Source of the DNA: Arthrobacter sp. NicSoilB8
GTDB lineage: Bacteria; Actinomycetota; Actinomycetes; Actinomycetales; Micrococcaceae
Assembly: GCF_019977355.1 (NCBI RefSeq)
Contig: NZ_AP024655.1
Location: 1,860,001 to 1,924,000 of the forward strand
Direction of reading: 5' to 3'
DNA: 64,000 nt
The position numbers were made by a program, and so were the translations under genes. This document shows, piece by piece, positions 1 through 64,000 of the stretch. The notes beneath the pieces were generated by a model. The model did not search any database, was not told where the DNA came from, and saw only the letters and a list, made by a program, of their open reading frames with translations. The stretch's first letter is position 1; every line of letters starts with the position of its first letter.

Positions 1-2322
1 GATGACTTCAAGGTTGTCCCCCCGGGCACCGGCATCGTGCACCAGGTCAACATCGAGTACTTGGCCCGCACGGTCATGACCCGCGAAGTTGACGGGGCGC
101 TGCGTGCGTACCCGGACACCTGCGTGGGCACCGACTCGCACACCACCATGGTCAACGGCCTGGGCGTGCTGGGCTGGGGCGTTGGCGGCATTGAGGCCGA
201 GGCTGCCATGCTCGGCCAGCCCGTCTCCATGCTCATCCCGCGCGTCGTCGGCTTCAAGCTCACCGGCTCCATCCCGGCCGGCGCCACCGCCACCGACGTC
301 GTCCTCACCATCACCGAACAGCTGCGCCAGCACGGCGTGGTCGGCAAGTTCGTGGAGTTCTACGGCGAAGGCGTCGCGGCTGTGCCGCTCGCCAACCGCG
401 CCACCATCGGCAACATGAGCCCCGAGTTCGGCTCCACCGCCGCGATGTTCCCGATCGACGACGTCACCCTCGACTACCTGCGCCTCACCGGCCGGTCCGA
501 CGAGAACGTGGCCCTCGTGGAGTCCTACGCGAAGGAACAGGGCCTCTGGCACGATCCCTCCCGCGAGATCAAGTTCTCCGAGTACCTCGAGCTGGACCTG
601 TCCACGGTTGTTCCGTCGATCTCCGGCCCGAAGCGCCCGCAGGACCGCATCATCCTCACCGAGTCCAAGGCCCAGTTCCGCGAGGACCTGCGCAACTACG
701 TGAAGGAAGACCTGGTCGGCGGCAGCGTCGACGAAGCGATCGACGAGAGCTTCCCGGCTTCGGACTCGCCGTCCTTCACGGGCTCGGCAAGCCACCTCAC
801 GGACCAGGCCCCGCACTCCCACGGCCCGAAGTCCAACGGACGCCCGTCCAACAAGGTCAGCGTCACCACCGCAGACGGCCGCGAGTTCGAACTGGACCAC
901 GGTGCAGTCTCGATCGCCTCGATCACGTCCTGCACCAACACGTCCAACCCGTCCGTGATGCTGGCCGCCGCGCTGCTGGCCCGCAACGCCGTCGATAAGG
1001 GCCTGACCTCCAAGCCGTGGGTCAAGACCTCCGTGGCTCCCGGCTCCAAGGTGGTCACCGACTACTACAACAAGTCGGGCCTGACCCCGTACCTGGAGAA
1101 GCTCGGCTTCTACATCGTGGGCTACGGCTGCGCAACCTGCATCGGCAACTCCGGTCCGCTCGACGCCGAGATCTCCGAGGCTATCCAGGCCAACGACCTC
1201 TCCGTCACCGCGGTGCTCTCCGGCAACCGTAACTTCGAAGGCCGGATCAACCCGGACGTCAAGATGAACTACCTGGCCTCCCCGCCGCTGGTCATCGCCT
1301 ACGCCCTGGCCGGTTCCATGGACTTCGACTTCGACAACGACGCCCTGGGCCAGGACGAGGCCGGCAACGACGTCTTCCTGAAGGACATCTGGCCGAACCC
1401 GGTCGAGGTCCAGCAGGTCATCGATTCCTCGATCGACAAGGAAATGTTTGCCCGCGGCTACGAGGGCGTATTCGACGGCGACGACCGCTGGAAGGCGCTC
1501 GACACCCCGGCCGGCGACACCTTCGCCTGGGATGAGAAGTCCACGTATGTCCGGAAGCCCCCGTACTTCGAGGGCATGAAGGCCACACCGGAACCGGTCC
1601 AGGACATCACCGGTGCACGCGTGCTGCTCAAGCTCGGTGACTCCGTCACCACCGACCACATCTCCCCGGCCGGTTCCTTCAAGTCGGACACCCCCGCCGG
1701 GCAGTACCTGCTGGCCAACGGTGTGGAGCGCAAGGACTTCAACTCCTACGGCTCACGCCGCGGCAACCACGAGGTCATGATCCGCGGCACGTTCGCGAAC
1801 ATCCGCATCAAGAACCAGCTCCTGGACGGCGTGGAGGGCGGCTTCACCCGCGACTTCACCCAGGCGGACGGCCCGCAGGCCTACGTCTACGACGCCGCCC
1901 AGAACTACCAGGCCGCCGGCACCCCGCTGGTTGTCCTGGCGGGCAAGGAGTACGGTTCCGGTTCGTCCCGTGACTGGGCCGCCAAGGGCACGGCGCTGCT
2001 GGGCGTCAAGGCCGTTGTCGCCGAGAGCTACGAGCGCATCCACCGCTCCAACCTGATCGGCATGGGCGTCCTGCCGCTGCAGTACCCGGCCGGCCAGAAC
2101 GCCGCCAGCCTGGGCCTGACCGGCACGGAAACGTTCGCTGTTGAGGGCGTCACCGCCCTGAACGAAGGCACCACGCCGAAGACCCTCAAGGTCACGGCCA
2201 CTGCCGAAGACGGTTCCGTCACGTCCTTCGACGCGGTCCTGCGCATCGATACCCCCGGCGAGGCGGACTACTACCGCAACGGCGGCATCCTGCAGTACGT
2301 CCTGCGTCAGATCTCCGCGTAG
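1..2322 (+). CDS. acnA: Aconitate hydratase A, 5'-truncated by window edge
   Basis: This gene encodes the C-terminal 773 residues of a monomeric aconitase (citrate to isocitrate, TCA cycle, cytoplasm). The reading frame is open from base 1, so the start lies upstream; full-length actinobacterial enzymes are about 900-940 residues, so roughly 150 are missing. The [4Fe-4S] cluster ligands are visible as the SCTNTSNPS motif near 930 and the GYGCATCIG motif near 1125-1145, which carries the other two cysteines. The swivel domain follows, with [14 protein letters not shown] near 1640 and [15 protein letters not shown] near 1950-1990. A hairpin and a strong terminator follow the stop codon. The identification is firm. 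Confidence 0.97.
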
Positions 2323-2369
2323 GGACCCGAGGTGAAGCCGGCAACGCTTTATCGCCGGGTTTACCGCGG

Positions 2370-2394
2370 GTTCGCGGAGATCGTCTCCGCGAAC
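2370..2394 (+). other. Perfect 11-bp hairpin after acnA
   Basis: The arms GTTCGCGGAGA and TCTCCGCGAAC are perfectly complementary around a 3-base loop. There is no U-tract. It lies between the acnA stop and the intrinsic terminator at 2421, so it may protect the 3' end or act together with that terminator. The structure is seen directly; the role is inferred. Confidence 0.5.
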
Positions 2395-2420
2395 TAGCGG
2401 AGACTAAGCAGTCCCACGAG

Positions 2421-2455
2421 AAAGCCCCGGCCCGTCAGTGACGGACCGGGGCTTT
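2421..2455 (+). terminator. Intrinsic terminator of acnA
   Basis: The arms AAAGCCCCGG and CCGGGGCTTT flank a second complementary block (CCGTCA/TGACGG), giving a stem of about 16 bp with small mismatches. It separates acnA from dxs, which therefore probably has its own promoter in the short gap before its start. Confidence 0.8.
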
Positions 2456-2528
2456 CCCGTTCCGGCGCGGCGGCCCTGCCGGAGGCGTTAGAGTTAAAAG
2501 GCATGTCTACCACCCGAAGGAGGGGCCG

Positions 2529-4502
2529 TTGGGAATCTTGGACACCATCCGGAATCCGCAGGACCTGAGTAAGTTGTCCGAGGCGCAGCTGGATCAGCTG
2601 GCAGCCGAAGTCAGGGATTTCCTGATCGGCAACGTCTCCCAAACGGGAGGACACCTGGGCCCGAACCTCGGCGTCGTCGAGCTCACCATCGCGGTGCACC
2701 GGATCTTCGATTCCCCCCGCGACAGCATCGTCTTCGACACCGGGCACCAGTCCTACGTGCACAAGCTCCTCACCGGACGCCATGACTTCAGCACGCTCCG
2801 CCAGCAGGGCGGCCTGTCCGGCTACCCCGACCGCGGGGAATCCGAGCACGACATCGTCGAAAGCTCGCACGCGTCCTCCTCGCTGTCCTGGGCCGACGGC
2901 ATCTCCCGCGCCCGGCAGCTGACCGGCGACGGCGACCGCTTCGTCGTCGCGGTGGTCGGCGACGGCGCACTGACCGGCGGCATGGCCTGGGAGGCCATCA
3001 ACAACATCGCGGCGGACAAGAAGCGCCGCGTTGTCATTGTGGTCAACGACAACGGCCGCTCCTACGCCCCGACCGTCGGCGGCTTCGCCGACCACCTGGC
3101 GTCCCTGCGCCCCACCATCGATTCCCTGCGCGCCGCCCCCGCCTACGAAGGCATGCTCGAATGGTGGAAGCGCAAACTCCAGAACGGCGGCCCCGCGGGC
3201 CAGTTCACCTACAAGAGCCTGCACGCCATGAAGAAGGGCATCAAGGACTGGTGGGCCCCGCAAGGCATGTTCGAGGACCTCGGCATGAAGTACATCGGTC
3301 CCGTGGACGGCCACAACCTCCAGGCCATGGAAAACGCCCTCGCCACGGCCAAGAACTATGCCGGCCCCGTCATCGTTCACGCCATGACGGAAAAGGGCCA
3401 CGGCTACGCGCCCGCCCGCGCCCATGAAGCGGACCAGTTCCACGCAGTGGGAATCATCGATCCGGAGACCGGCGCACCCGCCGAGGTCGGCGGCGCCAAA
3501 TCGTGGACCGCCGTCTTCGCCGATGAAATCGCCGACATCGCCGACGAGCGCAAGGACATCGTCGGCATCACCGGGGCCATGCTGATTCCGGTGGGGCTGC
3601 ACAAGTTCGCCGCCCGGCACCCGGAGCGCGTGTTCGACGTCGGCATCGCCGAACAGCACGCCCTCACCTCGGCCGCCGGCATGGCGTTCGGCGGACTGCA
3701 CCCGGTGGTCGCGGTCTACGCGACCTTCCTGAACCGGGCCTTCGACCAGCTGCTGATGGACGTGGCCCTGCACAAGGCCGGCGTCACGATCGTCCTGGAC
3801 CGGGCCGGCGTCACCGGACCCGACGGCGCGAGCCACCACGGCATGTGGGACATGGCCATGGTCCAGATCGTCCCCGGGCTGCACCTCGCGGCACCGCGCG
3901 ACGCCACCCGGCTGCGGGAGGAACTGCGCGAGGCCGTGGCCATCGAAGACGCCCCCAGCGTGATCCGCTACTCCAAGGGCAGCGTCGGCGCCGAGGTTGA
4001 GGCGCTCGAACGCCTGAGCGACGGCGTGGACGTGCTGGCCCGCCGCCCCGCCGGCTCAAGCGAGAACGACGTCCTGATCGTGAGCGTGGGCGCCATGTCC
4101 GAACTCGCGCTGGACGTCGCCAACCGTCTCGGAGCCCAAGGCATCAGCTCCACCGTGGTCGATCCCCGCTGGCTGCTCCCGGTCCGGAAGTCCATCATCG
4201 CCCTGGCCTCCCACCACCGCCTCGTCATCTGCATCGAGGATGGCGTGCGGGCCGGCGGCGTCGGCTCCCGAATCCGCCAGGAAATGCGGGCCGCCGGGGT
4301 GGACACCGCCCTCAACGAGGTCGGCCTGCCCGTGGAGTTCCTCGACCACGGCACCCGCAGCCAGGTGCTCGAACGCGTCGGGCTGACCGCCCAGCAGATC
4401 ACGCACGACGTCGTCGCGCAGGTACTGGGCACGAAGGTGCCGTTTGCGCGGCCCCTGCCCGGCCAGGAACACCCCAGCACCGGCAGTCTGCCGCTGCTGT
4501 AG
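2529..4502 (+). CDS. dxs: 1-deoxy-D-xylulose-5-phosphate synthase
   Basis: Thiamine-diphosphate enzyme that condenses pyruvate and glyceraldehyde 3-phosphate, the first step of the MEP isoprenoid pathway (it also feeds thiamine and pyridoxal synthesis). The 657 residues are close to the family length. The N-terminal domain carries [13 protein letters not shown] and the ThDP motif [16 protein letters not shown]. The transketolase-like pyrimidine domain has [15 protein letters not shown], and a C-terminal transketolase domain follows. The start is TTG: AAGGAGGGG lies 3 bases upstream at 2517-2525, and no in-frame ATG or GTG is better placed. The identification is firm. Confidence 0.96.
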
Positions 4503-4578
4503 CCAGCACGTCTGTTGAGCACTACCCCGTGCGGCGCCACCTAAGGAGGCGCAGTACGGCCCAGGAAGGAACTGGCAT

Positions 4579-5136
4579 ATGAGTGGAATTATCCGGGTTT
4601 ACAAGCGTGACGAAGAGGGCACCCTGGAGTTCAGGGAAGCCTGGTTTGACGAGGACTACAGCCAGTTCGTGATGAACCACGGGGTTGTCGGGCACCAGAG
4701 CAAAACGGACGAGACAGACGTCCAGGACGCCGAGGCCGCCGAGCGCCTGATGGACGCCTTCGCGGTGCAGTGTGCCGAGGACGGCTACGCCGAAATCCCC
4801 GAGGACGAGCAGTTCTGGGTGGTGGCCCAGTATGCGCTCAAGACCAAGGAGGGGACCAGCCGTGATAAGTACCTCGAGGAAAAGGCCAAAGACGCCCTGA
4901 TCAGCCATCTTGCCTGGCGGGGCCTGGGAATCGTGGACCGCAGCGAGTTTTCCGATGCCAGGCTCAATATCTTCTGCCTGACCCCGGACGTGAACAAAAC
5001 GGTCTCCGCCATCAAGGTCTGCATCCGGGGCGAGGACCTGGACTTTACCAAGCTGAGCATTGGCGCCGCGCCGTTTGGCGAGGAGACTTTTAAGCTCAAG
5101 CATTCACCGAAACCGGCCAACAGCTTCACGCTCTAG
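4579..5136 (+). CDS. Conserved hypothetical protein
   Basis: A 185-residue acidic soluble protein with no signal peptide or membrane segment. ATG follows a purine-rich AGGAAGGA site. The opening residues IIRVYKRDEEG and the later block FWVVAQYALKTKEGT look like a beta-rich globular fold. I do not recognise a characterised family. It lies 76 bases after dxs on the same strand and may be co-transcribed, but nothing in the sequence ties it to isoprenoid synthesis. Coding confidence comes from the ribosome site and the non-repetitive, typical composition. Confidence 0.75.
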   Translation: MSGIIRVYKRDEEGTLEFREAWFDEDYSQFVMNHGVVGHQSKTDETDVQDAEAAERLMDAFAVQCAEDGYAEIPEDEQFWVVAQYALKTKEGTSRDKYLEEKAKDALISHLAWRGLGIVDRSEFSDARLNIFCLTPDVNKTVSAIKVCIRGEDLDFTKLSIGAAPFGEETFKLKHSPKPANSFTL

Positions 5137-5203
5137 GCAACACCGGAAAGGAGCCGGGCACGGCTCACATCAGTTTGGGGGCATCCGACTGGAAGGCAAC
5201 GCA

Positions 5204-5422
5204 GTGACGCGAAAATCCTCTCGACCAGGCAGCACTCCGCTCCCCGCAGGACTGGCGGCGCCCGCGCGCAAGTCCCTCGCGCACGCGGGGGTGGAAACCC
5301 TCGAACACCTCGTGCAGCTTGGCCGGCGCCGGCTTGCCGGGATGCCGGGCATCTGCCCGCGCACCGTCGCCCAACTCCAGGACGCCATGGACGAGCACGG
5401 GCTCGAGCTGCCCGCAGGGTAG
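5204..5422 (+). CDS. Small helix-hairpin-helix-type protein
   Basis: A 72-residue basic protein. Its core, LPAGLAAPARKSLAHAGVE followed by LGRRRLAGMPGICPRTV, resembles the paired-helix fold of the RNA polymerase alpha C-terminal domain and related HhH proteins, which usually bind nucleic acid or protein. The frame stays open further upstream, but GTG at 5204 has GGAAGG 7 bases before it and the region before that reads as low-quality sequence. It is a neighbour of the hypothetical gene at 4579. The function is unknown; DNA binding is inferred from the fold only. Confidence 0.7.
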   Translation: MTRKSSRPGSTPLPAGLAAPARKSLAHAGVETLEHLVQLGRRRLAGMPGICPRTVAQLQDAMDEHGLELPAG

Positions 5423-5495
5423 CGGCGCCTGCCCTGGCTTGGGCCCCATGCATCCCTGGACGGGGGCACCCGCCCGCTCGATATAGGCTAAATCC

Positions 5496-6473
5496 ATGAC
5501 TGAATACCGCCGTGTGGGAAATTCCGGACTATCCGTCTCGGTCGTGGGACTGGGCTGCAACAACCTGGGCCGGTCCGGGACCGTGACCGAATCGCAGGAG
5601 GGCACCGACGCCGTCGTGCACGCGGCCCTGGATGCCGGGATTACCTTCTTTGACGTCGCCGATACCTACGGCCGGGAGCCCGGCCTGAGCGAGTCCATGC
5701 TGGGCCGGGCCCTGGGCGGCCGCCGGGACGACGCCGTGATCGGCACGAAGTTCGGCATGGACATGCGCGGCGCCAACGGCGAGGACTTCGGCGCCCGCGG
5801 ATCGCGCCGCTACATCATCAAGGCGGCCGAGGCCTCGCTGCGCCGGCTCGGCACGGACTGGATCGACCTCTACCAGTTCCACACCCCGGACCCACTCACC
5901 CCCATCGATGAGACGCTCGCGGCCCTTGAGGACCTCGTCAGCAGCGGCAAGGTCCGCTACATCGGCCATTCCAACCGGGCCGGCTGGCAGATCGCCGAGG
6001 CCGAGTTCGTGGCCCGAGCCCGCGGGGGAGCCCGGTTCATCTCCAGCCAGAACCACTACAACCTGCTGGACCGCCGCGCCGAACTCGAGGTCACCCCCGC
6101 CGCCGAGGCCTACGGCCTGGGCGTCCTGCCGTACTTCCCGCTTGCCAACGGCCTGCTCACCGGCAAATACTCCAAGGGCGCCGCCCCCGAGGGGTCCCGG
6201 CTCAGCCACACCCGCACCAACCTCGTCCACGACGCCGACCGGGAGCAGCTGGCCGCCTTCGGCGAGTTCGCCGCCGCCCGCGGCCTCAACGAGGTCCAGG
6301 TCGCGTTCTCCTGGCTGGCTGCCCAGCCGTCCATCAGCAGCGTCATCGCCGGCGCCACCACGCCGGAGCAGGTCCGCCAGAACGCGGCGGCCGTGGCCTG
6401 GAAGCCCAGCCCCGCGGACCTCGCCGAGCTCGACGAACTCTTCCCGCGCACCCCCAAGGTGGCCCTGTTCTGA
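5496..6473 (+). CDS. Aldo/keto reductase
   Basis: A 325-residue NADPH-dependent oxidoreductase of the AKR superfamily with a TIM-barrel fold. The catalytic tetrad is visible: Asp53 and Tyr58 in FFDVADTYG, Lys85 in IGTKFGM and His129 in YQFHTPD. The C-terminal cofactor region VIAGATTPEQVRQN is typical of the group that includes the potassium-channel beta subunit and YajO/Tas-like enzymes. The physiological substrate cannot be read from the sequence. Its stop lies close to the following nucleoside hydrolase, so the two may be co-transcribed. Confidence 0.92.
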   Translation: MTEYRRVGNSGLSVSVVGLGCNNLGRSGTVTESQEGTDAVVHAALDAGITFFDVADTYGREPGLSESMLGRALGGRRDDAVIGTKFGMDMRGANGEDFGARGSRRYIIKAAEASLRRLGTDWIDLYQFHTPDPLTPIDETLAALEDLVSSGKVRYIGHSNRAGWQIAEAEFVARARGGARFISSQNHYNLLDRRAELEVTPAAEAYGLGVLPYFPLANGLLTGKYSKGAAPEGSRLSHTRTNLVHDADREQLAAFGEFAAARGLNEVQVAFSWLAAQPSISSVIAGATTPEQVRQNAAAVAWKPSPADLAELDELFPRTPKVALF

Positions 6474-6514
6474 ACGATCCGGCCGCGGACAGCCCCGCGA
6501 CACACACGATTCTG

Positions 6515-7555
6515 ATGGACGTCGACACCGGGATCGACGACGCCCTGGCCCTGGTCTACCTGCTGTCCCGGCCCGAGGTCCGCATCCAGGCCATCACGTG
6601 CACCGCGGGGAACGTCGGGGCCCGGCAGGTGGCGGTGAACAACCTGGCCCTGCTGGAGCTGTGCGGCCGCGCGGGTATCGAGGTGGCCATCGGCGCCGAG
6701 GTCCCGCTGGAGATCCCGCTGGTCACCACCGAAGAGACGCACGGCCCGCAGGGGATCGGCTACGCGGAGCTGCCGGCGCCGGCGCAGCAGATCTCGGCCC
6801 GGCACGCCGTCGACGTCTGGGTGGAGGAGGTGCGGGCGCACCCGGGGGAGATCACCGGGCTGATTACGGGTCCGCTGACCAACTTTGCCCTGGCCCTGCG
6901 CCGCGAGCCGGAACTGCCGCGGCTGCTCAAGGGGCTCGTCATCATGGGTGGCAGCTTCTACTACCAGGGCAACACGACGCCCACGGCCGAATGGAACACC
7001 TCCGTGGACCCGCACGCCGCCAAGGAAGTGTTTGCCGCCTACCGCGGTCTGCCCGAGGACAAGCTGCCGATCGTCTGCGCCCTGGAGACCACCGAGCGGA
7101 TCGAGATGCGGCCGGAGCACCTGCGCCGCCTCGGCGAGGCCGCGGGCGCGCCGGAGCCGGAACTCGTCCTCCCGGAGCAGCCCGAAGGCCGGCGCAGCCG
7201 GTCCGGCAACCCCCTCATCGCCTGCCTGTCCGATGCCCTGCGCTTCTACATGGAATTCCACCGGCTCTACGACCAGGGCTTTGTGGCCCACGTGCACGAC
7301 GCCTTCGCGGCCTGTGTTGCCGCGGGGCGCACGCCGTTCGCAACGCGCACGGCCGCCGTCGACGTCGAAACGGACTCGCCGCTGCTCATCGGCACCACAG
7401 TGGCAGACTTCCGGGGACTGTGGGGACTGCCGCCGAACGCCAGGATCGTCTCCGACAACAACCCCGGGCACTGCTTCGACGAGCTGGTGTCCTCGGTCGG
7501 AGCCCTCGCCCGCGCAGTGGGGCACCGTCCCCGACCTAACGCCGGGGCGGCCTGA
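6515..7555 (+). CDS. Nucleoside hydrolase (IunH/URH family)
   Basis: Hydrolyses the N-glycosidic bond of ribonucleosides to a free base plus ribose. The calcium-binding signature DVDTGIDDALAL is at the extreme N-terminus, and the core ITGPLTNFALALR and VIMGGSFYYQGNTTPTAEWN blocks follow. The ATG at 6515 lacks a ribosome site and would trim the first beta strand. The upstream reading THTILMDVD is in frame, and the only candidate start is CTG at 6470 with AAGGTGG 7 bases before it, overlapping the end of the reductase gene. The gene sits directly before an ECF importer, suggesting that the imported compound is a nucleoside or nucleoside-like molecule. Confidence 0.88.
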   Translation: MDVDTGIDDALALVYLLSRPEVRIQAITCTAGNVGARQVAVNNLALLELCGRAGIEVAIGAEVPLEIPLVTTEETHGPQGIGYAELPAPAQQISARHAVDVWVEEVRAHPGEITGLITGPLTNFALALRREPELPRLLKGLVIMGGSFYYQGNTTPTAEWNTSVDPHAAKEVFAAYRGLPEDKLPIVCALETTERIEMRPEHLRRLGEAAGAPEPELVLPEQPEGRRSRSGNPLIACLSDALRFYMEFHRLYDQGFVAHVHDAFAACVAAGRTPFATRTAAVDVETDSPLLIGTTVADFRGLWGLPPNARIVSDNNPGHCFDELVSSVGALARAVGHRPRPNAGAA

Positions 7556-7575
7556 GGCCGAGACCGTGGCCCAGA

Positions 7576-7623
7576 CGGTGGCGGAGGCGGTGGCGGACGC
7601 GGTGGCGGAGGCGGTGGCCGTGC
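7576..7623 (+). repeat. Four tandem 12-bp units
   Basis: The unit CGGTGGCGGAGG is repeated four times, the third copy identical to the first and the others with one to a few changes. It lies just after the nucleoside hydrolase stop, in the gap before the ECF S gene. No protein-coding role is supported. Confidence 0.85.
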
Positions 7624-7746
7624 CGGCCCGGGGATATTCCCCGGGCGGGTCGGCAGATCGCCAGACGGGTAGCCGCTCGCTAGGATGGTAGCTGCGCCGA
7701 GGTGACATGAGGCGGATGTTGTCGCACCCAGCCGAAGGAACACCCC

Positions 7747-8568
7747 ATGTCACAGCCCGCCCTCACCGTCCCGGCCCCTGGACAGGCGGCCGGCCGCAGT
7801 CGCCGCCTGCTCGAAATCGCGGGCGCCGCGGCCATCGCCGCCACCTACGTCTTCCTGGTGCTCACCCAGCCCGCGGACATTGCCAACGGCCCGGCCAGCT
7901 TCTCGGCTCTCGTGGCCCTCGGCGGATTCCTGCTCGGCGCGGTCCTCCTGATTGTCGCCGTCCTGCCCGTCCTCCCCACCTCCACCCTCGTCCTCATCCC
8001 GGTGGCACTGGTCCTTAACGTGGTCCTCGGACAGCTCATGGGCAGCACCGGCCTGCCCTTCTACATCGACGCGATCGGCACCGTCCTGATCGCCGTGCTC
8101 GCCGGGCCCGCCGCCGGTGCCGCCACGGGCGCCCTGAGCAGCATCGTCTGGTCCTTCTTCAACCCCACCGTCCTGCCCTTCGCCGCCGGGGCGGCCCTCA
8201 TCGGCTTCCTCGCAGGCATGGCTGCCCGCGGCGGCCTGTTCCGCCGCTTCTACCTCGCCCCGATTGCCGGCTTCGTCACCGGCATCCTCGCCGGCGTCGT
8301 CTCCGCCCCGATCGCCGCATTCGTCTTCGGCGGCACCTCCGGCCTCGGCACCGGGGCAATCGTCAGCGCCTTCCGCGCCATGGGCGATACACTCCTCGCC
8401 GCCATCACCAAGCAGGCACTGATCTCCGACCCCATGGACAAGGCCATCGTCTTCACGATCGCGGCGCTGCTGGCCTACGCCTTGCCCCGCCGCACCACCT
8501 TCCAGTTCCCGTTCGTGCGGCGCTTCCGGGTGCTCGCCGGCAAGGCGCCGTCAGCGCCGGATGCCTGA
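7747..8568 (+). CDS. ECF transporter substrate-binding (S) component
   Basis: A 273-residue integral membrane protein with about six to seven hydrophobic helices, for example near residues 20-40, 53-80, 80-100, 105-140, 142-165, 172-205 and 235-255. The block FYIDAIGTVLIAVLAGPAAGA resembles S components of the energy-coupling-factor importers. GAAGGA stands 6 bases before the ATG. The next two genes encode the T and the ATPase parts, so this is a dedicated importer. The adjacent nucleoside hydrolase points to a nucleoside or modified-base substrate; this is inference, and a vitamin substrate is possible. Confidence 0.8.
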   Translation: MSQPALTVPAPGQAAGRSRRLLEIAGAAAIAATYVFLVLTQPADIANGPASFSALVALGGFLLGAVLLIVAVLPVLPTSTLVLIPVALVLNVVLGQLMGSTGLPFYIDAIGTVLIAVLAGPAAGAATGALSSIVWSFFNPTVLPFAAGAALIGFLAGMAARGGLFRRFYLAPIAGFVTGILAGVVSAPIAAFVFGGTSGLGTGAIVSAFRAMGDTLLAAITKQALISDPMDKAIVFTIAALLAYALPRRTTFQFPFVRRFRVLAGKAPSAPDA

Positions 8569-8586
8569 CGCCGGCGGTCGTGATGC

Positions 8587-8634
8587 TGTGACCCTGTGAC
8601 CCTGTGACCCTGTGACCCTGTGACCCTGTGACCC
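8587..8634 (+). repeat. Six perfect 8-bp repeats overlapping a start codon
   Basis: TGTGACCC is repeated six times without error. It fills the gap between the S and T genes, and the GTG start of the T gene lies inside the last copy. Each copy contains GTGA, a start and stop codon overlapping. Slippage would change the spacing upstream of the start but not the frame of the T protein. Confidence 0.95.
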
Positions 8635-9386
8635 TCCGCCTTCACCCCTTCACCGCGCTGACTGCCGCGGTTTGCACCGCCGTCGTCACGACGGCGGCGT
8701 CGAGCTGGCCGCTGTCTGTCGCCGTGGCCCTCGCCGCGGCGGCCCTTGCAGTGCGCGGCGGAGTTGCCGGCCGGGTCCTGCCCGCCGCGGCGGTGATCCT
8801 TGTTCCCCTCTGCCTTTCCCTCCTGGTGCTGCACGGTCTCTTCTTCCCCGAGGGCCATACCGTGCTGGCCCAGTGGGGGCCGGCCCGGGTCACGGCCGAG
8901 GGCCTGGGGTTCGCGCTGGAGCTCGGGACGCGGACCACCGCGTGCGTCCTGGTGTTCCTGCTCTTCTCTTTCACCGTGAGCGTTCCCGACCTCCTCTCCG
9001 CGCTCTCCGCCCGGCGGATCCCGCCGCAGTTCGGCTTCATCCTGGCCTCCACCCTCACCCTCCTGCCTGCCGTCGCCGGCAGCCTGGACCGGATCCGGCA
9101 GGCCCAGGAAACGCGCGGGATGGTGGTGCGCGGCGGCCTGCTGTCCCGCCTTGGCACCCTCCGGCTGCAGATGGTGCCCCTGGTGCTGGCCCTGATGGAC
9201 GACGCCGGCAGCCGCGCCCAGGCGCTCGACGCCCGCGGCTTCGGCAGCCCGGGTCCCCGCACCAGCTACCGCGAGGTCGCCGACCCGGCCGCCCAGCGGC
9301 GCTTCCGGGCAGCCGCGCTGGTGCTCACGGCGGCAGCCGTCGTGGCGCGGCTCGTCGTTTCCTGGCCGGCCGGAGCGGGGTCGTGA
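8628..9386 (+). CDS. ECF transporter transmembrane (T) component
   Basis: A 252-residue membrane protein, the shared coupling subunit that links the S component to the two ATPases. Several N-terminal and central helices are visible, as is the ARRIPPQFGF and ALDARGFGSPG pair near the ends of the cytoplasmic coupling helices, which matches the two short charged motifs of EcfT proteins. The start is a GTG inside the octamer repeat; an in-frame GTG 24 bases upstream runs immediately into a stop, so 8628 is the first usable one. There is no ribosome site, so translation may be coupled to the S gene. The stop overlaps the next gene by GTGA. Confidence 0.88.
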   Translation: MTLRLHPFTALTAAVCTAVVTTAASSWPLSVAVALAAAALAVRGGVAGRVLPAAAVILVPLCLSLLVLHGLFFPEGHTVLAQWGPARVTAEGLGFALELGTRTTACVLVFLLFSFTVSVPDLLSALSARRIPPQFGFILASTLTLLPAVAGSLDRIRQAQETRGMVVRGGLLSRLGTLRLQMVPLVLALMDDAGSRAQALDARGFGSPGPRTSYREVADPAAQRRFRAAALVLTAAAVVARLVVSWPAGAGS

Positions 9387-10987
9387 CGGCGGCCACCAGG
9401 ACGGCGCTGCGGGTCCGGATCGACGCGTTCACGTTCCACGGCGAGAGCCGCCCGGCCCTGCACGATGCGGCGCTGTCAGTCACGCCCGGCTCCCTGACCG
9501 CCGTCCTGGGCGGCTCCGGAAGCGGAAAATCCACGCTCGGACGACTGCTGGCCGGCTGGCTCCGGGCCGGCCACGCGGGACAGTTCCGCGGCAGCCTGGA
9601 GCTCGACGGCACCCGGCTGGATTTCCGCGGCGTGCCCGAGGACCCCCGGATCAACCCCGCCGAATGGTCCCGCCGCGTGGCCTTCGTCCCGCAGGACGCG
9701 GCCGCAATGCTCTCCACGGTCCGGGCCACCGTGGCCGAGGAGCTGGCCTTCGGCCTGGAAAACCGGGCGACGCCACGGGTGGACATGCTCCGCGCTGTGG
9801 AGCGCACCGCCGCACGGACCGGCTTGGCCGGGCTGCTGGGCCGGGACCCGGCCACGCTCTCCGGCGGAGAGCTGCGCAGGCTCGCCGTGGGCTGCGCCGT
9901 CATCGCAGAACCGGGGGTCCTCATCCTCGACGAGCCGCTGGCATCGCTGGACGCGGCCGGTGCAGCGCAGATTGAGGCCCTGGTCGGCAGCCTCTGCGCC
10001 GCCGGGACCGGCGTCGTCGTGCTGAGTCAGGCCGCGGACCGCCTCGCCGGCGAGGCCACGCACTGGACCGTGCTCGACGGCGGCACGGTCACCGCCGCGG
10101 GAACGCCCGCGCAGCTGGCCCGCTCGGCCGAGCTGGAGCGCTCCGGCGTGCTGGTGCCCGGCGTTCTCGGCACTGGCGGCGTTCCCGGCGCCGGTATTCG
10201 TGGCCCCGCAGCCGCCCCTGGGGCCGGCCCGATATACGGTGGACTTGTCGCCGCGCCCGGTCCAGGTGCGGCAGCACCCGGGAAGGCCGCCCTCGAACTG
10301 CGCGGGGTCGGCTTCGGCTACGGCAAGGATTCGCGGAGCCGGCGGGGAACCCCTTCACCGGCCCAGGTCCGGGCCCAGGCCCAAGTCCTGCGGGATGTGG
10401 ACCTCGCCGTACACCCCGGCGAGATTGTCGCCGTAACGGGCCCCAACGGCGCGGGCAAGTCGACGCTCCTGCGTCACTTCAATGGTCTTCTCCGGCCTTC
10501 GGCAGGGGACGTGCGGGTCTGCGGGCGGAGCATTGCCGGGGTGCCGGTCGGAACTGTCGCGGCCTCGGTGGGCCTGCTCTTCCAGCAGCCCAGGGACCAG
10601 CTGTTCGAACGGACCGTCCTGCGGGAAGCGGCGTTCGGACTCCGGCACCTCTGCGGGAAAGCCGAAGCCGAGGGCAGGGCCCGGGCGGCGCTGGCCGCCG
10701 TCGGGCTTTCCGCGGCTGCCGAGGCCGTCCACCCGGCCGAGCTGTCCGCCTCCCGGCAGCGCCTGCTCGCCCTGGCCACGGTCCTGGCCCGGGAACCAGT
10801 CGTGCTGGCCCTGGACGAGCCGACTGTCGGCCTGGACCGGCACGGGCTTGAGCGGCTCGTCGGAAACGTGGCCGCCGCGGCGTCGCGGGGCACGGCCGTC
10901 GTCATGGTCACCCACGACCTCGCCTACGCCCGGGCCACCGCGCACCGCATTCTCGAACTCGACGGCGGGAGCCTGCGGGAAGCCTGA
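9383..10987 (+). CDS. Fused ECF transporter ATPase, two ABC domains (EcfA-EcfA')
   Basis: A 534-residue protein with two nucleotide-binding domains in tandem. Domain 1 has Walker A GGSGSGKST, signature LSGGELRR and Walker B LILDEPLASLD. Domain 2 has Walker A GPNGAGKST, a divergent signature LSASRQRL and Walker B LALDEPTVGLD. A Gly/Pro/Ala-rich linker of roughly 50 residues joins them. The GTG start overlaps the T gene by four bases (GTGA), indicating translational coupling. In most ECF systems the two ATPases are separate genes. The protein powers import through the S and T subunits. Confidence 0.93.
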   Translation: MTAATRTALRVRIDAFTFHGESRPALHDAALSVTPGSLTAVLGGSGSGKSTLGRLLAGWLRAGHAGQFRGSLELDGTRLDFRGVPEDPRINPAEWSRRVAFVPQDAAAMLSTVRATVAEELAFGLENRATPRVDMLRAVERTAARTGLAGLLGRDPATLSGGELRRLAVGCAVIAEPGVLILDEPLASLDAAGAAQIEALVGSLCAAGTGVVVLSQAADRLAGEATHWTVLDGGTVTAAGTPAQLARSAELERSGVLVPGVLGTGGVPGAGIRGPAAAPGAGPIYGGLVAAPGPGAAAPGKAALELRGVGFGYGKDSRSRRGTPSPAQVRAQAQVLRDVDLAVHPGEIVAVTGPNGAGKSTLLRHFNGLLRPSAGDVRVCGRSIAGVPVGTVAASVGLLFQQPRDQLFERTVLREAAFGLRHLCGKAEAEGRARAALAAVGLSAAAEAVHPAELSASRQRLLALATVLAREPVVLALDEPTVGLDRHGLERLVGNVAAAASRGTAVVMVTHDLAYARATAHRILELDGGSLREA

Positions 10988-11046
10988 CAGGCACGGGAGG
11001 CTTGTGACCCTACCGGGCTACGCGCCGGGTACCCGAGCATGGAGCC

Positions 11047-12036
11047 ATGGCCACTAATGCAGACACCGCCGCGATCACCGACGTTCCGGCCGTTGTGACG
11101 ATTTCGTCAGTGATCTGGCTGCTGCTCGGGGCAGCCGGCGCCGTCCAGTCCCTCATGGGGCTGCTCATGGTCCTGGCTTTCGGCGGGATGGTGCCGCCGG
11201 CGACGTACCTGCCGGCTCTGGCGCTCTACGTCACCGGCGGGGCCATATCGGTGACGGGGATTGTGTTCGCCGTGCTCCTGAGAAGGGGCCGGAAACCGGC
11301 GCGCATTGTCCTGTCGGCGTATGTGGTGATACTTCCGGCATTCCTCTATTTCCCGTACTTTGCCGGCGGTCTGTCTGCCGGCGAGGTGCCGTGGCGGGAG
11401 GCGCTGCTCTCTCCCGCCGGCGCGGCCGTTGCCGCTGCGGTCCTCGCCACAGCGCTCATGTGGCTGCCGCCTGCCAACGCGTATTTTGGCAGCGGCGGTG
11501 CGCACACATTGGATACACCAGCCGGTTCGGAGCCCACACCCGGCCGGGTGCCACGAGCGGTGGTGGCATCGGTCTGGATCCTGGTTGTTGCCGGCGCTGT
11601 TGCCGGGCTGCAGGCAGTCATGGGTCTGGTCCTCCTTGCGGGAAGTATGGGTTCGGGCGGAAACACGACTCCGGCGCTGGTCCTGTGGCTGACTCTTGCC
11701 GCAGTGGCGGCTGCAGACCTCGCTTGCGCCAGGGCAGTCGGGCGGGGAAAGCGATTCGTCCGGCCCGTCGTGACCGTCATCCCGCTGGCGGGACTCGCCC
11801 TCGCAGTGTTGGCCACGCTCGCCGGCTTTGCGTCAGTGTCTTCGGCGAATCCGGAGAATCCGGCGTATCCGGAGAATCCGGCGGCTGCGGGCGGCGTGCA
11901 GTCGGCGATCTTCCTGACGGTCTTTTCCCAGGGGCTGCCGCTCATCGGAGGCCTGGTCGCAGCAGTACTGGTCTGGCTGCCCTCTGCAGGGCGCTACTTC
12001 CGCCGCAGCGCGGTGGTTGGTCCGGCCGGCACTTGA
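11047..12036 (+). CDS. Hypothetical membrane protein with internal duplication
   Basis: A 329-residue protein with about eight membrane segments in two similar halves of four. The first half opens with VIWLLLGAAGAVQSLMGLL and ends with LMWLPPANAYF; the second opens with WILVVAGAVAGLQAVMGLV and ends with LVWLPSAGRYF. This pattern suggests an ancient duplication of a four-helix unit. A loop in the second half holds the repeat NPENPAYPENPA. No catalytic motif or known family is recognised. It is probably a separate unit from the ECF genes, which end 59 bases before it, and a strong terminator follows. Confidence 0.8.
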   Translation: MATNADTAAITDVPAVVTISSVIWLLLGAAGAVQSLMGLLMVLAFGGMVPPATYLPALALYVTGGAISVTGIVFAVLLRRGRKPARIVLSAYVVILPAFLYFPYFAGGLSAGEVPWREALLSPAGAAVAAAVLATALMWLPPANAYFGSGGAHTLDTPAGSEPTPGRVPRAVVASVWILVVAGAVAGLQAVMGLVLLAGSMGSGGNTTPALVLWLTLAAVAAADLACARAVGRGKRFVRPVVTVIPLAGLALAVLATLAGFASVSSANPENPAYPENPAAAGGVQSAIFLTVFSQGLPLIGGLVAAVLVWLPSAGRYFRRSAVVGPAGT

Positions 12037-12048
12037 GGCGGTGACACG

Positions 12049-12087
12049 GCGCCGCCGTCCGCACCGGTAGGGTGCGGACGGCGGCGC
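12049..12087. terminator. Strong hairpin between convergent genes
   Basis: A perfect 17-bp stem (GCGCCGCCGTCCGCACC and its complement) with a 5-base loop, followed by TTT. It lies between the plus-strand membrane protein and the minus-strand fadB gene, so it could stop transcription from either side. Confidence 0.8.
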
Positions 12088-12108
12088 TTTGGCGTGGCCC
12101 TGGAAACC

Positions 12109-12156
12109 GGGTCAGGCTGTGGGCGGGTCAGGCAGTGGGCGGGTCAGGCAGGGGCC
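12109..12156. repeat. Three tandem 16-bp units
   Basis: The unit GGGTCAGGCAGTGGGC occurs three times with single-base changes. It sits just beyond the 3' end of fadB in the convergent intergenic gap. No function is evident. Confidence 0.8.
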
Positions 12157-12160
12157 CGGC

Positions 12161-14353
12161 TTAGGCCGGCGCGGAGGCCACCCCCGGTGCCAGGAACTTC
12201 TTGCCGTTGACCCGCTCCGAGGCTCCCACCCGGTCCAGGTACGGGGTAATGCCGCCCAGGAACATCGGCCAGCCCGCGCCGAGGATCATGCAGAGGTCGA
12301 TGTCCTCCGGACCGGCCACCACGCCCTCCTCGAGCATGAGGCCGATTTCCTCCGCCAGGGCATCCTGCGTGCGGCGCAGGACTTCCTCCGCGGTGGACGG
12401 CGAGGTGCCGAAGGACATGAGCGCGAGAGTCCCGGCCGGGATGAAGGGCTTGCCGTCCGGACCCGGCGCGGGTGTGCCGTTCCCCGCCGTTCCATTTTCA
12501 GGGGCCCAGATGGACTTCACGCCGTTGTCGATCAGCGCCTGCAGGTTCTCCGAGATTCTGAAGCGGTCCCCGAAGGCCGCGTGCAGCGATTCCTGGACGT
12601 GCTGGGCCACCGGCAGCCCCACCATGGCGCCGAGCACAAACGGAGTCATGGGCAGGCCCATCGGCCGCAGCGCGTTGTCTGCGACGTCGGCGGGCGTGCC
12701 CTCGTCGAAGGCGGCGGTCACTTCGCCCATGAGGCGCAGCAGAATGCGGTTGACCACGAACGCCGCGGCATCCTTGACGAGCACGGCCGACTTCTTCAGG
12801 CCCTTCGCGAGTTCGAAGGCGGTCGCCAGCACGGCGTTGTCGGTCTTCGGTGCACGGACAATTTCCAGCAGGGGCATCACGGCCACGGGGTTGAAGAAGT
12901 GGAAGCCGACGAGCCGCTCGGGGTGCTCAAGGTCCGCTGCCATCGCCGTGACGGACAGGGACGAGGTGTTGGTTGCGAGAACGCACTCGGCCGACACGAT
13001 CGCCTCGACCTCCTTGAAGACCTGCTTCTTGACGTTGAGTTCCTCGAAGACGGCCTCGATCACGAAGTCGGCGTCAGCGAAGGCTCCCTTGGACACGGAA
13101 CCGCTCACCAGAGCCTTGGTGCGGTTCGCGGCGTCGGGGCTGATCCGCTTCCTGGCCAGGAGCTTGTCCACCTCGGCGTGGACGTAGCCGACGCCCTTGT
13201 CCACCCGCGCCTGGTCGATGTCCGTCATAACCACCGGCACCTTGAGCTGGCGGGCGAAGAGCAGGGCGAGCTGGCTCGCCATCAGGCCCGCACCCACGAC
13301 GCCGATCTTCGTCACCGGACGGGCGAGCTTGCGGTCCGGGGCGCCCGCCGGACGCTTGGAGCGCTTCTGCACGAGGTCCAGGAACGCGTAGACGGTCGAG
13401 CGGAATTCGGCCGTCTGCATGAGGTCCGCGAGGGTGTCGCATTCCAGCTCGGCGGACTGGGCCTGCGTGAGTGTGCGGTTGGCCTCCATGACCTCGAGGA
13501 CCTTGGCGGGGGCGGGGGAGGCGTTGGAGGTCTTGGCTTCGACGAACGCCCGGCCCCTGGCGACGGCGTCCGCCCAGCGGGCCGCAATGCCGGGGTCGGA
13601 CGGGTCGACGGCGTTGGCACGCATGGGCGACACGGCGCCGGCGATGACCTTCGCGGCCCATGCGACGGACTGCTCGACGAAGTCCGCCGGCTCGAACATG
13701 GCGTCCGCCACGCCGAGCTCATAGGCCTGCGGCCCCGTGAGCGTTCGGTTGTTGCTCAGCGGGTTCTCGATCATCACCTTGACGGCGTTCTCCGGTCCGA
13801 TGAGCCGCGGCAGGATGTACACGCCGCCCCACCCCGGGATCAGCCCGATGAACGCCTCGGGCAGGGCCAGCGCGCCGGCGCCCGTGGAGACGGTCCGGTA
13901 GGTGGACTGCAGTGCGATCTCCAGGCCGCCGCCGAGGGCCAGCCCGTTGATGAACGCGAAGCTCGGCACGCCCAGGTTGGCCAGGGTGGCGTAGACCTCG
14001 TGGCCCAGCTGCGCCATCCAGAGTCCCTGCTCGCGGCCGCTGACCGACTTGACCGTGGAGAGGTCCGCGCCGGCGACGAGGAAGTACGGCTTGCCGGTGA
14101 CGCCGACGCCGGCGATCTCGCCACGGGCGGCGCGCTCCTTCAGCCCCTCCAGAACCGTCCCAAGTTCCACCAGCGTGTTGGGCCCGAGGGTGGTGGGCTT
14201 GGAGTGGTCCAGGCCGTTATCCAGGGTGATCAGGGCGAAGGTGCCGGGGCTTTTGCCGTCAACGGCCGGCAGCTCAAGGTCCTGGACGTAGGAATGGGTG
14301 ACCGTCTCGTTCGGGAAGAGTTCGGCAAGTTTGCGGAAGTCGGCGGCGCTCAT
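12161..14353 (-). CDS. fadB: Multifunctional enoyl-CoA hydratase / 3-hydroxyacyl-CoA dehydrogenase
   Basis: A 730-residue alpha subunit of the fatty-acid beta-oxidation complex. The N-terminal crotonase domain has GLALGGGLEIAL and LPEAFIGLIPGWGG, which carry the two catalytic glutamates. The NAD-binding domain starts at KIGVVGAGLMASQLAL, with the catalytic histidine in GFHFFNPVAVMPLLE, and C-terminal dehydrogenase repeats complete it. It catalyses hydration of enoyl-CoA and NAD-dependent oxidation of the hydroxy product. The ATG overlaps the stop of the thiolase gene by four bases (ATGA), so it is translated with fadA as one operon. Confidence 0.95.
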   Translation of the reverse strand: MSAADFRKLAELFPNETVTHSYVQDLELPAVDGKSPGTFALITLDNGLDHSKPTTLGPNTLVELGTVLEGLKERAARGEIAGVGVTGKPYFLVAGADLSTVKSVSGREQGLWMAQLGHEVYATLANLGVPSFAFINGLALGGGLEIALQSTYRTVSTGAGALALPEAFIGLIPGWGGVYILPRLIGPENAVKVMIENPLSNNRTLTGPQAYELGVADAMFEPADFVEQSVAWAAKVIAGAVSPMRANAVDPSDPGIAARWADAVARGRAFVEAKTSNASPAPAKVLEVMEANRTLTQAQSAELECDTLADLMQTAEFRSTVYAFLDLVQKRSKRPAGAPDRKLARPVTKIGVVGAGLMASQLALLFARQLKVPVVMTDIDQARVDKGVGYVHAEVDKLLARKRISPDAANRTKALVSGSVSKGAFADADFVIEAVFEELNVKKQVFKEVEAIVSAECVLATNTSSLSVTAMAADLEHPERLVGFHFFNPVAVMPLLEIVRAPKTDNAVLATAFELAKGLKKSAVLVKDAAAFVVNRILLRLMGEVTAAFDEGTPADVADNALRPMGLPMTPFVLGAMVGLPVAQHVQESLHAAFGDRFRISENLQALIDNGVKSIWAPENGTAGNGTPAPGPDGKPFIPAGTLALMSFGTSPSTAEEVLRRTQDALAEEIGLMLEEGVVAGPEDIDLCMILGAGWPMFLGGITPYLDRVGASERVNGKKFLAPGVASAPA

Positions 14354-15702
14354 GCTGTGGCTCCAGTCTCGGTAGCGGCGGATGCGGTGCTGGCGGAATC
14401 GGCGCTGCCGCCGGCGCGGGTGTCAGCGGCGGTGCCGTAGGCGGCGTGGTGCGGGTTTTCCCAGATGACGGTGGCCCCCATGCCCAGGCCGATGCACATC
14501 GTGGTCATGCCGTAACGGACCGTGGGGTCTTCTTCGAACTGCCGGGCCAGCTGGTTCATCAGCCGGACCCCGGAGGAGGCGAGCGGGTGGCCGACGGCGA
14601 TCGCGCCGCCGTAGCGGTTGACGCGGGGGTCGTCGTCGGCGATCCCGAAGTGGTCCAGGAAGCTCAGGACCTGGACGGCGAACGCCTCGTTGATCTCGAA
14701 GAGCCCGATGTCTTCGATGCCGAGCCCGGCGTTCTTCAGCGCCTTCTCGGTGGCCGGGACCGGGCCGATGCCCATGACCTCGGGTTCGACGCCGGCGAAG
14801 GCGTAGGCCACCAGGCGCATCCGGACCGGCAGGCCAAGCTCTTCGGCGGCGTCGGCGGACGCGAGCAGGGCCGCGGTGGCGCCGTCGTTGAGTCCGGCGG
14901 CGTTGCCCGCGGTGACCCGGCCGTGGGCACGGAACGGGGTCCGCAGGCCGGCCAGGTCCTCAACAGTGGTGCCGGGGCGCGGCGGCTCGTCCACCGTGTT
15001 GACGGTCCAGCCCTGGCCCGGCTTCATGGTGGCGACGGGGACGAGGTCGGGCTGGATCTGGTCCCTGGCGTAGGCCGCGGCGAGTTTGTCCTGTGAGGCG
15101 ACGGCATAGGCGTCGGTGCGTTCCTTGGTGATGGCCGGGAAGCGGTCGTGCAGGTTCTCGGCCGTGTTGCCCATGTTCAGCGCTGCCGGGTCCACGAGAC
15201 GCTCGGACATGAAGCGCGGGTTGGGGTCCGAACCGGCGCCCATCGGGTGATTGCCCATGTGCTCCACGCCGCCGGCGATGACGACGTCGTACGCGCCGAA
15301 GCCGATGCCGCTGGCCGTCGTGGTTACGGCGGTCATGGCGCCGGCGCACATGCGGTCGATCGCGAAGCCGGGGACGGTCCGGGGGAGTCCGGCCAGCAGG
15401 GCGGCGGTGCGGCCGATGGTCAGGCCCTGGTCGCCGGTCTGGGTGGTGGCGGCGATCGCGACCTCGTCGATCCGTTCGGCCGGAAGCGAAGGGTTGCGGC
15501 GCATCAGCTCGCGGATGCACTTGACCACGAGGTCGTCGGCGCGGGTTCCGGCGTAGATGCCCTTCTCGCCCGCGCGGCCGAAGGGCGTGCGCACGCCGTC
15601 CACAAAGACGACCTCGCGCACGGCGCGGGGACCCGCGGTGCGGGGGCCCGCGCTGCTGGCGCTTGCGTTGCTGTCTGTTCCGCTGTTGCGGTCTTGGCTC
15701 AC
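14350..15702 (-). CDS. fadA: Acetyl-CoA acyltransferase (3-ketoacyl-CoA thiolase)
   Basis: Beta subunit of the fatty-acid oxidation complex, 450 residues, which cleaves 3-ketoacyl-CoA with CoA. The nucleophilic cysteine lies in DRMCAGAMTAV, the catalytic histidine in GGAIAVGHPLASSG and the second cysteine in MCIGLGMGATV. An upstream in-frame extension exists, but GTG at 15702 has GAGGAG 6 bases before it and the protein then begins with a short Ser/Ala-rich tail ahead of REVVFVDGVRTPFG. A palindromic site about 100 bases upstream may be its operator. Confidence 0.95.
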   Translation of the reverse strand: MSQDRNSGTDSNASASSAGPRTAGPRAVREVVFVDGVRTPFGRAGEKGIYAGTRADDLVVKCIRELMRRNPSLPAERIDEVAIAATTQTGDQGLTIGRTAALLAGLPRTVPGFAIDRMCAGAMTAVTTTASGIGFGAYDVVIAGGVEHMGNHPMGAGSDPNPRFMSERLVDPAALNMGNTAENLHDRFPAITKERTDAYAVASQDKLAAAYARDQIQPDLVPVATMKPGQGWTVNTVDEPPRPGTTVEDLAGLRTPFRAHGRVTAGNAAGLNDGATAALLASADAAEELGLPVRMRLVAYAFAGVEPEVMGIGPVPATEKALKNAGLGIEDIGLFEINEAFAVQVLSFLDHFGIADDDPRVNRYGGAIAVGHPLASSGVRLMNQLARQFEEDPTVRYGMTTMCIGLGMGATVIWENPHHAAYGTAADTRAGGSADSASTASAATETGATA

Positions 15703-15804
15703 GTGTTGCTCCTCATCGAGACATGGGTGCCGGACCCGCGCTAGCGGCAAGGCCTGGTGCGGGACTTGCCACAGGCGGGAGGTTTCCGGGCGACATCATG
15801 CATC

Positions 15805-15824
15805 ATGTTACTCGCCAGTAACAT
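15805..15824. promoter_or_regulatory. Candidate operator upstream of fadA-fadB
   Basis: The arms ATGTTAC and GTAACAT are perfect inverted repeats around a 6-base centre, giving a TTACTCGCCAGTAA core. The size and symmetry fit a TetR-type dimer site. It lies about 100 bases upstream of the fadA start and 40 bases after the end of the RNase D gene. The binding protein is unknown. Confidence 0.45.
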
Positions 15825-15863
15825 AGCTGGCAAGGAGGAGGGGAGTGGCGCCTGCAGCGCGGG

Positions 15864-17222
15864 CTATCCGGCCGCGCCGGACGGCGCCTCCGCGGGAACC
15901 CTTGGCTCCTTCGCGGGCAGCGGCTCGGGGTGGAGGAAGGCCTCGGTGATCAGCGGAGCCGTGATTTCGATCTGCCACTGGCGCGCCCCGAGGTTGGCCA
16001 GTTCCTCGGCCACGCCTTCCTCGCTGAGCTCGGCCGGCGGACGCCACGCGACCCGGCGGAGGTAGTCCGGGGTCAGCAGGTTTTCCACCGGCAGGTTCAG
16101 TTCCTCGGCCCTGGCCTGGAGCTTCGGCCGGGCCGTGGCAAGCCTGGCGGCCGCCTCCGGATCCCGGTCCGCCCAGACGCGCGGGGGAGGGGGAGCGTTC
16201 GTGGGCAGGTGCAGCGGGGGAAGCTCATCCAGTGCCCGGGCTGTGCTGATGCAGCGCAGCCAGCGGGGCGCTTCGCGCTGGGCGGCGCGGCCGTGGAACC
16301 CTTTGGTGCCCAGGAGCTGGGGGACCGTGGAGGGCATGGCCTTGGCCGCGGCGACGAGGGCGGAGTCGGGGATCAGCCGGCCGGGGGCGACGTCGCGCTT
16401 CTGCGCCAGGGAATCACGTTCCAGCCAGAGTTCCCGCACCGCGGCCAGCTGGCGGCGGTCCCGGATCTGGTGCAGCCCGGACGTCTTGCGCCACGGGTCG
16501 ACGCGCGGCGGTGCCTGCCCGGCCTCGAGGATGGCGGCGAATTCCTGTTCGGCGTATTCCAGTTTGCCGTCCGCGACGAGGAGTTCGATCAGTTCCTCGC
16601 GCAGTTCGGTGAGGACCTCGACGTCGAGCGCCGCATACCGCAGCCAAGGCTCCGGCAGGGGGCGGGTGGACCAGTCGGCGGCGGAGTGCTCCTTCGCCAG
16701 GCCGAAGCCCAGGAGCTGTTCGATGACGGCGGCGAGCCCCACCCGGGGCAGTCCGGCCAGGCGCGCGGCGAGCTCGGTGTCGAAGAGCTTGTCCGGCCAC
16801 ATGCCGAGTTCGGACAGGCAGGGCAGGTCCTGGCTGGCGGCGTGCAGGATCCATTCGACACCGCGCAGCGCGTCATTGATGATGCTGAGATCCCCGAAGG
16901 GCTCCGGATCGATCAGCCAGGTTCCGGAGCCTTCGCGCCGGATCTGGACCAGGAAGGCGCGCTGGCCGTAGCGGAAGCCGGAGGCCCGCTCGGCGTCCAC
17001 GCCCGCGGGGCCGTGTCCGGCCGCGAGGGCTGCGGCGCAGCGTTCGAGTCCGGACTGGGTTTCGATGACCAGCGGCACGCCGTCGCGGGGGGCGTCGAGG
17101 TCGATCACTTCAGGGACCAGGCTGTCGAAGCCTTCCACGGTGATGTGGGCTGTGGTGTCAGCGGCTTCTGTCGTATTGTGAACGGCGCCGGCCGTGCTGA
17201 TTTCCGGATTTTGAGGGGTCAT
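15864..17222 (-). CDS. rnd: Ribonuclease D with HRDC domain
   Basis: A 452-residue 3'-5' exoribonuclease of the DEDD family, likely involved in tRNA and small RNA 3' maturation. Exo motifs are visible in order: GVDAERASGFRYG (Exo I; D and E), HAASQDLPCL (Exo II) and YAALDVEVLTEL (Exo III, Y-type). An HRDC domain follows (WLERDSLAQKRDVAPGRLIPD). The C-terminal 150 residues form the second actinobacterial HRDC-like region. It is paired with the DUF3000 gene 61 bases upstream, an arrangement conserved in many actinobacteria. Confidence 0.93.
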   Translation of the reverse strand: MTPQNPEISTAGAVHNTTEAADTTAHITVEGFDSLVPEVIDLDAPRDGVPLVIETQSGLERCAAALAAGHGPAGVDAERASGFRYGQRAFLVQIRREGSGTWLIDPEPFGDLSIINDALRGVEWILHAASQDLPCLSELGMWPDKLFDTELAARLAGLPRVGLAAVIEQLLGFGLAKEHSAADWSTRPLPEPWLRYAALDVEVLTELREELIELLVADGKLEYAEQEFAAILEAGQAPPRVDPWRKTSGLHQIRDRRQLAAVRELWLERDSLAQKRDVAPGRLIPDSALVAAAKAMPSTVPQLLGTKGFHGRAAQREAPRWLRCISTARALDELPPLHLPTNAPPPPRVWADRDPEAAARLATARPKLQARAEELNLPVENLLTPDYLRRVAWRPPAELSEEGVAEELANLGARQWQIEITAPLITEAFLHPEPLPAKEPRVPAEAPSGAAG

Positions 17223-17283
17223 GATCTCTACAGTTTACCGACAACATGGCGTATAAGGCCGTGACCGCCGCTGAAAATGCGCC

Positions 17284-17931
17284 TCATGCGTGTCCGCGGG
17301 GGCGCCGGGGCAGGGGCGTGACGCCCTCGGGCAGCGGCGGCAGTCCGGCAAAAGTGCAGACCATATCCGACCACGCCTCCAGGTGCGAGGTGATGTCCGG
17401 GGTGGCGGGGGTCCAGGAGGCCCTGAGCTCTATGTCGATCGAATCCGGCCGGTCCGACAGCGTTCCGAAGCTCTCGGAGAGCACCCTGGTGGCGGTGCCG
17501 CCGGCGGAGCGGTAGGGCGCCTGGTGATTGTCGAGCGCCTCGACCAGCCAGGTCCACGCGACCGATCCCAGGAGTTCGTCGTTGCCCATTTCGGGTTCCA
17601 GCTGGGCGCGGATGTAGGTGACGATCCTGAACTCCCCTTCCCACACGGCGGAGCCGTCGGGGTCGTGGAGCAGGATGAAGCGGCCGGTGGCCAGTTCGAC
17701 GTCGTCGCTCCCGGACGCACGCGCCAGGGCCGCGGCCGCGGGGCCGTGGACCGCGCCGCCGGCGGGGGCACCGCCCGGGCCGATTACTTCGGCCCCCAGG
17801 GCAACCGCGAACGGCGCCAGCCGTGACGGGGCCGGAATTTCGTCAAGGTGCAGTTCGCTGCGGCACCGTGCCTGTCGAAGGGTCCCCAAGGCGAAGAGGA
17901 AATCTGCCGGAACCTGATCGAGGGAGCTCAC
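17284..17931 (-). CDS. DUF3000 family protein
   Basis: A 215-residue cytoplasmic protein of unknown function found almost only in Actinobacteria and usually located beside RNase D, as here. Typical blocks are ELHLDEIPAPSRLAPFAVAL near the N-terminus, FILLHDPDGSAVWEGEFRIV in the middle and ASWTPATPDITSHLEAW toward the end. The start is GTG at 17931. The ribosome site is weak (AAGG directly before it), so the exact start is less certain than the gene. Confidence 0.88.
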   Translation of the reverse strand: MSSLDQVPADFLFALGTLRQARCRSELHLDEIPAPSRLAPFAVALGAEVIGPGGAPAGGAVHGPAAAALARASGSDDVELATGRFILLHDPDGSAVWEGEFRIVTYIRAQLEPEMGNDELLGSVAWTWLVEALDNHQAPYRSAGGTATRVLSESFGTLSDRPDSIDIELRASWTPATPDITSHLEAWSDMVCTFAGLPPLPEGVTPLPRRPRGHA

Positions 17932-18003
17932 CTTGGAAGGTTATGCAACGGCCCGGCCCCTGCCCGGCAGGCTCGCCGCCGGGCAGGAGAAGCCGTGCAC
18001 GGC

Positions 18004-19104
18004 TCAGGCGGCAGCGAGCTCGCGCTTGATGGCCGCGATAAACGAATCAACGTCGTCCTCAGTGGTGTCAAAGGAGCACATCCAGCGAACCTCACGGGCC
18101 GCCTCGTTCCAGTCGTAGAAGCGGAAGGACGCGCGCAGCCGGTCCGCGACCCCGGCAGGCAGGATGGCGAAGACACCGTTGGACTCGGTCTTCTGGCTCA
18201 GCTCGACGCCGGGGATCGCCTCGACGCCGGCGCGCAGCCGCGCGGCCATGGCGTTGGCGTGTGAGGCCGAGCGCAGCCACAGGTCACCCTCGAGCAGGGC
18301 AATGAACTGGGCCGACATGAACCGCATTTTGGATGCCAGCTGCATGTTCATCTTGCGCAGGTAGACCAGGCCGTGGGCCGCTTCCGGGTTCAGGGCGATC
18401 ACAACTTCGCCGAACAGCAGGCCGTTCTTCGTCCCGCCGAAGGAGAGGATGTCCACGCCGGCATCGCGGGTGAAGGCCCGCAGCGGAACGCCCAGGTGCG
18501 CGGCGGCGTTGGCCAGCCGGGCACCGTCCATGTGCAGTTTCATGCCCTTGGAATGGACATGCTCCGCGATGGCCTTGACTTCCTCCGGGGTGTAGCACGT
18601 GCCAAGCTCGGTGGTCTGGGTGATGGAGACGGCCAGCGGCTGGGCCCGGTGCTCGTCACCCCAGCCCCAGGCCTCCTGGTCGATCAGCGCAGGCGTGAGC
18701 TTGCCGTCGCCGGTGGGGACCTGCAGCAGCTTGATGCCGCCGATCCGCTCCGGTGCGCCGTTTTCGTCCATGTTGATGTGGGCGGTGGAGGCGCAGATCA
18801 CCGCGCCCCAGCGCGGGAGCAGCGACTGCAGGGAAAGGACGTTGGCGCCGGTGCCGTTAAACACCGGGAAGCACTCGATCCCCTCACCGAAATGCTCTTC
18901 CATGAGCTGCTGCAGGCGGGCGGTGTATTCGTCCTCGCCGTAGGAGACCTGGTGGCCCTCGTTGGCAGCAGCCAGGGCCGCGAGGACCTCCGGGTGCACG
19001 CCGGAATAGTTGTCCGAGGCGAAGCCCCGGACGGACGGATCATGGAGCCGCACCGCAGTGCTGGCAGGGGCAGTTTCAACTGTGCTGGTCATCGCTTTGC
19101 TCAC
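18004..19104 (-). CDS. ltaE: Low-specificity L-threonine aldolase
   Basis: A 366-residue PLP enzyme of fold type I that splits threonine or allo-threonine into glycine and acetaldehyde. The PLP lysine is in SFGGTKNGLLFGE, and the cofactor-binding aspartate in KGMKLHMDGARLANAAAH. The N-terminal RGFASDNYSGVHPEVL block matches the family. An ATG at 19092 (MTST) is an alternative to the annotated start. It is flanked by gene-free stretches of about 70 and 130 bases, so it is probably monocistronic. Confidence 0.93.
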   Translation of the reverse strand: MSKAMTSTVETAPASTAVRLHDPSVRGFASDNYSGVHPEVLAALAAANEGHQVSYGEDEYTARLQQLMEEHFGEGIECFPVFNGTGANVLSLQSLLPRWGAVICASTAHINMDENGAPERIGGIKLLQVPTGDGKLTPALIDQEAWGWGDEHRAQPLAVSITQTTELGTCYTPEEVKAIAEHVHSKGMKLHMDGARLANAAAHLGVPLRAFTRDAGVDILSFGGTKNGLLFGEVVIALNPEAAHGLVYLRKMNMQLASKMRFMSAQFIALLEGDLWLRSASHANAMAARLRAGVEAIPGVELSQKTESNGVFAILPAGVADRLRASFRFYDWNEAAREVRWMCSFDTTEDDVDSFIAAIKRELAAA

Positions 19105-19233
19105 GCTTTCAGTCTAAGAGGTCTGGGCGCCGGGGCTAAGTCCGGGGCTCAGTCGGCCGGGGCTCAGCCCGGGGGATCAGTGCAGGGGATCAGTACCGGG
19201 GCGCCGGGTTCGGGAGGCGGGTCTGGAGGCAGG

Positions 19234-20040
19234 TCAGCGGCCGAGCGGCAGCCGCCGGCCGTTCAGCTCGCCGGCGGGAGTGCTGAAGAGCCCGACGGCG
19301 GCCGCCGCCAGGTCGGCCACATCCGTGAAGCCCGGGAACGTGCGCTCGGGGGCCTTGGCCCGCATGGCAGGGTCGACGAGGGCCTTCACCACGAAGATGA
19401 CCGCGGCGCTGTGCAGCTCCGCTTCCGCTTCTGTCGGGCCGGCATTCTGCGCGGTTTTCTGTGCTGTTTTCTCAGCGGTGCCGTCATCGGTCGGGCCGGG
19501 ACCGGCGGTCGCCGCGCGGGCCCGCCGGAAGCCGTCGGCCACCGCCAGTGTCCAGGCTTCCGCTGCGGCCTTGGCCGCGGCGTAGCTGGCGCCTCCGGCC
19601 GTCGGGGCGCTCACGGCCGTGGAGGACACCATGGCAAAGCGTCCGGTGTCCGAGGCGGCGAGGTCATCGAAGAAGACGCGGGTGACGTTCCGCAGCGTGG
19701 TGACCGCGTTGCGTTCCAGGAAGTCCCAGTCGTCGTCGCTCTGGTCCGTGATGCCTTTCGCGCCGCGCCAGCCGCCCACGAGGTGGATGACGCCGTCGAC
19801 GGTTCCCGCCATCCCGGTCACCGTCTCCCGCAAGGCGCGGACGCCGCCCAGGCTGGTGAGGTCGCAGACGAGCGGCGTGACGCCGCTGCCGGCTTCGGCG
19901 GCGGCCGCCTCGATGCGGGCGGCTTCCGAGCCGACCGTGAAGACCCTGTGGCCGGCGTCGCGCAGGGCGCGGGCCGTCGCGATTCCCGACGGCCCGCTGC
20001 CCCCCGTGACCAGCACGTTCAAAGTGCCTCTGGCACTCAT
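19234..20040 (-). CDS. Short-chain dehydrogenase/reductase
   Basis: A 268-residue NAD(P)-dependent oxidoreductase with a Rossmann fold. The cofactor motif is TGGSGPSGIATA, the catalytic serine is in MVSSTAVSAP and the Tyr-Lys pair is YAAAK. A low-complexity insertion rich in T, A, E and G follows the catalytic helix. Its ATG overlaps the stop of the upstream DUF6421 gene by four bases (ATGA), which implies coupled translation and a shared pathway. The substrate is unknown. Confidence 0.88.
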   Translation of the reverse strand: MSARGTLNVLVTGGSGPSGIATARALRDAGHRVFTVGSEAARIEAAAAEAGSGVTPLVCDLTSLGGVRALRETVTGMAGTVDGVIHLVGGWRGAKGITDQSDDDWDFLERNAVTTLRNVTRVFFDDLAASDTGRFAMVSSTAVSAPTAGGASYAAAKAAAEAWTLAVADGFRRARAATAGPGPTDDGTAEKTAQKTAQNAGPTEAEAELHSAAVIFVVKALVDPAMRAKAPERTFPGFTDVADLAAAAVGLFSTPAGELNGRRLPLGR

Positions 20041-21446
20041 TCGGCGTTCAGGGCTTGGGTGCCGCTGCCGGACTCAGACCCGGTGTCCGAGGAACCCGTG
20101 ATGCCGGCGGTGGACTCGATGACCGGGCGCATCTTCTTCTCCAGGGCCTCGTAGAACATGGAGAGGGGGAACTCGTCGTCGAGGACCTGGTCCGTGAGGC
20201 CGCGCGGCGGGCCGGCCAGGGGAAGGGCCTGCGGGCCCTTGGCCCAGACGGAGGCCGGGTTGGGCGTGACCGTGCCGGAGATCAGCTCGTAGGCGGCGAG
20301 CCAGTGGGCCATCTTGGGGCGGTCGATCGAGCGCCAGTACAGTTCCTCGATCCGGGCACCGAGTTCAACTACGACGTCGGCTGCCTCGTCCCAGTCGATG
20401 CTGAGCTTGCTGTCGGTCCAGTGCAGGACGTGGTGCTGGTGCATCCACGCGAAGAGCAGCTGACCGCCGAGGCCGTCATAGTTGCGGACGCGGGTGCCGG
20501 TGATCGCGAAGCGGAAGATGCGGTCGAAGATCACGGCGTACTGGACAAGCTTGGCGTGCCGGCGCGCCTCCGGGTCGGCGTCCTCGTCCTTCTCGATCTT
20601 CACCGACTCGCGGAAGGCGGTGAGGTCGCAGCGCAGTTCCTCGAGTGAGTACAGGAAGTACGGCATGCGCTGCTTGATCATGAAGGGATCGAACGGCAGG
20701 TCGCCGCGCATGTGGGTGCGGTCGTGGATGAGGTCCCACATGACGAACGTTTCCTGCGTCAGCTCCTGGTCCTCCAGCAGAGCGGAGGCATCGTCCGGCA
20801 GCTGCAGCGAGGTGATCTCGGCGGCGGCGCGCAGGACGCGGCGAAAGCGGGCGGCCTCGCGGTCGGCGAAGATCGCACCCCACGTGAACGTCGGGGTTTC
20901 GCGGACGGCGACGGTCTCCGGGAAGAGGACGGCGGAGTTGGTGTCGTAGCCCGGGGTGAAGTCCAGGAAGCGGATCGGGACGAAGAGCTTGTTGGAGTAT
21001 TCGCCCGCTTCCAGGCCGCCGACGAACTCGGGCCAGATGACCTCGATCAGAACGGCCTCGACGAAGCGGTTGCTGCTGCCGTTCTGGGTGTACATCGGGA
21101 AGACCACGAGGTGCTGCAGTCCGTTGATCCGGTGCTGCTGCGGCTGGAAGGCCTGCAGGGAATCCAGGAAGTCCGGGACGCCAAAGCCGCCGTCGGCCCA
21201 GCGGCCAAAGTCGGTGACGAGGAGTTCGAGGTAGCGGGCATCATGCGGGAAGGACGGGGCCAGCGCCTTGACCGCTGTGGTGATGGTTTCTACGTACTCG
21301 GCCGCGGCGGCGTGGGCCTCGGCATCCGGCACGGATCCGTCCTTGACCTGAAGGGCCTGAATGGCCGTGGCGGCGGCCTTGAGGCGCAGCCATTCCTGGT
21401 TGCTGGCCGTGATCTGGGCGGGGGCGGTGAGAGCGGTCGTGGTCAT
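20037..21446 (-). CDS. DUF6421 family protein
   Basis: A 469-residue soluble protein of an uncharacterised actinobacterial family. The most distinctive block is DLIHDRTHMRGDLPFDPF, a paired-histidine motif that could bind metal, together with the aromatic-rich LLFAWMHQHHVLHWTDSKL. The ATG at 21446 is preferred to an upstream in-frame start because AAAGG lies upstream and the following MTTTALTAPAQ looks like a native N-terminus. It is translationally coupled to the SDR gene. An enzymatic function is possible but unproven. Confidence 0.82.
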   Translation of the reverse strand: MTTTALTAPAQITASNQEWLRLKAAATAIQALQVKDGSVPDAEAHAAAAEYVETITTAVKALAPSFPHDARYLELLVTDFGRWADGGFGVPDFLDSLQAFQPQQHRINGLQHLVVFPMYTQNGSSNRFVEAVLIEVIWPEFVGGLEAGEYSNKLFVPIRFLDFTPGYDTNSAVLFPETVAVRETPTFTWGAIFADREAARFRRVLRAAAEITSLQLPDDASALLEDQELTQETFVMWDLIHDRTHMRGDLPFDPFMIKQRMPYFLYSLEELRCDLTAFRESVKIEKDEDADPEARRHAKLVQYAVIFDRIFRFAITGTRVRNYDGLGGQLLFAWMHQHHVLHWTDSKLSIDWDEAADVVVELGARIEELYWRSIDRPKMAHWLAAYELISGTVTPNPASVWAKGPQALPLAGPPRGLTDQVLDDEFPLSMFYEALEKKMRPVIESTAGITGSSDTGSESGSGTQALNAE

Positions 21447-21699
21447 CGTCGACGTCGCCTTTCTGTTTGCTGTGGAGCAGATCGCTGGATCTAAATCGAG
21501 CGTAGCAAGCAATCAGAAGCTCTAATGCAAAATAGCCTCGAGCATAAGAAAGTCTGTGGCAAGTGATTCTGAAAGGCTCATCCAGCCGAAGGAGCGGGAG
21601 GGCTGCGGGTCATCCGAGGGCGCCGGGCGGATCCGCCGGGTGGCGGCGGATCCTGCCGGTACGGCAGCGGGGAAGCCGCAGGGGGACCCTGCAGGCCGG

Positions 21700-22200
21700 C
21701 TACTGTCCGGCGTCGTCCGCGGCAACGAGCTTCAGCGACACTGAATTGATGCAATACCGCTGATCCGTGGGCGTGCCGTAGCCCTCGCCGTCGAACACGT
21801 GCCCCAGGTGGGAGTCGCACGTGGCGCAGCGGACTTCCACCCGGTCCATGCCCATGGTGCGGTCATGGATGTAGCGGACGGTGCCCTCGGCGAGCGGCGC
21901 CCAGAAGGACGGCCAGCCGCAGTGCGAGTCGAACTTTTCGTTGCTGGTGAAGAGTTCTGTGCCGCAGGCCCGGCACTTGTAGACGCCCCGGGTGTGGGTG
22001 TCCCAGTATTCGCCGGTGTACGGCCGCTCGGTGCCGGCCTGGCGCAGCACCCGGTACTCTTCCGGGGTCAGTTCCTGGCGCCACTGGGCATCCGTCTTTT
22101 CAACGGGCGTCTTTTCAACGGGCGCGGCGGTTTCGGCGGCAGGCTCCGTCGAGGGCGCGGCTACGGGCATGGATTTGGACCTGTTGTTGAAGATGCTCAT
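21700..22200 (-). CDS. msrB: Peptide-methionine (R)-S-oxide reductase
   Basis: A 166-residue repair enzyme that reduces methionine-R-sulfoxide in proteins. The zinc cysteines are CRAC and CATC; the active-site cysteine is in RYCINSVSL, and HCGWPSFW is the substrate-side motif. The first 35 residues are Pro/Ala/Glu-rich with a duplicated VEKTP and are not part of the fold. There is no strong ribosome site before the ATG at 22200; ATG at 22170 is an alternative. The small protein gene at 22215 lies just upstream and is probably co-transcribed. Confidence 0.94.
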   Translation of the reverse strand: MSIFNNRSKSMPVAAPSTEPAAETAAPVEKTPVEKTDAQWRQELTPEEYRVLRQAGTERPYTGEYWDTHTRGVYKCRACGTELFTSNEKFDSHCGWPSFWAPLAEGTVRYIHDRTMGMDRVEVRCATCDSHLGHVFDGEGYGTPTDQRYCINSVSLKLVAADDAGQ

Positions 22201-22214
22201 AGCCTGAATAACGC

Positions 22215-22703
22215 TCAGGAGTCCCCGATAAATCCCGAACCGGCGTACAGATGCAGGACGGGCAGGCCCAGCTTGTCCTGGGCCTTGGTAGCCCAGTCGG
22301 TGTGGAACGTGTCCGCGACAGCATGCGGGCGCGTGATCACCACAGCCTGTCCGGCACTGAGTTCCTTGACCTTGGCGACCAGGCCGTCCACGGCCTTGCC
22401 CTCGACGATTTCGCCCGAGACGCCGCCGCCCAGCCCGGCCAACGCGGCCAGCGAAGCGGCCAGCGTGTCGGCGGCTTCAGCCCGCTCCCCGGCGGGGTCG
22501 GAGTGTGCCGTCAGTTCACGGAAGGCCTTGGCGATTTCGAGCATGGAGAGGTTTTCCAGGAAATCCACCACCAAGTGCCGCTCGGTATTGGCCGGCACCA
22601 GGACCAGCAGGGGGGCATCGCCGCCGGCAATCAGGGTTTCAATGTTGACGCGGTCATCCGCACCGAGGGGCTCTTCTGTCAAAATGACGATTGGATCACT
22701 CAT
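22215..22703 (-). CDS. Conserved hypothetical protein (alpha/beta nucleotide-binding-like)
   Basis: A 162-residue protein without signal or membrane segments. It begins MSDPIVILTEEPLGADD and ends VLHLYAGSGFIGDS. The alternation of strands and helices (for example LLVLVPAN, AVVITRPHAVAD) suggests a Rossmann- or USP-like fold, but no diagnostic motif is present. It precedes msrB by 14 bases and is divergent from the hydrolase at 22843. The function is unknown. Confidence 0.72.
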   Translation of the reverse strand: MSDPIVILTEEPLGADDRVNIETLIAGGDAPLLVLVPANTERHLVVDFLENLSMLEIAKAFRELTAHSDPAGERAEAADTLAASLAALAGLGGGVSGEIVEGKAVDGLVAKVKELSAGQAVVITRPHAVADTFHTDWATKAQDKLGLPVLHLYAGSGFIGDS

Positions 22704-22842
22704 GACCCCAGCCTAGTCGCGCTCGTGGTGACCCGCATGGTTGTGTCCCGGCGGGCAACACGGCGTGTCCCGGCCGGCGCGGCCGGGGTCCCCGGGCAGC
22801 AGGAATGCCGGGGATGGGGCGCAGTTCAGTCAGAATGGTGCC

Positions 22843-24201
22843 ATGGCTTCCTCCTTGCGCCTCCGACCGGACCTCAACCGCGCCGCCGCCCGCGCCGCCG
22901 CCCGCGGCGCGGCAACCGCCGTCGCGGCCGTCCCCGCCGCGTCCCCCGAGGCCGGTCCCTCCGGCAGCGCCAAGTGGGCCCTTGGCGGCATCATCGGAGG
23001 CAGCGCGGCCGCGGGTGTTCTCGCCGCCGGGTCATCGGCCCTCGCGCTCTATTTCGCCCGCCGCGTCATCACCCCGGCCAAGTTCCGCGACGCGGACCAG
23101 GAAATCCTGGCCGTGATCCGCGACGGGCGGGCGGTGCAGGTCATCCTCGCCGCGACCCCGGAGGCCACGGTGGACGGGGTGTACGGGTTCTTCTTCGACG
23201 GCGGCCGGGGCCATGCCCGGATCGGCCGGATCCTCTCCTACTCGCCGGCCGAACGCACTGTCCTGCGGGAGGTGGAGTCCGTCTACAGCGGGGACCTCGC
23301 CACCGCCCGGCGCGGCTGGTGGAGCGGGGCGGCCTATCCCGATCCCGCCGCGCTCGGGCTGCCGGCGGAAGACGTGCTGATCGACGTCGACGGCGGGACC
23401 GCGCCGGCCTGGCTGGTCCGGTCCGTCCCGGCGTCCGAAGAGACGGTGCCGGACGTCTGGGCGATCATGGTGCACGGCCGCGGCGCCTCACGGCAGGAAG
23501 GCCTGCGGGCCGTCCGGACTGCCCGGGAACTGGGCATGTCCAGTCTGCTGATCTCGTACCGCAACGACGGCCTGGCTCCGTCCGCCACCGACGGGCGGTA
23601 CGGCCTGGGCTCCACGGAATGGCGCGACGTCGAGGCCGCCATTGAGTACGCCCTGCAGCAGGGCGCCCGCGAGGTGGTCCTGTTCGGCTGGTCGATGGGC
23701 GGCGCGATCTGCCTCCAGACGGCCGACCTCTCGCGGCATCGCCAGGTGATCCGGGCGATGGTCCTGGACGCCCCGGTGATCAACTGGGTCAACGTGCTGG
23801 CGCACCATGCGGAGCTGAACCGGATCCCGTCGGCCGTGGGCCGCTACGGACAACTTATGCTCAGCCACCCCGCGGGCCGGCGGCTGACCGGACTGGCCGC
23901 CCCCGTGGACCTCAAGGCGATGGACTGGGTTTCACGGGCCGTGGAGCTGCGCACGCCGACCCTCATTGTGCACAGCGTGGACGACGAATACGTCCCCTTC
24001 GAGCCTTCCGCCGAGCTGGCCGAGAAGAACCCGGAGATGGTCACGTTCGAGCCTTTCGACACCGCCCGGCACACGAAGGAATGGAATGTGGACCCGGAGC
24101 GGTGGGAGCGGCAGGTGGGTGCCTGGCTCCGGCTGCAGCTGGCGCCCCGCGCCAATCCCGGGGACCAGGAGCCGGCGCCCCTGGACCCCGCGCCGAACTG
24201 A
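22843..24201 (+). CDS. Membrane-anchored alpha/beta hydrolase
   Basis: A 452-residue protein. After an Ala/Arg-rich start there is one hydrophobic segment (residues about 40-70, GGIIGGSAAAGVLAAG), so it is likely tethered to the membrane. The hydrolase domain follows: oxyanion region MVHGRGASRQEG, nucleophile elbow GWSMGG, acid in VHSVDDEYVPF and histidine in TARHTKEW. The ATG at 22843 is chosen over an upstream start in the same frame because the extension reads as noise. Substrate unknown; an esterase or peptidase is likely. Confidence 0.88.
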   Translation: MASSLRLRPDLNRAAARAAARGAATAVAAVPAASPEAGPSGSAKWALGGIIGGSAAAGVLAAGSSALALYFARRVITPAKFRDADQEILAVIRDGRAVQVILAATPEATVDGVYGFFFDGGRGHARIGRILSYSPAERTVLREVESVYSGDLATARRGWWSGAAYPDPAALGLPAEDVLIDVDGGTAPAWLVRSVPASEETVPDVWAIMVHGRGASRQEGLRAVRTARELGMSSLLISYRNDGLAPSATDGRYGLGSTEWRDVEAAIEYALQQGAREVVLFGWSMGGAICLQTADLSRHRQVIRAMVLDAPVINWVNVLAHHAELNRIPSAVGRYGQLMLSHPAGRRLTGLAAPVDLKAMDWVSRAVELRTPTLIVHSVDDEYVPFEPSAELAEKNPEMVTFEPFDTARHTKEWNVDPERWERQVGAWLRLQLAPRANPGDQEPAPLDPAPN

Positions 24202-24208
24202 CAGTTCG

Positions 24209-24235
24209 CGGCAGTGCGGCGCGCCGGCACTGCCG
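24209..24235. terminator. Hairpin between convergent genes
   Basis: The arms CGGCAGTGC and GCACTGCCG pair perfectly around a 9-base GC-rich loop. It is placed between the 3' ends of the hydrolase and ybaK. There is no U-tract, so its strength as a terminator is uncertain. Confidence 0.4.
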
Positions 24236-24256
24236 TGATCTGCAGTCTCGAGGGCG

Positions 24257-24754
24257 TCAGTCCTGCCGGGTCCCGATCCTGGCGGTGCGGGCGGCCGTCA
24301 GCCGGATGAGCTCGGCCGGATCGAGCTCGATGTCCAGCCCGCGCCGTCCGCCCGAAACGAGGATGGTCTCCAGCGCCAGGGCGCTGTCATCCACCACCGT
24401 GGGGGAGGACTGGCGCTGGCCGAGCGGTGAGATGCCGCCGAGCACGTAGCCCGTCCGTCGTTGCGCCGCGGCCGGGTCGGCCATCGCGGCCTTCTTGCCG
24501 CCCAGGGCAGCCGCCATAGCTTTGAGGTCCAGGTTTCCGCTCACGGGAACGACGCCGACGGCGAGCCGCCCGTCGACGTCGACCATCAGGGTCTTGAAGA
24601 CCCGGGCCGGGTCGATGCCCAGCATTTCCGCCGCTTCGAGGCCATAACTGGCCACCGCGGGGTCATGGGCGTAAGGGTGGGCGACAAAGGGAACCCCGGC
24701 GGCCGCGAGTGCTGCGGTGGCCGGAGTTCCCTGCGACGGGAGTTTGCGGGCCAT
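24257..24754 (-). CDS. ybaK: Cys-tRNA(Pro) deacylase YbaK/EbsC
   Basis: A 165-residue editing enzyme that hydrolyses mischarged Cys-tRNA(Pro). The family markers are ARVFKTLMVDVDG, which carries the conserved lysine, and GYVLGGISPLGQRQ near the active site, followed by DDSALALETILVSGGRRGLDIEL. Its length matches the family. It is the last gene of a minus-strand run behind sseA and sufE; the sufE stop lies 27 bases upstream of its start, so co-transcription is likely. Confidence 0.94.
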   Translation of the reverse strand: MARKLPSQGTPATAALAAAGVPFVAHPYAHDPAVASYGLEAAEMLGIDPARVFKTLMVDVDGRLAVGVVPVSGNLDLKAMAAALGGKKAAMADPAAAQRRTGYVLGGISPLGQRQSSPTVVDDSALALETILVSGGRRGLDIELDPAELIRLTAARTARIGTRQD

Positions 24755-24781
24755 GTCGGCTGACTGTCCTGGCGCCGGAGC

Positions 24782-25255
24782 TCAGGACTGTGCCGGCTGC
24801 TGCCGGGGCGCGGACGCGGCGACTTTCCGCTTGATCCGGCCCAGCATGGCCGTCATGCCGCGCATGCGCAGCGGAGTGATGGCCCGGGTGAGGCCCAGCT
24901 GCTCGGGCATGTCGTCCGGGACCGCCAGGATTTCCGCGGCGCTGAGGCCGTCGAGTCCTTCATGGAGCACCCCGGCGAAGCCGCGGGTGGTCGGGGCTTC
25001 CTTGGGTGCCTTGAAGTAGAGCCGGACACGCTCCGGTGCGCCGCCGTCGGCCGGTTCCGTCTCGATGGTGAGGAAGAGCGGCGTCTGGCACTCCACTACT
25101 TGCTCCAGCAGTTCCGGGTGGTCCCGGAGCCGCTCCGGGAGTTCCGGAAGGCCCTGCGAGAACTCGAGGAGCAGCTGCAGCCGTTCCGGTTCGGTCAGGG
25201 CCTGGAAATCGTCAACAATGTCCGCCAGTGCGGCGGGGAGGGCAGAAGTATTCAT
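24782..25255 (-). CDS. sufE: SufE-family cysteine desulfurase activator
   Basis: A 157-residue sulfur acceptor/transfer protein. It typically takes persulfide sulfur from a cysteine desulfurase. The likely acceptor cysteine lies in QVVECQTPLFL. The later blocks VRLYFKAPKEAPTTRGFAGVL and ITPLRMRGMTAML are characteristic. The start is ATG at 25255, with GGGAG just upstream; GTG three bases earlier is equally possible. It follows the sulfurtransferase gene sseA, and the two probably act in the same sulfur-handling step. Confidence 0.92.
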   Translation of the reverse strand: MNTSALPAALADIVDDFQALTEPERLQLLLEFSQGLPELPERLRDHPELLEQVVECQTPLFLTIETEPADGGAPERVRLYFKAPKEAPTTRGFAGVLHEGLDGLSAAEILAVPDDMPEQLGLTRAITPLRMRGMTAMLGRIKRKVAASAPRQQPAQS

Positions 25256-25389
25256 CACTCCCAGCTTACGCACGGGCGGCAATTGTGTCCCGGTCGCCTC
25301 CGGTTCCGTCCTTGTCGAATCCGGCTGTGTCCTCGTCCCGACAGGCTCTGTCCCTGTCCTGGGCGGCCCCGTCCGTTGAAGCGGGGACC

Positions 25390-26307
25390 TTAGCGGCCGG
25401 CCGGGATCGTGCCGCGTTCGGTGCCTTTGGCGATGGGGACGCGCACGGCGTTGCCCCACTCGGTCCAGGAGCCGTCGTAGTTCCGGACGGTGTCGAAGCC
25501 CAGCAGGTATTTCAGGGCAAACCAGGTGTGGCTGGACCGCTCGCCGATGCGGCAGTAGGCCACGACGTCGTCGCCTTCCTTGAGTCCGGCCTCGCCAAGG
25601 TACAGCGCCTCGAGTTCGCCGCGGTCGCGGTAGGTGCCGTCCTCGGCGGCCGCGCGGGCCCAGGGGATGGACGCCGCGGTGGGGATGTGCCCGCCGCGCA
25701 GGGCGCCTTCTTCCGGGTAGGCCGGCATGTGGGTCCGCTGGCCGGTGTACTCCTCGGTCGAGCGGACGTCGATCAGCGGCTTGCCGAAGTGGGCTAGGAC
25801 GTCCTCCTTGAAGGCGCGGATCGGAGCATCGTTGCGTTCCACCACCGGGTACGTTCCCGGAGCGGGGACCGTGGTTGCGGTGGTCAGCGGGCGGCCCTCG
25901 GCGATCCACTTGTCGCGGCCGCCGTCCAGGAGCCGGACGTCCTCGTGGCCGAACAGCGTGAACACCCACAGTGCGTACGCAGCCCACCAGTTGGACTTGT
26001 CGCCGTAAATGACCACGGTGCTGTCCCGGGAAATTCCCTTGGCCGCGGCCAGGGCGGCGAAGGCTTCGCCGTCCACGTAGTCGCGCGTGACCTCGTCGTT
26101 GAGGTCCGTGTGCCAGTCGATCTTGACGGCGCCGGGGATGTGGCCGGTTTCGTAAAGCAGCACGTCCTCGTCCGACTCCACCACGACGAGCTTGCCGCCG
26201 TGGAGCCCGCCGGCCTCAATCGCCGCGGCGAGCCATTCGGTGGAGACCAGGCGCTCGGGGTGGGCGTAGGCGGCGAACTTCTCGTTCTGCTCAACGGGGT
26301 AGGACAT
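25390..26307 (-). CDS. sseA: Thiosulfate/3-mercaptopyruvate sulfurtransferase
   Basis: A 305-residue protein with two rhodanese domains. The first, roughly residues 20-145, is structural, containing [16 protein letters not shown]. The second holds the active-site loop [12 protein letters not shown]. The enzyme moves sulfane sulfur to cyanide or other thiophilic acceptors. AAAGG sits about 8 bases before the ATG. It heads a short minus-strand operon with sufE. A tract of short CCTGTCC-like repeats occupies the gap between them. Confidence 0.94.
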
Positions 26308-26533
26308 GGTGATGGCCTTTCACTGAAACGGTCAGGAGGCCTGGCGCGGAAAGCGTTCGCGGCGCCGGGCCTGTAACAACACTAGTCACGGGCCGGCGGG
26401 ATTGTCCCACCGGGTTCACACGGGGAAATGTGGCCTTGCTCACGCCGTCCGCCGGTTCGCGCCGGCGCACGCGGGGCGGGCGTGCTTTGCCGGTATTCTT
26501 GCTGGGGACAAGTGACCAGCAGAACGGACCACC

Positions 26534-27571
26534 TTGGTACATATCGAACAACTCGCCGCCCGTACGCCGGCAGTTTCCGTGGACGAACTCCTTAACGGGT
26601 TCTATCCGTCGCCGCGGTTCGGTGAGGTCTCGTTTTCCAGCTACCGGCCCGATCCCGCCCAGCCCAGCCAGGCGCACGCGGTCCGCTCGCTCGAGCATTT
26701 CGCGGCGGGCGTCGGCGCGCGCGACGGCGACGGCCTGTTCAAGCGGCTCTTCGGCAAGAAGGACACCTCCCGGGCTGGCATCTACCTTGACGGCGGATTC
26801 GGCGTCGGCAAGACCCACCTGCTGGCCTCGCTGTGGCATGCCGCCCCCGGGCCCAAGGCCTTCGGCACGTTCGTCGAATACACCAACCTCGTCGGTGCCC
26901 TGTCCTTCCGCAAGACCGTTGAAGCGCTGAGCCACTACAGGCTCGTGTGCATTGATGAATTCGAACTCGACGATCCGGGCGACACCGTGCTGATGTCCCG
27001 GCTCATGCGCGAACTCGCCGACGCCGGCGTGAAGCTCGCGGCGACCTCAAACACGCTGCCGGGGTCGCTGGGCGACGGGCGCTTTGCCGCCGTCGACTTC
27101 GCCCGCGAAATCCAGGTGCTGGCGGACCAGTTCGACGTCGTACGGATCGACGGCGAGGACTTCCGGCACCGCGGCCTCCCGGCGGCGCCCGCGCCGCTGC
27201 GCAATGACGACCTGACGCACCACATGCAGGCCGAATTCGACGGCAAGACCGTGGCGCGCGATGAGTTCAGCACCCTGATCAACCACCTGGCCGGTGTGCA
27301 CCCCAGCCGCTACCGTCAGTTGCTGGACGGCATCGAAGGCGTTGTCTGGAAGAACGTGCACACGATCACCGAGCAGGCGGTGGCACTGCGGTTTGTGGTG
27401 CTGGCGGACCGGCTGTACGACAAAGACGTGCCCATCCTGGCCAGCGGTGTGCCGTTCGACCAGCTCTTCACCGAGGAAATGATGACCGGCGGGTACATGA
27501 AGAAGTACTTCCGTGCCGTCTCCCGGCTTACCGCTCTGGCCCGCGAAGGCCAGAACCACGAGCCGTCCTAA
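26534..27571 (+). CDS. zapE: ZapE/AFG1-family ATPase
   Basis: A 345-residue P-loop ATPase. Walker A is GGFGVGKTHL and Walker B is CIDEFELDD; sensor region AATSNTLPGSLGDGRF and FAREIQVLAD follow. In Proteobacteria ZapE acts at the division ring, and AFG1 acts in protein quality control; the actinobacterial role is not established. The start is TTG with no clear ribosome site, and the N-terminus has no internal Met that would give a better choice. It is divergent from sseA and followed by an exceptional hairpin. Confidence 0.93.
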   Translation: MVHIEQLAARTPAVSVDELLNGFYPSPRFGEVSFSSYRPDPAQPSQAHAVRSLEHFAAGVGARDGDGLFKRLFGKKDTSRAGIYLDGGFGVGKTHLLASLWHAAPGPKAFGTFVEYTNLVGALSFRKTVEALSHYRLVCIDEFELDDPGDTVLMSRLMRELADAGVKLAATSNTLPGSLGDGRFAAVDFAREIQVLADQFDVVRIDGEDFRHRGLPAAPAPLRNDDLTHHMQAEFDGKTVARDEFSTLINHLAGVHPSRYRQLLDGIEGVVWKNVHTITEQAVALRFVVLADRLYDKDVPILASGVPFDQLFTEEMMTGGYMKKYFRAVSRLTALAREGQNHEPS

Positions 27572-27608
27572 GCCGGACGCCGCCGCCCGCCGCATCGTCC
27601 CCACCAAG

Positions 27609-27671
27609 CAACGCGGGGTCACTCCCGGCCCATCCCGAGCCGTCGGATGGGCCGGGAGTGACCCCGCGTTG
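27609..27671. terminator. 26-bp perfect stem, REP-like element copy 1
   Basis: Perfect 26-bp arms (27609-27634 and 27646-27671) enclose an 11-base loop. The outer arm CAACGCGGGGTCACT is shared with the element at 40987. It lies 38 bases after the zapE stop. It may terminate transcription from both sides, but the length and sequence sharing suggest a repeated extragenic palindrome. Confidence 0.8.
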
Positions 27672-27748
27672 GTGGTTCGGCGCCGTTAAACGCCGAAGGT
27701 GCCGGCGCCGCCTCTCGGCGGGACCGACACCTCGCTGACGTACCTGGG

Positions 27749-28015
27749 TCAGAGGCCCTGCTGCCGGGGTGTCCCGGCTACAGGGGGAACATCCGCGACG
27801 GGCTGCTCGGCGACAGGAGCCGTTGCCGGCCTGTCGTCTGCTTGATCCACGAAGTCGGAAGCACCCTTCTGCGCTGCATCAACCTGGTCGGCATACTTGC
27901 CGCCGGTCTTCGAGTCGACGAAATCGCCGGCCTTCTCGATGCCGTCCTTGATGGCCTGTTCGTTGCCACCAATGACTTGCTGAGCCTTGCCCTTCAGATC
28001 GTCAAGTAAACCCAC
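27749..28015 (-). CDS. MT0933-like antitoxin family protein
   Basis: An 88-residue protein. The core GLLDDLKGKAQQVIGG and KTGGKYADQVDAAQKGASDF matches the small actinobacterial family named after MT0933/Rv0909. The C-terminal third is Pro/Ala/Val-rich and probably disordered. The GTG at 28015 has GGGAGG about 6 bases upstream, which decides the start over a longer upstream reading. No toxin gene lies beside it, so a toxin-antitoxin role is doubtful here. Confidence 0.8.
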   Translation of the reverse strand: MGLLDDLKGKAQQVIGGNEQAIKDGIEKAGDFVDSKTGGKYADQVDAAQKGASDFVDQADDRPATAPVAEQPVADVPPVAGTPRQQGL

Positions 28016-28167
28016 GGGCACCTCCCTTCGGTCGCGGAGCCAGATCGCTCCTCCGGCTTCGATAGTAACCGCCGGTACGGGTCGTGCCAAGAGCGGCCCC
28101 ATTCCCGGGGCGATGCTGTCAAGAGTCTTGTGGCCCGGTCCCGGCGTACTGACACGGGGAGGGCATG

Positions 28168-28194
28168 AAAAAAGCAGCCCCGGGGGAGCTGCTT
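28168..28194 (-). terminator. Intrinsic terminator of the tRNA cluster
   Basis: On the minus strand, AAGCAGC pairs with GCTGCTT, with extra C/G pairing in the loop region, followed by six U residues. It lies directly after the last tRNA-Val of the cluster. Confidence 0.75.
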
Positions 28195-28199
28195 GATGG

Positions 28200-28271
28200 T
28201 GGGCGATACTGGGATCGAACCAGTGACCTCTTCCGTGTCAGGGAAGCGCGCTACCGCTGCGCCAATCGCCC
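28200..28271 (-). tRNA. tRNA-Val(GAC)
   Basis: A 72-base cloverleaf: acceptor GGGCGAT pairs with ATCGCCC, anticodon loop CTGACAC (GAC), T-loop GGTTCGATCCC. CCA appears to be encoded (28197-28199). The sequence is identical to the copy at 28455. Confidence 0.95.
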
Positions 28272-28320
28272 GCAACCGGAAGAATCCGGAGTGGATTTGT
28301 GTGAATCTACTACACAAGAG

Positions 28321-28393
<73 letters not shown>

Positions 28394-28454
28394 AATATGA
28401 AGTCCATGCCGGCCTGGCCGGTGGTACTGCATCAAGCAAGTTTCCTTGCTTTGG

Positions 28455-28526
28455 TGGGCGATACTGGGATCGAACCAGTGACCTCTTCCGTGTCAGGGAA
28501 GCGCGCTACCGCTGCGCCAATCGCCC
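28455..28526 (-). tRNA. tRNA-Val(GAC), second copy
   Basis: Identical to the tRNA at 28200, with the same GAC anticodon and CCA encoded at 28452-28454. The Val-Gly order is repeated in the cluster, consistent with an old tandem duplication. Confidence 0.95.
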
Positions 28527-28565
28527 ATTTCATCCGGCCGAAACCGGACACCATGGTTTTCACCG

Positions 28566-28636
28566 AGGTGGGTACGGGATTCGAACCCGTGTATACGGCT
28601 TTGCAGGCCGCTGCCTCGCCTCTCGGCCAACCCACC
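28566..28636 (-). tRNA. tRNA-Cys(GCA)
   Basis: A 71-base cloverleaf: acceptor GGTGGGT/ACCCACC, anticodon stem GCGGC/GCCGT with loop CTGCAAA (GCA), T-arm CGGGTTCGAATCCCG. CCA is not encoded. Confidence 0.95.
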
Positions 28637-28681
28637 GTGTAAGCAGGATTCCGAAGAACCATTGCCGTGACAGTGTCCTGC

Positions 28682-28754
<73 letters not shown>

Positions 28755-29121
28755 CAATATTGGAGTGGATTTCCGTGCCGCATTCGGCATTTCCTCGCGT
28801 TCCAACGAGTAAGAACTCTATAGGAGGTTCTGGGAATCTACAAATCGAGACCCTTCGTCCCCGCATCTATGCCCCTACTTCCTTGATTTCTAGGGGATTT
28901 TCCTAATTACAGCGCTGTAATTAGCTCCAGTTTGAAGCCGCGGATCCGTCGGGTGATTGGTGGTTGCGCACGACGGGCGTGGGGAAGGAGGGTGCGGAAC
29001 TCTGCGACCGGGGGAGGGGCGTAACGGGAAACCCGGCGTGACGGGAAAGCATGACGGCAGGCAAGTGTGGCGTGGCCGATTTCTAAAATCCGTCCGGGTG
29101 GGCTAGCATTCAATGTCGTTG
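28755..29121. other. Gene-free stretch between divergent tRNA units
   Basis: No supportable coding region. It should contain the promoters for the five-tRNA cluster (minus) and for tRNA-Val(CAC) (plus). On the minus strand, TATAGA at 28817-28822 with TTGTAG at 28838-28843 (15-base spacer) is a weak promoter candidate. A 22-bp perfect palindrome at 28903-28924 is the main recognisable element. A 68-codon minus-strand ORF here has no family resemblance and is not called. Confidence 0.6.
28903..28924. promoter_or_regulatory. 22-bp perfect palindrome
   Basis: CTAATTACAGC is followed immediately by its exact reverse complement, with no loop. Such a gapless AT-ended palindrome in a GC-rich genome suggests a protein-binding operator rather than an RNA hairpin. 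It lies 150 bases upstream of the minus-strand tRNA cluster and about 200 upstream of tRNA-Val(CAC). Confidence 0.5.
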
Positions 29122-29193
29122 GGGCGATTGGCGCAGTGGTAGCGCGCTTCGTTCACACCGAAGAGGTCACTGGTTCGAACCCAGTATCGCCCA
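29122..29193 (+). tRNA. tRNA-Val(CAC)
   Basis: A 72-base cloverleaf: acceptor GGGCGAT/ATCGCCC, anticodon stem CTTCG/CGAAG with loop TTCACAC (CAC). CCA is encoded at 29194-29196. It shares most of its body with the GAC isoacceptors but differs in the anticodon arm. Confidence 0.95.
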
Positions 29194-29199
29194 CCAACG

Positions 29200-29239
29200 A
29201 AATGGCCCGTCCCGCTGACTCAGCGGAACGGGCCATTTT
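29200..29239 (+). terminator. Terminator of tRNA-Val(CAC)
   Basis: The arms AAATGGCCCGT and ACGGGCCATTT, with inner pairing CCGCTGA/TCAGCGG, lead into a short U-run. It separates the tRNA from the following nuclease gene. Confidence 0.85.
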
Positions 29240-29279
29240 GCTTTTCACCGTTGTCTGACCCCCGTGAAAGAGTCTTCAT

Positions 29280-30125
29280 ATGACCGCTCCACTCCTCGCC
29301 CACGCCACGGATTACGGCCGCATGTACGCACGCTCCACATCGGCGCAATTCTCCGTCCCCTCCATCACCACGGTGATCGGCCAGCAGCCTCACGGCCTGG
29401 ACGGCTGGTTCGGTTACATGGGCGCCAACAGCCTGGCCCAGGACCCCGCGCTCCCCGGCATCCTAGGGAGCCCGGCCAAACTGCGCCAAGCGGTCAGCCG
29501 CGCGGCCAAGGCGGCGGAGTCATACCGCGACGACGCGGCCAAGCGCGGCGACCGCGTCCACAACTACTGCGAGCAGGTTGCGCTGCGCGCGCTCGGCAGG
29601 CCGCACCAGATGAAGGAAACCCGGGAGGCCCTCGCCGCCAACGGTGAAGAAGCCTTCGCGGCACGCTTCGATGAATGGTGGGAGCTCTTCCAGGTGGAAC
29701 CCATTGCCCCGGAGATCACGGTGTGGAACAAGACGGTCGGCTATGCCGGCACCTTGGACCTCGTGGCGAAGATCAACGGCAGGACCTGTCTCATCGACTA
29801 CAAGACCAAAGGCACCAGTCGCGACGGCACCGTCAAGCCCCTCGATGACAAGGTCGTGATGCAGCTCGTGGCCGGCATGAAGGCCGAGGAAAGCCTCGTG
29901 GATCCCGAGGCCGGGGAATGGGAGGCCTGGCAGCACGGCGACTCCCCGATCCTCCTGGCCGTGGCGGTGGGCGAGACGGAAGTCCGGCCGCAGCGGGCCA
30001 ACCCCGAGGTCCTGAAACACCACTGGTGGAAATTCTGTGCGCTGCGCCGCGTGTGGGAGATGTCCGCCGACACGGCCACCGCGGGAGCAGCCCTGCTCCC
30101 GCTCGCTCCTCCCGTCAGGCGCTGA
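29280..30125 (+). CDS. PD-(D/E)XK nuclease, phage-exonuclease-like
   Basis: A 281-residue protein. The nuclease core is seen as GYAGTLDLVAKINGRTCLIDYKTKG: an aspartate on one strand and the D-x-K triad on the next, as in RecB/Cas4-like nucleases. The N-terminal SVPSITTVIGQQPHGLDGWFG block resembles exonucleases of actinophages, and a QLVAGM helix with a following glutamate fits the family. It is a stand-alone gene 86 bases after tRNA-Val(CAC). It may be a retained phage gene used in DNA repair; its cellular role is unknown. Confidence 0.78.
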   Translation: MTAPLLAHATDYGRMYARSTSAQFSVPSITTVIGQQPHGLDGWFGYMGANSLAQDPALPGILGSPAKLRQAVSRAAKAAESYRDDAAKRGDRVHNYCEQVALRALGRPHQMKETREALAANGEEAFAARFDEWWELFQVEPIAPEITVWNKTVGYAGTLDLVAKINGRTCLIDYKTKGTSRDGTVKPLDDKVVMQLVAGMKAEESLVDPEAGEWEAWQHGDSPILLAVAVGETEVRPQRANPEVLKHHWWKFCALRRVWEMSADTATAGAALLPLAPPVRR

Positions 30126-30297
30126 GCCGGCACTGCCCGGGCCGCGCACGTACGGGCCTTGATCCCGATAGCCGGGGGCGCCAGCGACGGCCGCAGCGCT
30201 GGCAGCAGCAGGCCTGGTTGGCCCGACGGCTATCCGCCCCCGACTGCAACTAAACTGGATTGGATCCCTAGCCGCCCACCGTGAGGACAGACTGCAC

Positions 30298-30870
30298 ATG
30301 GCCATTTTGAATATCCGCATCATCGGCGATCCTGTGTTGCGCACAGTCGCAGATCCCGTGACGGAATTCGGGCCTGACCTGGCAAAGCTCGTCGCCGACA
30401 TGACCGAAACCATGGAGGATGTCGAAGGCGCAGGCCTGGCCGCACCCCAGGTCGGCGTCAGCCAGCGCGTCTTCACCTATCGGATCGGCGGCGTGGAGGG
30501 CCACATCATCAATCCCGTGCTGGAAAACAGCGAGGACTTCCAGACCGACCAGATCGAAGGCTGCCTGTCCATCCCGGGCCTCGGTTTCCCCGTCCGCCGG
30601 TACCGCCATACCCGGGTGACCGGCGTCGACCTCCACGGCAACCCCGTCACGGTGGAGGGCGAAGGCATGCTGGCCCGCTGCTTCCAGCACGAGACCGACC
30701 ACCTGGACGGCATCCTCTACACCGACAGGCTCGAGGGCGATGACCGCAAGGCCGCCCTGCGCGCCATCCGCAACGCCAACTACGACGCCATCACGGAACA
30801 GACAACCACGAAGCGCGCGAAGACGGTCGGGACAAGCTTTGGCGGGTCCGGCTTCGGAATCACTCCGTGA
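30298..30870 (+). CDS. def: Peptide deformylase
   Basis: A 190-residue metalloenzyme that removes the N-formyl group from new proteins. The three motifs are GAGLAAPQVG, EGCLSIPG (metal cysteine) and HETDHLDG (metal histidines and catalytic glutamate). The ATG lies behind a GAGGA sequence. It opens the def-fmt-rsmB operon; its stop overlaps the fmt start (GTGA), matching the functional link to formyl-Met production. Confidence 0.96.
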   Translation: MAILNIRIIGDPVLRTVADPVTEFGPDLAKLVADMTETMEDVEGAGLAAPQVGVSQRVFTYRIGGVEGHIINPVLENSEDFQTDQIEGCLSIPGLGFPVRRYRHTRVTGVDLHGNPVTVEGEGMLARCFQHETDHLDGILYTDRLEGDDRKAALRAIRNANYDAITEQTTTKRAKTVGTSFGGSGFGITP

Positions 30871-31787
30871 GGGTTCTTTTCGCGGGGACCCCGGCCGTCG
30901 CCGTGCCGTCCCTGGACGCGCTGATCAACGCCGGGTTCGACGTCGTCGCCGTCCTGACCCGCCCGGATGCCCCGCTGGGGCGCAAAAGGGTCCTGACGCC
31001 GTCGCCCGTGGCGGCCCGGGCCGCCGAGCTTGGCATCGAGATCATCCACGCCGCCAAAGTGGATGCGGGGGTCACCGCCCGCATTGCCGCCGCCGCACCC
31101 GACGTCGCCGCGATCGTGGCCTACGGCGGCCTCATTCCCCGTGCGGCGCTCGATGTTCCCCGCCACGGCTGGGTGAACCTGCACTTCTCCCTGCTGCCGG
31201 CCTGGCGCGGCGCCGCCCCCGTCCAGCGTGCCGTGATCGCCGGCGATGACGTCACCGGCGCCGTCACCTTCCGGCTTGAAGAAGGGCTGGACACCGGTCC
31301 CGTCTTCGGAACACTCACCGAAACCGTGCACGACGGCGACACCGCCGGCGCGTTGCTGGACCGGCTGTCGCACAGCGGCGCGGTCCTGCTGGCGCAGACG
31401 CTGTCCGCCATCGACGCAGGGAAGGCCGTAGCGCTGCCGCAGCAGGGCGAGGTCAGCCTGGCACCCAAACTCAGCCTCGAAGACGGCCGGCTCGACTGGC
31501 GGCAGCCCGCACTGGCGATCGGCCGCAGGGCCCGCGGCGTCACGCCCGAGCCGGGCGCCTGGACCATGCTGGACGGCCAGCGGATCAAACTGGAGCCGGT
31601 ACTTGCGGCCCCGGAATCCGCCGCGCTCAAGCCCGGGCAGCTGGCCATGGACGGCAAACGCGTCCTGGTGGGCACGGGCTCGCACCCGGTGGAATTGACC
31701 CGGGTCCAGCCTGCGGGCAAGAAAATGATGGCCGCCGCTGATTGGGCGCGCGGACAGGGAACACTTGAAAGCGTGGTATTCGAATGA
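30867..31787 (+). CDS. fmt: Methionyl-tRNA formyltransferase
   Basis: A 306-residue enzyme that formylates initiator Met-tRNA using 10-formyl-tetrahydrofolate. The N-terminal transferase domain contains the NLHFSLLPAWRGAAP signature and the later EEGLDTGPVF block; a C-terminal OB-like tRNA-binding domain follows (from about residue 210). The GTG start overlaps def and the stop overlaps rsmB by ATGA, so the three genes are translationally coupled. Confidence 0.95.
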   Translation: MRVLFAGTPAVAVPSLDALINAGFDVVAVLTRPDAPLGRKRVLTPSPVAARAAELGIEIIHAAKVDAGVTARIAAAAPDVAAIVAYGGLIPRAALDVPRHGWVNLHFSLLPAWRGAAPVQRAVIAGDDVTGAVTFRLEEGLDTGPVFGTLTETVHDGDTAGALLDRLSHSGAVLLAQTLSAIDAGKAVALPQQGEVSLAPKLSLEDGRLDWRQPALAIGRRARGVTPEPGAWTMLDGQRIKLEPVLAAPESAALKPGQLAMDGKRVLVGTGSHPVELTRVQPAGKKMMAAADWARGQGTLESVVFE

Positions 31788-33484
31788 GCGAGTCCGGGAC
31801 CAGCGGCAGCGGCCGAGGCAGGGGCCACCAGCCCCGCGGGCACAACAACGGACAGGCCGGCTCCCAGCCGGGCGGCCAGAGCCGGTCTCAGAACCCGGGA
31901 CCGGGCGGCCAGGGCGCACGCGGCGGCAGCCGGCGCGACGCCCAGGGCCGGGAGCGCAACCGCGGACCGCAGCGCGGCTTCAGCGAGAGCGCCCCCTCCC
32001 AGCGGACCCGCCGGGCCGATCCCGCCCGGCTTGTGGCGTTTGAAGTGCTCCGTGCCGTGGCAGCCGAGGACGCCTACGCGAACCTCGTGCTGCCTGCCCG
32101 GATCCGGCACCACGGGCTGGACAAGCGCGACGCCGGGTTCGCCACCGAACTCAGCTACGGCGCCCTCCGCGGCCAAGGCACGTATGACGCCATCCTGGCC
32201 CGCTGCGTCGACCGGCCGCTGGACCAGTTGGACCCGGCGATCCTGGACGCCTTGCGGATCGGCGCGCACCAGCTGCTCGCCATGCGGGTGCCCGCCCACG
32301 CCGCCCTGGACCAGACCGTGGGGCTGGCCCGCGCGGTAATCGGCGCCGGCCCGTCAGCACTGATCAATGCAGTGCTGCGCAAGGTTTCTGCCCATACCCT
32401 CGACGAGTGGTTGGAACTGCTGCTGAGCTCCGAGACCGATGCCACCACCATCGCGTCCATCCGCTACGCCCACCCGGAATGGATCGTCCGTGCACTGCGC
32501 CAGTCGCTGGTGGCCCACGGCCGCCCGGTGGCCGAGATCGATGAGCTCCTGGAGGCGGACAACGCCGCGCCCGTGGTGAACCTCGTGGCGCTGCCCGGCA
32601 TCGGCAGCCTTGACGAGGCCCTCGACGGCGGAGCCACCCCGGGTGAACTCGTCGAGGGTTCCGCGCTCTCCAGCGGCGGGGACCTCGGCCGGCTCGCCTC
32701 GGTACGCGACGGCAGCACCCGGGTCCAGGACGTCGGCTCACAGCTCGTGGCCCGCGCCATGGCCGCCGTCGACCTCGGCGGGAAGCCCCGCGGGAACCCC
32801 GGCGGGACGCCCGGCGGGAACCTCACCGGGGACCACGACGTCGACGGCGGTGTCAGGGAAGCGGGTACGGGCACCGGGAATGCGGGGGAGCGCTGGCTGG
32901 ATCTGTGCGCCGGCCCGGGCGGCAAGGCCGCCCTGCTCGGTGCTCTCGCCAGGCAGCAGGGCGCCCACCTGCTGGCCAACGAATTCGCCCCGCACCGTGC
33001 CAAACTGGTCCGCCAAGCCTTGTCCGCGGTCCCGCGGGACGCGTGGGAGGTCAGGACCGGAGACGGCCGCGACCTCGGCACCGAGCAGCCGGAGTCCTTC
33101 GACCGTGTCCTCGTCGACGTCCCGTGCACCGGACTAGGCGCCCTGCGCCGCCGGCCGGAATCGCGCTGGCGGCGCACGCCGAAGGACCTTGTGGATCTGG
33201 GGCCGCTGCAGCGCCAGCTGCTCAACTCCGCACTCGACGCCGTCAAACCCGGCGGCGTGGTGGCCTACGTGACGTGCTCCCCGCACCCGGCGGAGACGAC
33301 CGCCGTCGTCAGTGACGCCTTGCGCAAGCGGGAGGACCTGGAACTCCTCGACGCCGGCGCCGTGCTGGACAGCGTCAGCCTCACCGGCCACCTCGGGGCC
33401 GGGCACGAGCTCACCGCCCAGCTGTGGCCGCATGTGCACCACACGGACGCCATGTTCCTGGCCCTCATCCACAAAAAAGCCTGA
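31784..33484 (+). CDS. rsmB: 16S rRNA m5C967 methyltransferase RsmB (Sun)
   Basis: A 566-residue protein. The first 75 residues are a Gly/Arg/Gln-rich, probably disordered basic tail. A NusB-like domain follows (from about residue 85, FEVLRAVAAEDAYANLVLP). The SAM-dependent domain has motif I LCAGPGGKAALL, motif IV DVPCTGLGALRRRPESRW with the release cysteine, and motif VI VTCSPHPAET with the nucleophile cysteine. A Gly/Pro/Asn-rich insertion of about 35 residues stands just before motif I. It overlaps fmt by four bases. Confidence 0.94.
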   Translation: MSESGTSGSGRGRGHQPRGHNNGQAGSQPGGQSRSQNPGPGGQGARGGSRRDAQGRERNRGPQRGFSESAPSQRTRRADPARLVAFEVLRAVAAEDAYANLVLPARIRHHGLDKRDAGFATELSYGALRGQGTYDAILARCVDRPLDQLDPAILDALRIGAHQLLAMRVPAHAALDQTVGLARAVIGAGPSALINAVLRKVSAHTLDEWLELLLSSETDATTIASIRYAHPEWIVRALRQSLVAHGRPVAEIDELLEADNAAPVVNLVALPGIGSLDEALDGGATPGELVEGSALSSGGDLGRLASVRDGSTRVQDVGSQLVARAMAAVDLGGKPRGNPGGTPGGNLTGDHDVDGGVREAGTGTGNAGERWLDLCAGPGGKAALLGALARQQGAHLLANEFAPHRAKLVRQALSAVPRDAWEVRTGDGRDLGTEQPESFDRVLVDVPCTGLGALRRRPESRWRRTPKDLVDLGPLQRQLLNSALDAVKPGGVVAYVTCSPHPAETTAVVSDALRKREDLELLDAGAVLDSVSLTGHLGAGHELTAQLWPHVHHTDAMFLALIHKKA

Positions 33485-33607
33485 ACACCGGGCGATACTA
33501 GCCACTAGCCCCTCCGCAGGCTGCGTCCGCGGGACACCCCGGCCGGACGCGTCGGCAGAGGCCGCCAGCCGGACACGTCCTGCCGGCGGACATTTCGGCC
33601 CCACGAG

Positions 33608-33664
33608 CTTCATCAGAACGCTTCATCAGAACCACACTTCATCAGAACCACACTTCATCAGAAC
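33608..33664 (+). repeat. Four copies of CTTCATCAGAAC
   Basis: Four copies of the 12-mer lie at 33608, 33621, 33637 and 33653. They end just upstream of the ribosome site of rpe. The spacing is irregular (13, 16 and 16), so the last three form a 16-bp tandem. They may affect the rpe leader. Confidence 0.85.
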
Positions 33665-33679
33665 GAGAAGGAACCCCGC

Positions 33680-34339
33680 ATGACCAAGTGCTGCATCAAC
33701 CCGAGCATCCTTTCCGCCGACTTCGCCAACCTGGAGGCGGAACTGAGCCGGATCAGCAACGCGGATGCCGTGCACGTCGATGTCATGGACAACCACTTCG
33801 TGCCCAACCTGTCGCTGGGCCTGCCGGTGGTGCAGCGCCTGCAGGAAATCAGCCCGGTCCCGCTGGATGCACACCTGATGATCGAGCACGCCGACCGCTG
33901 GGCCCCGGCGTATGCCGACGCCGGGGTGGCGTCCGTGACGTTCCACGCCGAGGCCTCGATCGCTCCCATCAAGCTCGCGCGCGAGCTCCGGGCCCGCGGG
34001 GCCAAGGCTGGGCTCGCGCTCCGGCCGGGGACCGGCGTCGAACCGTTCCTGGACATGCTCGGCGAACTCGACATGCTGCTGATCATGACCGTGGAGCCGG
34101 GCTTCGGCGGCCAGGAGTTCCTGGACCTGACGCTGCCGAAGATCCGGCGCGCCCGGGCGGCGATCGACGGGTCGGGCCTCAAAGTTGCCCTGCAGGTCGA
34201 CGGCGGCATCACCCAGGACACTATCTTCCGCGCCGCCGAAGCCGGCGCGGACGTCTTTGTGGCGGGATCGGCGGTGTACGGCGCGGCGGACCCCGCGGAC
34301 GCGATCGAGAAGCTCCGGGAAGCCGGCCGCCGCCGCTGA
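33680..34339 (+). CDS. rpe: Ribulose-phosphate 3-epimerase
   Basis: A 219-residue TIM-barrel enzyme of the pentose phosphate pathway that interconverts ribulose-5-P and xylulose-5-P. The motifs are [25 protein letters not shown] (metal residues), [20 protein letters not shown] and QVDGGI with the second catalytic aspartate. GAAGGA precedes the ATG. Its product lies next to ribulose-5-P, the substrate of RibB in the riboflavin genes that follow. Confidence 0.96.
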
Positions 34340-34496
34340 CAACGCCGCGGAGGACGCGGCTGACTCCACAGCTGCGAGACGGCTGACAGCCCGCTGTCCG
34401 GCAGGGAGCCGTGTCGCAAAGATTACTCGGCCCGTAATATGCGCAGCCGGGAATAGCCGAAGACCGGCCCGGGTTGTGTCAGAATAACAACACACA

Positions 34497-34646
34497 TACG
34501 TGCTCCGGGGTCGGTGTAAGTCCGAACCGGCGGTGATAGTCCGCGACCCGCGCGCCAGCGCCCACCTTCGGGAGGGATGCCGGCAAACGGTTGAATCGGT
34601 GAAATTCCGGTACCGACAGTTAAAGTCTGGATGAGAGAAGCACGTA
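34497..34646 (+). promoter_or_regulatory. FMN riboswitch (RFN element)
   Basis: The closing stem TACGTGCT (34497) pairs with AGCACGTA (34639). Inside it are the conserved FMN aptamer segments GGGTCGGTGTAAGTCCGAACCG cut as GGGTCGGTG and GTCCGAACC, then GGCGGTGATAGTCCGCGACCC, a variable arm, and GGTGAAATTCCGGTACCGACAG with GTCTGGATGAGAGAAG at the 3' side. It regulates the riboflavin operon: FMN binding should lower expression of ribD-ribE-ribB-ribA-ribH. Confidence 0.97.
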
Positions 34647-34656
34647 CAGCTGTTAC

Positions 34657-34679
34657 TGCGGCGCCCAGCAGGCGCCGCA
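34657..34679 (+). promoter_or_regulatory. Hairpin following the FMN aptamer
   Basis: TGCGGCGCC pairs perfectly with GGCGCCGCA around a 5-base loop, only 10 bases after the aptamer. The next bases are TAATTGTG, not a strong U-tract. It could be part of the expression platform as a weak or Rho-assisted terminator. Confidence 0.55.
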
Positions 34680-34739
34680 TAATTGTGCTGTCGTATACCC
34701 CCGGAGCCATCGCGGTTCTTGAGGGAAGGAACGACACAC

Positions 34740-34904
34740 ATGAACTCTCTGCGATGGCTCTTCGAAGCACAGGTCCCGGTAGCGGGATCTGTACTGATGC
34801 TTCGCGAAGGGCTTGGCAACAACTTTGGGCTGCTCAGCGCCCCTGGCGGCGTTCGCCGCCGGGCCCGGCCGGTCGGCATCTTCGCTCTGGCGGTCGGGGC
34901 ATGA
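34740..34904 (+). pseudogene. 54-codon ORF resembling the start of a PnuC/RibM transporter
   Basis: The ORF has GGGAAGGA 9 bases upstream of ATG and ends in TGA overlapping the ribD start (ATGA). The peptide MNSLRWLFEAQVPVAGSV then LREGLGNNFGLLSAPGGVRRR resembles, from memory, the N-terminus of actinobacterial PnuC/RibM-type vitamin transporters, where the RRR segment is followed by a Trp-rich membrane helix. Here it jumps to ARPVGIF and stops, whereas intact proteins are about 200 residues or longer. It therefore looks like a transporter gene shortened by internal deletion. It may still serve as a leader ORF coupling the riboswitch to ribD. Confidence 0.6.
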
Positions 34905-36085
34905 GCGGGACACACCTCGCGGCGACGGCAGCTTTCGGCGGGTCCGACGCCGGAGCCTCCTTCAGCGCTGCTGAGACTGCCGCAATGCAGGCTGCCCTCG
35001 CTGCCGCCGTGCAGGGCCCCCGGGGCGCCAACCCGCTCGTCGGCGCCGTGGTCATCGGAAGCGACGGCAAGCCCGTGGTGACCGGGTACCACCGCGGCGC
35101 CGGGACCGCCCACGCCGAAGCCGACGCCATCACCCAGGCGAAGGCTGCCGGCCTGGACCTCCGCGGCACCACGATCGTGGTGACCCTGGAACCCTGCAAC
35201 CACTGCGGCCGCACCGGCCCCTGCGCCCAGGCGATCATCGAGGCCGGCATCTCAGACGTCATCTACGCGATCGATGACCCCCACGATCCGGCCGCCGGCG
35301 GAGCCGTGACGCTCCGCGCCGCGGGCGTCCGCGTCCGGTCCGGGCTGGCGGCCGACGCCGCACTGGAGATGAACCGGCGCTGGTTCGACGCCGTCGCCGC
35401 CAAACGGCCCTTCGTTACCCTGCACATCGCGCAGACCCTCGACAGCCGCATCGCGGCCAGCGACGGAACCAGCCAGTGGATTTCCAGCCCGGAGTCCCTC
35501 GCCGACAACCACGCCCTGCGGGGTCGGATTGACGCGATCCTGGTGGGCACCCAGACGGTGCTCGTCGACAATCCACGGCTGACCGCCCGGAACGCCGACG
35601 GCGAAACGGCCGGCAAACAGCCCCTGCGTGCCGTCATGGGATACCGGGGCATTCCCGAGGACGCCGCCATCCATGGTGCGGACGGCAACGTCCTGCACCT
35701 GGCCACGCGCGATCCGCGCGAGGCGCTGGACCAGCTGTTCGAGTTCGGCGTCCGGCACCTCATGGTCGAAGGCGGCTCCCGGATCCTGAGCGCATTCCTT
35801 GCAGCCGGCCTGGTCGATGAACTCATTGTCTACCTGGCGCCGACACTGCTGGGCTCCGGCACGGCCGCCCTGGAGGACCTGGGCATCACCACCCTGGCCG
35901 AGGCCCAGCAGTGGGAATGGGACCCGGCCTCCGGGGGCGCCGTCCAGACCCTTGGCCGCGATCTCCGGCTGCACCTCCGCCCCGCCAGCCCGGCAAACCC
36001 GGCCGCCGACCCGGCCGACCCCTCAACTTCATCCGATCCAACCCCGCACCGCACTGGCGCGGACACCGCCGCAGGAGGCAACTGA
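34901..36085 (+). CDS. ribD: Bifunctional riboflavin deaminase/reductase
   Basis: A 394-residue enzyme for two early riboflavin steps: deamination of the pyrimidinone and reduction of the ribosyl side chain. The N-terminal zinc deaminase has HAEADAI and EPCNHCGRTGPC. The C-terminal reductase begins at FVTLHIAQTLDSRIA and includes the VEGGSRIL block. The last 35 residues are Pro/Asp/Thr-rich. The ATG at 34901 overlaps the stop of the leader ORF and has no ribosome site of its own, so translation is probably coupled. An upstream in-frame reading is not protein-like. Confidence 0.94.
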   Translation: MSGTHLAATAAFGGSDAGASFSAAETAAMQAALAAAVQGPRGANPLVGAVVIGSDGKPVVTGYHRGAGTAHAEADAITQAKAAGLDLRGTTIVVTLEPCNHCGRTGPCAQAIIEAGISDVIYAIDDPHDPAAGGAVTLRAAGVRVRSGLAADAALEMNRRWFDAVAAKRPFVTLHIAQTLDSRIAASDGTSQWISSPESLADNHALRGRIDAILVGTQTVLVDNPRLTARNADGETAGKQPLRAVMGYRGIPEDAAIHGADGNVLHLATRDPREALDQLFEFGVRHLMVEGGSRILSAFLAAGLVDELIVYLAPTLLGSGTAALEDLGITTLAEAQQWEWDPASGGAVQTLGRDLRLHLRPASPANPAADPADPSTSSDPTPHRTGADTAAGGN

Positions 36086-36768
36086 TGTTTACCGGAATTA
36101 TCGCCGAGCAGGGAAAGGTGCTGTCCGTTGAGCGCAACGGCGACATCAGTGCCACCGTTCGGCTCCACGCGCCCGGCACCACGGACGGCCTCGCCCTGGG
36201 CGGATCCATCGCGGTCAACGGCGTCTGCCTCACCGCCACGCAGATCGACGGCAAGGACTTCAGCGTCGACGTCATGGGCGAGACCCTTGTGCGCAGCACC
36301 ATCGGAGAACTCACCGCGGGCGATCCCGTGAACCTGGAACGCTGCGTGCCCGCCGGCGGACGCCTGGACGGTCACGTTGTCCAGGGCCATGTCGACGGCG
36401 TCGGCCAGCTCGTGGAGCGCGAGGGCCTCGGCAACTGGGACAGGCTCCGTTTCGGCGTGCCGGCCGGACTGGCCCGGTACATCGCGGAGAAGGGGTCCAT
36501 CGCCGTCGACGGCGTCTCCCTCACCGTCACTGCCGTGAGCCCGGCCAACGATCCGGCGCCCTGGTTCGAAGTCGGGCTGATCCCCACCACGCTGGCCGAG
36601 ACCGGACTGGGAGGCAAGCCCCTCGGAGGCCGCGTCAACCTCGAAGTCGACGTGCTGGCGAAGTACACGGAGCGGCTGCTGTCCTTTGCCGGCGGATCGT
36701 CGGCAGCGCACCGGGCGTCCGCAGCGCCCGGGGCAGAAACCGCACTCACGGACGGGGCCGCGAAATGA
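36085..36768 (+). CDS. ribE: Riboflavin synthase, alpha subunit
   Basis: A 227-residue enzyme that dismutates two 6,7-dimethyl-8-ribityllumazines to riboflavin. Two lumazine-binding repeats are visible, each containing an SIAV(N/D)GV(C/S)LT motif: [15 protein letters not shown] and [15 protein letters not shown], preceded by MFTGII and VQGHVDG. GCAGGAGGC stands before the ATG, and the ATG overlaps the ribD stop (TGATG). The C-terminal tail is Ala-rich. Confidence 0.95.
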
Positions 36769-37478
36769 GCCGCGTCAAGGACCAGGCCGGGCATGACCTG
36801 GCCGAGCAGCTCCGCGGCGCGGTTTCAGGCCCCGGCCGCACAGGCCTCGATCCGATCGAGGACGCCGTCCGCGCGATGGCAGCCGGGCGCCCCGTCCTGG
36901 TGGTGGACAACGAGGACCGCGAAAACGAAGGCGACATCATCTTCGCCGCCGAGCACGCGACCCCGGAGTTGATGGGCTGGACGGTGCGCTACAGTTCCGG
37001 CGTGATCTGCGTGCCGCTCGACGCCGACCGGGCCGACGCCCTTGCACTGCCGCCGATGGTGGCCGTCAACGAGGACGCCAAGGGCACCGCCTACACGGTG
37101 TCCTGCGATGCCGCCGTCGGCGTCAGCACCGGAATCTCTGCCACAGACCGTGCCCTGACGGCCCGGATCCTGGCCGACCCGCAAAGCCAGCCGAATTCAC
37201 TGACCCGTCCCGGGCATGTTTTTCCGCTCCGCGCCGTTAAGGGGGGAGTGCGGGAACGTCCCGGCCACACCGAGGCGGCCGTGGACCTGTGCCGGCTGGC
37301 CGGCCTGGAACCCGTGGGAGTGATTGCAGAGCTTGTGTACGACAACGGAGAAATGATGCGGCTGGACGGACTGCGCGGCTTCGCCCTTGAGCACGGCTGC
37401 CCCCTGATTTCGATTGCGGATCTGGTGGCCTACCTCGATGCGGGGCAGTATGGCAGCAGTGCAGCGGATCCCGTCTGA
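36765..37478 (+). CDS. ribB: 3,4-dihydroxy-2-butanone-4-phosphate synthase
   Basis: A 237-residue enzyme that makes the four-carbon unit of riboflavin from ribulose-5-phosphate. The active-site acidic loop is [18 protein letters not shown]; other family blocks are [25 protein letters not shown] and [11 protein letters not shown]. The protein has no GTP cyclohydrolase II domain; that function is the separate next gene. The ATG overlaps ribE by four bases. Confidence 0.95.
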
Positions 37479-37491
37479 CGGAGGAGAAATA

Positions 37492-38187
37492 GTGACGACT
37501 TCAAAGACCCGAGAAGAGATGCCCATGGCGCGGCAGCCGCATCCGGTCAGCGCTGGTCCCATCGTCCAGTTGCCCACCGCGTTTGGCGACTTCGTGGCGC
37601 AGGCCTGGACCGATCTGGCCACCGGCGCCGAACACCTGGCGGTCAGCTCCCCGCTGCCCCCGGTCGACGGGACGGCACCGCTGGTCCGCCTGCATTCGGA
37701 GTGCCTCACCGGCGACGTGTTTGGCTCCTATCGCTGCGACTGCGGCGAGCAGCTGGCCTATGCCCTCGAAATGATCAACGAGTTCGGCGGGACACTGCTG
37801 TACCTGCGCGGCCAGGAGGGCCGGGGGATCGGCCTGGCGAACAAGATGAAGGCCTACGCGCTGCAGGAAGCCGGTTTTGACACCGTGGAGGCCAACGAGC
37901 AGCTCGGGCTGCCCGTCGACGCGCGCTGCTACAAGGCCGCGGCCCAGATCCTCGCGGAGATGGGGCTGCACGAGATCCGGCTCCTGAGCAACAACCCGGA
38001 CAAGCAGGACCGGCTCGCCCAGGCCGGCGTCACGGTGGTGGAGATGGTCCCCACGGAAGTTCCCTCCAGGGAGCAGAACATCCGCTACCTGCAGACGAAG
38101 AAGGAACGGATGGACCACCGCCTGGTCCTTGACGTTGAACCCGCGCCGGCCGCGGGCGTGACCGGATACGAGCGCGACCAGGACTGA
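37492..38187 (+). CDS. ribA: GTP cyclohydrolase II
   Basis: A 231-residue zinc enzyme that opens GTP, the first committed purine-derived step of riboflavin synthesis. The zinc and catalytic region is [22 protein letters not shown] read as SECLTGD followed by RCDCGEQL; the GTP-binding loop is [14 protein letters not shown]. The GTG at 37492 has GGAGGAG 6 bases before it and is chosen over an upstream ATG that would overlap ribB. It lies 13 bases after ribB. Confidence 0.94.
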
Positions 38188-38219
38188 GCGGGCGGCCCGG
38201 CGGCCGGCGCCCCAAAGTG

Positions 38220-38255
38220 CAGACCCAACACCAGACCGAACACCAGACCCAACAG
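38220..38255 (+). repeat. Three tandem 12-bp units before ribH
   Basis: CAGACCCAACAC is repeated three times with single changes, ending 14 bases before the ribH start, upstream of the AAGGAA ribosome site. Confidence 0.85.
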
Positions 38256-38269
38256 CAAGGAATAAACCC

Positions 38270-38755
38270 ATGAGCGGCCACGGCGCCCCCCAGATCGACC
38301 TCAGCACCTTCAAGCCGGAGGAAACCTCCCAGCTCAAGCTGGCCATCGTGGCCGCGAGCTGGCATACCCAGATCATGGACGGGCTCCTCGACGGTGCCCT
38401 GCGCGCCGCGAAGGACGCCGGCATCAGTGAGCCGACTGTCCTGCGCGTACCGGGCACCTTTGAACTTCCCGTCGCTGCGGCCCGGCTGGCACCGCACTTC
38501 GACGCCGTCGTGGCGCTCGGCGTCGTTATCCGGGGCGGCACGCCGCACTTCGAATATGTCTGCGAGGCGGCCACCCTTGGCCTGACGGAGGTCAGCGTTC
38601 GCACCGGCGTCCCCGTGGGCTTCGGCGTGCTGACCTGCGATACCGAACAGCAGGGGATCGACCGGGCCGGCCTCCCGGGTTCCACTGAGGACAAGGGACA
38701 CGAGGCCGTCACGGCTGCCCTGGCCACGGCCGTGACCCTCAAGCAGTTCGGCTGA
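38270..38755 (+). CDS. ribH: 6,7-dimethyl-8-ribityllumazine synthase
   Basis: A 161-residue enzyme that joins the products of RibB and RibD/RibA to form lumazine, assembling into pentamers or icosahedral capsids. The motifs are [30 protein letters not shown] with the catalytic histidine, and [22 protein letters not shown] precedes the ATG. It is the last gene of the riboswitch-controlled operon and is followed by a strong terminator. Confidence 0.96.
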
Positions 38756-38817
38756 GCCCCACCGGCTGAGCCACCACTGCAGCCCGACACCACAGCACCC
38801 GGCACCACAGCAGAACC

Positions 38818-38862
38818 GGCCGGCACGGGCGGCGCCTGGCCGTCCGTGCCGGCCGTGTTTTT
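38818..38862 (+). terminator. Terminator of the rib operon
   Basis: The arms GGCCGGCACGG and CCGTGCCGGCC (11 bp) enclose a GC-rich loop with extra pairing, followed by GTGTTTTT. Confidence 0.85.
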
Positions 38863-38940
38863 GTGGAGTGCCTCACATCGCCGCCGTCATGCAACGGCCC
38901 GGCAGGGGTTCCCGCGCCGGGAGCAAGTAGGCTTGGGGGC

Positions 38941-39204
38941 GTGAAGAATTTCGAGTCGCTGTTCGCAGAACTGAGTGAAAAGGCAGCCATCCGCCCGGAG
39001 GGCTCCCGCACCGTCGCCGAACTGGATTCCGGAGTCCACGGCATCGGCAAGAAGGTCGTGGAGGAAGCCGCCGAGGTCTGGATGGCTGCCGAGTATGAAT
39101 CCGATGAAGCCGCCGCTGAGGAAATTTCGCAGCTGCTTTACCACCTGCAGGTTCTCATGCTCGCCAAAGGACTCACCCTGGAAGACGTCTACAAGCATCT
39201 CTAG
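38941..39204 (+). CDS. hisE: Phosphoribosyl-ATP pyrophosphatase
   Basis: An 87-residue enzyme of histidine biosynthesis (second step). The helical MazG-like core is visible as [20 protein letters not shown] and [14 protein letters not shown]. The GTG at 38941 has a GGGG stretch just upstream; a longer upstream reading lies in the terminator region and is rejected. It is followed by hisG 104 bases later. Confidence 0.93.
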
Positions 39205-39308
39205 CCGCGCCCGCACCGGAAACCGCCAGGACCCATCCGGCGGATCCCGTGCACTGCGTGGCCGATGTGCCCCCACAGATCCTTCCAAACCCAAGAGAGA
39301 CTTTTCCA

Positions 39309-40151
39309 ATGCTTAGAGTTGCCGTCCCGAACAAGGGATCCCTTTCCGAAGCCGCCTCGGCCATGCTTGCCGAGGCGGGCTACCGCCAGCGCCGCGACAC
39401 CCGCGAACTCGTCATGGTGGACCCGGACAACGACATTGAGTTCTTCTTCCTTCGCCCGCGCGACATTGCCGTGTATGTCGGCCAGGGAACGCTCGACGTC
39501 GGCATCACCGGCCGCGACCTGCTGCTCGACGCCGAGGTCGAGGCCGAGGAGCTGCTTCCGCTGGGCTTTGCCGCTTCCACCTTCCGCTTCGCCGGTCCGG
39601 TGGGCGATTTCACCTCCATCGAACAGCTCGAGGGCAAGCGCCTCGCCACGAGCTACGACGGGCTGCTGCGCGGCTACCTGGCCCAGCGCGGCATCAAGGC
39701 CAAGGTGGTGCGCCTCGATGGCGCCGTCGAATCCTCCGTGCGCCTCGGCGTCGCGGACGCGATTGCCGACGTCGTCGAGACCGGCACCACGCTCAAGGCG
39801 GCCGGCATGGAGATCTTCGGCGAGCCGATCCTGAACTCCGAGTCCGTGCTGATCGGCCGCAAGGGCGAGCAGAACCCGGCCACCGAGGTCCTGATCCGCC
39901 GGCTCCAGGGCGTCCTGGTGGCCCGGCAGTACGTGATGATGGACTACGACATCCGCAAGGAGCTCGTAGAACAGGCCGCCGGACTCACCCCGGGCCTGGA
40001 ATCACCCACCGTCTCGCCGCTGCGTGATTCGGACTGGGTGGCGGTGCGCTCCATGGTGCCCAAGCGGGAAACCAACCGCATCATGGACGAGCTCTACGAC
40101 CTCGGCGCCCGCGCCATCCTGGTCAGCAGCATCCACGCCTGCCGCATCTGA
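39309..40151 (+). CDS. hisG: ATP phosphoribosyltransferase
   Basis: A 280-residue enzyme for the first, feedback-controlled step of histidine synthesis. The start block [13 protein letters not shown] and the PRPP-binding [20 protein letters not shown] motif are clear. Its length shows the long form with a C-terminal ACT-like regulatory domain (from about residue 205), so it does not need HisZ. The ATG at 39309 is preferred to an upstream in-frame start. Confidence 0.95.
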
Positions 40152-40191
40152 GCGCCCGCCCGAGTCCCTCCAGCAAATTTCAGGAGAAGTC

Positions 40192-40968
40192 ATGACTGTT
40201 GCCGTGCGCGTCATTCCGTGCCTGGACGTCGATGCCGGCCGCGTGGTCAAGGGCATCAACTTTGAAGGGCTCCGCGACGCCGGGGACCCGGTGGAACTGG
40301 CGCACCGCTACGACAACAGCGGCGCCGACGAGCTGACCTTCCTCGACGTCACCGCGTCGTCCGGCAACCGCGAGACCACGTTCGACGTCGTCCGCCGCAC
40401 CGCCGAGGAAGTCTTCATCCCGCTCACGGTCGGCGGCGGCGTCCGCGGCGTGGCCGAGGTGGACAAGCTCCTGCGCTGCGGCGCCGACAAGGCCGCCATC
40501 AACACCGCGGCCGTGGCCCGGCCGGACGTGATCGACGAGATCACCCGGCACTTCGGGTCCCAGGTCCTGGTGCTTTCCCTCGACGCCCGGCGCACCCGCC
40601 CGGGATCGCAGCCCACCGCATCCGGCTTCGAGGTCACCACCCACGGCGGACGCCAGGGGACCGGGATCGACGCCATCGCCTGGGCCAGGGAGGCGGCGGA
40701 CCGCGGGGTGGGGGAAATCCTGCTCAACTCGATCGACGCCGACGGCACCAAGGACGGCTTCGACGTCGAACTGATCCGTCTCGCCCGGGCCGCCGTCAAG
40801 GTCCCGCTCATCGCCTCCGGCGGCGCCGGCAAGCCCGAACACTTCCCGCCGGCCGTGGCAGCAGGCGCCGACGCCGTCCTCGCCGCTTCGGTGTTCCACT
40901 TCGGACCCCTCGACATGATCGCCCAGGTCAAGGCCGCGATCCGGCAGGCAGGCTTCGAAGTCCGCTAA
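40192..40968 (+). CDS. hisF: Imidazole glycerol phosphate synthase, cyclase subunit
   Basis: A 258-residue TIM-barrel enzyme that closes the imidazole ring. The first catalytic aspartate is in [14 protein letters not shown] and the second in [11 protein letters not shown]; the phosphate-binding block is [11 protein letters not shown]. It normally works with HisH, which is not in this window. CAGGAG stands before the ATG. It lies 40 bases after hisG and is followed by a REP-like hairpin. Confidence 0.96.
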
Positions 40969-40986
40969 CGGCACCCCCGCCTAAAC

Positions 40987-41049
40987 CAACGCGGGGTCAC
41001 TTAGCGCCCGTCCCGGAGGGGATTATGGGCGGTAAGTGACCCCGCGTTG
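40987..41049. terminator. REP-like hairpin copy 2, between convergent genes
   Basis: CAACGCGGGGTCACTTA pairs perfectly (17 bp) with its complement at 41033-41049; after one mismatch, CGCCC pairs with GGGCG. The outer arm is the same as at 27609-27671. It lies between hisF and the convergent gene at 41070. Confidence 0.8.
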
Positions 41050-41069
41050 CTGTGTCTGGGGGCGGCGGC

Positions 41070-41714
41070 TTAGAGGCCTACCTCGGCGGACTGCAGGAGC
41101 GCGACGGCGTCCGGCTGGCCTTCGAAGGTCACGAGGGCGTGGCGGGTGCGGCCGTGGGCGTGCATGAGGAGTTCGCCGGGTTCGCCGACGATGGCCACCG
41201 AGACGGGGGCGCGCTTGGCCACATGCCGCGGCCCGGAGGGGCTCACCAGCACAATGCCCAGGTCCACGCCGCGGTAGAGGATGGCCGCCCGCTTGACGAG
41301 CTCGTCCCACAGGGCGTCGGAGTAGGCCTGGTCCAGGGCCCGCGGAGCCCAGCGGTCCACGGCACGGCGGACGTCTTCCGTGTGCACGAAGTACTCGATG
41401 AGGTTGGAGCTCTCGTCCAGGGCCTTGATCCGCAGCGGGGACAGCGCCGGGGGCCCGGCCCGGAACGCGTTGACCAGGTTGGCGTAGTCCTCGGCGGTTT
41501 TCAGCGTGGCGGCCAGTTCGGCCGTCGCCTGGTCCGAGGCCTTGGAGAGGCGTTTGAACAGCAGGCCCAGTCCGACGGCGACTTTTCGCTCGCGAAGGTA
41601 AAGGTGCGCGGCAAGATCGCGGGTGAGCCAACCCGTGCAGAGCGTGCCGGCATCAGGGCCGGCCGCCAGTAGGGTTTCGGCCAGGACTTCTCGGGACGGT
41701 TCGACGAAATGCAT
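41070..41714 (-). CDS. TIGR03085-type protein (DinB/maleylpyruvate isomerase-like fold)
   Basis: A 214-residue actinobacterial protein. It begins [16 protein letters not shown] and contains [20 protein letters not shown] and [16 protein letters not shown]. The histidines in AAHL and VHTEDVRRA match metal-ligand positions of the mycothiol-dependent isomerase/DinB-like four-helix fold. The activity is unknown; thiol-dependent transfer chemistry is plausible for this superfamily. An upstream in-frame extension is rejected. Confidence 0.85.
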
Positions 41715-41890
41715 CACTTGTGAAACTAGCACGAGACGGCCGCACGTGGGCACAGGAATCGCCGCCGCAGTGGTGCCTGGCCGCGACATCCTGCGGGGAG
41801 CGGCGGGGCCGTGCCGAATGGCGCGCCAGTGTTAAGCACTCCGTGGACCCGCAGGCCGTCCGCCTGCCCGGAGGCACTAGACTTGGTCTG

Positions 41891-42358
41891 ATGTCTGAGC
41901 AGCCCGCACCCGCCCCCACCTCCGCCAACGCCGTGCCCGGCGCCACTGCGTTTGGCGCTCCTGTGCCCGGCGCCCCCGTGCCTGCCGGCGGCGGGACCGC
42001 CTCGCCCCTTCCGGACGGACTGGCCGAGGCCCTCAAACGGGACAGCGCCGGCCTGGTGGCCGCGATCATCCAGCAGTTCGACACCCACGAGGTGCTGATG
42101 CTGGGCTGGATGGACGACGAGGCACTGCACCGCACGATGACGAGCGGACGCGTGACGTTCTATTCGCGGTCCCGCCAGGAGTACTGGCGCAAGGGAGACA
42201 CATCAGGGCATGTGCAGTGGGTCAAATCACTCGCCATGGACTGCGACGGCGATGCCCTGCTGGTCCGGGTGGACCAGGTTGGCGCCGCCTGCCACACCGG
42301 AACCCGGACCTGCTTCGATGGCCGCGAGCTCGACGCCGTCGTCGGCCACGGAGGCTAA
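41891..42358 (+). CDS. hisI: Phosphoribosyl-AMP cyclohydrolase
   Basis: A 155-residue metal-dependent enzyme of the third histidine step. The core motifs are [33 protein letters not shown] and the metal cysteines in [10 protein letters not shown]. The first 40 residues are a Pro/Ala/Gly-rich tail not found in the minimal enzyme. It lacks the fused HisE domain, consistent with a separate hisE at 38941. It is the gene before trpE and probably shares its transcript. Confidence 0.93.
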
Positions 42359-42501
42359 GCGCCCCGCGCAAAAGGACACAGGCCACGGAACCCGGCAGGG
42401 CACTCCGGAACTCCCAGAGCTTCACGAACCGGACCGCAGGCAGGATCCCACGACCGGATCCGCCGACGGGTCCCCCGAAAGAACAGGCGGAAAGCACAGC
42501 C

Positions 42502-44133
42502 ATGCAGGACCTTGGAATCATCAGCCCCAGCCTCGAAGAGTTCCGTGAACTCGCGGGCCACAGCCGCGTCATCCCCGTCCGGCTCAAGGTGCTGGCTGAC
42601 GCCGAAACCCCGATCGGGCTCTACCGCAAGCTCGCCAACGGCCAGCCCGGAACCTTCCTGATGGAATCGGCGGCGGTCGGCGGCGCCTGGTCCCGCTACT
42701 CCTTCATCGGCTCCCGCTCCCGGGCCACCCTGACCACCAAGGACGGCAACGCCTTCTGGCTGGGCGAGCCCCCGGTCGGTGTTCCGCTGGATGGCAACCC
42801 CGTGGACGCCATCCGCGACACCGTCGCCGCGCTCCGCACCGACCGCTTCGACGGCCTCCCGCCGTTCACCTCCGGCCTGGTCGGGTTCCTGGGCTGGGAA
42901 ACCGTCCGGCACTGGGAGAAGCTGACCAGCCCGCCGGAGGACGACCTCGAGCTGCCGGAAATGGCCCTCAACCTCGTCACGGACATGGCGGTCCACGACA
43001 ACATGGACGGCACCGTCCTGTTGATCGCCAACGCCATCAACTTCGACAACAGCACCGAACGCGTCGACGACGCCTGGCATGACGCCGTCGCCCGCGTGAA
43101 AGCCCTGCTGGAAAAGATCAGCCGCCCCGTGGAGCAGCCTGTCTCCGTTCTCGAAACCGCGGCCCTGGATTTCGCGTCGAGCGTGCAGGAACGCTGGGAC
43201 GAGTCCGCCTACCTGGCCGCGCTGGACCGCGGCAAGGAGGCGATCGTGGACGGCGAGGTCTTCCAGGTGGTGATCTCCCGCCGCTTCGAAATGGAGTGCG
43301 GCGCCGACCCCCTCGACGTTTACCGCGTCCTGCGGAACACCAACCCCAGCCCGTACATGTACCTCTTCAGCTTCGAGGACGCCGCGGGCCGGGAGTACAC
43401 GATCGTCGGTTCCTCGCCGGAAGCCCTCGTCACCGTCACCGGCGAGGAGGTCATCACCCACCCCATCGCAGGCTCACGGCCGCGCGGCAAGACAGTCGAG
43501 GCCGACAAAGCCCTGGCCGAGGAACTGCTCGCCGACGAGAAAGAACGCGCCGAGCACCTGATGCTGGTCGACCTGTCCCGCAACGACCTCTCCAAGGTCT
43601 GCGTCGCCGGAACTGTCGACGTCACCCAGTTCATGGAAGTCGAACGCTTCAGCCACATCATGCACCTCGTGTCCACGGTGGTCGGCAAGCTGGCCCCGGA
43701 CGCCAAAGCCTACGACGTCCTCAAGGCCACGTTCCCGGCCGGCACGCTCTCCGGTGCGCCGAAGCCGCGGGCCCTGCGCCTCCTGGACGAGCTGGAACCG
43801 CACCGCCGCGGCATCTACGGCGGCGTGGTGGGGTACTTGGACTTCGCCGGGGACATGGACATGGCGATCGCGATCCGTTCCGCCCTGCTCCGGGAAGGGC
43901 GCGCCTACGTCCAGGCCGGCGGCGGGATCGTGGCCGATTCGGTCAACCCCACCGAGGCCCAGGAAACGGTCAACAAGGCCGCCGCCCCGCTCCGCGCCGT
44001 GCACACCGCCAGTTCGCTGCACAACATCACCGCCGATTCGGTGCCCGACGCCGGACCGGTCACCGCCGATTCGGTGCCCGACGCCGGACCGGTCACCGCC
44101 GATTCGGTGCCCGACGCCAAGGCGGATTCCTGA
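42502..44133 (+). CDS. trpE: Anthranilate synthase component I
   Basis: A 543-residue enzyme that converts chorismate to anthranilate using ammonia from the TrpG partner (not in this window). The tryptophan-feedback motif is FLMESAAVGG. The chorismate-binding domain has PSPYMYLFSFEDAAG, FPAGTLSGAPKPRALRL and GGVVGYLDFAGDMDMA. The last 35 residues consist of a repeat of TADSVPDAGPV encoded by 33-bp DNA repeats and are not part of the enzyme fold. The ATG at 42502 is chosen because an upstream frame extension reads as noise. Confidence 0.95.
   Translation: MQDLGIISPSLEEFRELAGHSRVIPVRLKVLADAETPIGLYRKLANGQPGTFLMESAAVGGAWSRYSFIGSRSRATLTTKDGNAFWLGEPPVGVPLDGNPVDAIRDTVAALRTDRFDGLPPFTSGLVGFLGWETVRHWEKLTSPPEDDLELPEMALNLVTDMAVHDNMDGTVLLIANAINFDNSTERVDDAWHDAVARVKALLEKISRPVEQPVSVLETAALDFASSVQERWDESAYLAALDRGKEAIVDGEVFQVVISRRFEMECGADPLDVYRVLRNTNPSPYMYLFSFEDAAGREYTIVGSSPEALVTVTGEEVITHPIAGSRPRGKTVEADKALAEELLADEKERAEHLMLVDLSRNDLSKVCVAGTVDVTQFMEVERFSHIMHLVSTVVGKLAPDAKAYDVLKATFPAGTLSGAPKPRALRLLDELEPHRRGIYGGVVGYLDFAGDMDMAIAIRSALLREGRAYVQAGGGIVADSVNPTEAQETVNKAAAPLRAVHTASSLHNITADSVPDAGPVTADSVPDAGPVTADSVPDAKADS
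44029..44118 (+). repeat. 33-bp tandem repeat in the trpE 3' end
   Basis: Two complete copies and one partial copy (24 bases) of a 33-bp unit beginning ACCGCCGATTCGG. The unit is a multiple of three, so copy-number change keeps the trpE frame, altering only the C-terminal tail. Confidence 0.95.
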
Positions 44134-44786
44134 TGGGGGAGCCCGAAGCCACCGTCAAGACCACCACGCGGCCCGCCGTCCCCGGCTGGGCCCGCAAGTC
44201 CACCCTGGTCGTGGTAATCGCCGCCCTGGCACTGGCTGTGTTCGGGACCACCACCCAGACCTGGCTCACGGTGCACCTCGATCCCACACAGCTGGGCGCG
44301 GCCGTGGCCAGCCAGGACGGCCTACAGGTGCAGGGCAGCAAGGCCGCGACCACCGTGACGGCGCTGGCCCTCGTTGCCCTCGCCGGCGGCCTCGCCGCCT
44401 CCATCGCCGGCCGCGTGGCCCGGTGGGTCATCACGGCGATCATTCTCCTCGCGGCGGCCGGGATCGTCGCCGCGGCAGCCGTCGTGCTGGCGGACCCGCT
44501 GTCCGCGGCGCAGGGATCGATCGCAGCCGCCACCGGAATCAGCGGAAGCAACGTTCAGGTGGACGTGACAGTGTTCCCCGTCCTCGCCGTCGTCGCCGGT
44601 TCCCTGTTGGGGATCTGCGCCCTCGCGATCGTGCCGGCCGGCCGCTACTGGAAGAGCCGCACCAAATACGACGCGGCAGCCGCCGTTCCCACAGCCGGGG
44701 GGACTGCAGCTGGTGGTGCTGCCGCCGCCCCCACTGACGAGATTGACAGTTGGGACCGGTTGTCCCGGGGCGACGACCCCACCTGA
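44133..44786 (+). CDS. Trp-operon-associated membrane protein (TIGR02234 type)
   Basis: A 217-residue membrane protein with about four helices: near residues 25-42, 75-95, 100-125 and 150-175. The segment GTTTQTWLTVHL between the first two helices is typical of the actinobacterial family embedded in trp operons. The C-terminal tail is Ala/Gly-rich and acidic. The ATG overlaps the trpE stop (TGATG), so translation is coupled. The role is unknown; transport or regulation of aromatic metabolites has not been shown. Confidence 0.87.
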   Translation: MGEPEATVKTTTRPAVPGWARKSTLVVVIAALALAVFGTTTQTWLTVHLDPTQLGAAVASQDGLQVQGSKAATTVTALALVALAGGLAASIAGRVARWVITAIILLAAAGIVAAAAVVLADPLSAAQGSIAAATGISGSNVQVDVTVFPVLAVVAGSLLGICALAIVPAGRYWKSRTKYDAAAAVPTAGGTAAGGAAAAPTDEIDSWDRLSRGDDPT

Positions 44787-44925
44787 GCCGATGCCGCCGG
44801 GCACGGCCGGCAGCGCGGCCAGCAACGCGGCCGGCAGGGCGCCCAACAGCGCGGCCCGCAACGCGGCCAATAACGCCGTCAAAAAATGGCAGAATGTAAG
44901 CAGTATTTATCCTGAGGAGATTTCA

Positions 44926-45213
44926 ATGAGCAAAGCCACTGTTTCCGCATCCACGTCCGCTGCGCCGAAGGGCGTCTACGACGACGTCGATCACAGCGAA
45001 GCGCCGGGTCACGGCAACAGCCCGGCCGCGTGGACCTGCGTGATCGTGATGCTGATCGGCGCCCTCATTGCGTCCATCGCCTTCGTGATCGCCAACACCC
45101 CCATCTTCATTGCGGGCGCGGCGGTCATGGTGATCGGCCTGCTGGCCGGCTGGGCCATGCGCAAGGCCGGCTACGGCGTCGGCGGCAGCAAGCTGAAGAA
45201 CTCCGGCCACTGA
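44926..45213 (+). CDS. DUF6704-like small membrane protein (HGxSxAAW)
   Basis: A 95-residue protein with two hydrophobic helices (about residues 36-55 and 60-80) after an acidic N-terminus ending in GHGNSPAAWTCV. Short HG-x(2-3)-AAW proteins at this place in the trp operon are common in Actinobacteria; the function is unknown. GAGGAG lies before the ATG, which rules out a longer in-frame reading made of repeated AASNAA-like codons. The trpC start follows 2 bases after its stop. Confidence 0.85.
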   Translation: MSKATVSASTSAAPKGVYDDVDHSEAPGHGNSPAAWTCVIVMLIGALIASIAFVIANTPIFIAGAAVMVIGLLAGWAMRKAGYGVGGSKLKNSGH

Positions 45214-45215
45214 GC

Positions 45216-46034
45216 GTGAGCGTTCTCGACGACATCAATGCCGGTGTCAGGGAGGATATGGAGGCGCGCCAGCGCCTCGTCACGCTCGCGGAACTGAAAG
45301 AGCGCGCCGCCGCGGCGGCGCCCGCCCGTGACGCCTGGGCCGCCCTGGGCGGGAACTCCAGCCCGCGGGACCAGCTCAAGGTGATCGCCGAGGTCAAACG
45401 CCGGAGCCCCTCCAAGGGCCGGCTCGCGGACATCGCCGATCCCGCGTCCCTCGCCGCGCAGTACGCCGACGGCGGGGCTTCCGTGATCAGCGTCCTGACC
45501 GAGCAGCGCCGCTTCGGCGGTTCGCTGGCCGACCTCGACGCAGTCCGGGCCGCCGTGGAGATTCCGCTGCTGCGCAAGGACTTCATGATCGACGAATACC
45601 AGATCTGGGAAGCCCGGGCCCACGGAGCCGACCTGATCCTGCTGATCGTGGCCTCGCTGTCGGATGCCCAGCTGCGCGAGTTCACGGCGCTCAGCCGCGA
45701 GCTCGGCATGAACGTGCTCGTGGAGACCCATACCGCCGAGGAAATCGAACGGGCCGTGGCCGCCGAAGCCCGGATCATCGGCGTCAACGTGCGCAACCTC
45801 AAGACGCTCGACGTCGACCGTTCCGTTTTCGCGGAACTGGCCGGCGGCATTCCCGCCGGGTCCCTCGTGGTCGCCGAGTCCGGAGTGCGCGATGTCGAGG
45901 ACGTCAGGCACTACGCGTCCCGCGGCGCCAATGCGGTCCTGGTCGGCGAGGCGCTGGTCAGTGACTCGACGCCCCGCGAGCGGATCGCCGAATTCATGGC
46001 CGCCGGCGCAACGGCAATCGCCGCACGCGCCTGA
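45216..46034 (+). CDS. trpC: Indole-3-glycerol phosphate synthase
   Basis: A 272-residue TIM-barrel enzyme of tryptophan synthesis. Catalytic residues are recognisable in VIAEVKRRSPSKG (glutamate and lysine), LLRKDFMIDEYQ (lysine), LIVASL and IGVNVRNLKTL, with VAESGV near the end. The GTG start lies 2 bases after the previous gene with no gap for a ribosome site, so coupling is likely. It has no fused TrpF. Confidence 0.95.
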   Translation: MSVLDDINAGVREDMEARQRLVTLAELKERAAAAAPARDAWAALGGNSSPRDQLKVIAEVKRRSPSKGRLADIADPASLAAQYADGGASVISVLTEQRRFGGSLADLDAVRAAVEIPLLRKDFMIDEYQIWEARAHGADLILLIVASLSDAQLREFTALSRELGMNVLVETHTAEEIERAVAAEARIIGVNVRNLKTLDVDRSVFAELAGGIPAGSLVVAESGVRDVEDVRHYASRGANAVLVGEALVSDSTPRERIAEFMAAGATAIAARA

Positions 46035-46146
46035 AGCCGGCCGGTCCTGGCGCCTGCGCCCGGACCGCGAGCGGTACCGGGCCCGCAGTTGCCCGGCCAA
46101 TGAGCGGATCTCGTCTGCAGATCCCCAAAGCTAGCAGTGGAACAGG

Positions 46147-47529
46147 ATGGTGAGACTGATGGTCGATGCGCCAGCAGCCGGCTCTGATGAAAGTGCCGTG
46201 GACGCGTTCCTGCAGGGCGAGCGCCCCCAGGAGCATCTGACGCAGGGCGAACCGTCCCTGCGGCACGCCCCGGGTCCCTACTTCGGGAACTACGGCGGCC
46301 GGTGGATGCCGGAGTCGCTCATCGCGGCCCTGGACGAGCTCGAGGACACCTTCGAGAAGGCCAAGGCCGATCCCGAGTTCACCGCGCAGATCGCCGACCT
46401 GAACAAGAACTACTCGGGCCGGCCCTCGCTGCTGACCGAGGCCAAGCGCTTCGCCGAGCACGCCGGGGGTGTGCGGATCTTCCTCAAGCGCGAAGACCTC
46501 AACCACACCGGCTCGCACAAGATCAACAACGTCCTGGGCCAGGCGCTCCTCGCCAAGCGGATGGGCAAGACCCGCGTCATCGCCGAAACCGGCGCCGGCC
46601 AGCACGGCGTCGCCAGCGCCACGGCGGCAGCCCTCCTCGGCCTGGAATGCGTGGTCTACATGGGCGCCGAGGACTGCCGCCGGCAGTCCCTCAACGTGGC
46701 CCGGATGGAACTCCTCGGCGCCACCGTCATCCCGGTAACCAACGGATCCCAGACGCTCAAGGACGCCATCAACGAGGCCCTGCGCGACTGGGTTGCCAAC
46801 GTGGGAAACACCCACTACCTGCTGGGCACCGCCGCCGGCGCCCACCCGTTCCCGGCCATGGTCCGCTATTTCCACGAGGTGATCGGCGAGGAAGCCCGGG
46901 CCCAGATCCTGGAGCAGACGGGCCGGCTTCCGGATGCCGTCTGTGCCTGCATCGGCGGCGGCTCCAACGCCATCGGCATCTTCCACGGCTTCCTCGATGA
47001 CCCTTCGGTCAAGATCTACGGCTTCGAGGCCGGCGGCGAGGGCGTCGAAACAGGACGCCACGCGGCCACCATCACCCTCGGGAAGCCCGGCGTGCTGCAC
47101 GGCGCGCGCTCCTACCTCATGCAGGACGACGACGGCCAGACCATCGAGTCACACTCGATCTCCGCGGGCCTGGACTACCCCGGTGTCGGCCCCGAGCACT
47201 CCTACCTCGCCGACATCGGCCGGGTCAGCTACGAGCCCATCACGGACAGCGAGGCCATGGAAGCCTTCCGGCTCCTGTGCCGCACCGAGGGCATCATCCC
47301 CGCCATCGAGTCCGCCCACGCCCTCGCCGGAGCCATCAAGGTGGGGCAGCGGCTTGCAGCTGAAGTCGCCGCCGCTGGCGGGGCCGCCGGCAAGGTAGCA
47401 GACAAGATCGTGATCGTGAACCTCTCCGGCCGCGGCGACAAGGACGTGGCCACCGCCGCGGAATGGTTCGACCTGCTGGACAAGGATTCGCCCGAAGCCA
47501 CCATCGCCAAAGAGGGGGAACAGCTGTGA
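46147..47529 (+). CDS. trpB: Tryptophan synthase, beta subunit
   Basis: A 460-residue PLP enzyme that condenses indole with serine. The PLP lysine is in [10 protein letters not shown]; other blocks are [30 protein letters not shown] and [13 protein letters not shown]. The first 45 residues form an actinobacterial N-terminal extension. The annotated ATG has a weak site (CAGG); ATG at 46159 is an alternative. The stop overlaps the trpA start (GTGA). Confidence 0.96.
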
Positions 47530-48377
47530 GCACCACCGAGAACGGCGGCAGCCAGGCCGCCGCCCGCCCCACCGACGGCCAGCACACCAGCAAGTCGGCC
47601 GCGGCCATCGACCGCGCCCGGGCCCAGGGCCGCGCAGCCCTGATCGGCTACCTGCCTGCCGGCTACCCGAGCGTCGAGGACACCATTGCCGCCGGCATCG
47701 CCCTTGCCGAGAACGGCGCCGACCTCATCGAAATCGGCATCCCGTACTCCGACCCGGTCATGGACGGCCAGGTCATCCAGGCGGCCACCACCGAGGCCCT
47801 CGCGAAGGGCTTTCACGTCCGGGAGGTCTTCGACGTCGTCCGCGGCATCACGAGCAGGACCGACGCCGCCGTCCTGGTCATGACCTACTGGAACCCCGTG
47901 GTCCGGATGGGCGTGGACGAGTTCTCCCGCCGCCTGGCCGAGGCCGGGGGAGCCGGGCTGATCACGCCCGACCTCATTCCCGATGAAGCCGACGAATGGA
48001 TGGCCGCCTCGGACCGCTACGGACTGGACCGGGTGTTCCTCGTGGCCCCCTCGTCCTCTCCGGAACGCATGAAGCGGACCGTCGAGGCGAGCCGCGGATT
48101 CGTGTACGCCGTCTCCATCATGGGTGTCACCGGCGCCCGCAGCTCGGTCAGTTCCGCGGCCAAGGATGTCGTCGCCGCCGCGCACGCCGCGGGCGCCGAA
48201 CGCGTCTGCGTGGGCCTCGGTGTCTCCAACGCGGACCACGTCCGCGAGATCGCCGAATACGCCGACGGCGTGATTGTCGGCACCGCCCTCGTCGCGGCCA
48301 TCCGTGACGGCGGCGTGGATGCGGTAGCCTCCTTGACGAAAGACCTCAGCACCGGCCTTAGCAAGGAAGAAGCGTAA
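47526..48377 (+). CDS. trpA: Tryptophan synthase, alpha subunit
   Basis: A 283-residue TIM-barrel enzyme that cleaves indole-3-glycerol phosphate, with a tunnel to TrpB. The catalytic glutamate and aspartate are in [15 protein letters not shown]; the phosphate loop is seen in [15 protein letters not shown] and [11 protein letters not shown]. The N-terminal 35 residues are a Ser/Thr/Ala-rich tail. The GTG start overlaps trpB by four bases, which supports a 1:1 complex. Confidence 0.95.
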
Positions 48378-48380
48378 GCC

Positions 48381-49706
48381 ATGCAGTCACTCCTCCACGC
48401 GGCGGCGATGATTCCCGCGAGCATTCCGAGCCCCAGCTGGTCCGGATTCGACATCCCGCTGCCGTGGGGGTCACTGCGCATCCATGCCTACGCCCTGTGC
48501 ATCCTCGCCGGGATCGTTGCCGGCCTCTGGCTCACGTCGGTCCGCTGGGCGCGCCGCGGTGCGCCCGAGGGCAGCGTGTGGGACATCGCCATCTGGGCCA
48601 TCCCGTTCGGCATCATCGGCGGCCGGCTCTACCACGTGGTCTCCTCCCCGGATGCCTACTTCGGCCCCGGCTTCGACGGCACCGGCGACCTCTCCCTGAT
48701 TCCCCAGATCCAGCGCGGCGGGCTGGGCATCTGGGGCGCCGTCGTGCTCGGCGCCGTGGGCGCCTGGATCGGCTGCCGGCGGGCCGGGGTGAAGCTGAGC
48801 GCCTTCATGGACGCGGCCGCTCCCGGGCTGCTGCTGGCCCAGGCGATCGGCCGCTGGGGCAACTACTTCAACCAGGAGCTCTTCGGCGGGCCCACCACGC
48901 TTCCGTGGGGCCTGCAGATCGACCCCACCAGCCCGAATTTCCCCGCCGGCATGCCCGCCGACACGCTCTTCCATCCGACGTTCCTCTACGAGTCCCTGTG
49001 GAACCTCGCGGGCGTCGTGATCCTGCTGGCCCTGGACCGGAAGTTCAATTTCCGCCGCGGCCGCCTTTTCTGCCTCTACGCCGTCTACTACACGCTGGGC
49101 CGGGTCTGGATCGAAGCCATGCGGATCGACGACGCCGAGCAGATCAGCCTCTTCGGGATCACCACCCGGCTCAACGTCTGGACCAGCCTCTTTGTCCTGG
49201 CGGGTGCCCTGATCGCCTTCATCCTGCTCGGACTGCGCAAGCCCTCCGGGCCGGACACCGTGTTCCTCCCGGGCCGTGAACCGGCAGGGGACAAGACGGG
49301 CGCCGAGGCGGTCACCGCCACCGACGACGCCGCCGGTTCCGCCGTCGACAGTGCCGCCGGCAGTGCCGCCGTCGACAGTGCCGCCGTCGGAAAATCCGCC
49401 GACGCCGAGGGAACCACCGGCGCCGATAGCGCCGCCACCGACGACGCCGGCGCGGTCCCCGCGGACACCACGACCATCCGCCATGCGGACTCGGCTGTCT
49501 CAGATAGTGAATCCCGTGGTAATCTCCGGAATAACCAAAGCGGGCCAGTTCCCGCATCGGCATCGGCATCCGCACCCGCGGGCGCAGGCGCGGATGCGAG
49601 CAAGGACTCCACCGGCGGCACCACGTCCGCCACAGGAGCTCCGGCAGCCGGAGTATCCGGCCGCCAGGCAACTGGAACCGCGTCGGAGGCTGAGGGCACC
49701 AAGTAG
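48381..49706 (+). CDS. lgt: Prolipoprotein diacylglyceryl transferase with long C-terminal tail
   Basis: A 441-residue membrane enzyme that attaches diacylglycerol to lipoprotein lipobox cysteines. Seven hydrophobic helices occupy the first 285 residues; the family signature is GRWGNYFNQELFG, with GGLGIWGAV and the active-site histidine and arginine regions around GGRLYHVV. The last 150 residues are an Ala/Asp/Ser/Thr-rich low-complexity tail absent from most Lgt enzymes. It lies 3 bases after trpA, so it is read with the trp genes, although its function is unrelated. Confidence 0.93.
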   Translation: MQSLLHAAAMIPASIPSPSWSGFDIPLPWGSLRIHAYALCILAGIVAGLWLTSVRWARRGAPEGSVWDIAIWAIPFGIIGGRLYHVVSSPDAYFGPGFDGTGDLSLIPQIQRGGLGIWGAVVLGAVGAWIGCRRAGVKLSAFMDAAAPGLLLAQAIGRWGNYFNQELFGGPTTLPWGLQIDPTSPNFPAGMPADTLFHPTFLYESLWNLAGVVILLALDRKFNFRRGRLFCLYAVYYTLGRVWIEAMRIDDAEQISLFGITTRLNVWTSLFVLAGALIAFILLGLRKPSGPDTVFLPGREPAGDKTGAEAVTATDDAAGSAVDSAAGSAAVDSAAVGKSADAEGTTGADSAATDDAGAVPADTTTIRHADSAVSDSESRGNLRNNQSGPVPASASASAPAGAGADASKDSTGGTTSATGAPAAGVSGRQATGTASEAEGTK

Positions 49707-49863
49707 CTCGGCCCCGGCAACTCGGGTTGCGGAGCTACCGCTCGCAGGGCCCGACCCCACAGCGTCGTGGCAAGAGGGATTGTTGCGGACAGCAGATAGG
49801 CGCTGTCCAAGCAAGCCCGGGCCAGCACCTGCGTAACTGTTAGTACAGGAGGCCGGGCTGGCC

Positions 49864-49869
49864 TACAAT
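49864..49869 (+). promoter_or_regulatory. Candidate -10 element for gltB
   Basis: TACAAT lies about 100 bases before the gltB start, with TTAGTA 18 bases upstream (49840-49845) as a weak -35. The 260-base gap between lgt and gltB contains no gene, so a promoter is expected here. No experimental support. Confidence 0.4.
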
Positions 49870-49970
49870 TCCAGTTAGAAAAACACTCTGTTGCGCCCGT
49901 CACACCGGCTGGCTGAGTGGGGCCAATGTTGTCCCTCCCATACGCACGATCAGGAGGAAGGACGTCTCCA

Positions 49971-56037
<6,067 letters not shown>

Positions 56038-56114
56038 TCCGTCAGTCCTTCCGGCCACCCGGGATTCACACTCGCTTCAACTTCATCCATGCAACAGACC
56101 ACTAGGGTAGGTAT

Positions 56115-57617
56115 ATGAGACGCGCTAAAATCGTGGCCACGTTCGGACCGGCAATCGCAAGCTTTGACAACACGCTTGCCGTGCTGGAAGCCGGCGTCGA
56201 CGTGGCACGCATGAACATGAGTCACGGCGACTACTCCGTGCACGACAACACCTACGAGAACGTCCGCAAGGCAGCGGGACAGCTCGGCAAGGCCGTGGCC
56301 ATCATGGCCGACCTGCAGGGCCCGAAGATCCGCCTCGGCCGCTTCGTCGACGGTCCGCACCTCCTGGAGGTCGGTGACACGTTCACGATCACCACCGAGG
56401 ACGTCCCGGGCACCAAAGAGATCTGCTCTACCACGCTCAAGAGCCTCACCGAAGACGTCCAGCCCGGCGACGCCCTGCTGATCGACGACGGCAAGGTCGC
56501 CCTGCGCGCCATCGACGTCGACGCCGTCAAGGTGGTCGCCCAGGTGATCGTCGGCGGCTGGGTCTCGAACAACAAGGGCATCAACCTGCCCGGCGTGGCC
56601 GTCAACGTGCCCGCGCTGAGCGAAAAGGACGAGGACGATCTGCGTTGGGCCATGCGCCGCGGCGTCGACATGGTTGCCCTGTCCTTCGTCCGCGACGCAT
56701 CGGACATCGTCCGCGTACACGAGATCATGGACGAGGAAGGCCGCCGCGTGCCGGTCATCGCCAAGATCGAAAAGCCGCAGGCCGTGGAGCAGCTTCCCGA
56801 GATCATCGACGCCTTCGACGCCATCATGGTGGCCCGTGGCGACCTCGGTGTGGAGCTCCCGCTGGAGGAAGTGCCGATCGTCCAGAAGCGCGCCGTTGAA
56901 CTGGCCCGCCGCTGGGCCAAGCCGGTCATCGTGGCCACCCAGGTCCTGGAATCCATGATCGACAACCCGCGCCCCACCCGCGCCGAGGCCTCCGACTGCG
57001 CCAACGCGGTGCTCGACGGCGCCGACGCAGTCATGCTCTCCGGCGAGACCAGCGTGGGCAAGTACCCGATCGAGACCGTCAAGGTCATGGCCCGGATCAT
57101 CGAATCCACCGAGGTCCACGGCCTCGAGCGCGTCCCCCCGCTGGGCACCAAGCCCAAGACCCGCGGCGGCGCCATCACCCGTGCCGCCGTCGAGATCGCC
57201 GACCAGCTGGAAGCGAAGTACATCTGTACCTTCACCCAGTCCGGCGACTCGGCCCGCCGCCTCTCGCGGCTGCGCCCGATCCGGCCGGTCTTCGCCTTCA
57301 CCCCGGTGGAGCACGTCTGGAACCAGCTCGCGCTGACCTGGGGCATCCAGCCGGTCCTGGTCCCGATGGTGGGCCACACCGACGAGATGACCGCCCAGGT
57401 TGACCGCAGCCTGCTGGAACTGGACCTGGTGGAGGACGGGGACCTGGTGGTTATCGCCGCCGGTTCGCCTCCCGGAAAGGCCGGTTCCACGAACCTGCTG
57501 AAGGTCCACAAGGTGGGCGACCTCGCCGACGCCGGCAGCCACGGCGGAGCCACCGTGACCAAGGACAAGCTCGGCCCCTGGCCGGAAAAGAAGAAGAAGA
57601 ACCGGGCCCAGGCTTAG
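56115..57617 (+). CDS. pyk: Pyruvate kinase
   Basis: A 500-residue glycolytic enzyme that converts phosphoenolpyruvate and ADP to pyruvate and ATP. The start RRAKIVATFGPA and block ARMNMSHGDY are typical; the active-site region is VIAKIEKPQAVEQ and IMVARGDLGVELPLEEV, with monovalent and divalent cation residues. The C-terminal allosteric domain follows. A Lys-rich tail (EKKKKNRAQA) extends the usual length. It lies 77 bases after gltD and ends at a strong terminator. Confidence 0.96.
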   Translation: MRRAKIVATFGPAIASFDNTLAVLEAGVDVARMNMSHGDYSVHDNTYENVRKAAGQLGKAVAIMADLQGPKIRLGRFVDGPHLLEVGDTFTITTEDVPGTKEICSTTLKSLTEDVQPGDALLIDDGKVALRAIDVDAVKVVAQVIVGGWVSNNKGINLPGVAVNVPALSEKDEDDLRWAMRRGVDMVALSFVRDASDIVRVHEIMDEEGRRVPVIAKIEKPQAVEQLPEIIDAFDAIMVARGDLGVELPLEEVPIVQKRAVELARRWAKPVIVATQVLESMIDNPRPTRAEASDCANAVLDGADAVMLSGETSVGKYPIETVKVMARIIESTEVHGLERVPPLGTKPKTRGGAITRAAVEIADQLEAKYICTFTQSGDSARRLSRLRPIRPVFAFTPVEHVWNQLALTWGIQPVLVPMVGHTDEMTAQVDRSLLELDLVEDGDLVVIAAGSPPGKAGSTNLLKVHKVGDLADAGSHGGATVTKDKLGPWPEKKKKNRAQA

Positions 57618-57643
57618 TTCTGAGCGCTTGAGCGCTTGAACAC

Positions 57644-57686
57644 AAAAGGGAGGATCCCCGCCTATTGGCGGGGATCCTCCCTTTTT
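57644..57686. terminator. Strong terminator after pyk
   Basis: A 19-bp perfect stem (AAAAGGGAGGATCCCCGCC and its complement) with a 4-base loop and a U-run. Because A residues stand at the other base, it may also stop the minus-strand pdtaR transcript. Confidence 0.92.
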
Positions 57687-57773
57687 GCTGTGGTGCTGTG
57701 CTGCTGTGGCGGGCGGCCGGCGCCGGCTGACTTGGCGGACGCTATCTGGCCTGCTGATCAGCCTTGCTGGACC

Positions 57774-58379
57774 CTAGTTGACCTGATTGATGATGGTTTC
57801 GGCGACCTCGCGCATGCTGAGGCGGCGGTCCATCGAGGTCTTCTGGATCCAGCGGAACGCTTCCGGCTCCGTCAGGCCCATCTTGGTGGTCAGGAGGCTC
57901 TTGGCGCGCTCCACAAGCTTGCGGGTGGCGAACTGCTCCTGCAGGTCGGTGACCTCGCTCTCGAGGGCCTTGATCTCCTCGTGGCGGGACAGCGCGATCT
58001 CCAGCGCCGGGATGAGATCCGCCGGGGTGAACGGCTTGACCACGTACGCCATGGCGCCGGCGTCGCGGGCGCGCTCCACGAGTTCCTTCTGGCTGAACGC
58101 CGTCAGCAGGACCACGGGGGCGATCCGGGCCTTGACGATCTTCTCTGCCGCCGAGATGCCGTCCATGACGGGCATCTTGACATCCATCAGGACCAGGTCT
58201 GGTTTGAGCTCCTCGGCGAGCTGGACGGCCTTTTCGCCGTTGTCCGCCTCGCCGACGACGTCGTAGCCTTCGCCGCGCAGGATCTCGATGATGTCCAGGC
58301 GAATGAGAGTCTCATCCTCGGCGACAATAACGCGGCGCGCCGGCTGGGAAGTGGGGGATGACTCCGTCTGTTCTGACAC
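57774..58379 (-). CDS. pdtaR: Response regulator with ANTAR RNA-binding domain (PdtaR-like)
   Basis: A 201-residue two-component regulator. The receiver domain contains VIVAEDETLIRLDI, the phosphoacceptor aspartate in LVLMDVKMPVMDG and the YVVKPF lysine. The C-terminal ANTAR domain (from about residue 140) carries KSLLTTKMGLTEPEAFRWIQ, which binds nascent RNA hairpins and prevents termination. The partner kinase (PdtaS) is not in the window. The GTG start has AAGGAG 5 bases upstream. The gene is divergent from tRNA-Leu. Confidence 0.93.
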   Translation of the reverse strand: MSEQTESSPTSQPARRVIVAEDETLIRLDIIEILRGEGYDVVGEADNGEKAVQLAEELKPDLVLMDVKMPVMDGISAAEKIVKARIAPVVLLTAFSQKELVERARDAGAMAYVVKPFTPADLIPALEIALSRHEEIKALESEVTDLQEQFATRKLVERAKSLLTTKMGLTEPEAFRWIQKTSMDRRLSMREVAETIINQVN

Positions 58380-58584
58380 GGGAACTCCTTGGAAAGGTAC
58401 GGCGGGAACTCCACCATCATAGGTTTCGTCCGCCGATGTACTTGGACCGGTTTGGTTCGATGCGGCGTCACTGGCGCGATTCTGGAATTCAGCCTATCTG
58501 CATGTAGAGTAATTTCGCGCACTGGAAGCGATCGCGTTGCTCACAGCACTGTGGCTGAGCGATTGTTACACTGGTGTACTCCGC

Positions 58585-58666
58585 GCCCGAGTGGCGGAAT
58601 TGGCAGACGCGCCGCACTCAAAATGCGGTATCGAAAGGTGTGTGGGTTCGAGTCCCACCTCGGGCA
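58585..58666 (+). tRNA. tRNA-Leu(CAA)
   Basis: An 82-base tRNA with a long variable arm. The acceptor is GCCCGAG/CTCGGGC, anticodon stem CCGCA/TGCGG with loop CTCAAAA (CAA), T-arm GTGGGTTCGAGTCCCAC. CCA is not encoded. TACACT at 58567-58572 is a possible -10. The integrase gene begins 87 bases downstream, so the 3' half is the probable attachment site. Confidence 0.95.
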
Positions 58667-58753
58667 CAGTGTTTCCGCAGGTCAGAGGCCTGTTTTATCT
58701 TTGGGTGTTGACAAAACAGCCCAAAGTGTTGACAGCGGCGTACCGTTTTTTGT

Positions 58754-59884
58754 GTGGCCAGCATTCGAAAACGCATCAAAAAGGACGGAACAGCGTCCTA
58801 CATGGTGTTGTGGCGGGACCCGAAGAGCCGCGAGCAGCAGGGTCTGACGGTCGCCACTCTCGTCGAAGCTGAAACCCTGAAGAGGCTTCTGGACGCCAAC
58901 GGGCAATCCTTCGAGATTGCGCAGTACGCCATCCTCTCCAACGCCAAACGCACACCCACCATCGCTGACGTCATCCAAGAGCACATTGATCTGTTGGTTC
59001 GGCCATCGAGTGGAACCATCAAGACGTACCAAACCATGTTGGACCTGCATATCCGGAACGTCATCGGCCATGTTCCGGCGGACAAGCTCGACTACCGTCT
59101 GCTCGCGCATTGGGTGAAATCGATGATGGCAAAGGGGCTTGCGCCGAAGACAGTCCATAACGTTCATGGCCTCATTTCCGCCGCAATGAACACCGCAGAG
59201 ATGCTGGGCTACATTCCGCGGAACCCTTGCCGGGGCGTGCAGCTGCCGCCCATTGAAAAGGCTGAGGACGAGGCTATGTTCCTCACCCATGCTGAGTTCA
59301 GCCTCATCATGGAGGGGATGGGTGAGCGCTACAAGGCCTTCACGAATTTCCTAGTAATGACCGGCACTCGCTTTGGAGAGGCCACCGCGCTGACTGTGGC
59401 GGACGTGGACCTCCTGTCCAAGCCTCCGACCGCGCGGATCAACAAGGCTTGGAAGCGAGACGGTAAGTCGAAGTTTTACGTTGGTGCAACGAAGACCGGT
59501 GCCGGTAAGCGCACAATTGGGCTCAACCCGGCGCTCGTGGAGCTGCTGATCCCGCTGGTGGCGAGCCGGCCGGGGAAAGAACTTGTGTTCACTACTCCCA
59601 AGGGCGGGCGAATCATTCACAAGCTCTACTGGCACCACTACTGGGTTCCTGCCGTTCACACGGCCCAGGCTATCGGCCTTACCAAAAACCCACGGATCCA
59701 TGACCTTCGCCACACTCACGCATCCTGGCTGATCCAGGACGGCGTGCCCTTGTTCACCATCTCGCGCCGGCTGGGGCACGCCTCTACGCGGACTACCGAG
59801 CAGGTCTACGGGCACTTGATGCCCGAGGCGCTGCAAGCCGGTGCTGACGCTACTGAGCGCTCTGTGACAGCCTTTCTGCGGTGA
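58754..59884 (+). CDS. Tyrosine recombinase (phage-type integrase)
   Basis: A 376-residue site-specific recombinase. An arm-type/SAM-like N-terminal region (residues about 1-150) precedes the catalytic domain. Catalytic residues are visible: first arginine in TGTRFGEATAL, the HDLRHTHASW box with histidine and second arginine, LGHAST and the nucleophile tyrosine in EQVYGHLMPEA. The GTG start is 87 bases after tRNA-Leu. Two GTGTTGACA direct repeats lie between them (58706 and 58727) and could be promoter or arm-binding sites. It is probably responsible for insertion at the tRNA. Confidence 0.94.
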   Translation: MASIRKRIKKDGTASYMVLWRDPKSREQQGLTVATLVEAETLKRLLDANGQSFEIAQYAILSNAKRTPTIADVIQEHIDLLVRPSSGTIKTYQTMLDLHIRNVIGHVPADKLDYRLLAHWVKSMMAKGLAPKTVHNVHGLISAAMNTAEMLGYIPRNPCRGVQLPPIEKAEDEAMFLTHAEFSLIMEGMGERYKAFTNFLVMTGTRFGEATALTVADVDLLSKPPTARINKAWKRDGKSKFYVGATKTGAGKRTIGLNPALVELLIPLVASRPGKELVFTTPKGGRIIHKLYWHHYWVPAVHTAQAIGLTKNPRIHDLRHTHASWLIQDGVPLFTISRRLGHASTRTTEQVYGHLMPEALQAGADATERSVTAFLR

Positions 59885-60019
59885 TGGCTACGCTGCTCGG
59901 CGTAACAGGGTGCGGATGTGTGCCTCGGGAGCCGTTTGCCTGACTCGCGCTTGCGGTCATGTCGGCTAGTCTCCACGAGGCCATGAAGGTGGAAAGCAAC
60001 GCCTTCCTTTGGAGTTCCC

Positions 60020-60292
60020 GTGGAGATCGAATTTTTTGAGCCGGCTGAAGCTGCCGCGCTGATGCGCTGCACAGAGTCGTGGCTGCGCGACGGCGCTACC
60101 AGCGGACGATTCCCCCACGCGTGCTGGGGCAAGGGCAAGATCATTTTCACTTCCGAGCACATACTGGAAATCGCGAAGTTGAGTGAGATCCTTCCCGGTA
60201 GCAGTGGTCCTTCCGTTTCCGTCAGTCGGCCGGCCGCAAAGGATCGGCTCATTGGTACCCGCTCGAAAGTCAGACTGGCTACGGCGAACTGA
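60020..60292 (+). CDS. Excisionase-like small HTH protein
   Basis: A 90-residue protein. EFFEPAEAAALMRCTESWLRDG followed by GRFPHACWGKGKIIFTSEHI has the layout of a winged-helix MerR/excisionase domain that recognises DNA with an initial PAEAA turn. The C-terminal 30 residues are basic. The GTG start follows a TTGGAG site. It is located after the integrase, as recombination directionality factors often are. A transcriptional regulator role is equally possible. Confidence 0.72.
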   Translation: MEIEFFEPAEAAALMRCTESWLRDGATSGRFPHACWGKGKIIFTSEHILEIAKLSEILPGSSGPSVSVSRPAAKDRLIGTRSKVRLATAN

Positions 60293-60533
60293 GTATGGGT
60301 GACGTTTCCCGTCTGGGCCGGTCTCGCGCAACCAGGGCGACGCCGGTGTCGACCTTGCCGTTCCGGCCGGGCCACTCGTTCCACATCCACAAGTCGGAGA
60401 ACTGGTCCGCGTACTTGGGTTCAAGCTGCAGGTGGCGTCTGATCAGGCGTTCGAAGCTGGTTCCCTTGTCATTCTGGTCGATAGCCTTGAAGTACAAGCG
60501 GTCAAGGACGTCTTCGAAAGGTGTGGACCCCAT
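60279..60533 (-). pseudogene. N-terminal remnant of a helicase / type ISP-like restriction enzyme
   Basis: An 84-codon minus-strand ORF. The sequence TSFERLIRRHLQLEPKYADQ and SDLWMWNEWPGRNGKVDTGV matches the beginning of very large DEAD-helicase or type ISP restriction-modification proteins, where it leads into a nuclease domain (normally D-T-G-I-D-L-V-A). Here it stops after VARDRPRRET, so more than 90% of the gene is missing. It overlaps the 3' end of the excisionase-like gene by 14 bases. It is a relic of an earlier defence system. Confidence 0.62.
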
Positions 60534-60903
60534 GAGAAGTATCTTGCCTCATGTGACGACTCGAAGGGCTCAGCGTGACCACGGAGACGTAGGCGCGGGT
60601 TGGCTGGAGCTGACCTGTCACGGCGACCATGAGAGCAAATCCAGCGCTTCCCAAATTTGCTAGGACAATAACGACGTGGGCGTCGGATATAGAACCCGTG
60701 TCGTTTGCGTCCTGCGACGGCCGCATAGGGAAGTCTTGGATGGTTCTGAGTGTCCACAATCCGGCGAGGTGCTCATGCGTTCTCGCCGCCATGATCGGAG
60801 AGGCCGATGGCAACTCACCCCATCGACAGGAAATACCGCCTGACAAAGCACCGCATCGCTGTTTTTGCTGAGCTGGCCGCTCTCCCGATGGCAGGCGGAG
60901 TGC
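60534..60903. other. Gene-free gap upstream of the OLD nuclease
   Basis: No ORF here resembles a protein. The stretch must contain the promoter of the two-gene nuclease-helicase cassette. No clear repeats, hairpins or tRNA-like structures were seen. Confidence 0.5.
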
Positions 60904-63240
60904 ATGCGGATTGAATGTGTGGAAATCCAGAATTTCCGTAAACTTGCTGCTGTCCGCATCGACTTCGCCGAGAACAGCACACTCTTGGTCGGGGCAAACA
61001 ACAGCGGAAAGACAACGGCGCTGGTCGCTCTCCGCCACTTCCTCGTTGACGGTGCTGGGGCATTCCGAGCTACGGACATCACACTGTCCAAATGGTCAGA
61101 GATCAATGCCATTGGGGAGGAATGGCTGGCGAAAGGGTCAGGCCCGCTGGAAGCCAGTGCGGACGTTTGGCGAACAGTTCTCCCATCGTTGGACGTTTGG
61201 TTGAGGGTTGAGAACCACGAAATTCACCAAGTCAGCGCGTTACTTCCGACTCTCGATTGGTCTGGCGGCCTGCTCGGCGTCCGGATTGCGCTTGAACCGA
61301 CAGACGTCGAAGCCTTGTACGGGGACTTCCGCGCTGCTTGGGAACGTAGCAGGGAGTTGCTCAATGCGGCGAGCCAGGGATCAGGTCTCGACGGTGCTAG
61401 CGAGGGCAACACCGGGCTAGTGGAGAACGCTGGAGCGACTACGACAAGTTTTACCTTGTGGCCCGAAAGCCTTCTTGACTACCTGTCGAGGGGTGGAGGA
61501 CAGAATTTTGTTCTCCGCCACTACGTTCTGGATCCGTCTAGGTTGGAACCAGCAACGCGGGACCTCGCGGCGCCACAGCTCCTTCCTCACAACGCCGCAC
61601 CGCTCATTGGTGATCCTCTCCGACATCTCATCCGTATCGACGAGATCAATGCGCAGCGTGGCCTCGGAGAAGTCAGTTCGCCAAGTTCCAGTCACGCGAA
61701 GTCGGCAACTGCGGAGGGAGCGAAGCTCTCAAGGCAGCTCAGCGATTACTACGTTCGGCACCTCAGCCCGTCCGAACATCCGGACGTGAGTGACATCCAC
61801 GCCTTGGACACGATTTCGATTGCCCAAAGAGAGTTCGACAAACGCCTGGCCGAGGCATTCAAGCAGGCGATAACAGAAATGGAGGGGCTGGGCTATCCCG
61901 GCGTCAGCGATCCACGGATTCGGATTGCCAGCAAGCTCAGCGCCACCGATAGTCTCAACCACGATTCCGCCGTCTCGTTTCTTGTTGACGTTGCCGGCGT
62001 AGATAGTGAACCGGGTCCTCAACTCCACCTGCCAGAAAGCCACAACGGACTCGGATACCAAAACCTAATCTCGATGGTTTTTAGGCTGATGAGCTTCAGA
62101 GATGCGTGGATGCGCGTCGGAAAGGCTGGGCGCACTCGAACGGACGTACACATCGAGCCCCTGCACCTTGTTCTCATCGAGGAGCCCGAGGCTCACCTGC
62201 ACGTGCAGGTTCAACAAGTCTTTGCGAAGAAGGCCTTCGACGTCCTTCGTAATCATCCGGACTTGAAAGAGAAGACCCAATTAACGACGCAGCTGGTGGT
62301 AAGCACGCACTCCAGTCACGTGTCGCATGAACTGCCATTTTCAAGTCTTCGATACTTTCGCCGACTCCCTGCAGGAAGCCAATCAAGCGTTCCAACTTCG
62401 GCTGTCATCAGTCTCAAGGACGTGTTCGGAGCAGAGGATAAGACCGAACACTTCGTGACGCGGTACCTACGTGCCCACCATGCTGATCTATTTTTCGCCG
62501 ATGCCGTGATTCTCGTCGAGGGACCCGCGGAGCGGATGTTACTTCCAAATTTTATTCGGAATTCTCACGCATTCCTTAACAGCGCCTACATCACTATTCT
62601 GGAGATCGGCGGCAGTCACGCGCACCGGCTGAAACCTCTTATTGAGGCCCTCCAGATACCAACGCTCGTCGTAACCGACATCGATGCACTGAAGGAGGGC
62701 AAGGGCGTTCCGGTCAAGCGTGGTCAGGGCCAAGAGACGGGCAACCCAACGCTCAAGGACTGGGCGCCAGTTGGAAAAGCGATCGATGACCTTCTAGATG
62801 CCGCAGATGACATGAAGAGCATCGAAGGTGACGAACTTTTCGCGGTGCGATTCGCGTACCAGACACCTGTAAAGGTGGCGATTCCCAGTGACGCCCCCTC
62901 GGAGGAGGCGTTGCCCTCTACGTTCGAAGATTCCTTGGCGTTCGAAAACGTCCAGTTCTTTTCGGAGCTACCCGGTGTCGGCCTGACGAAGAAGTTCAGA
63001 GTCGCCCTCAGCGAAGGCCAGAACCCTGATGCCGTCGCTGAAGCGCTGTTTACCAGTCTGAAGTCTGGGAAAAAAGCTGAGTTCGCCCTGGACATCATTA
63101 GTGACATCGGCTTCAAGGACATCCAGGTGCCTGGGTATATCAGTGCTGGCCTTTACTGGCTCGAAGCGAGGCTTCGAAAGCAGGCGCAGGCTGTAGGGGA
63201 AATAGTTGTCCCTTCTGCGGAAGATCATGTTGATGGCTGA
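60904..63240 (+). CDS. OLD-family ATP-dependent endonuclease (GajA-like, long form)
   Basis: A 778-residue protein. An SMC/ABC-type ATPase forms most of the N-terminus: Walker A GANNSGKT at residues 30-37, signature-like GLGYQNLISMVF, Walker B LVLIEEPEAHLH at about 422-433 and switch VVSTHSSHVSHEL. The TOPRIM nuclease follows, with ILVEGPAER (Glu539, Glu543) and VVTDIDAL (Asp592, Asp594). GajA of the Gabija system is about 580 residues, so this protein has longer insertions and a C-terminal extension. The ATG at 60904 is preceded by GGCGGAG; an upstream in-frame start is less likely. It overlaps the helicase gene. Confidence 0.88.
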   Translation: MRIECVEIQNFRKLAAVRIDFAENSTLLVGANNSGKTTALVALRHFLVDGAGAFRATDITLSKWSEINAIGEEWLAKGSGPLEASADVWRTVLPSLDVWLRVENHEIHQVSALLPTLDWSGGLLGVRIALEPTDVEALYGDFRAAWERSRELLNAASQGSGLDGASEGNTGLVENAGATTTSFTLWPESLLDYLSRGGGQNFVLRHYVLDPSRLEPATRDLAAPQLLPHNAAPLIGDPLRHLIRIDEINAQRGLGEVSSPSSSHAKSATAEGAKLSRQLSDYYVRHLSPSEHPDVSDIHALDTISIAQREFDKRLAEAFKQAITEMEGLGYPGVSDPRIRIASKLSATDSLNHDSAVSFLVDVAGVDSEPGPQLHLPESHNGLGYQNLISMVFRLMSFRDAWMRVGKAGRTRTDVHIEPLHLVLIEEPEAHLHVQVQQVFAKKAFDVLRNHPDLKEKTQLTTQLVVSTHSSHVSHELPFSSLRYFRRLPAGSQSSVPTSAVISLKDVFGAEDKTEHFVTRYLRAHHADLFFADAVILVEGPAERMLLPNFIRNSHAFLNSAYITILEIGGSHAHRLKPLIEALQIPTLVVTDIDALKEGKGVPVKRGQGQETGNPTLKDWAPVGKAIDDLLDAADDMKSIEGDELFAVRFAYQTPVKVAIPSDAPSEEALPSTFEDSLAFENVQFFSELPGVGLTKKFRVALSEGQNPDAVAEALFTSLKSGKKAEFALDIISDIGFKDIQVPGYISAGLYWLEARLRKQAQAVGEIVVPSAEDHVDG

Positions 63241-64000
63241 GCGCCTCGTTGCCGGTCCTGAAACGGACAACTTGGTCGACGCATCGATAGCCGAGTGCCT
63301 GAGTTTGGAGAGCCCGCGATCATTCTTCTTGTACGCGGGAGCAGGCTCGGGCAAGACTCGGTCCTTGGTGAATGCGGTGGAGCGCCTGCTCGTGGAGTCG
63401 AAGCGAGCACTCGGGATTCGCGGGCAATCGATAGCTGTCATTACCTATACGAATGCGGCCGCCGACGAGATCAAACGTCGGCTGGAGTTCGACCCAACTG
63501 TCGAAGTCGCCACAATTCATTCATACGCGTGGCGACTGATCGGCGAGTTTCAGGTAGATATTCGCGAGTGGCTTCGCGCGGACATCACGAGGGACCTAAC
63601 CGTACTTCATTCCAAGTCTAGTAGGGCCGGGACGAAGGCAGAGACGGACCGACTATACAAGATCGCGAGAGGCGAGGGCCGACTTGCATCGCTGGATGCA
63701 GTCGATCGATTCGTATACAGCCCCTCAGGGGATAGTCGCGGTCGAGGGGCGCTTAACCACACCGAAGTCATCGCCATGGCTGCAGATTTCCTGTCGCACA
63801 AGCCTGTCTTGCAGGCCATCGTCGTTGGTCGGCATCCGTTTATCTTCATTGATGAAAGCCAGGACACTAATAAGGTCTTTCTTGAGGCGTTGTTATCGGT
63901 GGAACGTGCTCATTCGGAGAAGTTCGGCTTGGGGCTTTTCGGGGACACTATGCAGCGGATCTACAACGACGGCATGGAGAATCTGGAGGATGTGATCCCC
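63233..64000 (+). CDS. UvrD-like helicase (GajB-like), 3'-truncated by window edge
   Basis: An open frame of 256 codons to the last base, no stop. The N-terminus SPRSFFLYAGAGSGKTRSL holds motif I (GAGSGKT, residues 36-42). Motif Ia is ITYTNAAADEIKRRL, the HSYAWRLIGEF block follows, motif II is FIFIDESQDT and motif III is LFGDTMQRIY, all of superfamily 1A. The ATG at 63233 overlaps the nuclease stop and has GGAAG 9 bases upstream; ATG at 63227 is the alternative. Pairing with an OLD nuclease defines Gabija-type systems. Confidence 0.87.
   Translation, partial: MAERLVAGPETDNLVDASIAECLSLESPRSFFLYAGAGSGKTRSLVNAVERLLVESKRALGIRGQSIAVITYTNAAADEIKRRLEFDPTVEVATIHSYAWRLIGEFQVDIREWLRADITRDLTVLHSKSSRAGTKAETDRLYKIARGEGRLASLDAVDRFVYSPSGDSRGRGALNHTEVIAMAADFLSHKPVLQAIVVGRHPFIFIDESQDTNKVFLEALLSVERAHSEKFGLGLFGDTMQRIYNDGMENLEDVIP

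Follow-up and report, generated by a model that had tools for sequence, protein, structure and literature searches.

Gabija is a two-gene anti-phage defence system reported from over 15% of the prokaryotic genomes sequenced (PMC10781630), and its two proteins, GajA and GajB, are described as a complex in which ATP restrains the nuclease until infection releases it (PMC10568477, PMC12796447). Two views of the trigger have been put forward, one of nucleotide sensing (PMC8136825) and the other of recognition of DNA ends that RecBCD does not occupy (PMC12407980). The phage inhibitor Gad1 binds the GajA dimerisation domain of the Bacillus cereus complex (PMC10568477), and GajA of B. cereus VD045 is a protein of 578 residues (PMC10822852). 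In the wider family, class 2 OLD proteins have been placed within class 1 and uncharacterised OLD clades have been listed (PMC12796447), while a three-gene Gabija-like cassette has been described for X. fastidiosa (PMC9148166).

We are highly confident that the gene pair at the end of the window (the whole 64,000-nucleotide stretch of DNA analysed here) makes up a complete Gabija system, one that belongs to a common long branch, and that it is the cargo of an integrative, probably conjugative-type element at a tRNA-Leu gene. Gene content, gene order and conserved active sites are those of Gabija, and the predicted fold points the same way. The first gene, gajA, runs on the forward strand from an ATG at 60904 to a stop at 63240 and encodes an OLD-type ABC ATPase-TOPRIM nuclease of 778 aa (an upstream TTG at 60865 would give 791 aa), as judged from PADLOC, Pfam, alignment with B. 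cereus GajA, conservation and fold. The 5′ part of gajB, which encodes a UvrD-like SF1 helicase by its PADLOC GajB match and its motifs, occupies 63206 to 64000 of the same strand and is truncated by the window end. When the sequence was extended past 64 kb, gajB was found complete in the genome (G000:C1 1923206-1925140, ending at window position 65140), with 644 aa from its TTG. This TTG at 63206 would make a 35-base overlap with gajA, whereas ATG codons at 63227 or 63233 would leave 14 or 8 bases and give 637 or 635 aa; one of these ATG codons is the more likely start, because the GajB reading frames of relatives measure 624-641 aa in 28 of 41 cases. The two overlapping genes for an ATPase-TOPRIM nuclease and an SF1 helicase that had been noticed in the preliminary description are thus real, as judged from the open reading frames and from Pfam (PF13175, PF13476 and PF20469 in the first product, PF00580 in the second).

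Both proteins match their Gabija profiles best and over nearly their full length. GajA scores 897.2 bits against the PADLOC GajA profile PDLC00093 (residues 1-764 on 1-729 of 736) and 877.1 bits against PDLC00095 (on 1-742 of 752); it matches 91 PADLOC families in total, and the 25 best listed are 24 GajA and one AriA. Its Pfam domains are AAA_15/AAA_23 and the OLD-like TOPRIM domain (71.7 bits, cut-off 23.2). Whole GajB scores 747.7 bits against PDLC00111 (residues 19-643 on 7-623 of 625), the part within the window alone 333.8 bits, and its UvrD-helicase domain 73.7 bits against a cut-off of 23. A bare match to the GajA profile means little, because the profile also finds matches in 10 of 14 control genomes; a full-length match of 897 bits is a different matter. 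The predicted structure of the 778-residue protein fits solved B. cereus GajA across residues 1-759 in a structural alignment with 17% identity. Profiles, gene order, active-site residues and predicted fold therefore all support the Gabija or class 2 OLD architecture that had been proposed for the pair.

The catalytic residues had been described as intact, and comparison across relatives bears this out for Walker A, the H-loop and the first half of the metal site. The 44 aligned GajA sequences show no substitution at K36, G384, H469, E539, E543, G570, D592, D594, T673, E675 or K724, and E426 and E427 are each kept in 43; K36 lies in Walker A, H469 in the H-loop, and E539, E543, D592 and D594 form the TOPRIM metal site. 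The last four align with E379, E383, D432 and D434 of B. cereus GajA, which constitute a conserved metal site (PMC10822852, PMC10781630). T673, E675 and K724 are probably the rest of this site and may correspond to D511, D513 and K541 of B. cereus and T506, E508 and K562 of B. pseudomallei; over this second half, the alignment of GajA with 6nk8 yields a weak second stretch of 2.2 bits. In GajB, the segments GAGSGKT, TYTNAA, DESQD, LFGDTMQR, NHRSS, THQGVKGLEF and TCSRAEE, which we take to be the helicase motifs, are invariant at most letters in 22 sequences. The motif FFLYAGAGSGKT, earlier placed at the start of the helicase, is indeed present but lies about 40 residues from the N-terminus. The GajA alignment comprises this protein and 43 relatives that are 46-62% identical to it, 29 of them drawn from the 119 other homologues listed and 14 from the 45 related loci, and the GajB alignment combines this GajB with 21 of the 43 loci that have gajB; all members were found through similarity to this GajA, so the invariance holds for this branch only.

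The two genes are linked in related genomes. A gajB gene lies downstream of gajA in 43 of 45 related loci, and in the other two (L044 and L045) the contig ends inside gajA or about 70 bases past its expected end. The gap between the matched segments is 11-141 bases in 42 loci and 867 in L042, whose gajA match is interrupted; gajB is truncated by a contig end in L036, and gajA is matched only in part in L043. Among the 39 loci in which both reading frames are whole (gajA of at least 600 aa, 41 of 45 loci; gajB of at least 550 aa, 41 loci), the pairwise identities of the two genes covary (Spearman 0.91; Mantel r 0.97, with 0 of 2000 permutations as high), a correlation that reflects in part the shared ancestry of the loci and was computed with no control gene pair in the comparison. 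By their record titles, the 45 loci presumably span proteobacteria, actinobacteria, planctomycetes, cyanobacteria, acidobacteria and Fibrobacteres, and the best listed GajA matches include the actinobacterial names Arthrobacter, Nesterenkonia, Leifsonia and Subtercola. Matches occur in 132 of 72,556 plasmid records (73 of them over at least 80% of the query and 76 on plasmids predicted to be conjugative) and in 3 of 50,697 phage records (2 over at least 80%), all less than 60% identical. Pseudomonas phage PfAC02b carries a distant relative (OR790969.1 2177-4126, 24.9% identity) with features named ATP-dependent endonuclease and DNA helicase.

The possibility of further genes in the same system, raised earlier, found no support: when 681 neighbouring reading frames were clustered, no cluster besides gajA (45 loci) and gajB (43) occurred in more than 8 of the 45 loci, a coarse test in that many of these loci are short or come from related genomes. 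Nothing resembling the three-gene cassette of X. fastidiosa was seen here. Thirteen further clusters were present in at least 3 loci, and 11 of them were scanned by one representative each (10 in PADLOC, 10 in Pfam); four of those scanned in PADLOC match type I restriction-modification subunits. Four of the 45 loci (L008, L011, L018 and L046) have the long-form Gabija within 10 kb of such genes, which lends modest support to the suggestion that relatives reside in defence islands.

The nuclease is indeed 200 residues longer than B. cereus VD045 GajA, with both a long insertion after Walker A and an extended C-terminus: about 160 of the extra residues lie between Walker A and the TOPRIM glutamate (503 residues from K36 to E539, against 344 from K35, presumably the Walker A lysine, to E379) and 40 lie after that glutamate (239 against 199). 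It is not atypical, however, as its closest relatives have the same length. The best 120 of 5675 homologues, this GajA included, measure 727-822 aa (median 771.5; 8000 candidates were scored, 5675 passed E 1e-3, and lengths were taken from the best 120 only), and 41 gajA reading frames from related loci measure 719-847 aa by their longest start. The label of a divergent subtype fits in so far as sequence similarity to B. cereus GajA is low (phmmer, 33 bits), but its relatives are equally long, and two PADLOC GajA profiles of 736 and 752 positions match it over their full length. Reading the sequence as an enlarged or divergent GajA is therefore weak; the protein looked oversized because the preliminary description took the short GajA of the solved structures as its standard.

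A special case of the Gabija reading is that the extra residues in the ATPase insert and at the C-terminus give this form another assembly or trigger than that of B. cereus, which we consider unlikely. Between Walker A and the signature, residues 58-375 include 37 positions out of 318 that are invariant in the 44 sequences, so the extra length has been kept, and helices predicted at 271-287, 295-318 and 320-327 may sit where a dimerisation insert could be. However, conservation is higher in the cores than in this stretch (the cores are invariant at 13 of 57 and 23 of 105 positions), part of the extra length is of low confidence in the predicted structure, and GajA size varies widely, with at least 650 positions in 10 of the 24 GajA profiles among the matches listed in PADLOC. 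Moreover, a dimerisation insert in the ATPase domain is already present in B. cereus GajA and in the OLD protein of T. scotoductus (PMC10781630).

Far less probable is a housekeeping repair pair, a RecF-like ATPase with a UvrD/PcrA-type helicase, that merely resembles Gabija. GajA does show weak similarity to RecF at residues 5-63, and the helicase shows weak similarity to UvrD, PcrA, Rep, RecB and AddA, as is expected of ABC and SF1 proteins generally. The scores against the NCBIfam models are nevertheless well short of their cut-offs: 25.6 bits against 172 for RecF, 28.3-55.6 against 911-1168 for the UvrD, PcrA and Rep models, and 17.7-48.9 against 650-1697 for the RecB and AddA models. GajA also has an OLD-like TOPRIM domain, which to our knowledge RecF lacks. 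Presence is patchy: of 150 genomes of the genus searched at E 1e-30, one has gajA and the other 149 lack it, and the only other place in the same genome that matches a GajA profile scores 24.3 bits. The equivalog cut-offs and the patchy distribution together rule out the RecF-UvrD repair family, which the preliminary description had named as the outcome that would overturn Gabija, and the Gabija assignment stands. It is just as improbable that the protein belongs to a distinct OLD class with a helicase as its partner by chance, be it that of the PARIS protein AriA (150.5 bits in PADLOC, against 897.2 for GajA) or the class 3 OLD effector of retron Eco8 (67.5 bits in NCBIfam against a cut-off of 250), as the partner gene here is a helicase and the conserved neighbour in 43 of 45 loci is GajB.

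The Gabija pair follows, in order, a tRNA-Leu gene, a tyrosine integrase and a small HTH protein. The tRNA-Leu gene (anticodon caa; 58585 to 58667, forward strand, by ARAGORN) is the probable integration site; the integrase of the carrying element (376 aa; 58754 to 59884, forward strand) scores 74.9 bits against PF00589 (cut-off 27.1); and the small HTH_17-like protein (90 aa; 60020 to 60292, forward strand; PF12728 20.4 bits, below the cut-off of 27) is a possible excisionase, to judge from its place beside the integrase. Because genes for a TraG/VirD4-type coupling protein, an ArdC-type protein, SSB and a TrwC relaxase lie past the window, we read the carrier as probably an integrative element of conjugative type, with gajAB as its cargo behind the integrase. 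Of 7 same-genus loci that were compared, 2 have an integrase of about 75% identity at this tRNA gene. The search with the tRNA site and its upstream gene covered 61 genomes, the own genome included, and gave long matches in 59 of them (weak matches only in G027 and G048).

The last 21-22 bases of the tRNA gene (58646-58667; G000:C1 1918646) recur as att-like copies at G000:C1 2055845, 2070535 (22 bases), 2109473 and 2169958 (21 bases), 137-251 kb downstream, which suggests several stacked integrations in an island of several elements. Short matches to this tRNA end are numerous in same-genus genomes, and two matches in the genome itself were not counted as att (1293933, 28 bases at 96%, upstream; 2464849, 19 bases). 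A search for direct repeats of the att region found no 15-base match within 39.6 kb (L002 and L003); over 119.6 kb, a single match of 12 bases turned up, at 1920514. The same island encodes a 1239-aa YobI-type P-loop NTPase (344.5 bits; G000:C1 1933425-1937144, L002:15026-18745, reverse strand), which matches the PADLOC Tmn defence family in part (143.2 bits, in three stretches). From 460 bases past gajB, the genes at L002:7202-11250 include those for a small protein with a HELGH motif noticed by eye and a MAB_1171c-like membrane protein (90.1 bits, below the cut-off of 100); the products of 8669-9157 and 10741-11250 look alike by eye and have no match in Pfam, PADLOC or NCBIfam. These genes are possibly a control module of the element.

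The assembly characteristic of Gabija is a 4:4 ring of GajA and GajB, and its protection against phages needs both genes. By analogy with the published Gabija systems of B. cereus and P. aeruginosa, the insert of the ATPase domain would join GajA into a multimer on which GajB docks, and ATP bound in that domain would hold the TOPRIM nuclease inactive. Phage DNA with free ends unprotected by a host end-processing enzyme, or the depletion of nucleotides, would then trigger GajA to nick or cut DNA, aided by the GajB helicase, and so protect the host. Our data make no choice between the nucleotide-sensing and the DNA-end views. Actinobacteria often have AdnAB instead of RecBCD, so the DNA-end view predicts a link to AdnAB if the host is an actinobacterium.

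Overall, this is an ordinary Gabija pair from a common branch; the family had been recognised correctly, the unusual enlargement had not, and a GajA of 778 residues should no longer be regarded as unusual. As a discovery the locus carries little weight, the branch being already present in detection profiles. The listed titles and abstract openings of the Gabija literature on subtypes, phylogeny and length (a scope that leaves most subscription papers outside), and of that on Arthrobacter, integrative or conjugative elements and actinobacteria, name no long-GajA subtype. We think it doubtful that the long branch (GajA of about 770 aa, GajB of about 635 aa) is mechanistically distinct from the B. 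cereus system, with another oligomer or activating signal and a possible escape from Gad1. Such a difference, if true, would be worth testing, because the solved GajA chains matched by this sequence represent a single short protein in five versions, with chains of 575-675 residues; the longest has, to judge from its alignment, about 97 additional residues at the N-terminus.

Compared with known systems, the locus is closest to Gabija as defined in PADLOC (PDLC00093/PDLC00095 and PDLC00111/PDLC00143): both proteins match nearly full length, the gene order is the same, the genes overlap, and there is no notable difference, with 778 and 644 aa here against profiles of 736-752 and 625-632 positions. 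With B. cereus VD045 Gabija it shares the ATPase-TOPRIM order, equivalents of the metal-site residues, the overall fold and an adjacent SF1 helicase (PMC10822852, PMC10781630), but the B. cereus proteins are shorter (GajB of 494 aa), GajA here being 200 and GajB about 150 residues longer. The class 2 OLD proteins of B. pseudomallei and X. campestris (6nk8, 6njv) are represented by a solved C-terminal domain only, in structures without a helicase partner, and the retron-Eco8 effector differs in that GajA here falls below its cut-off and is paired with a helicase.
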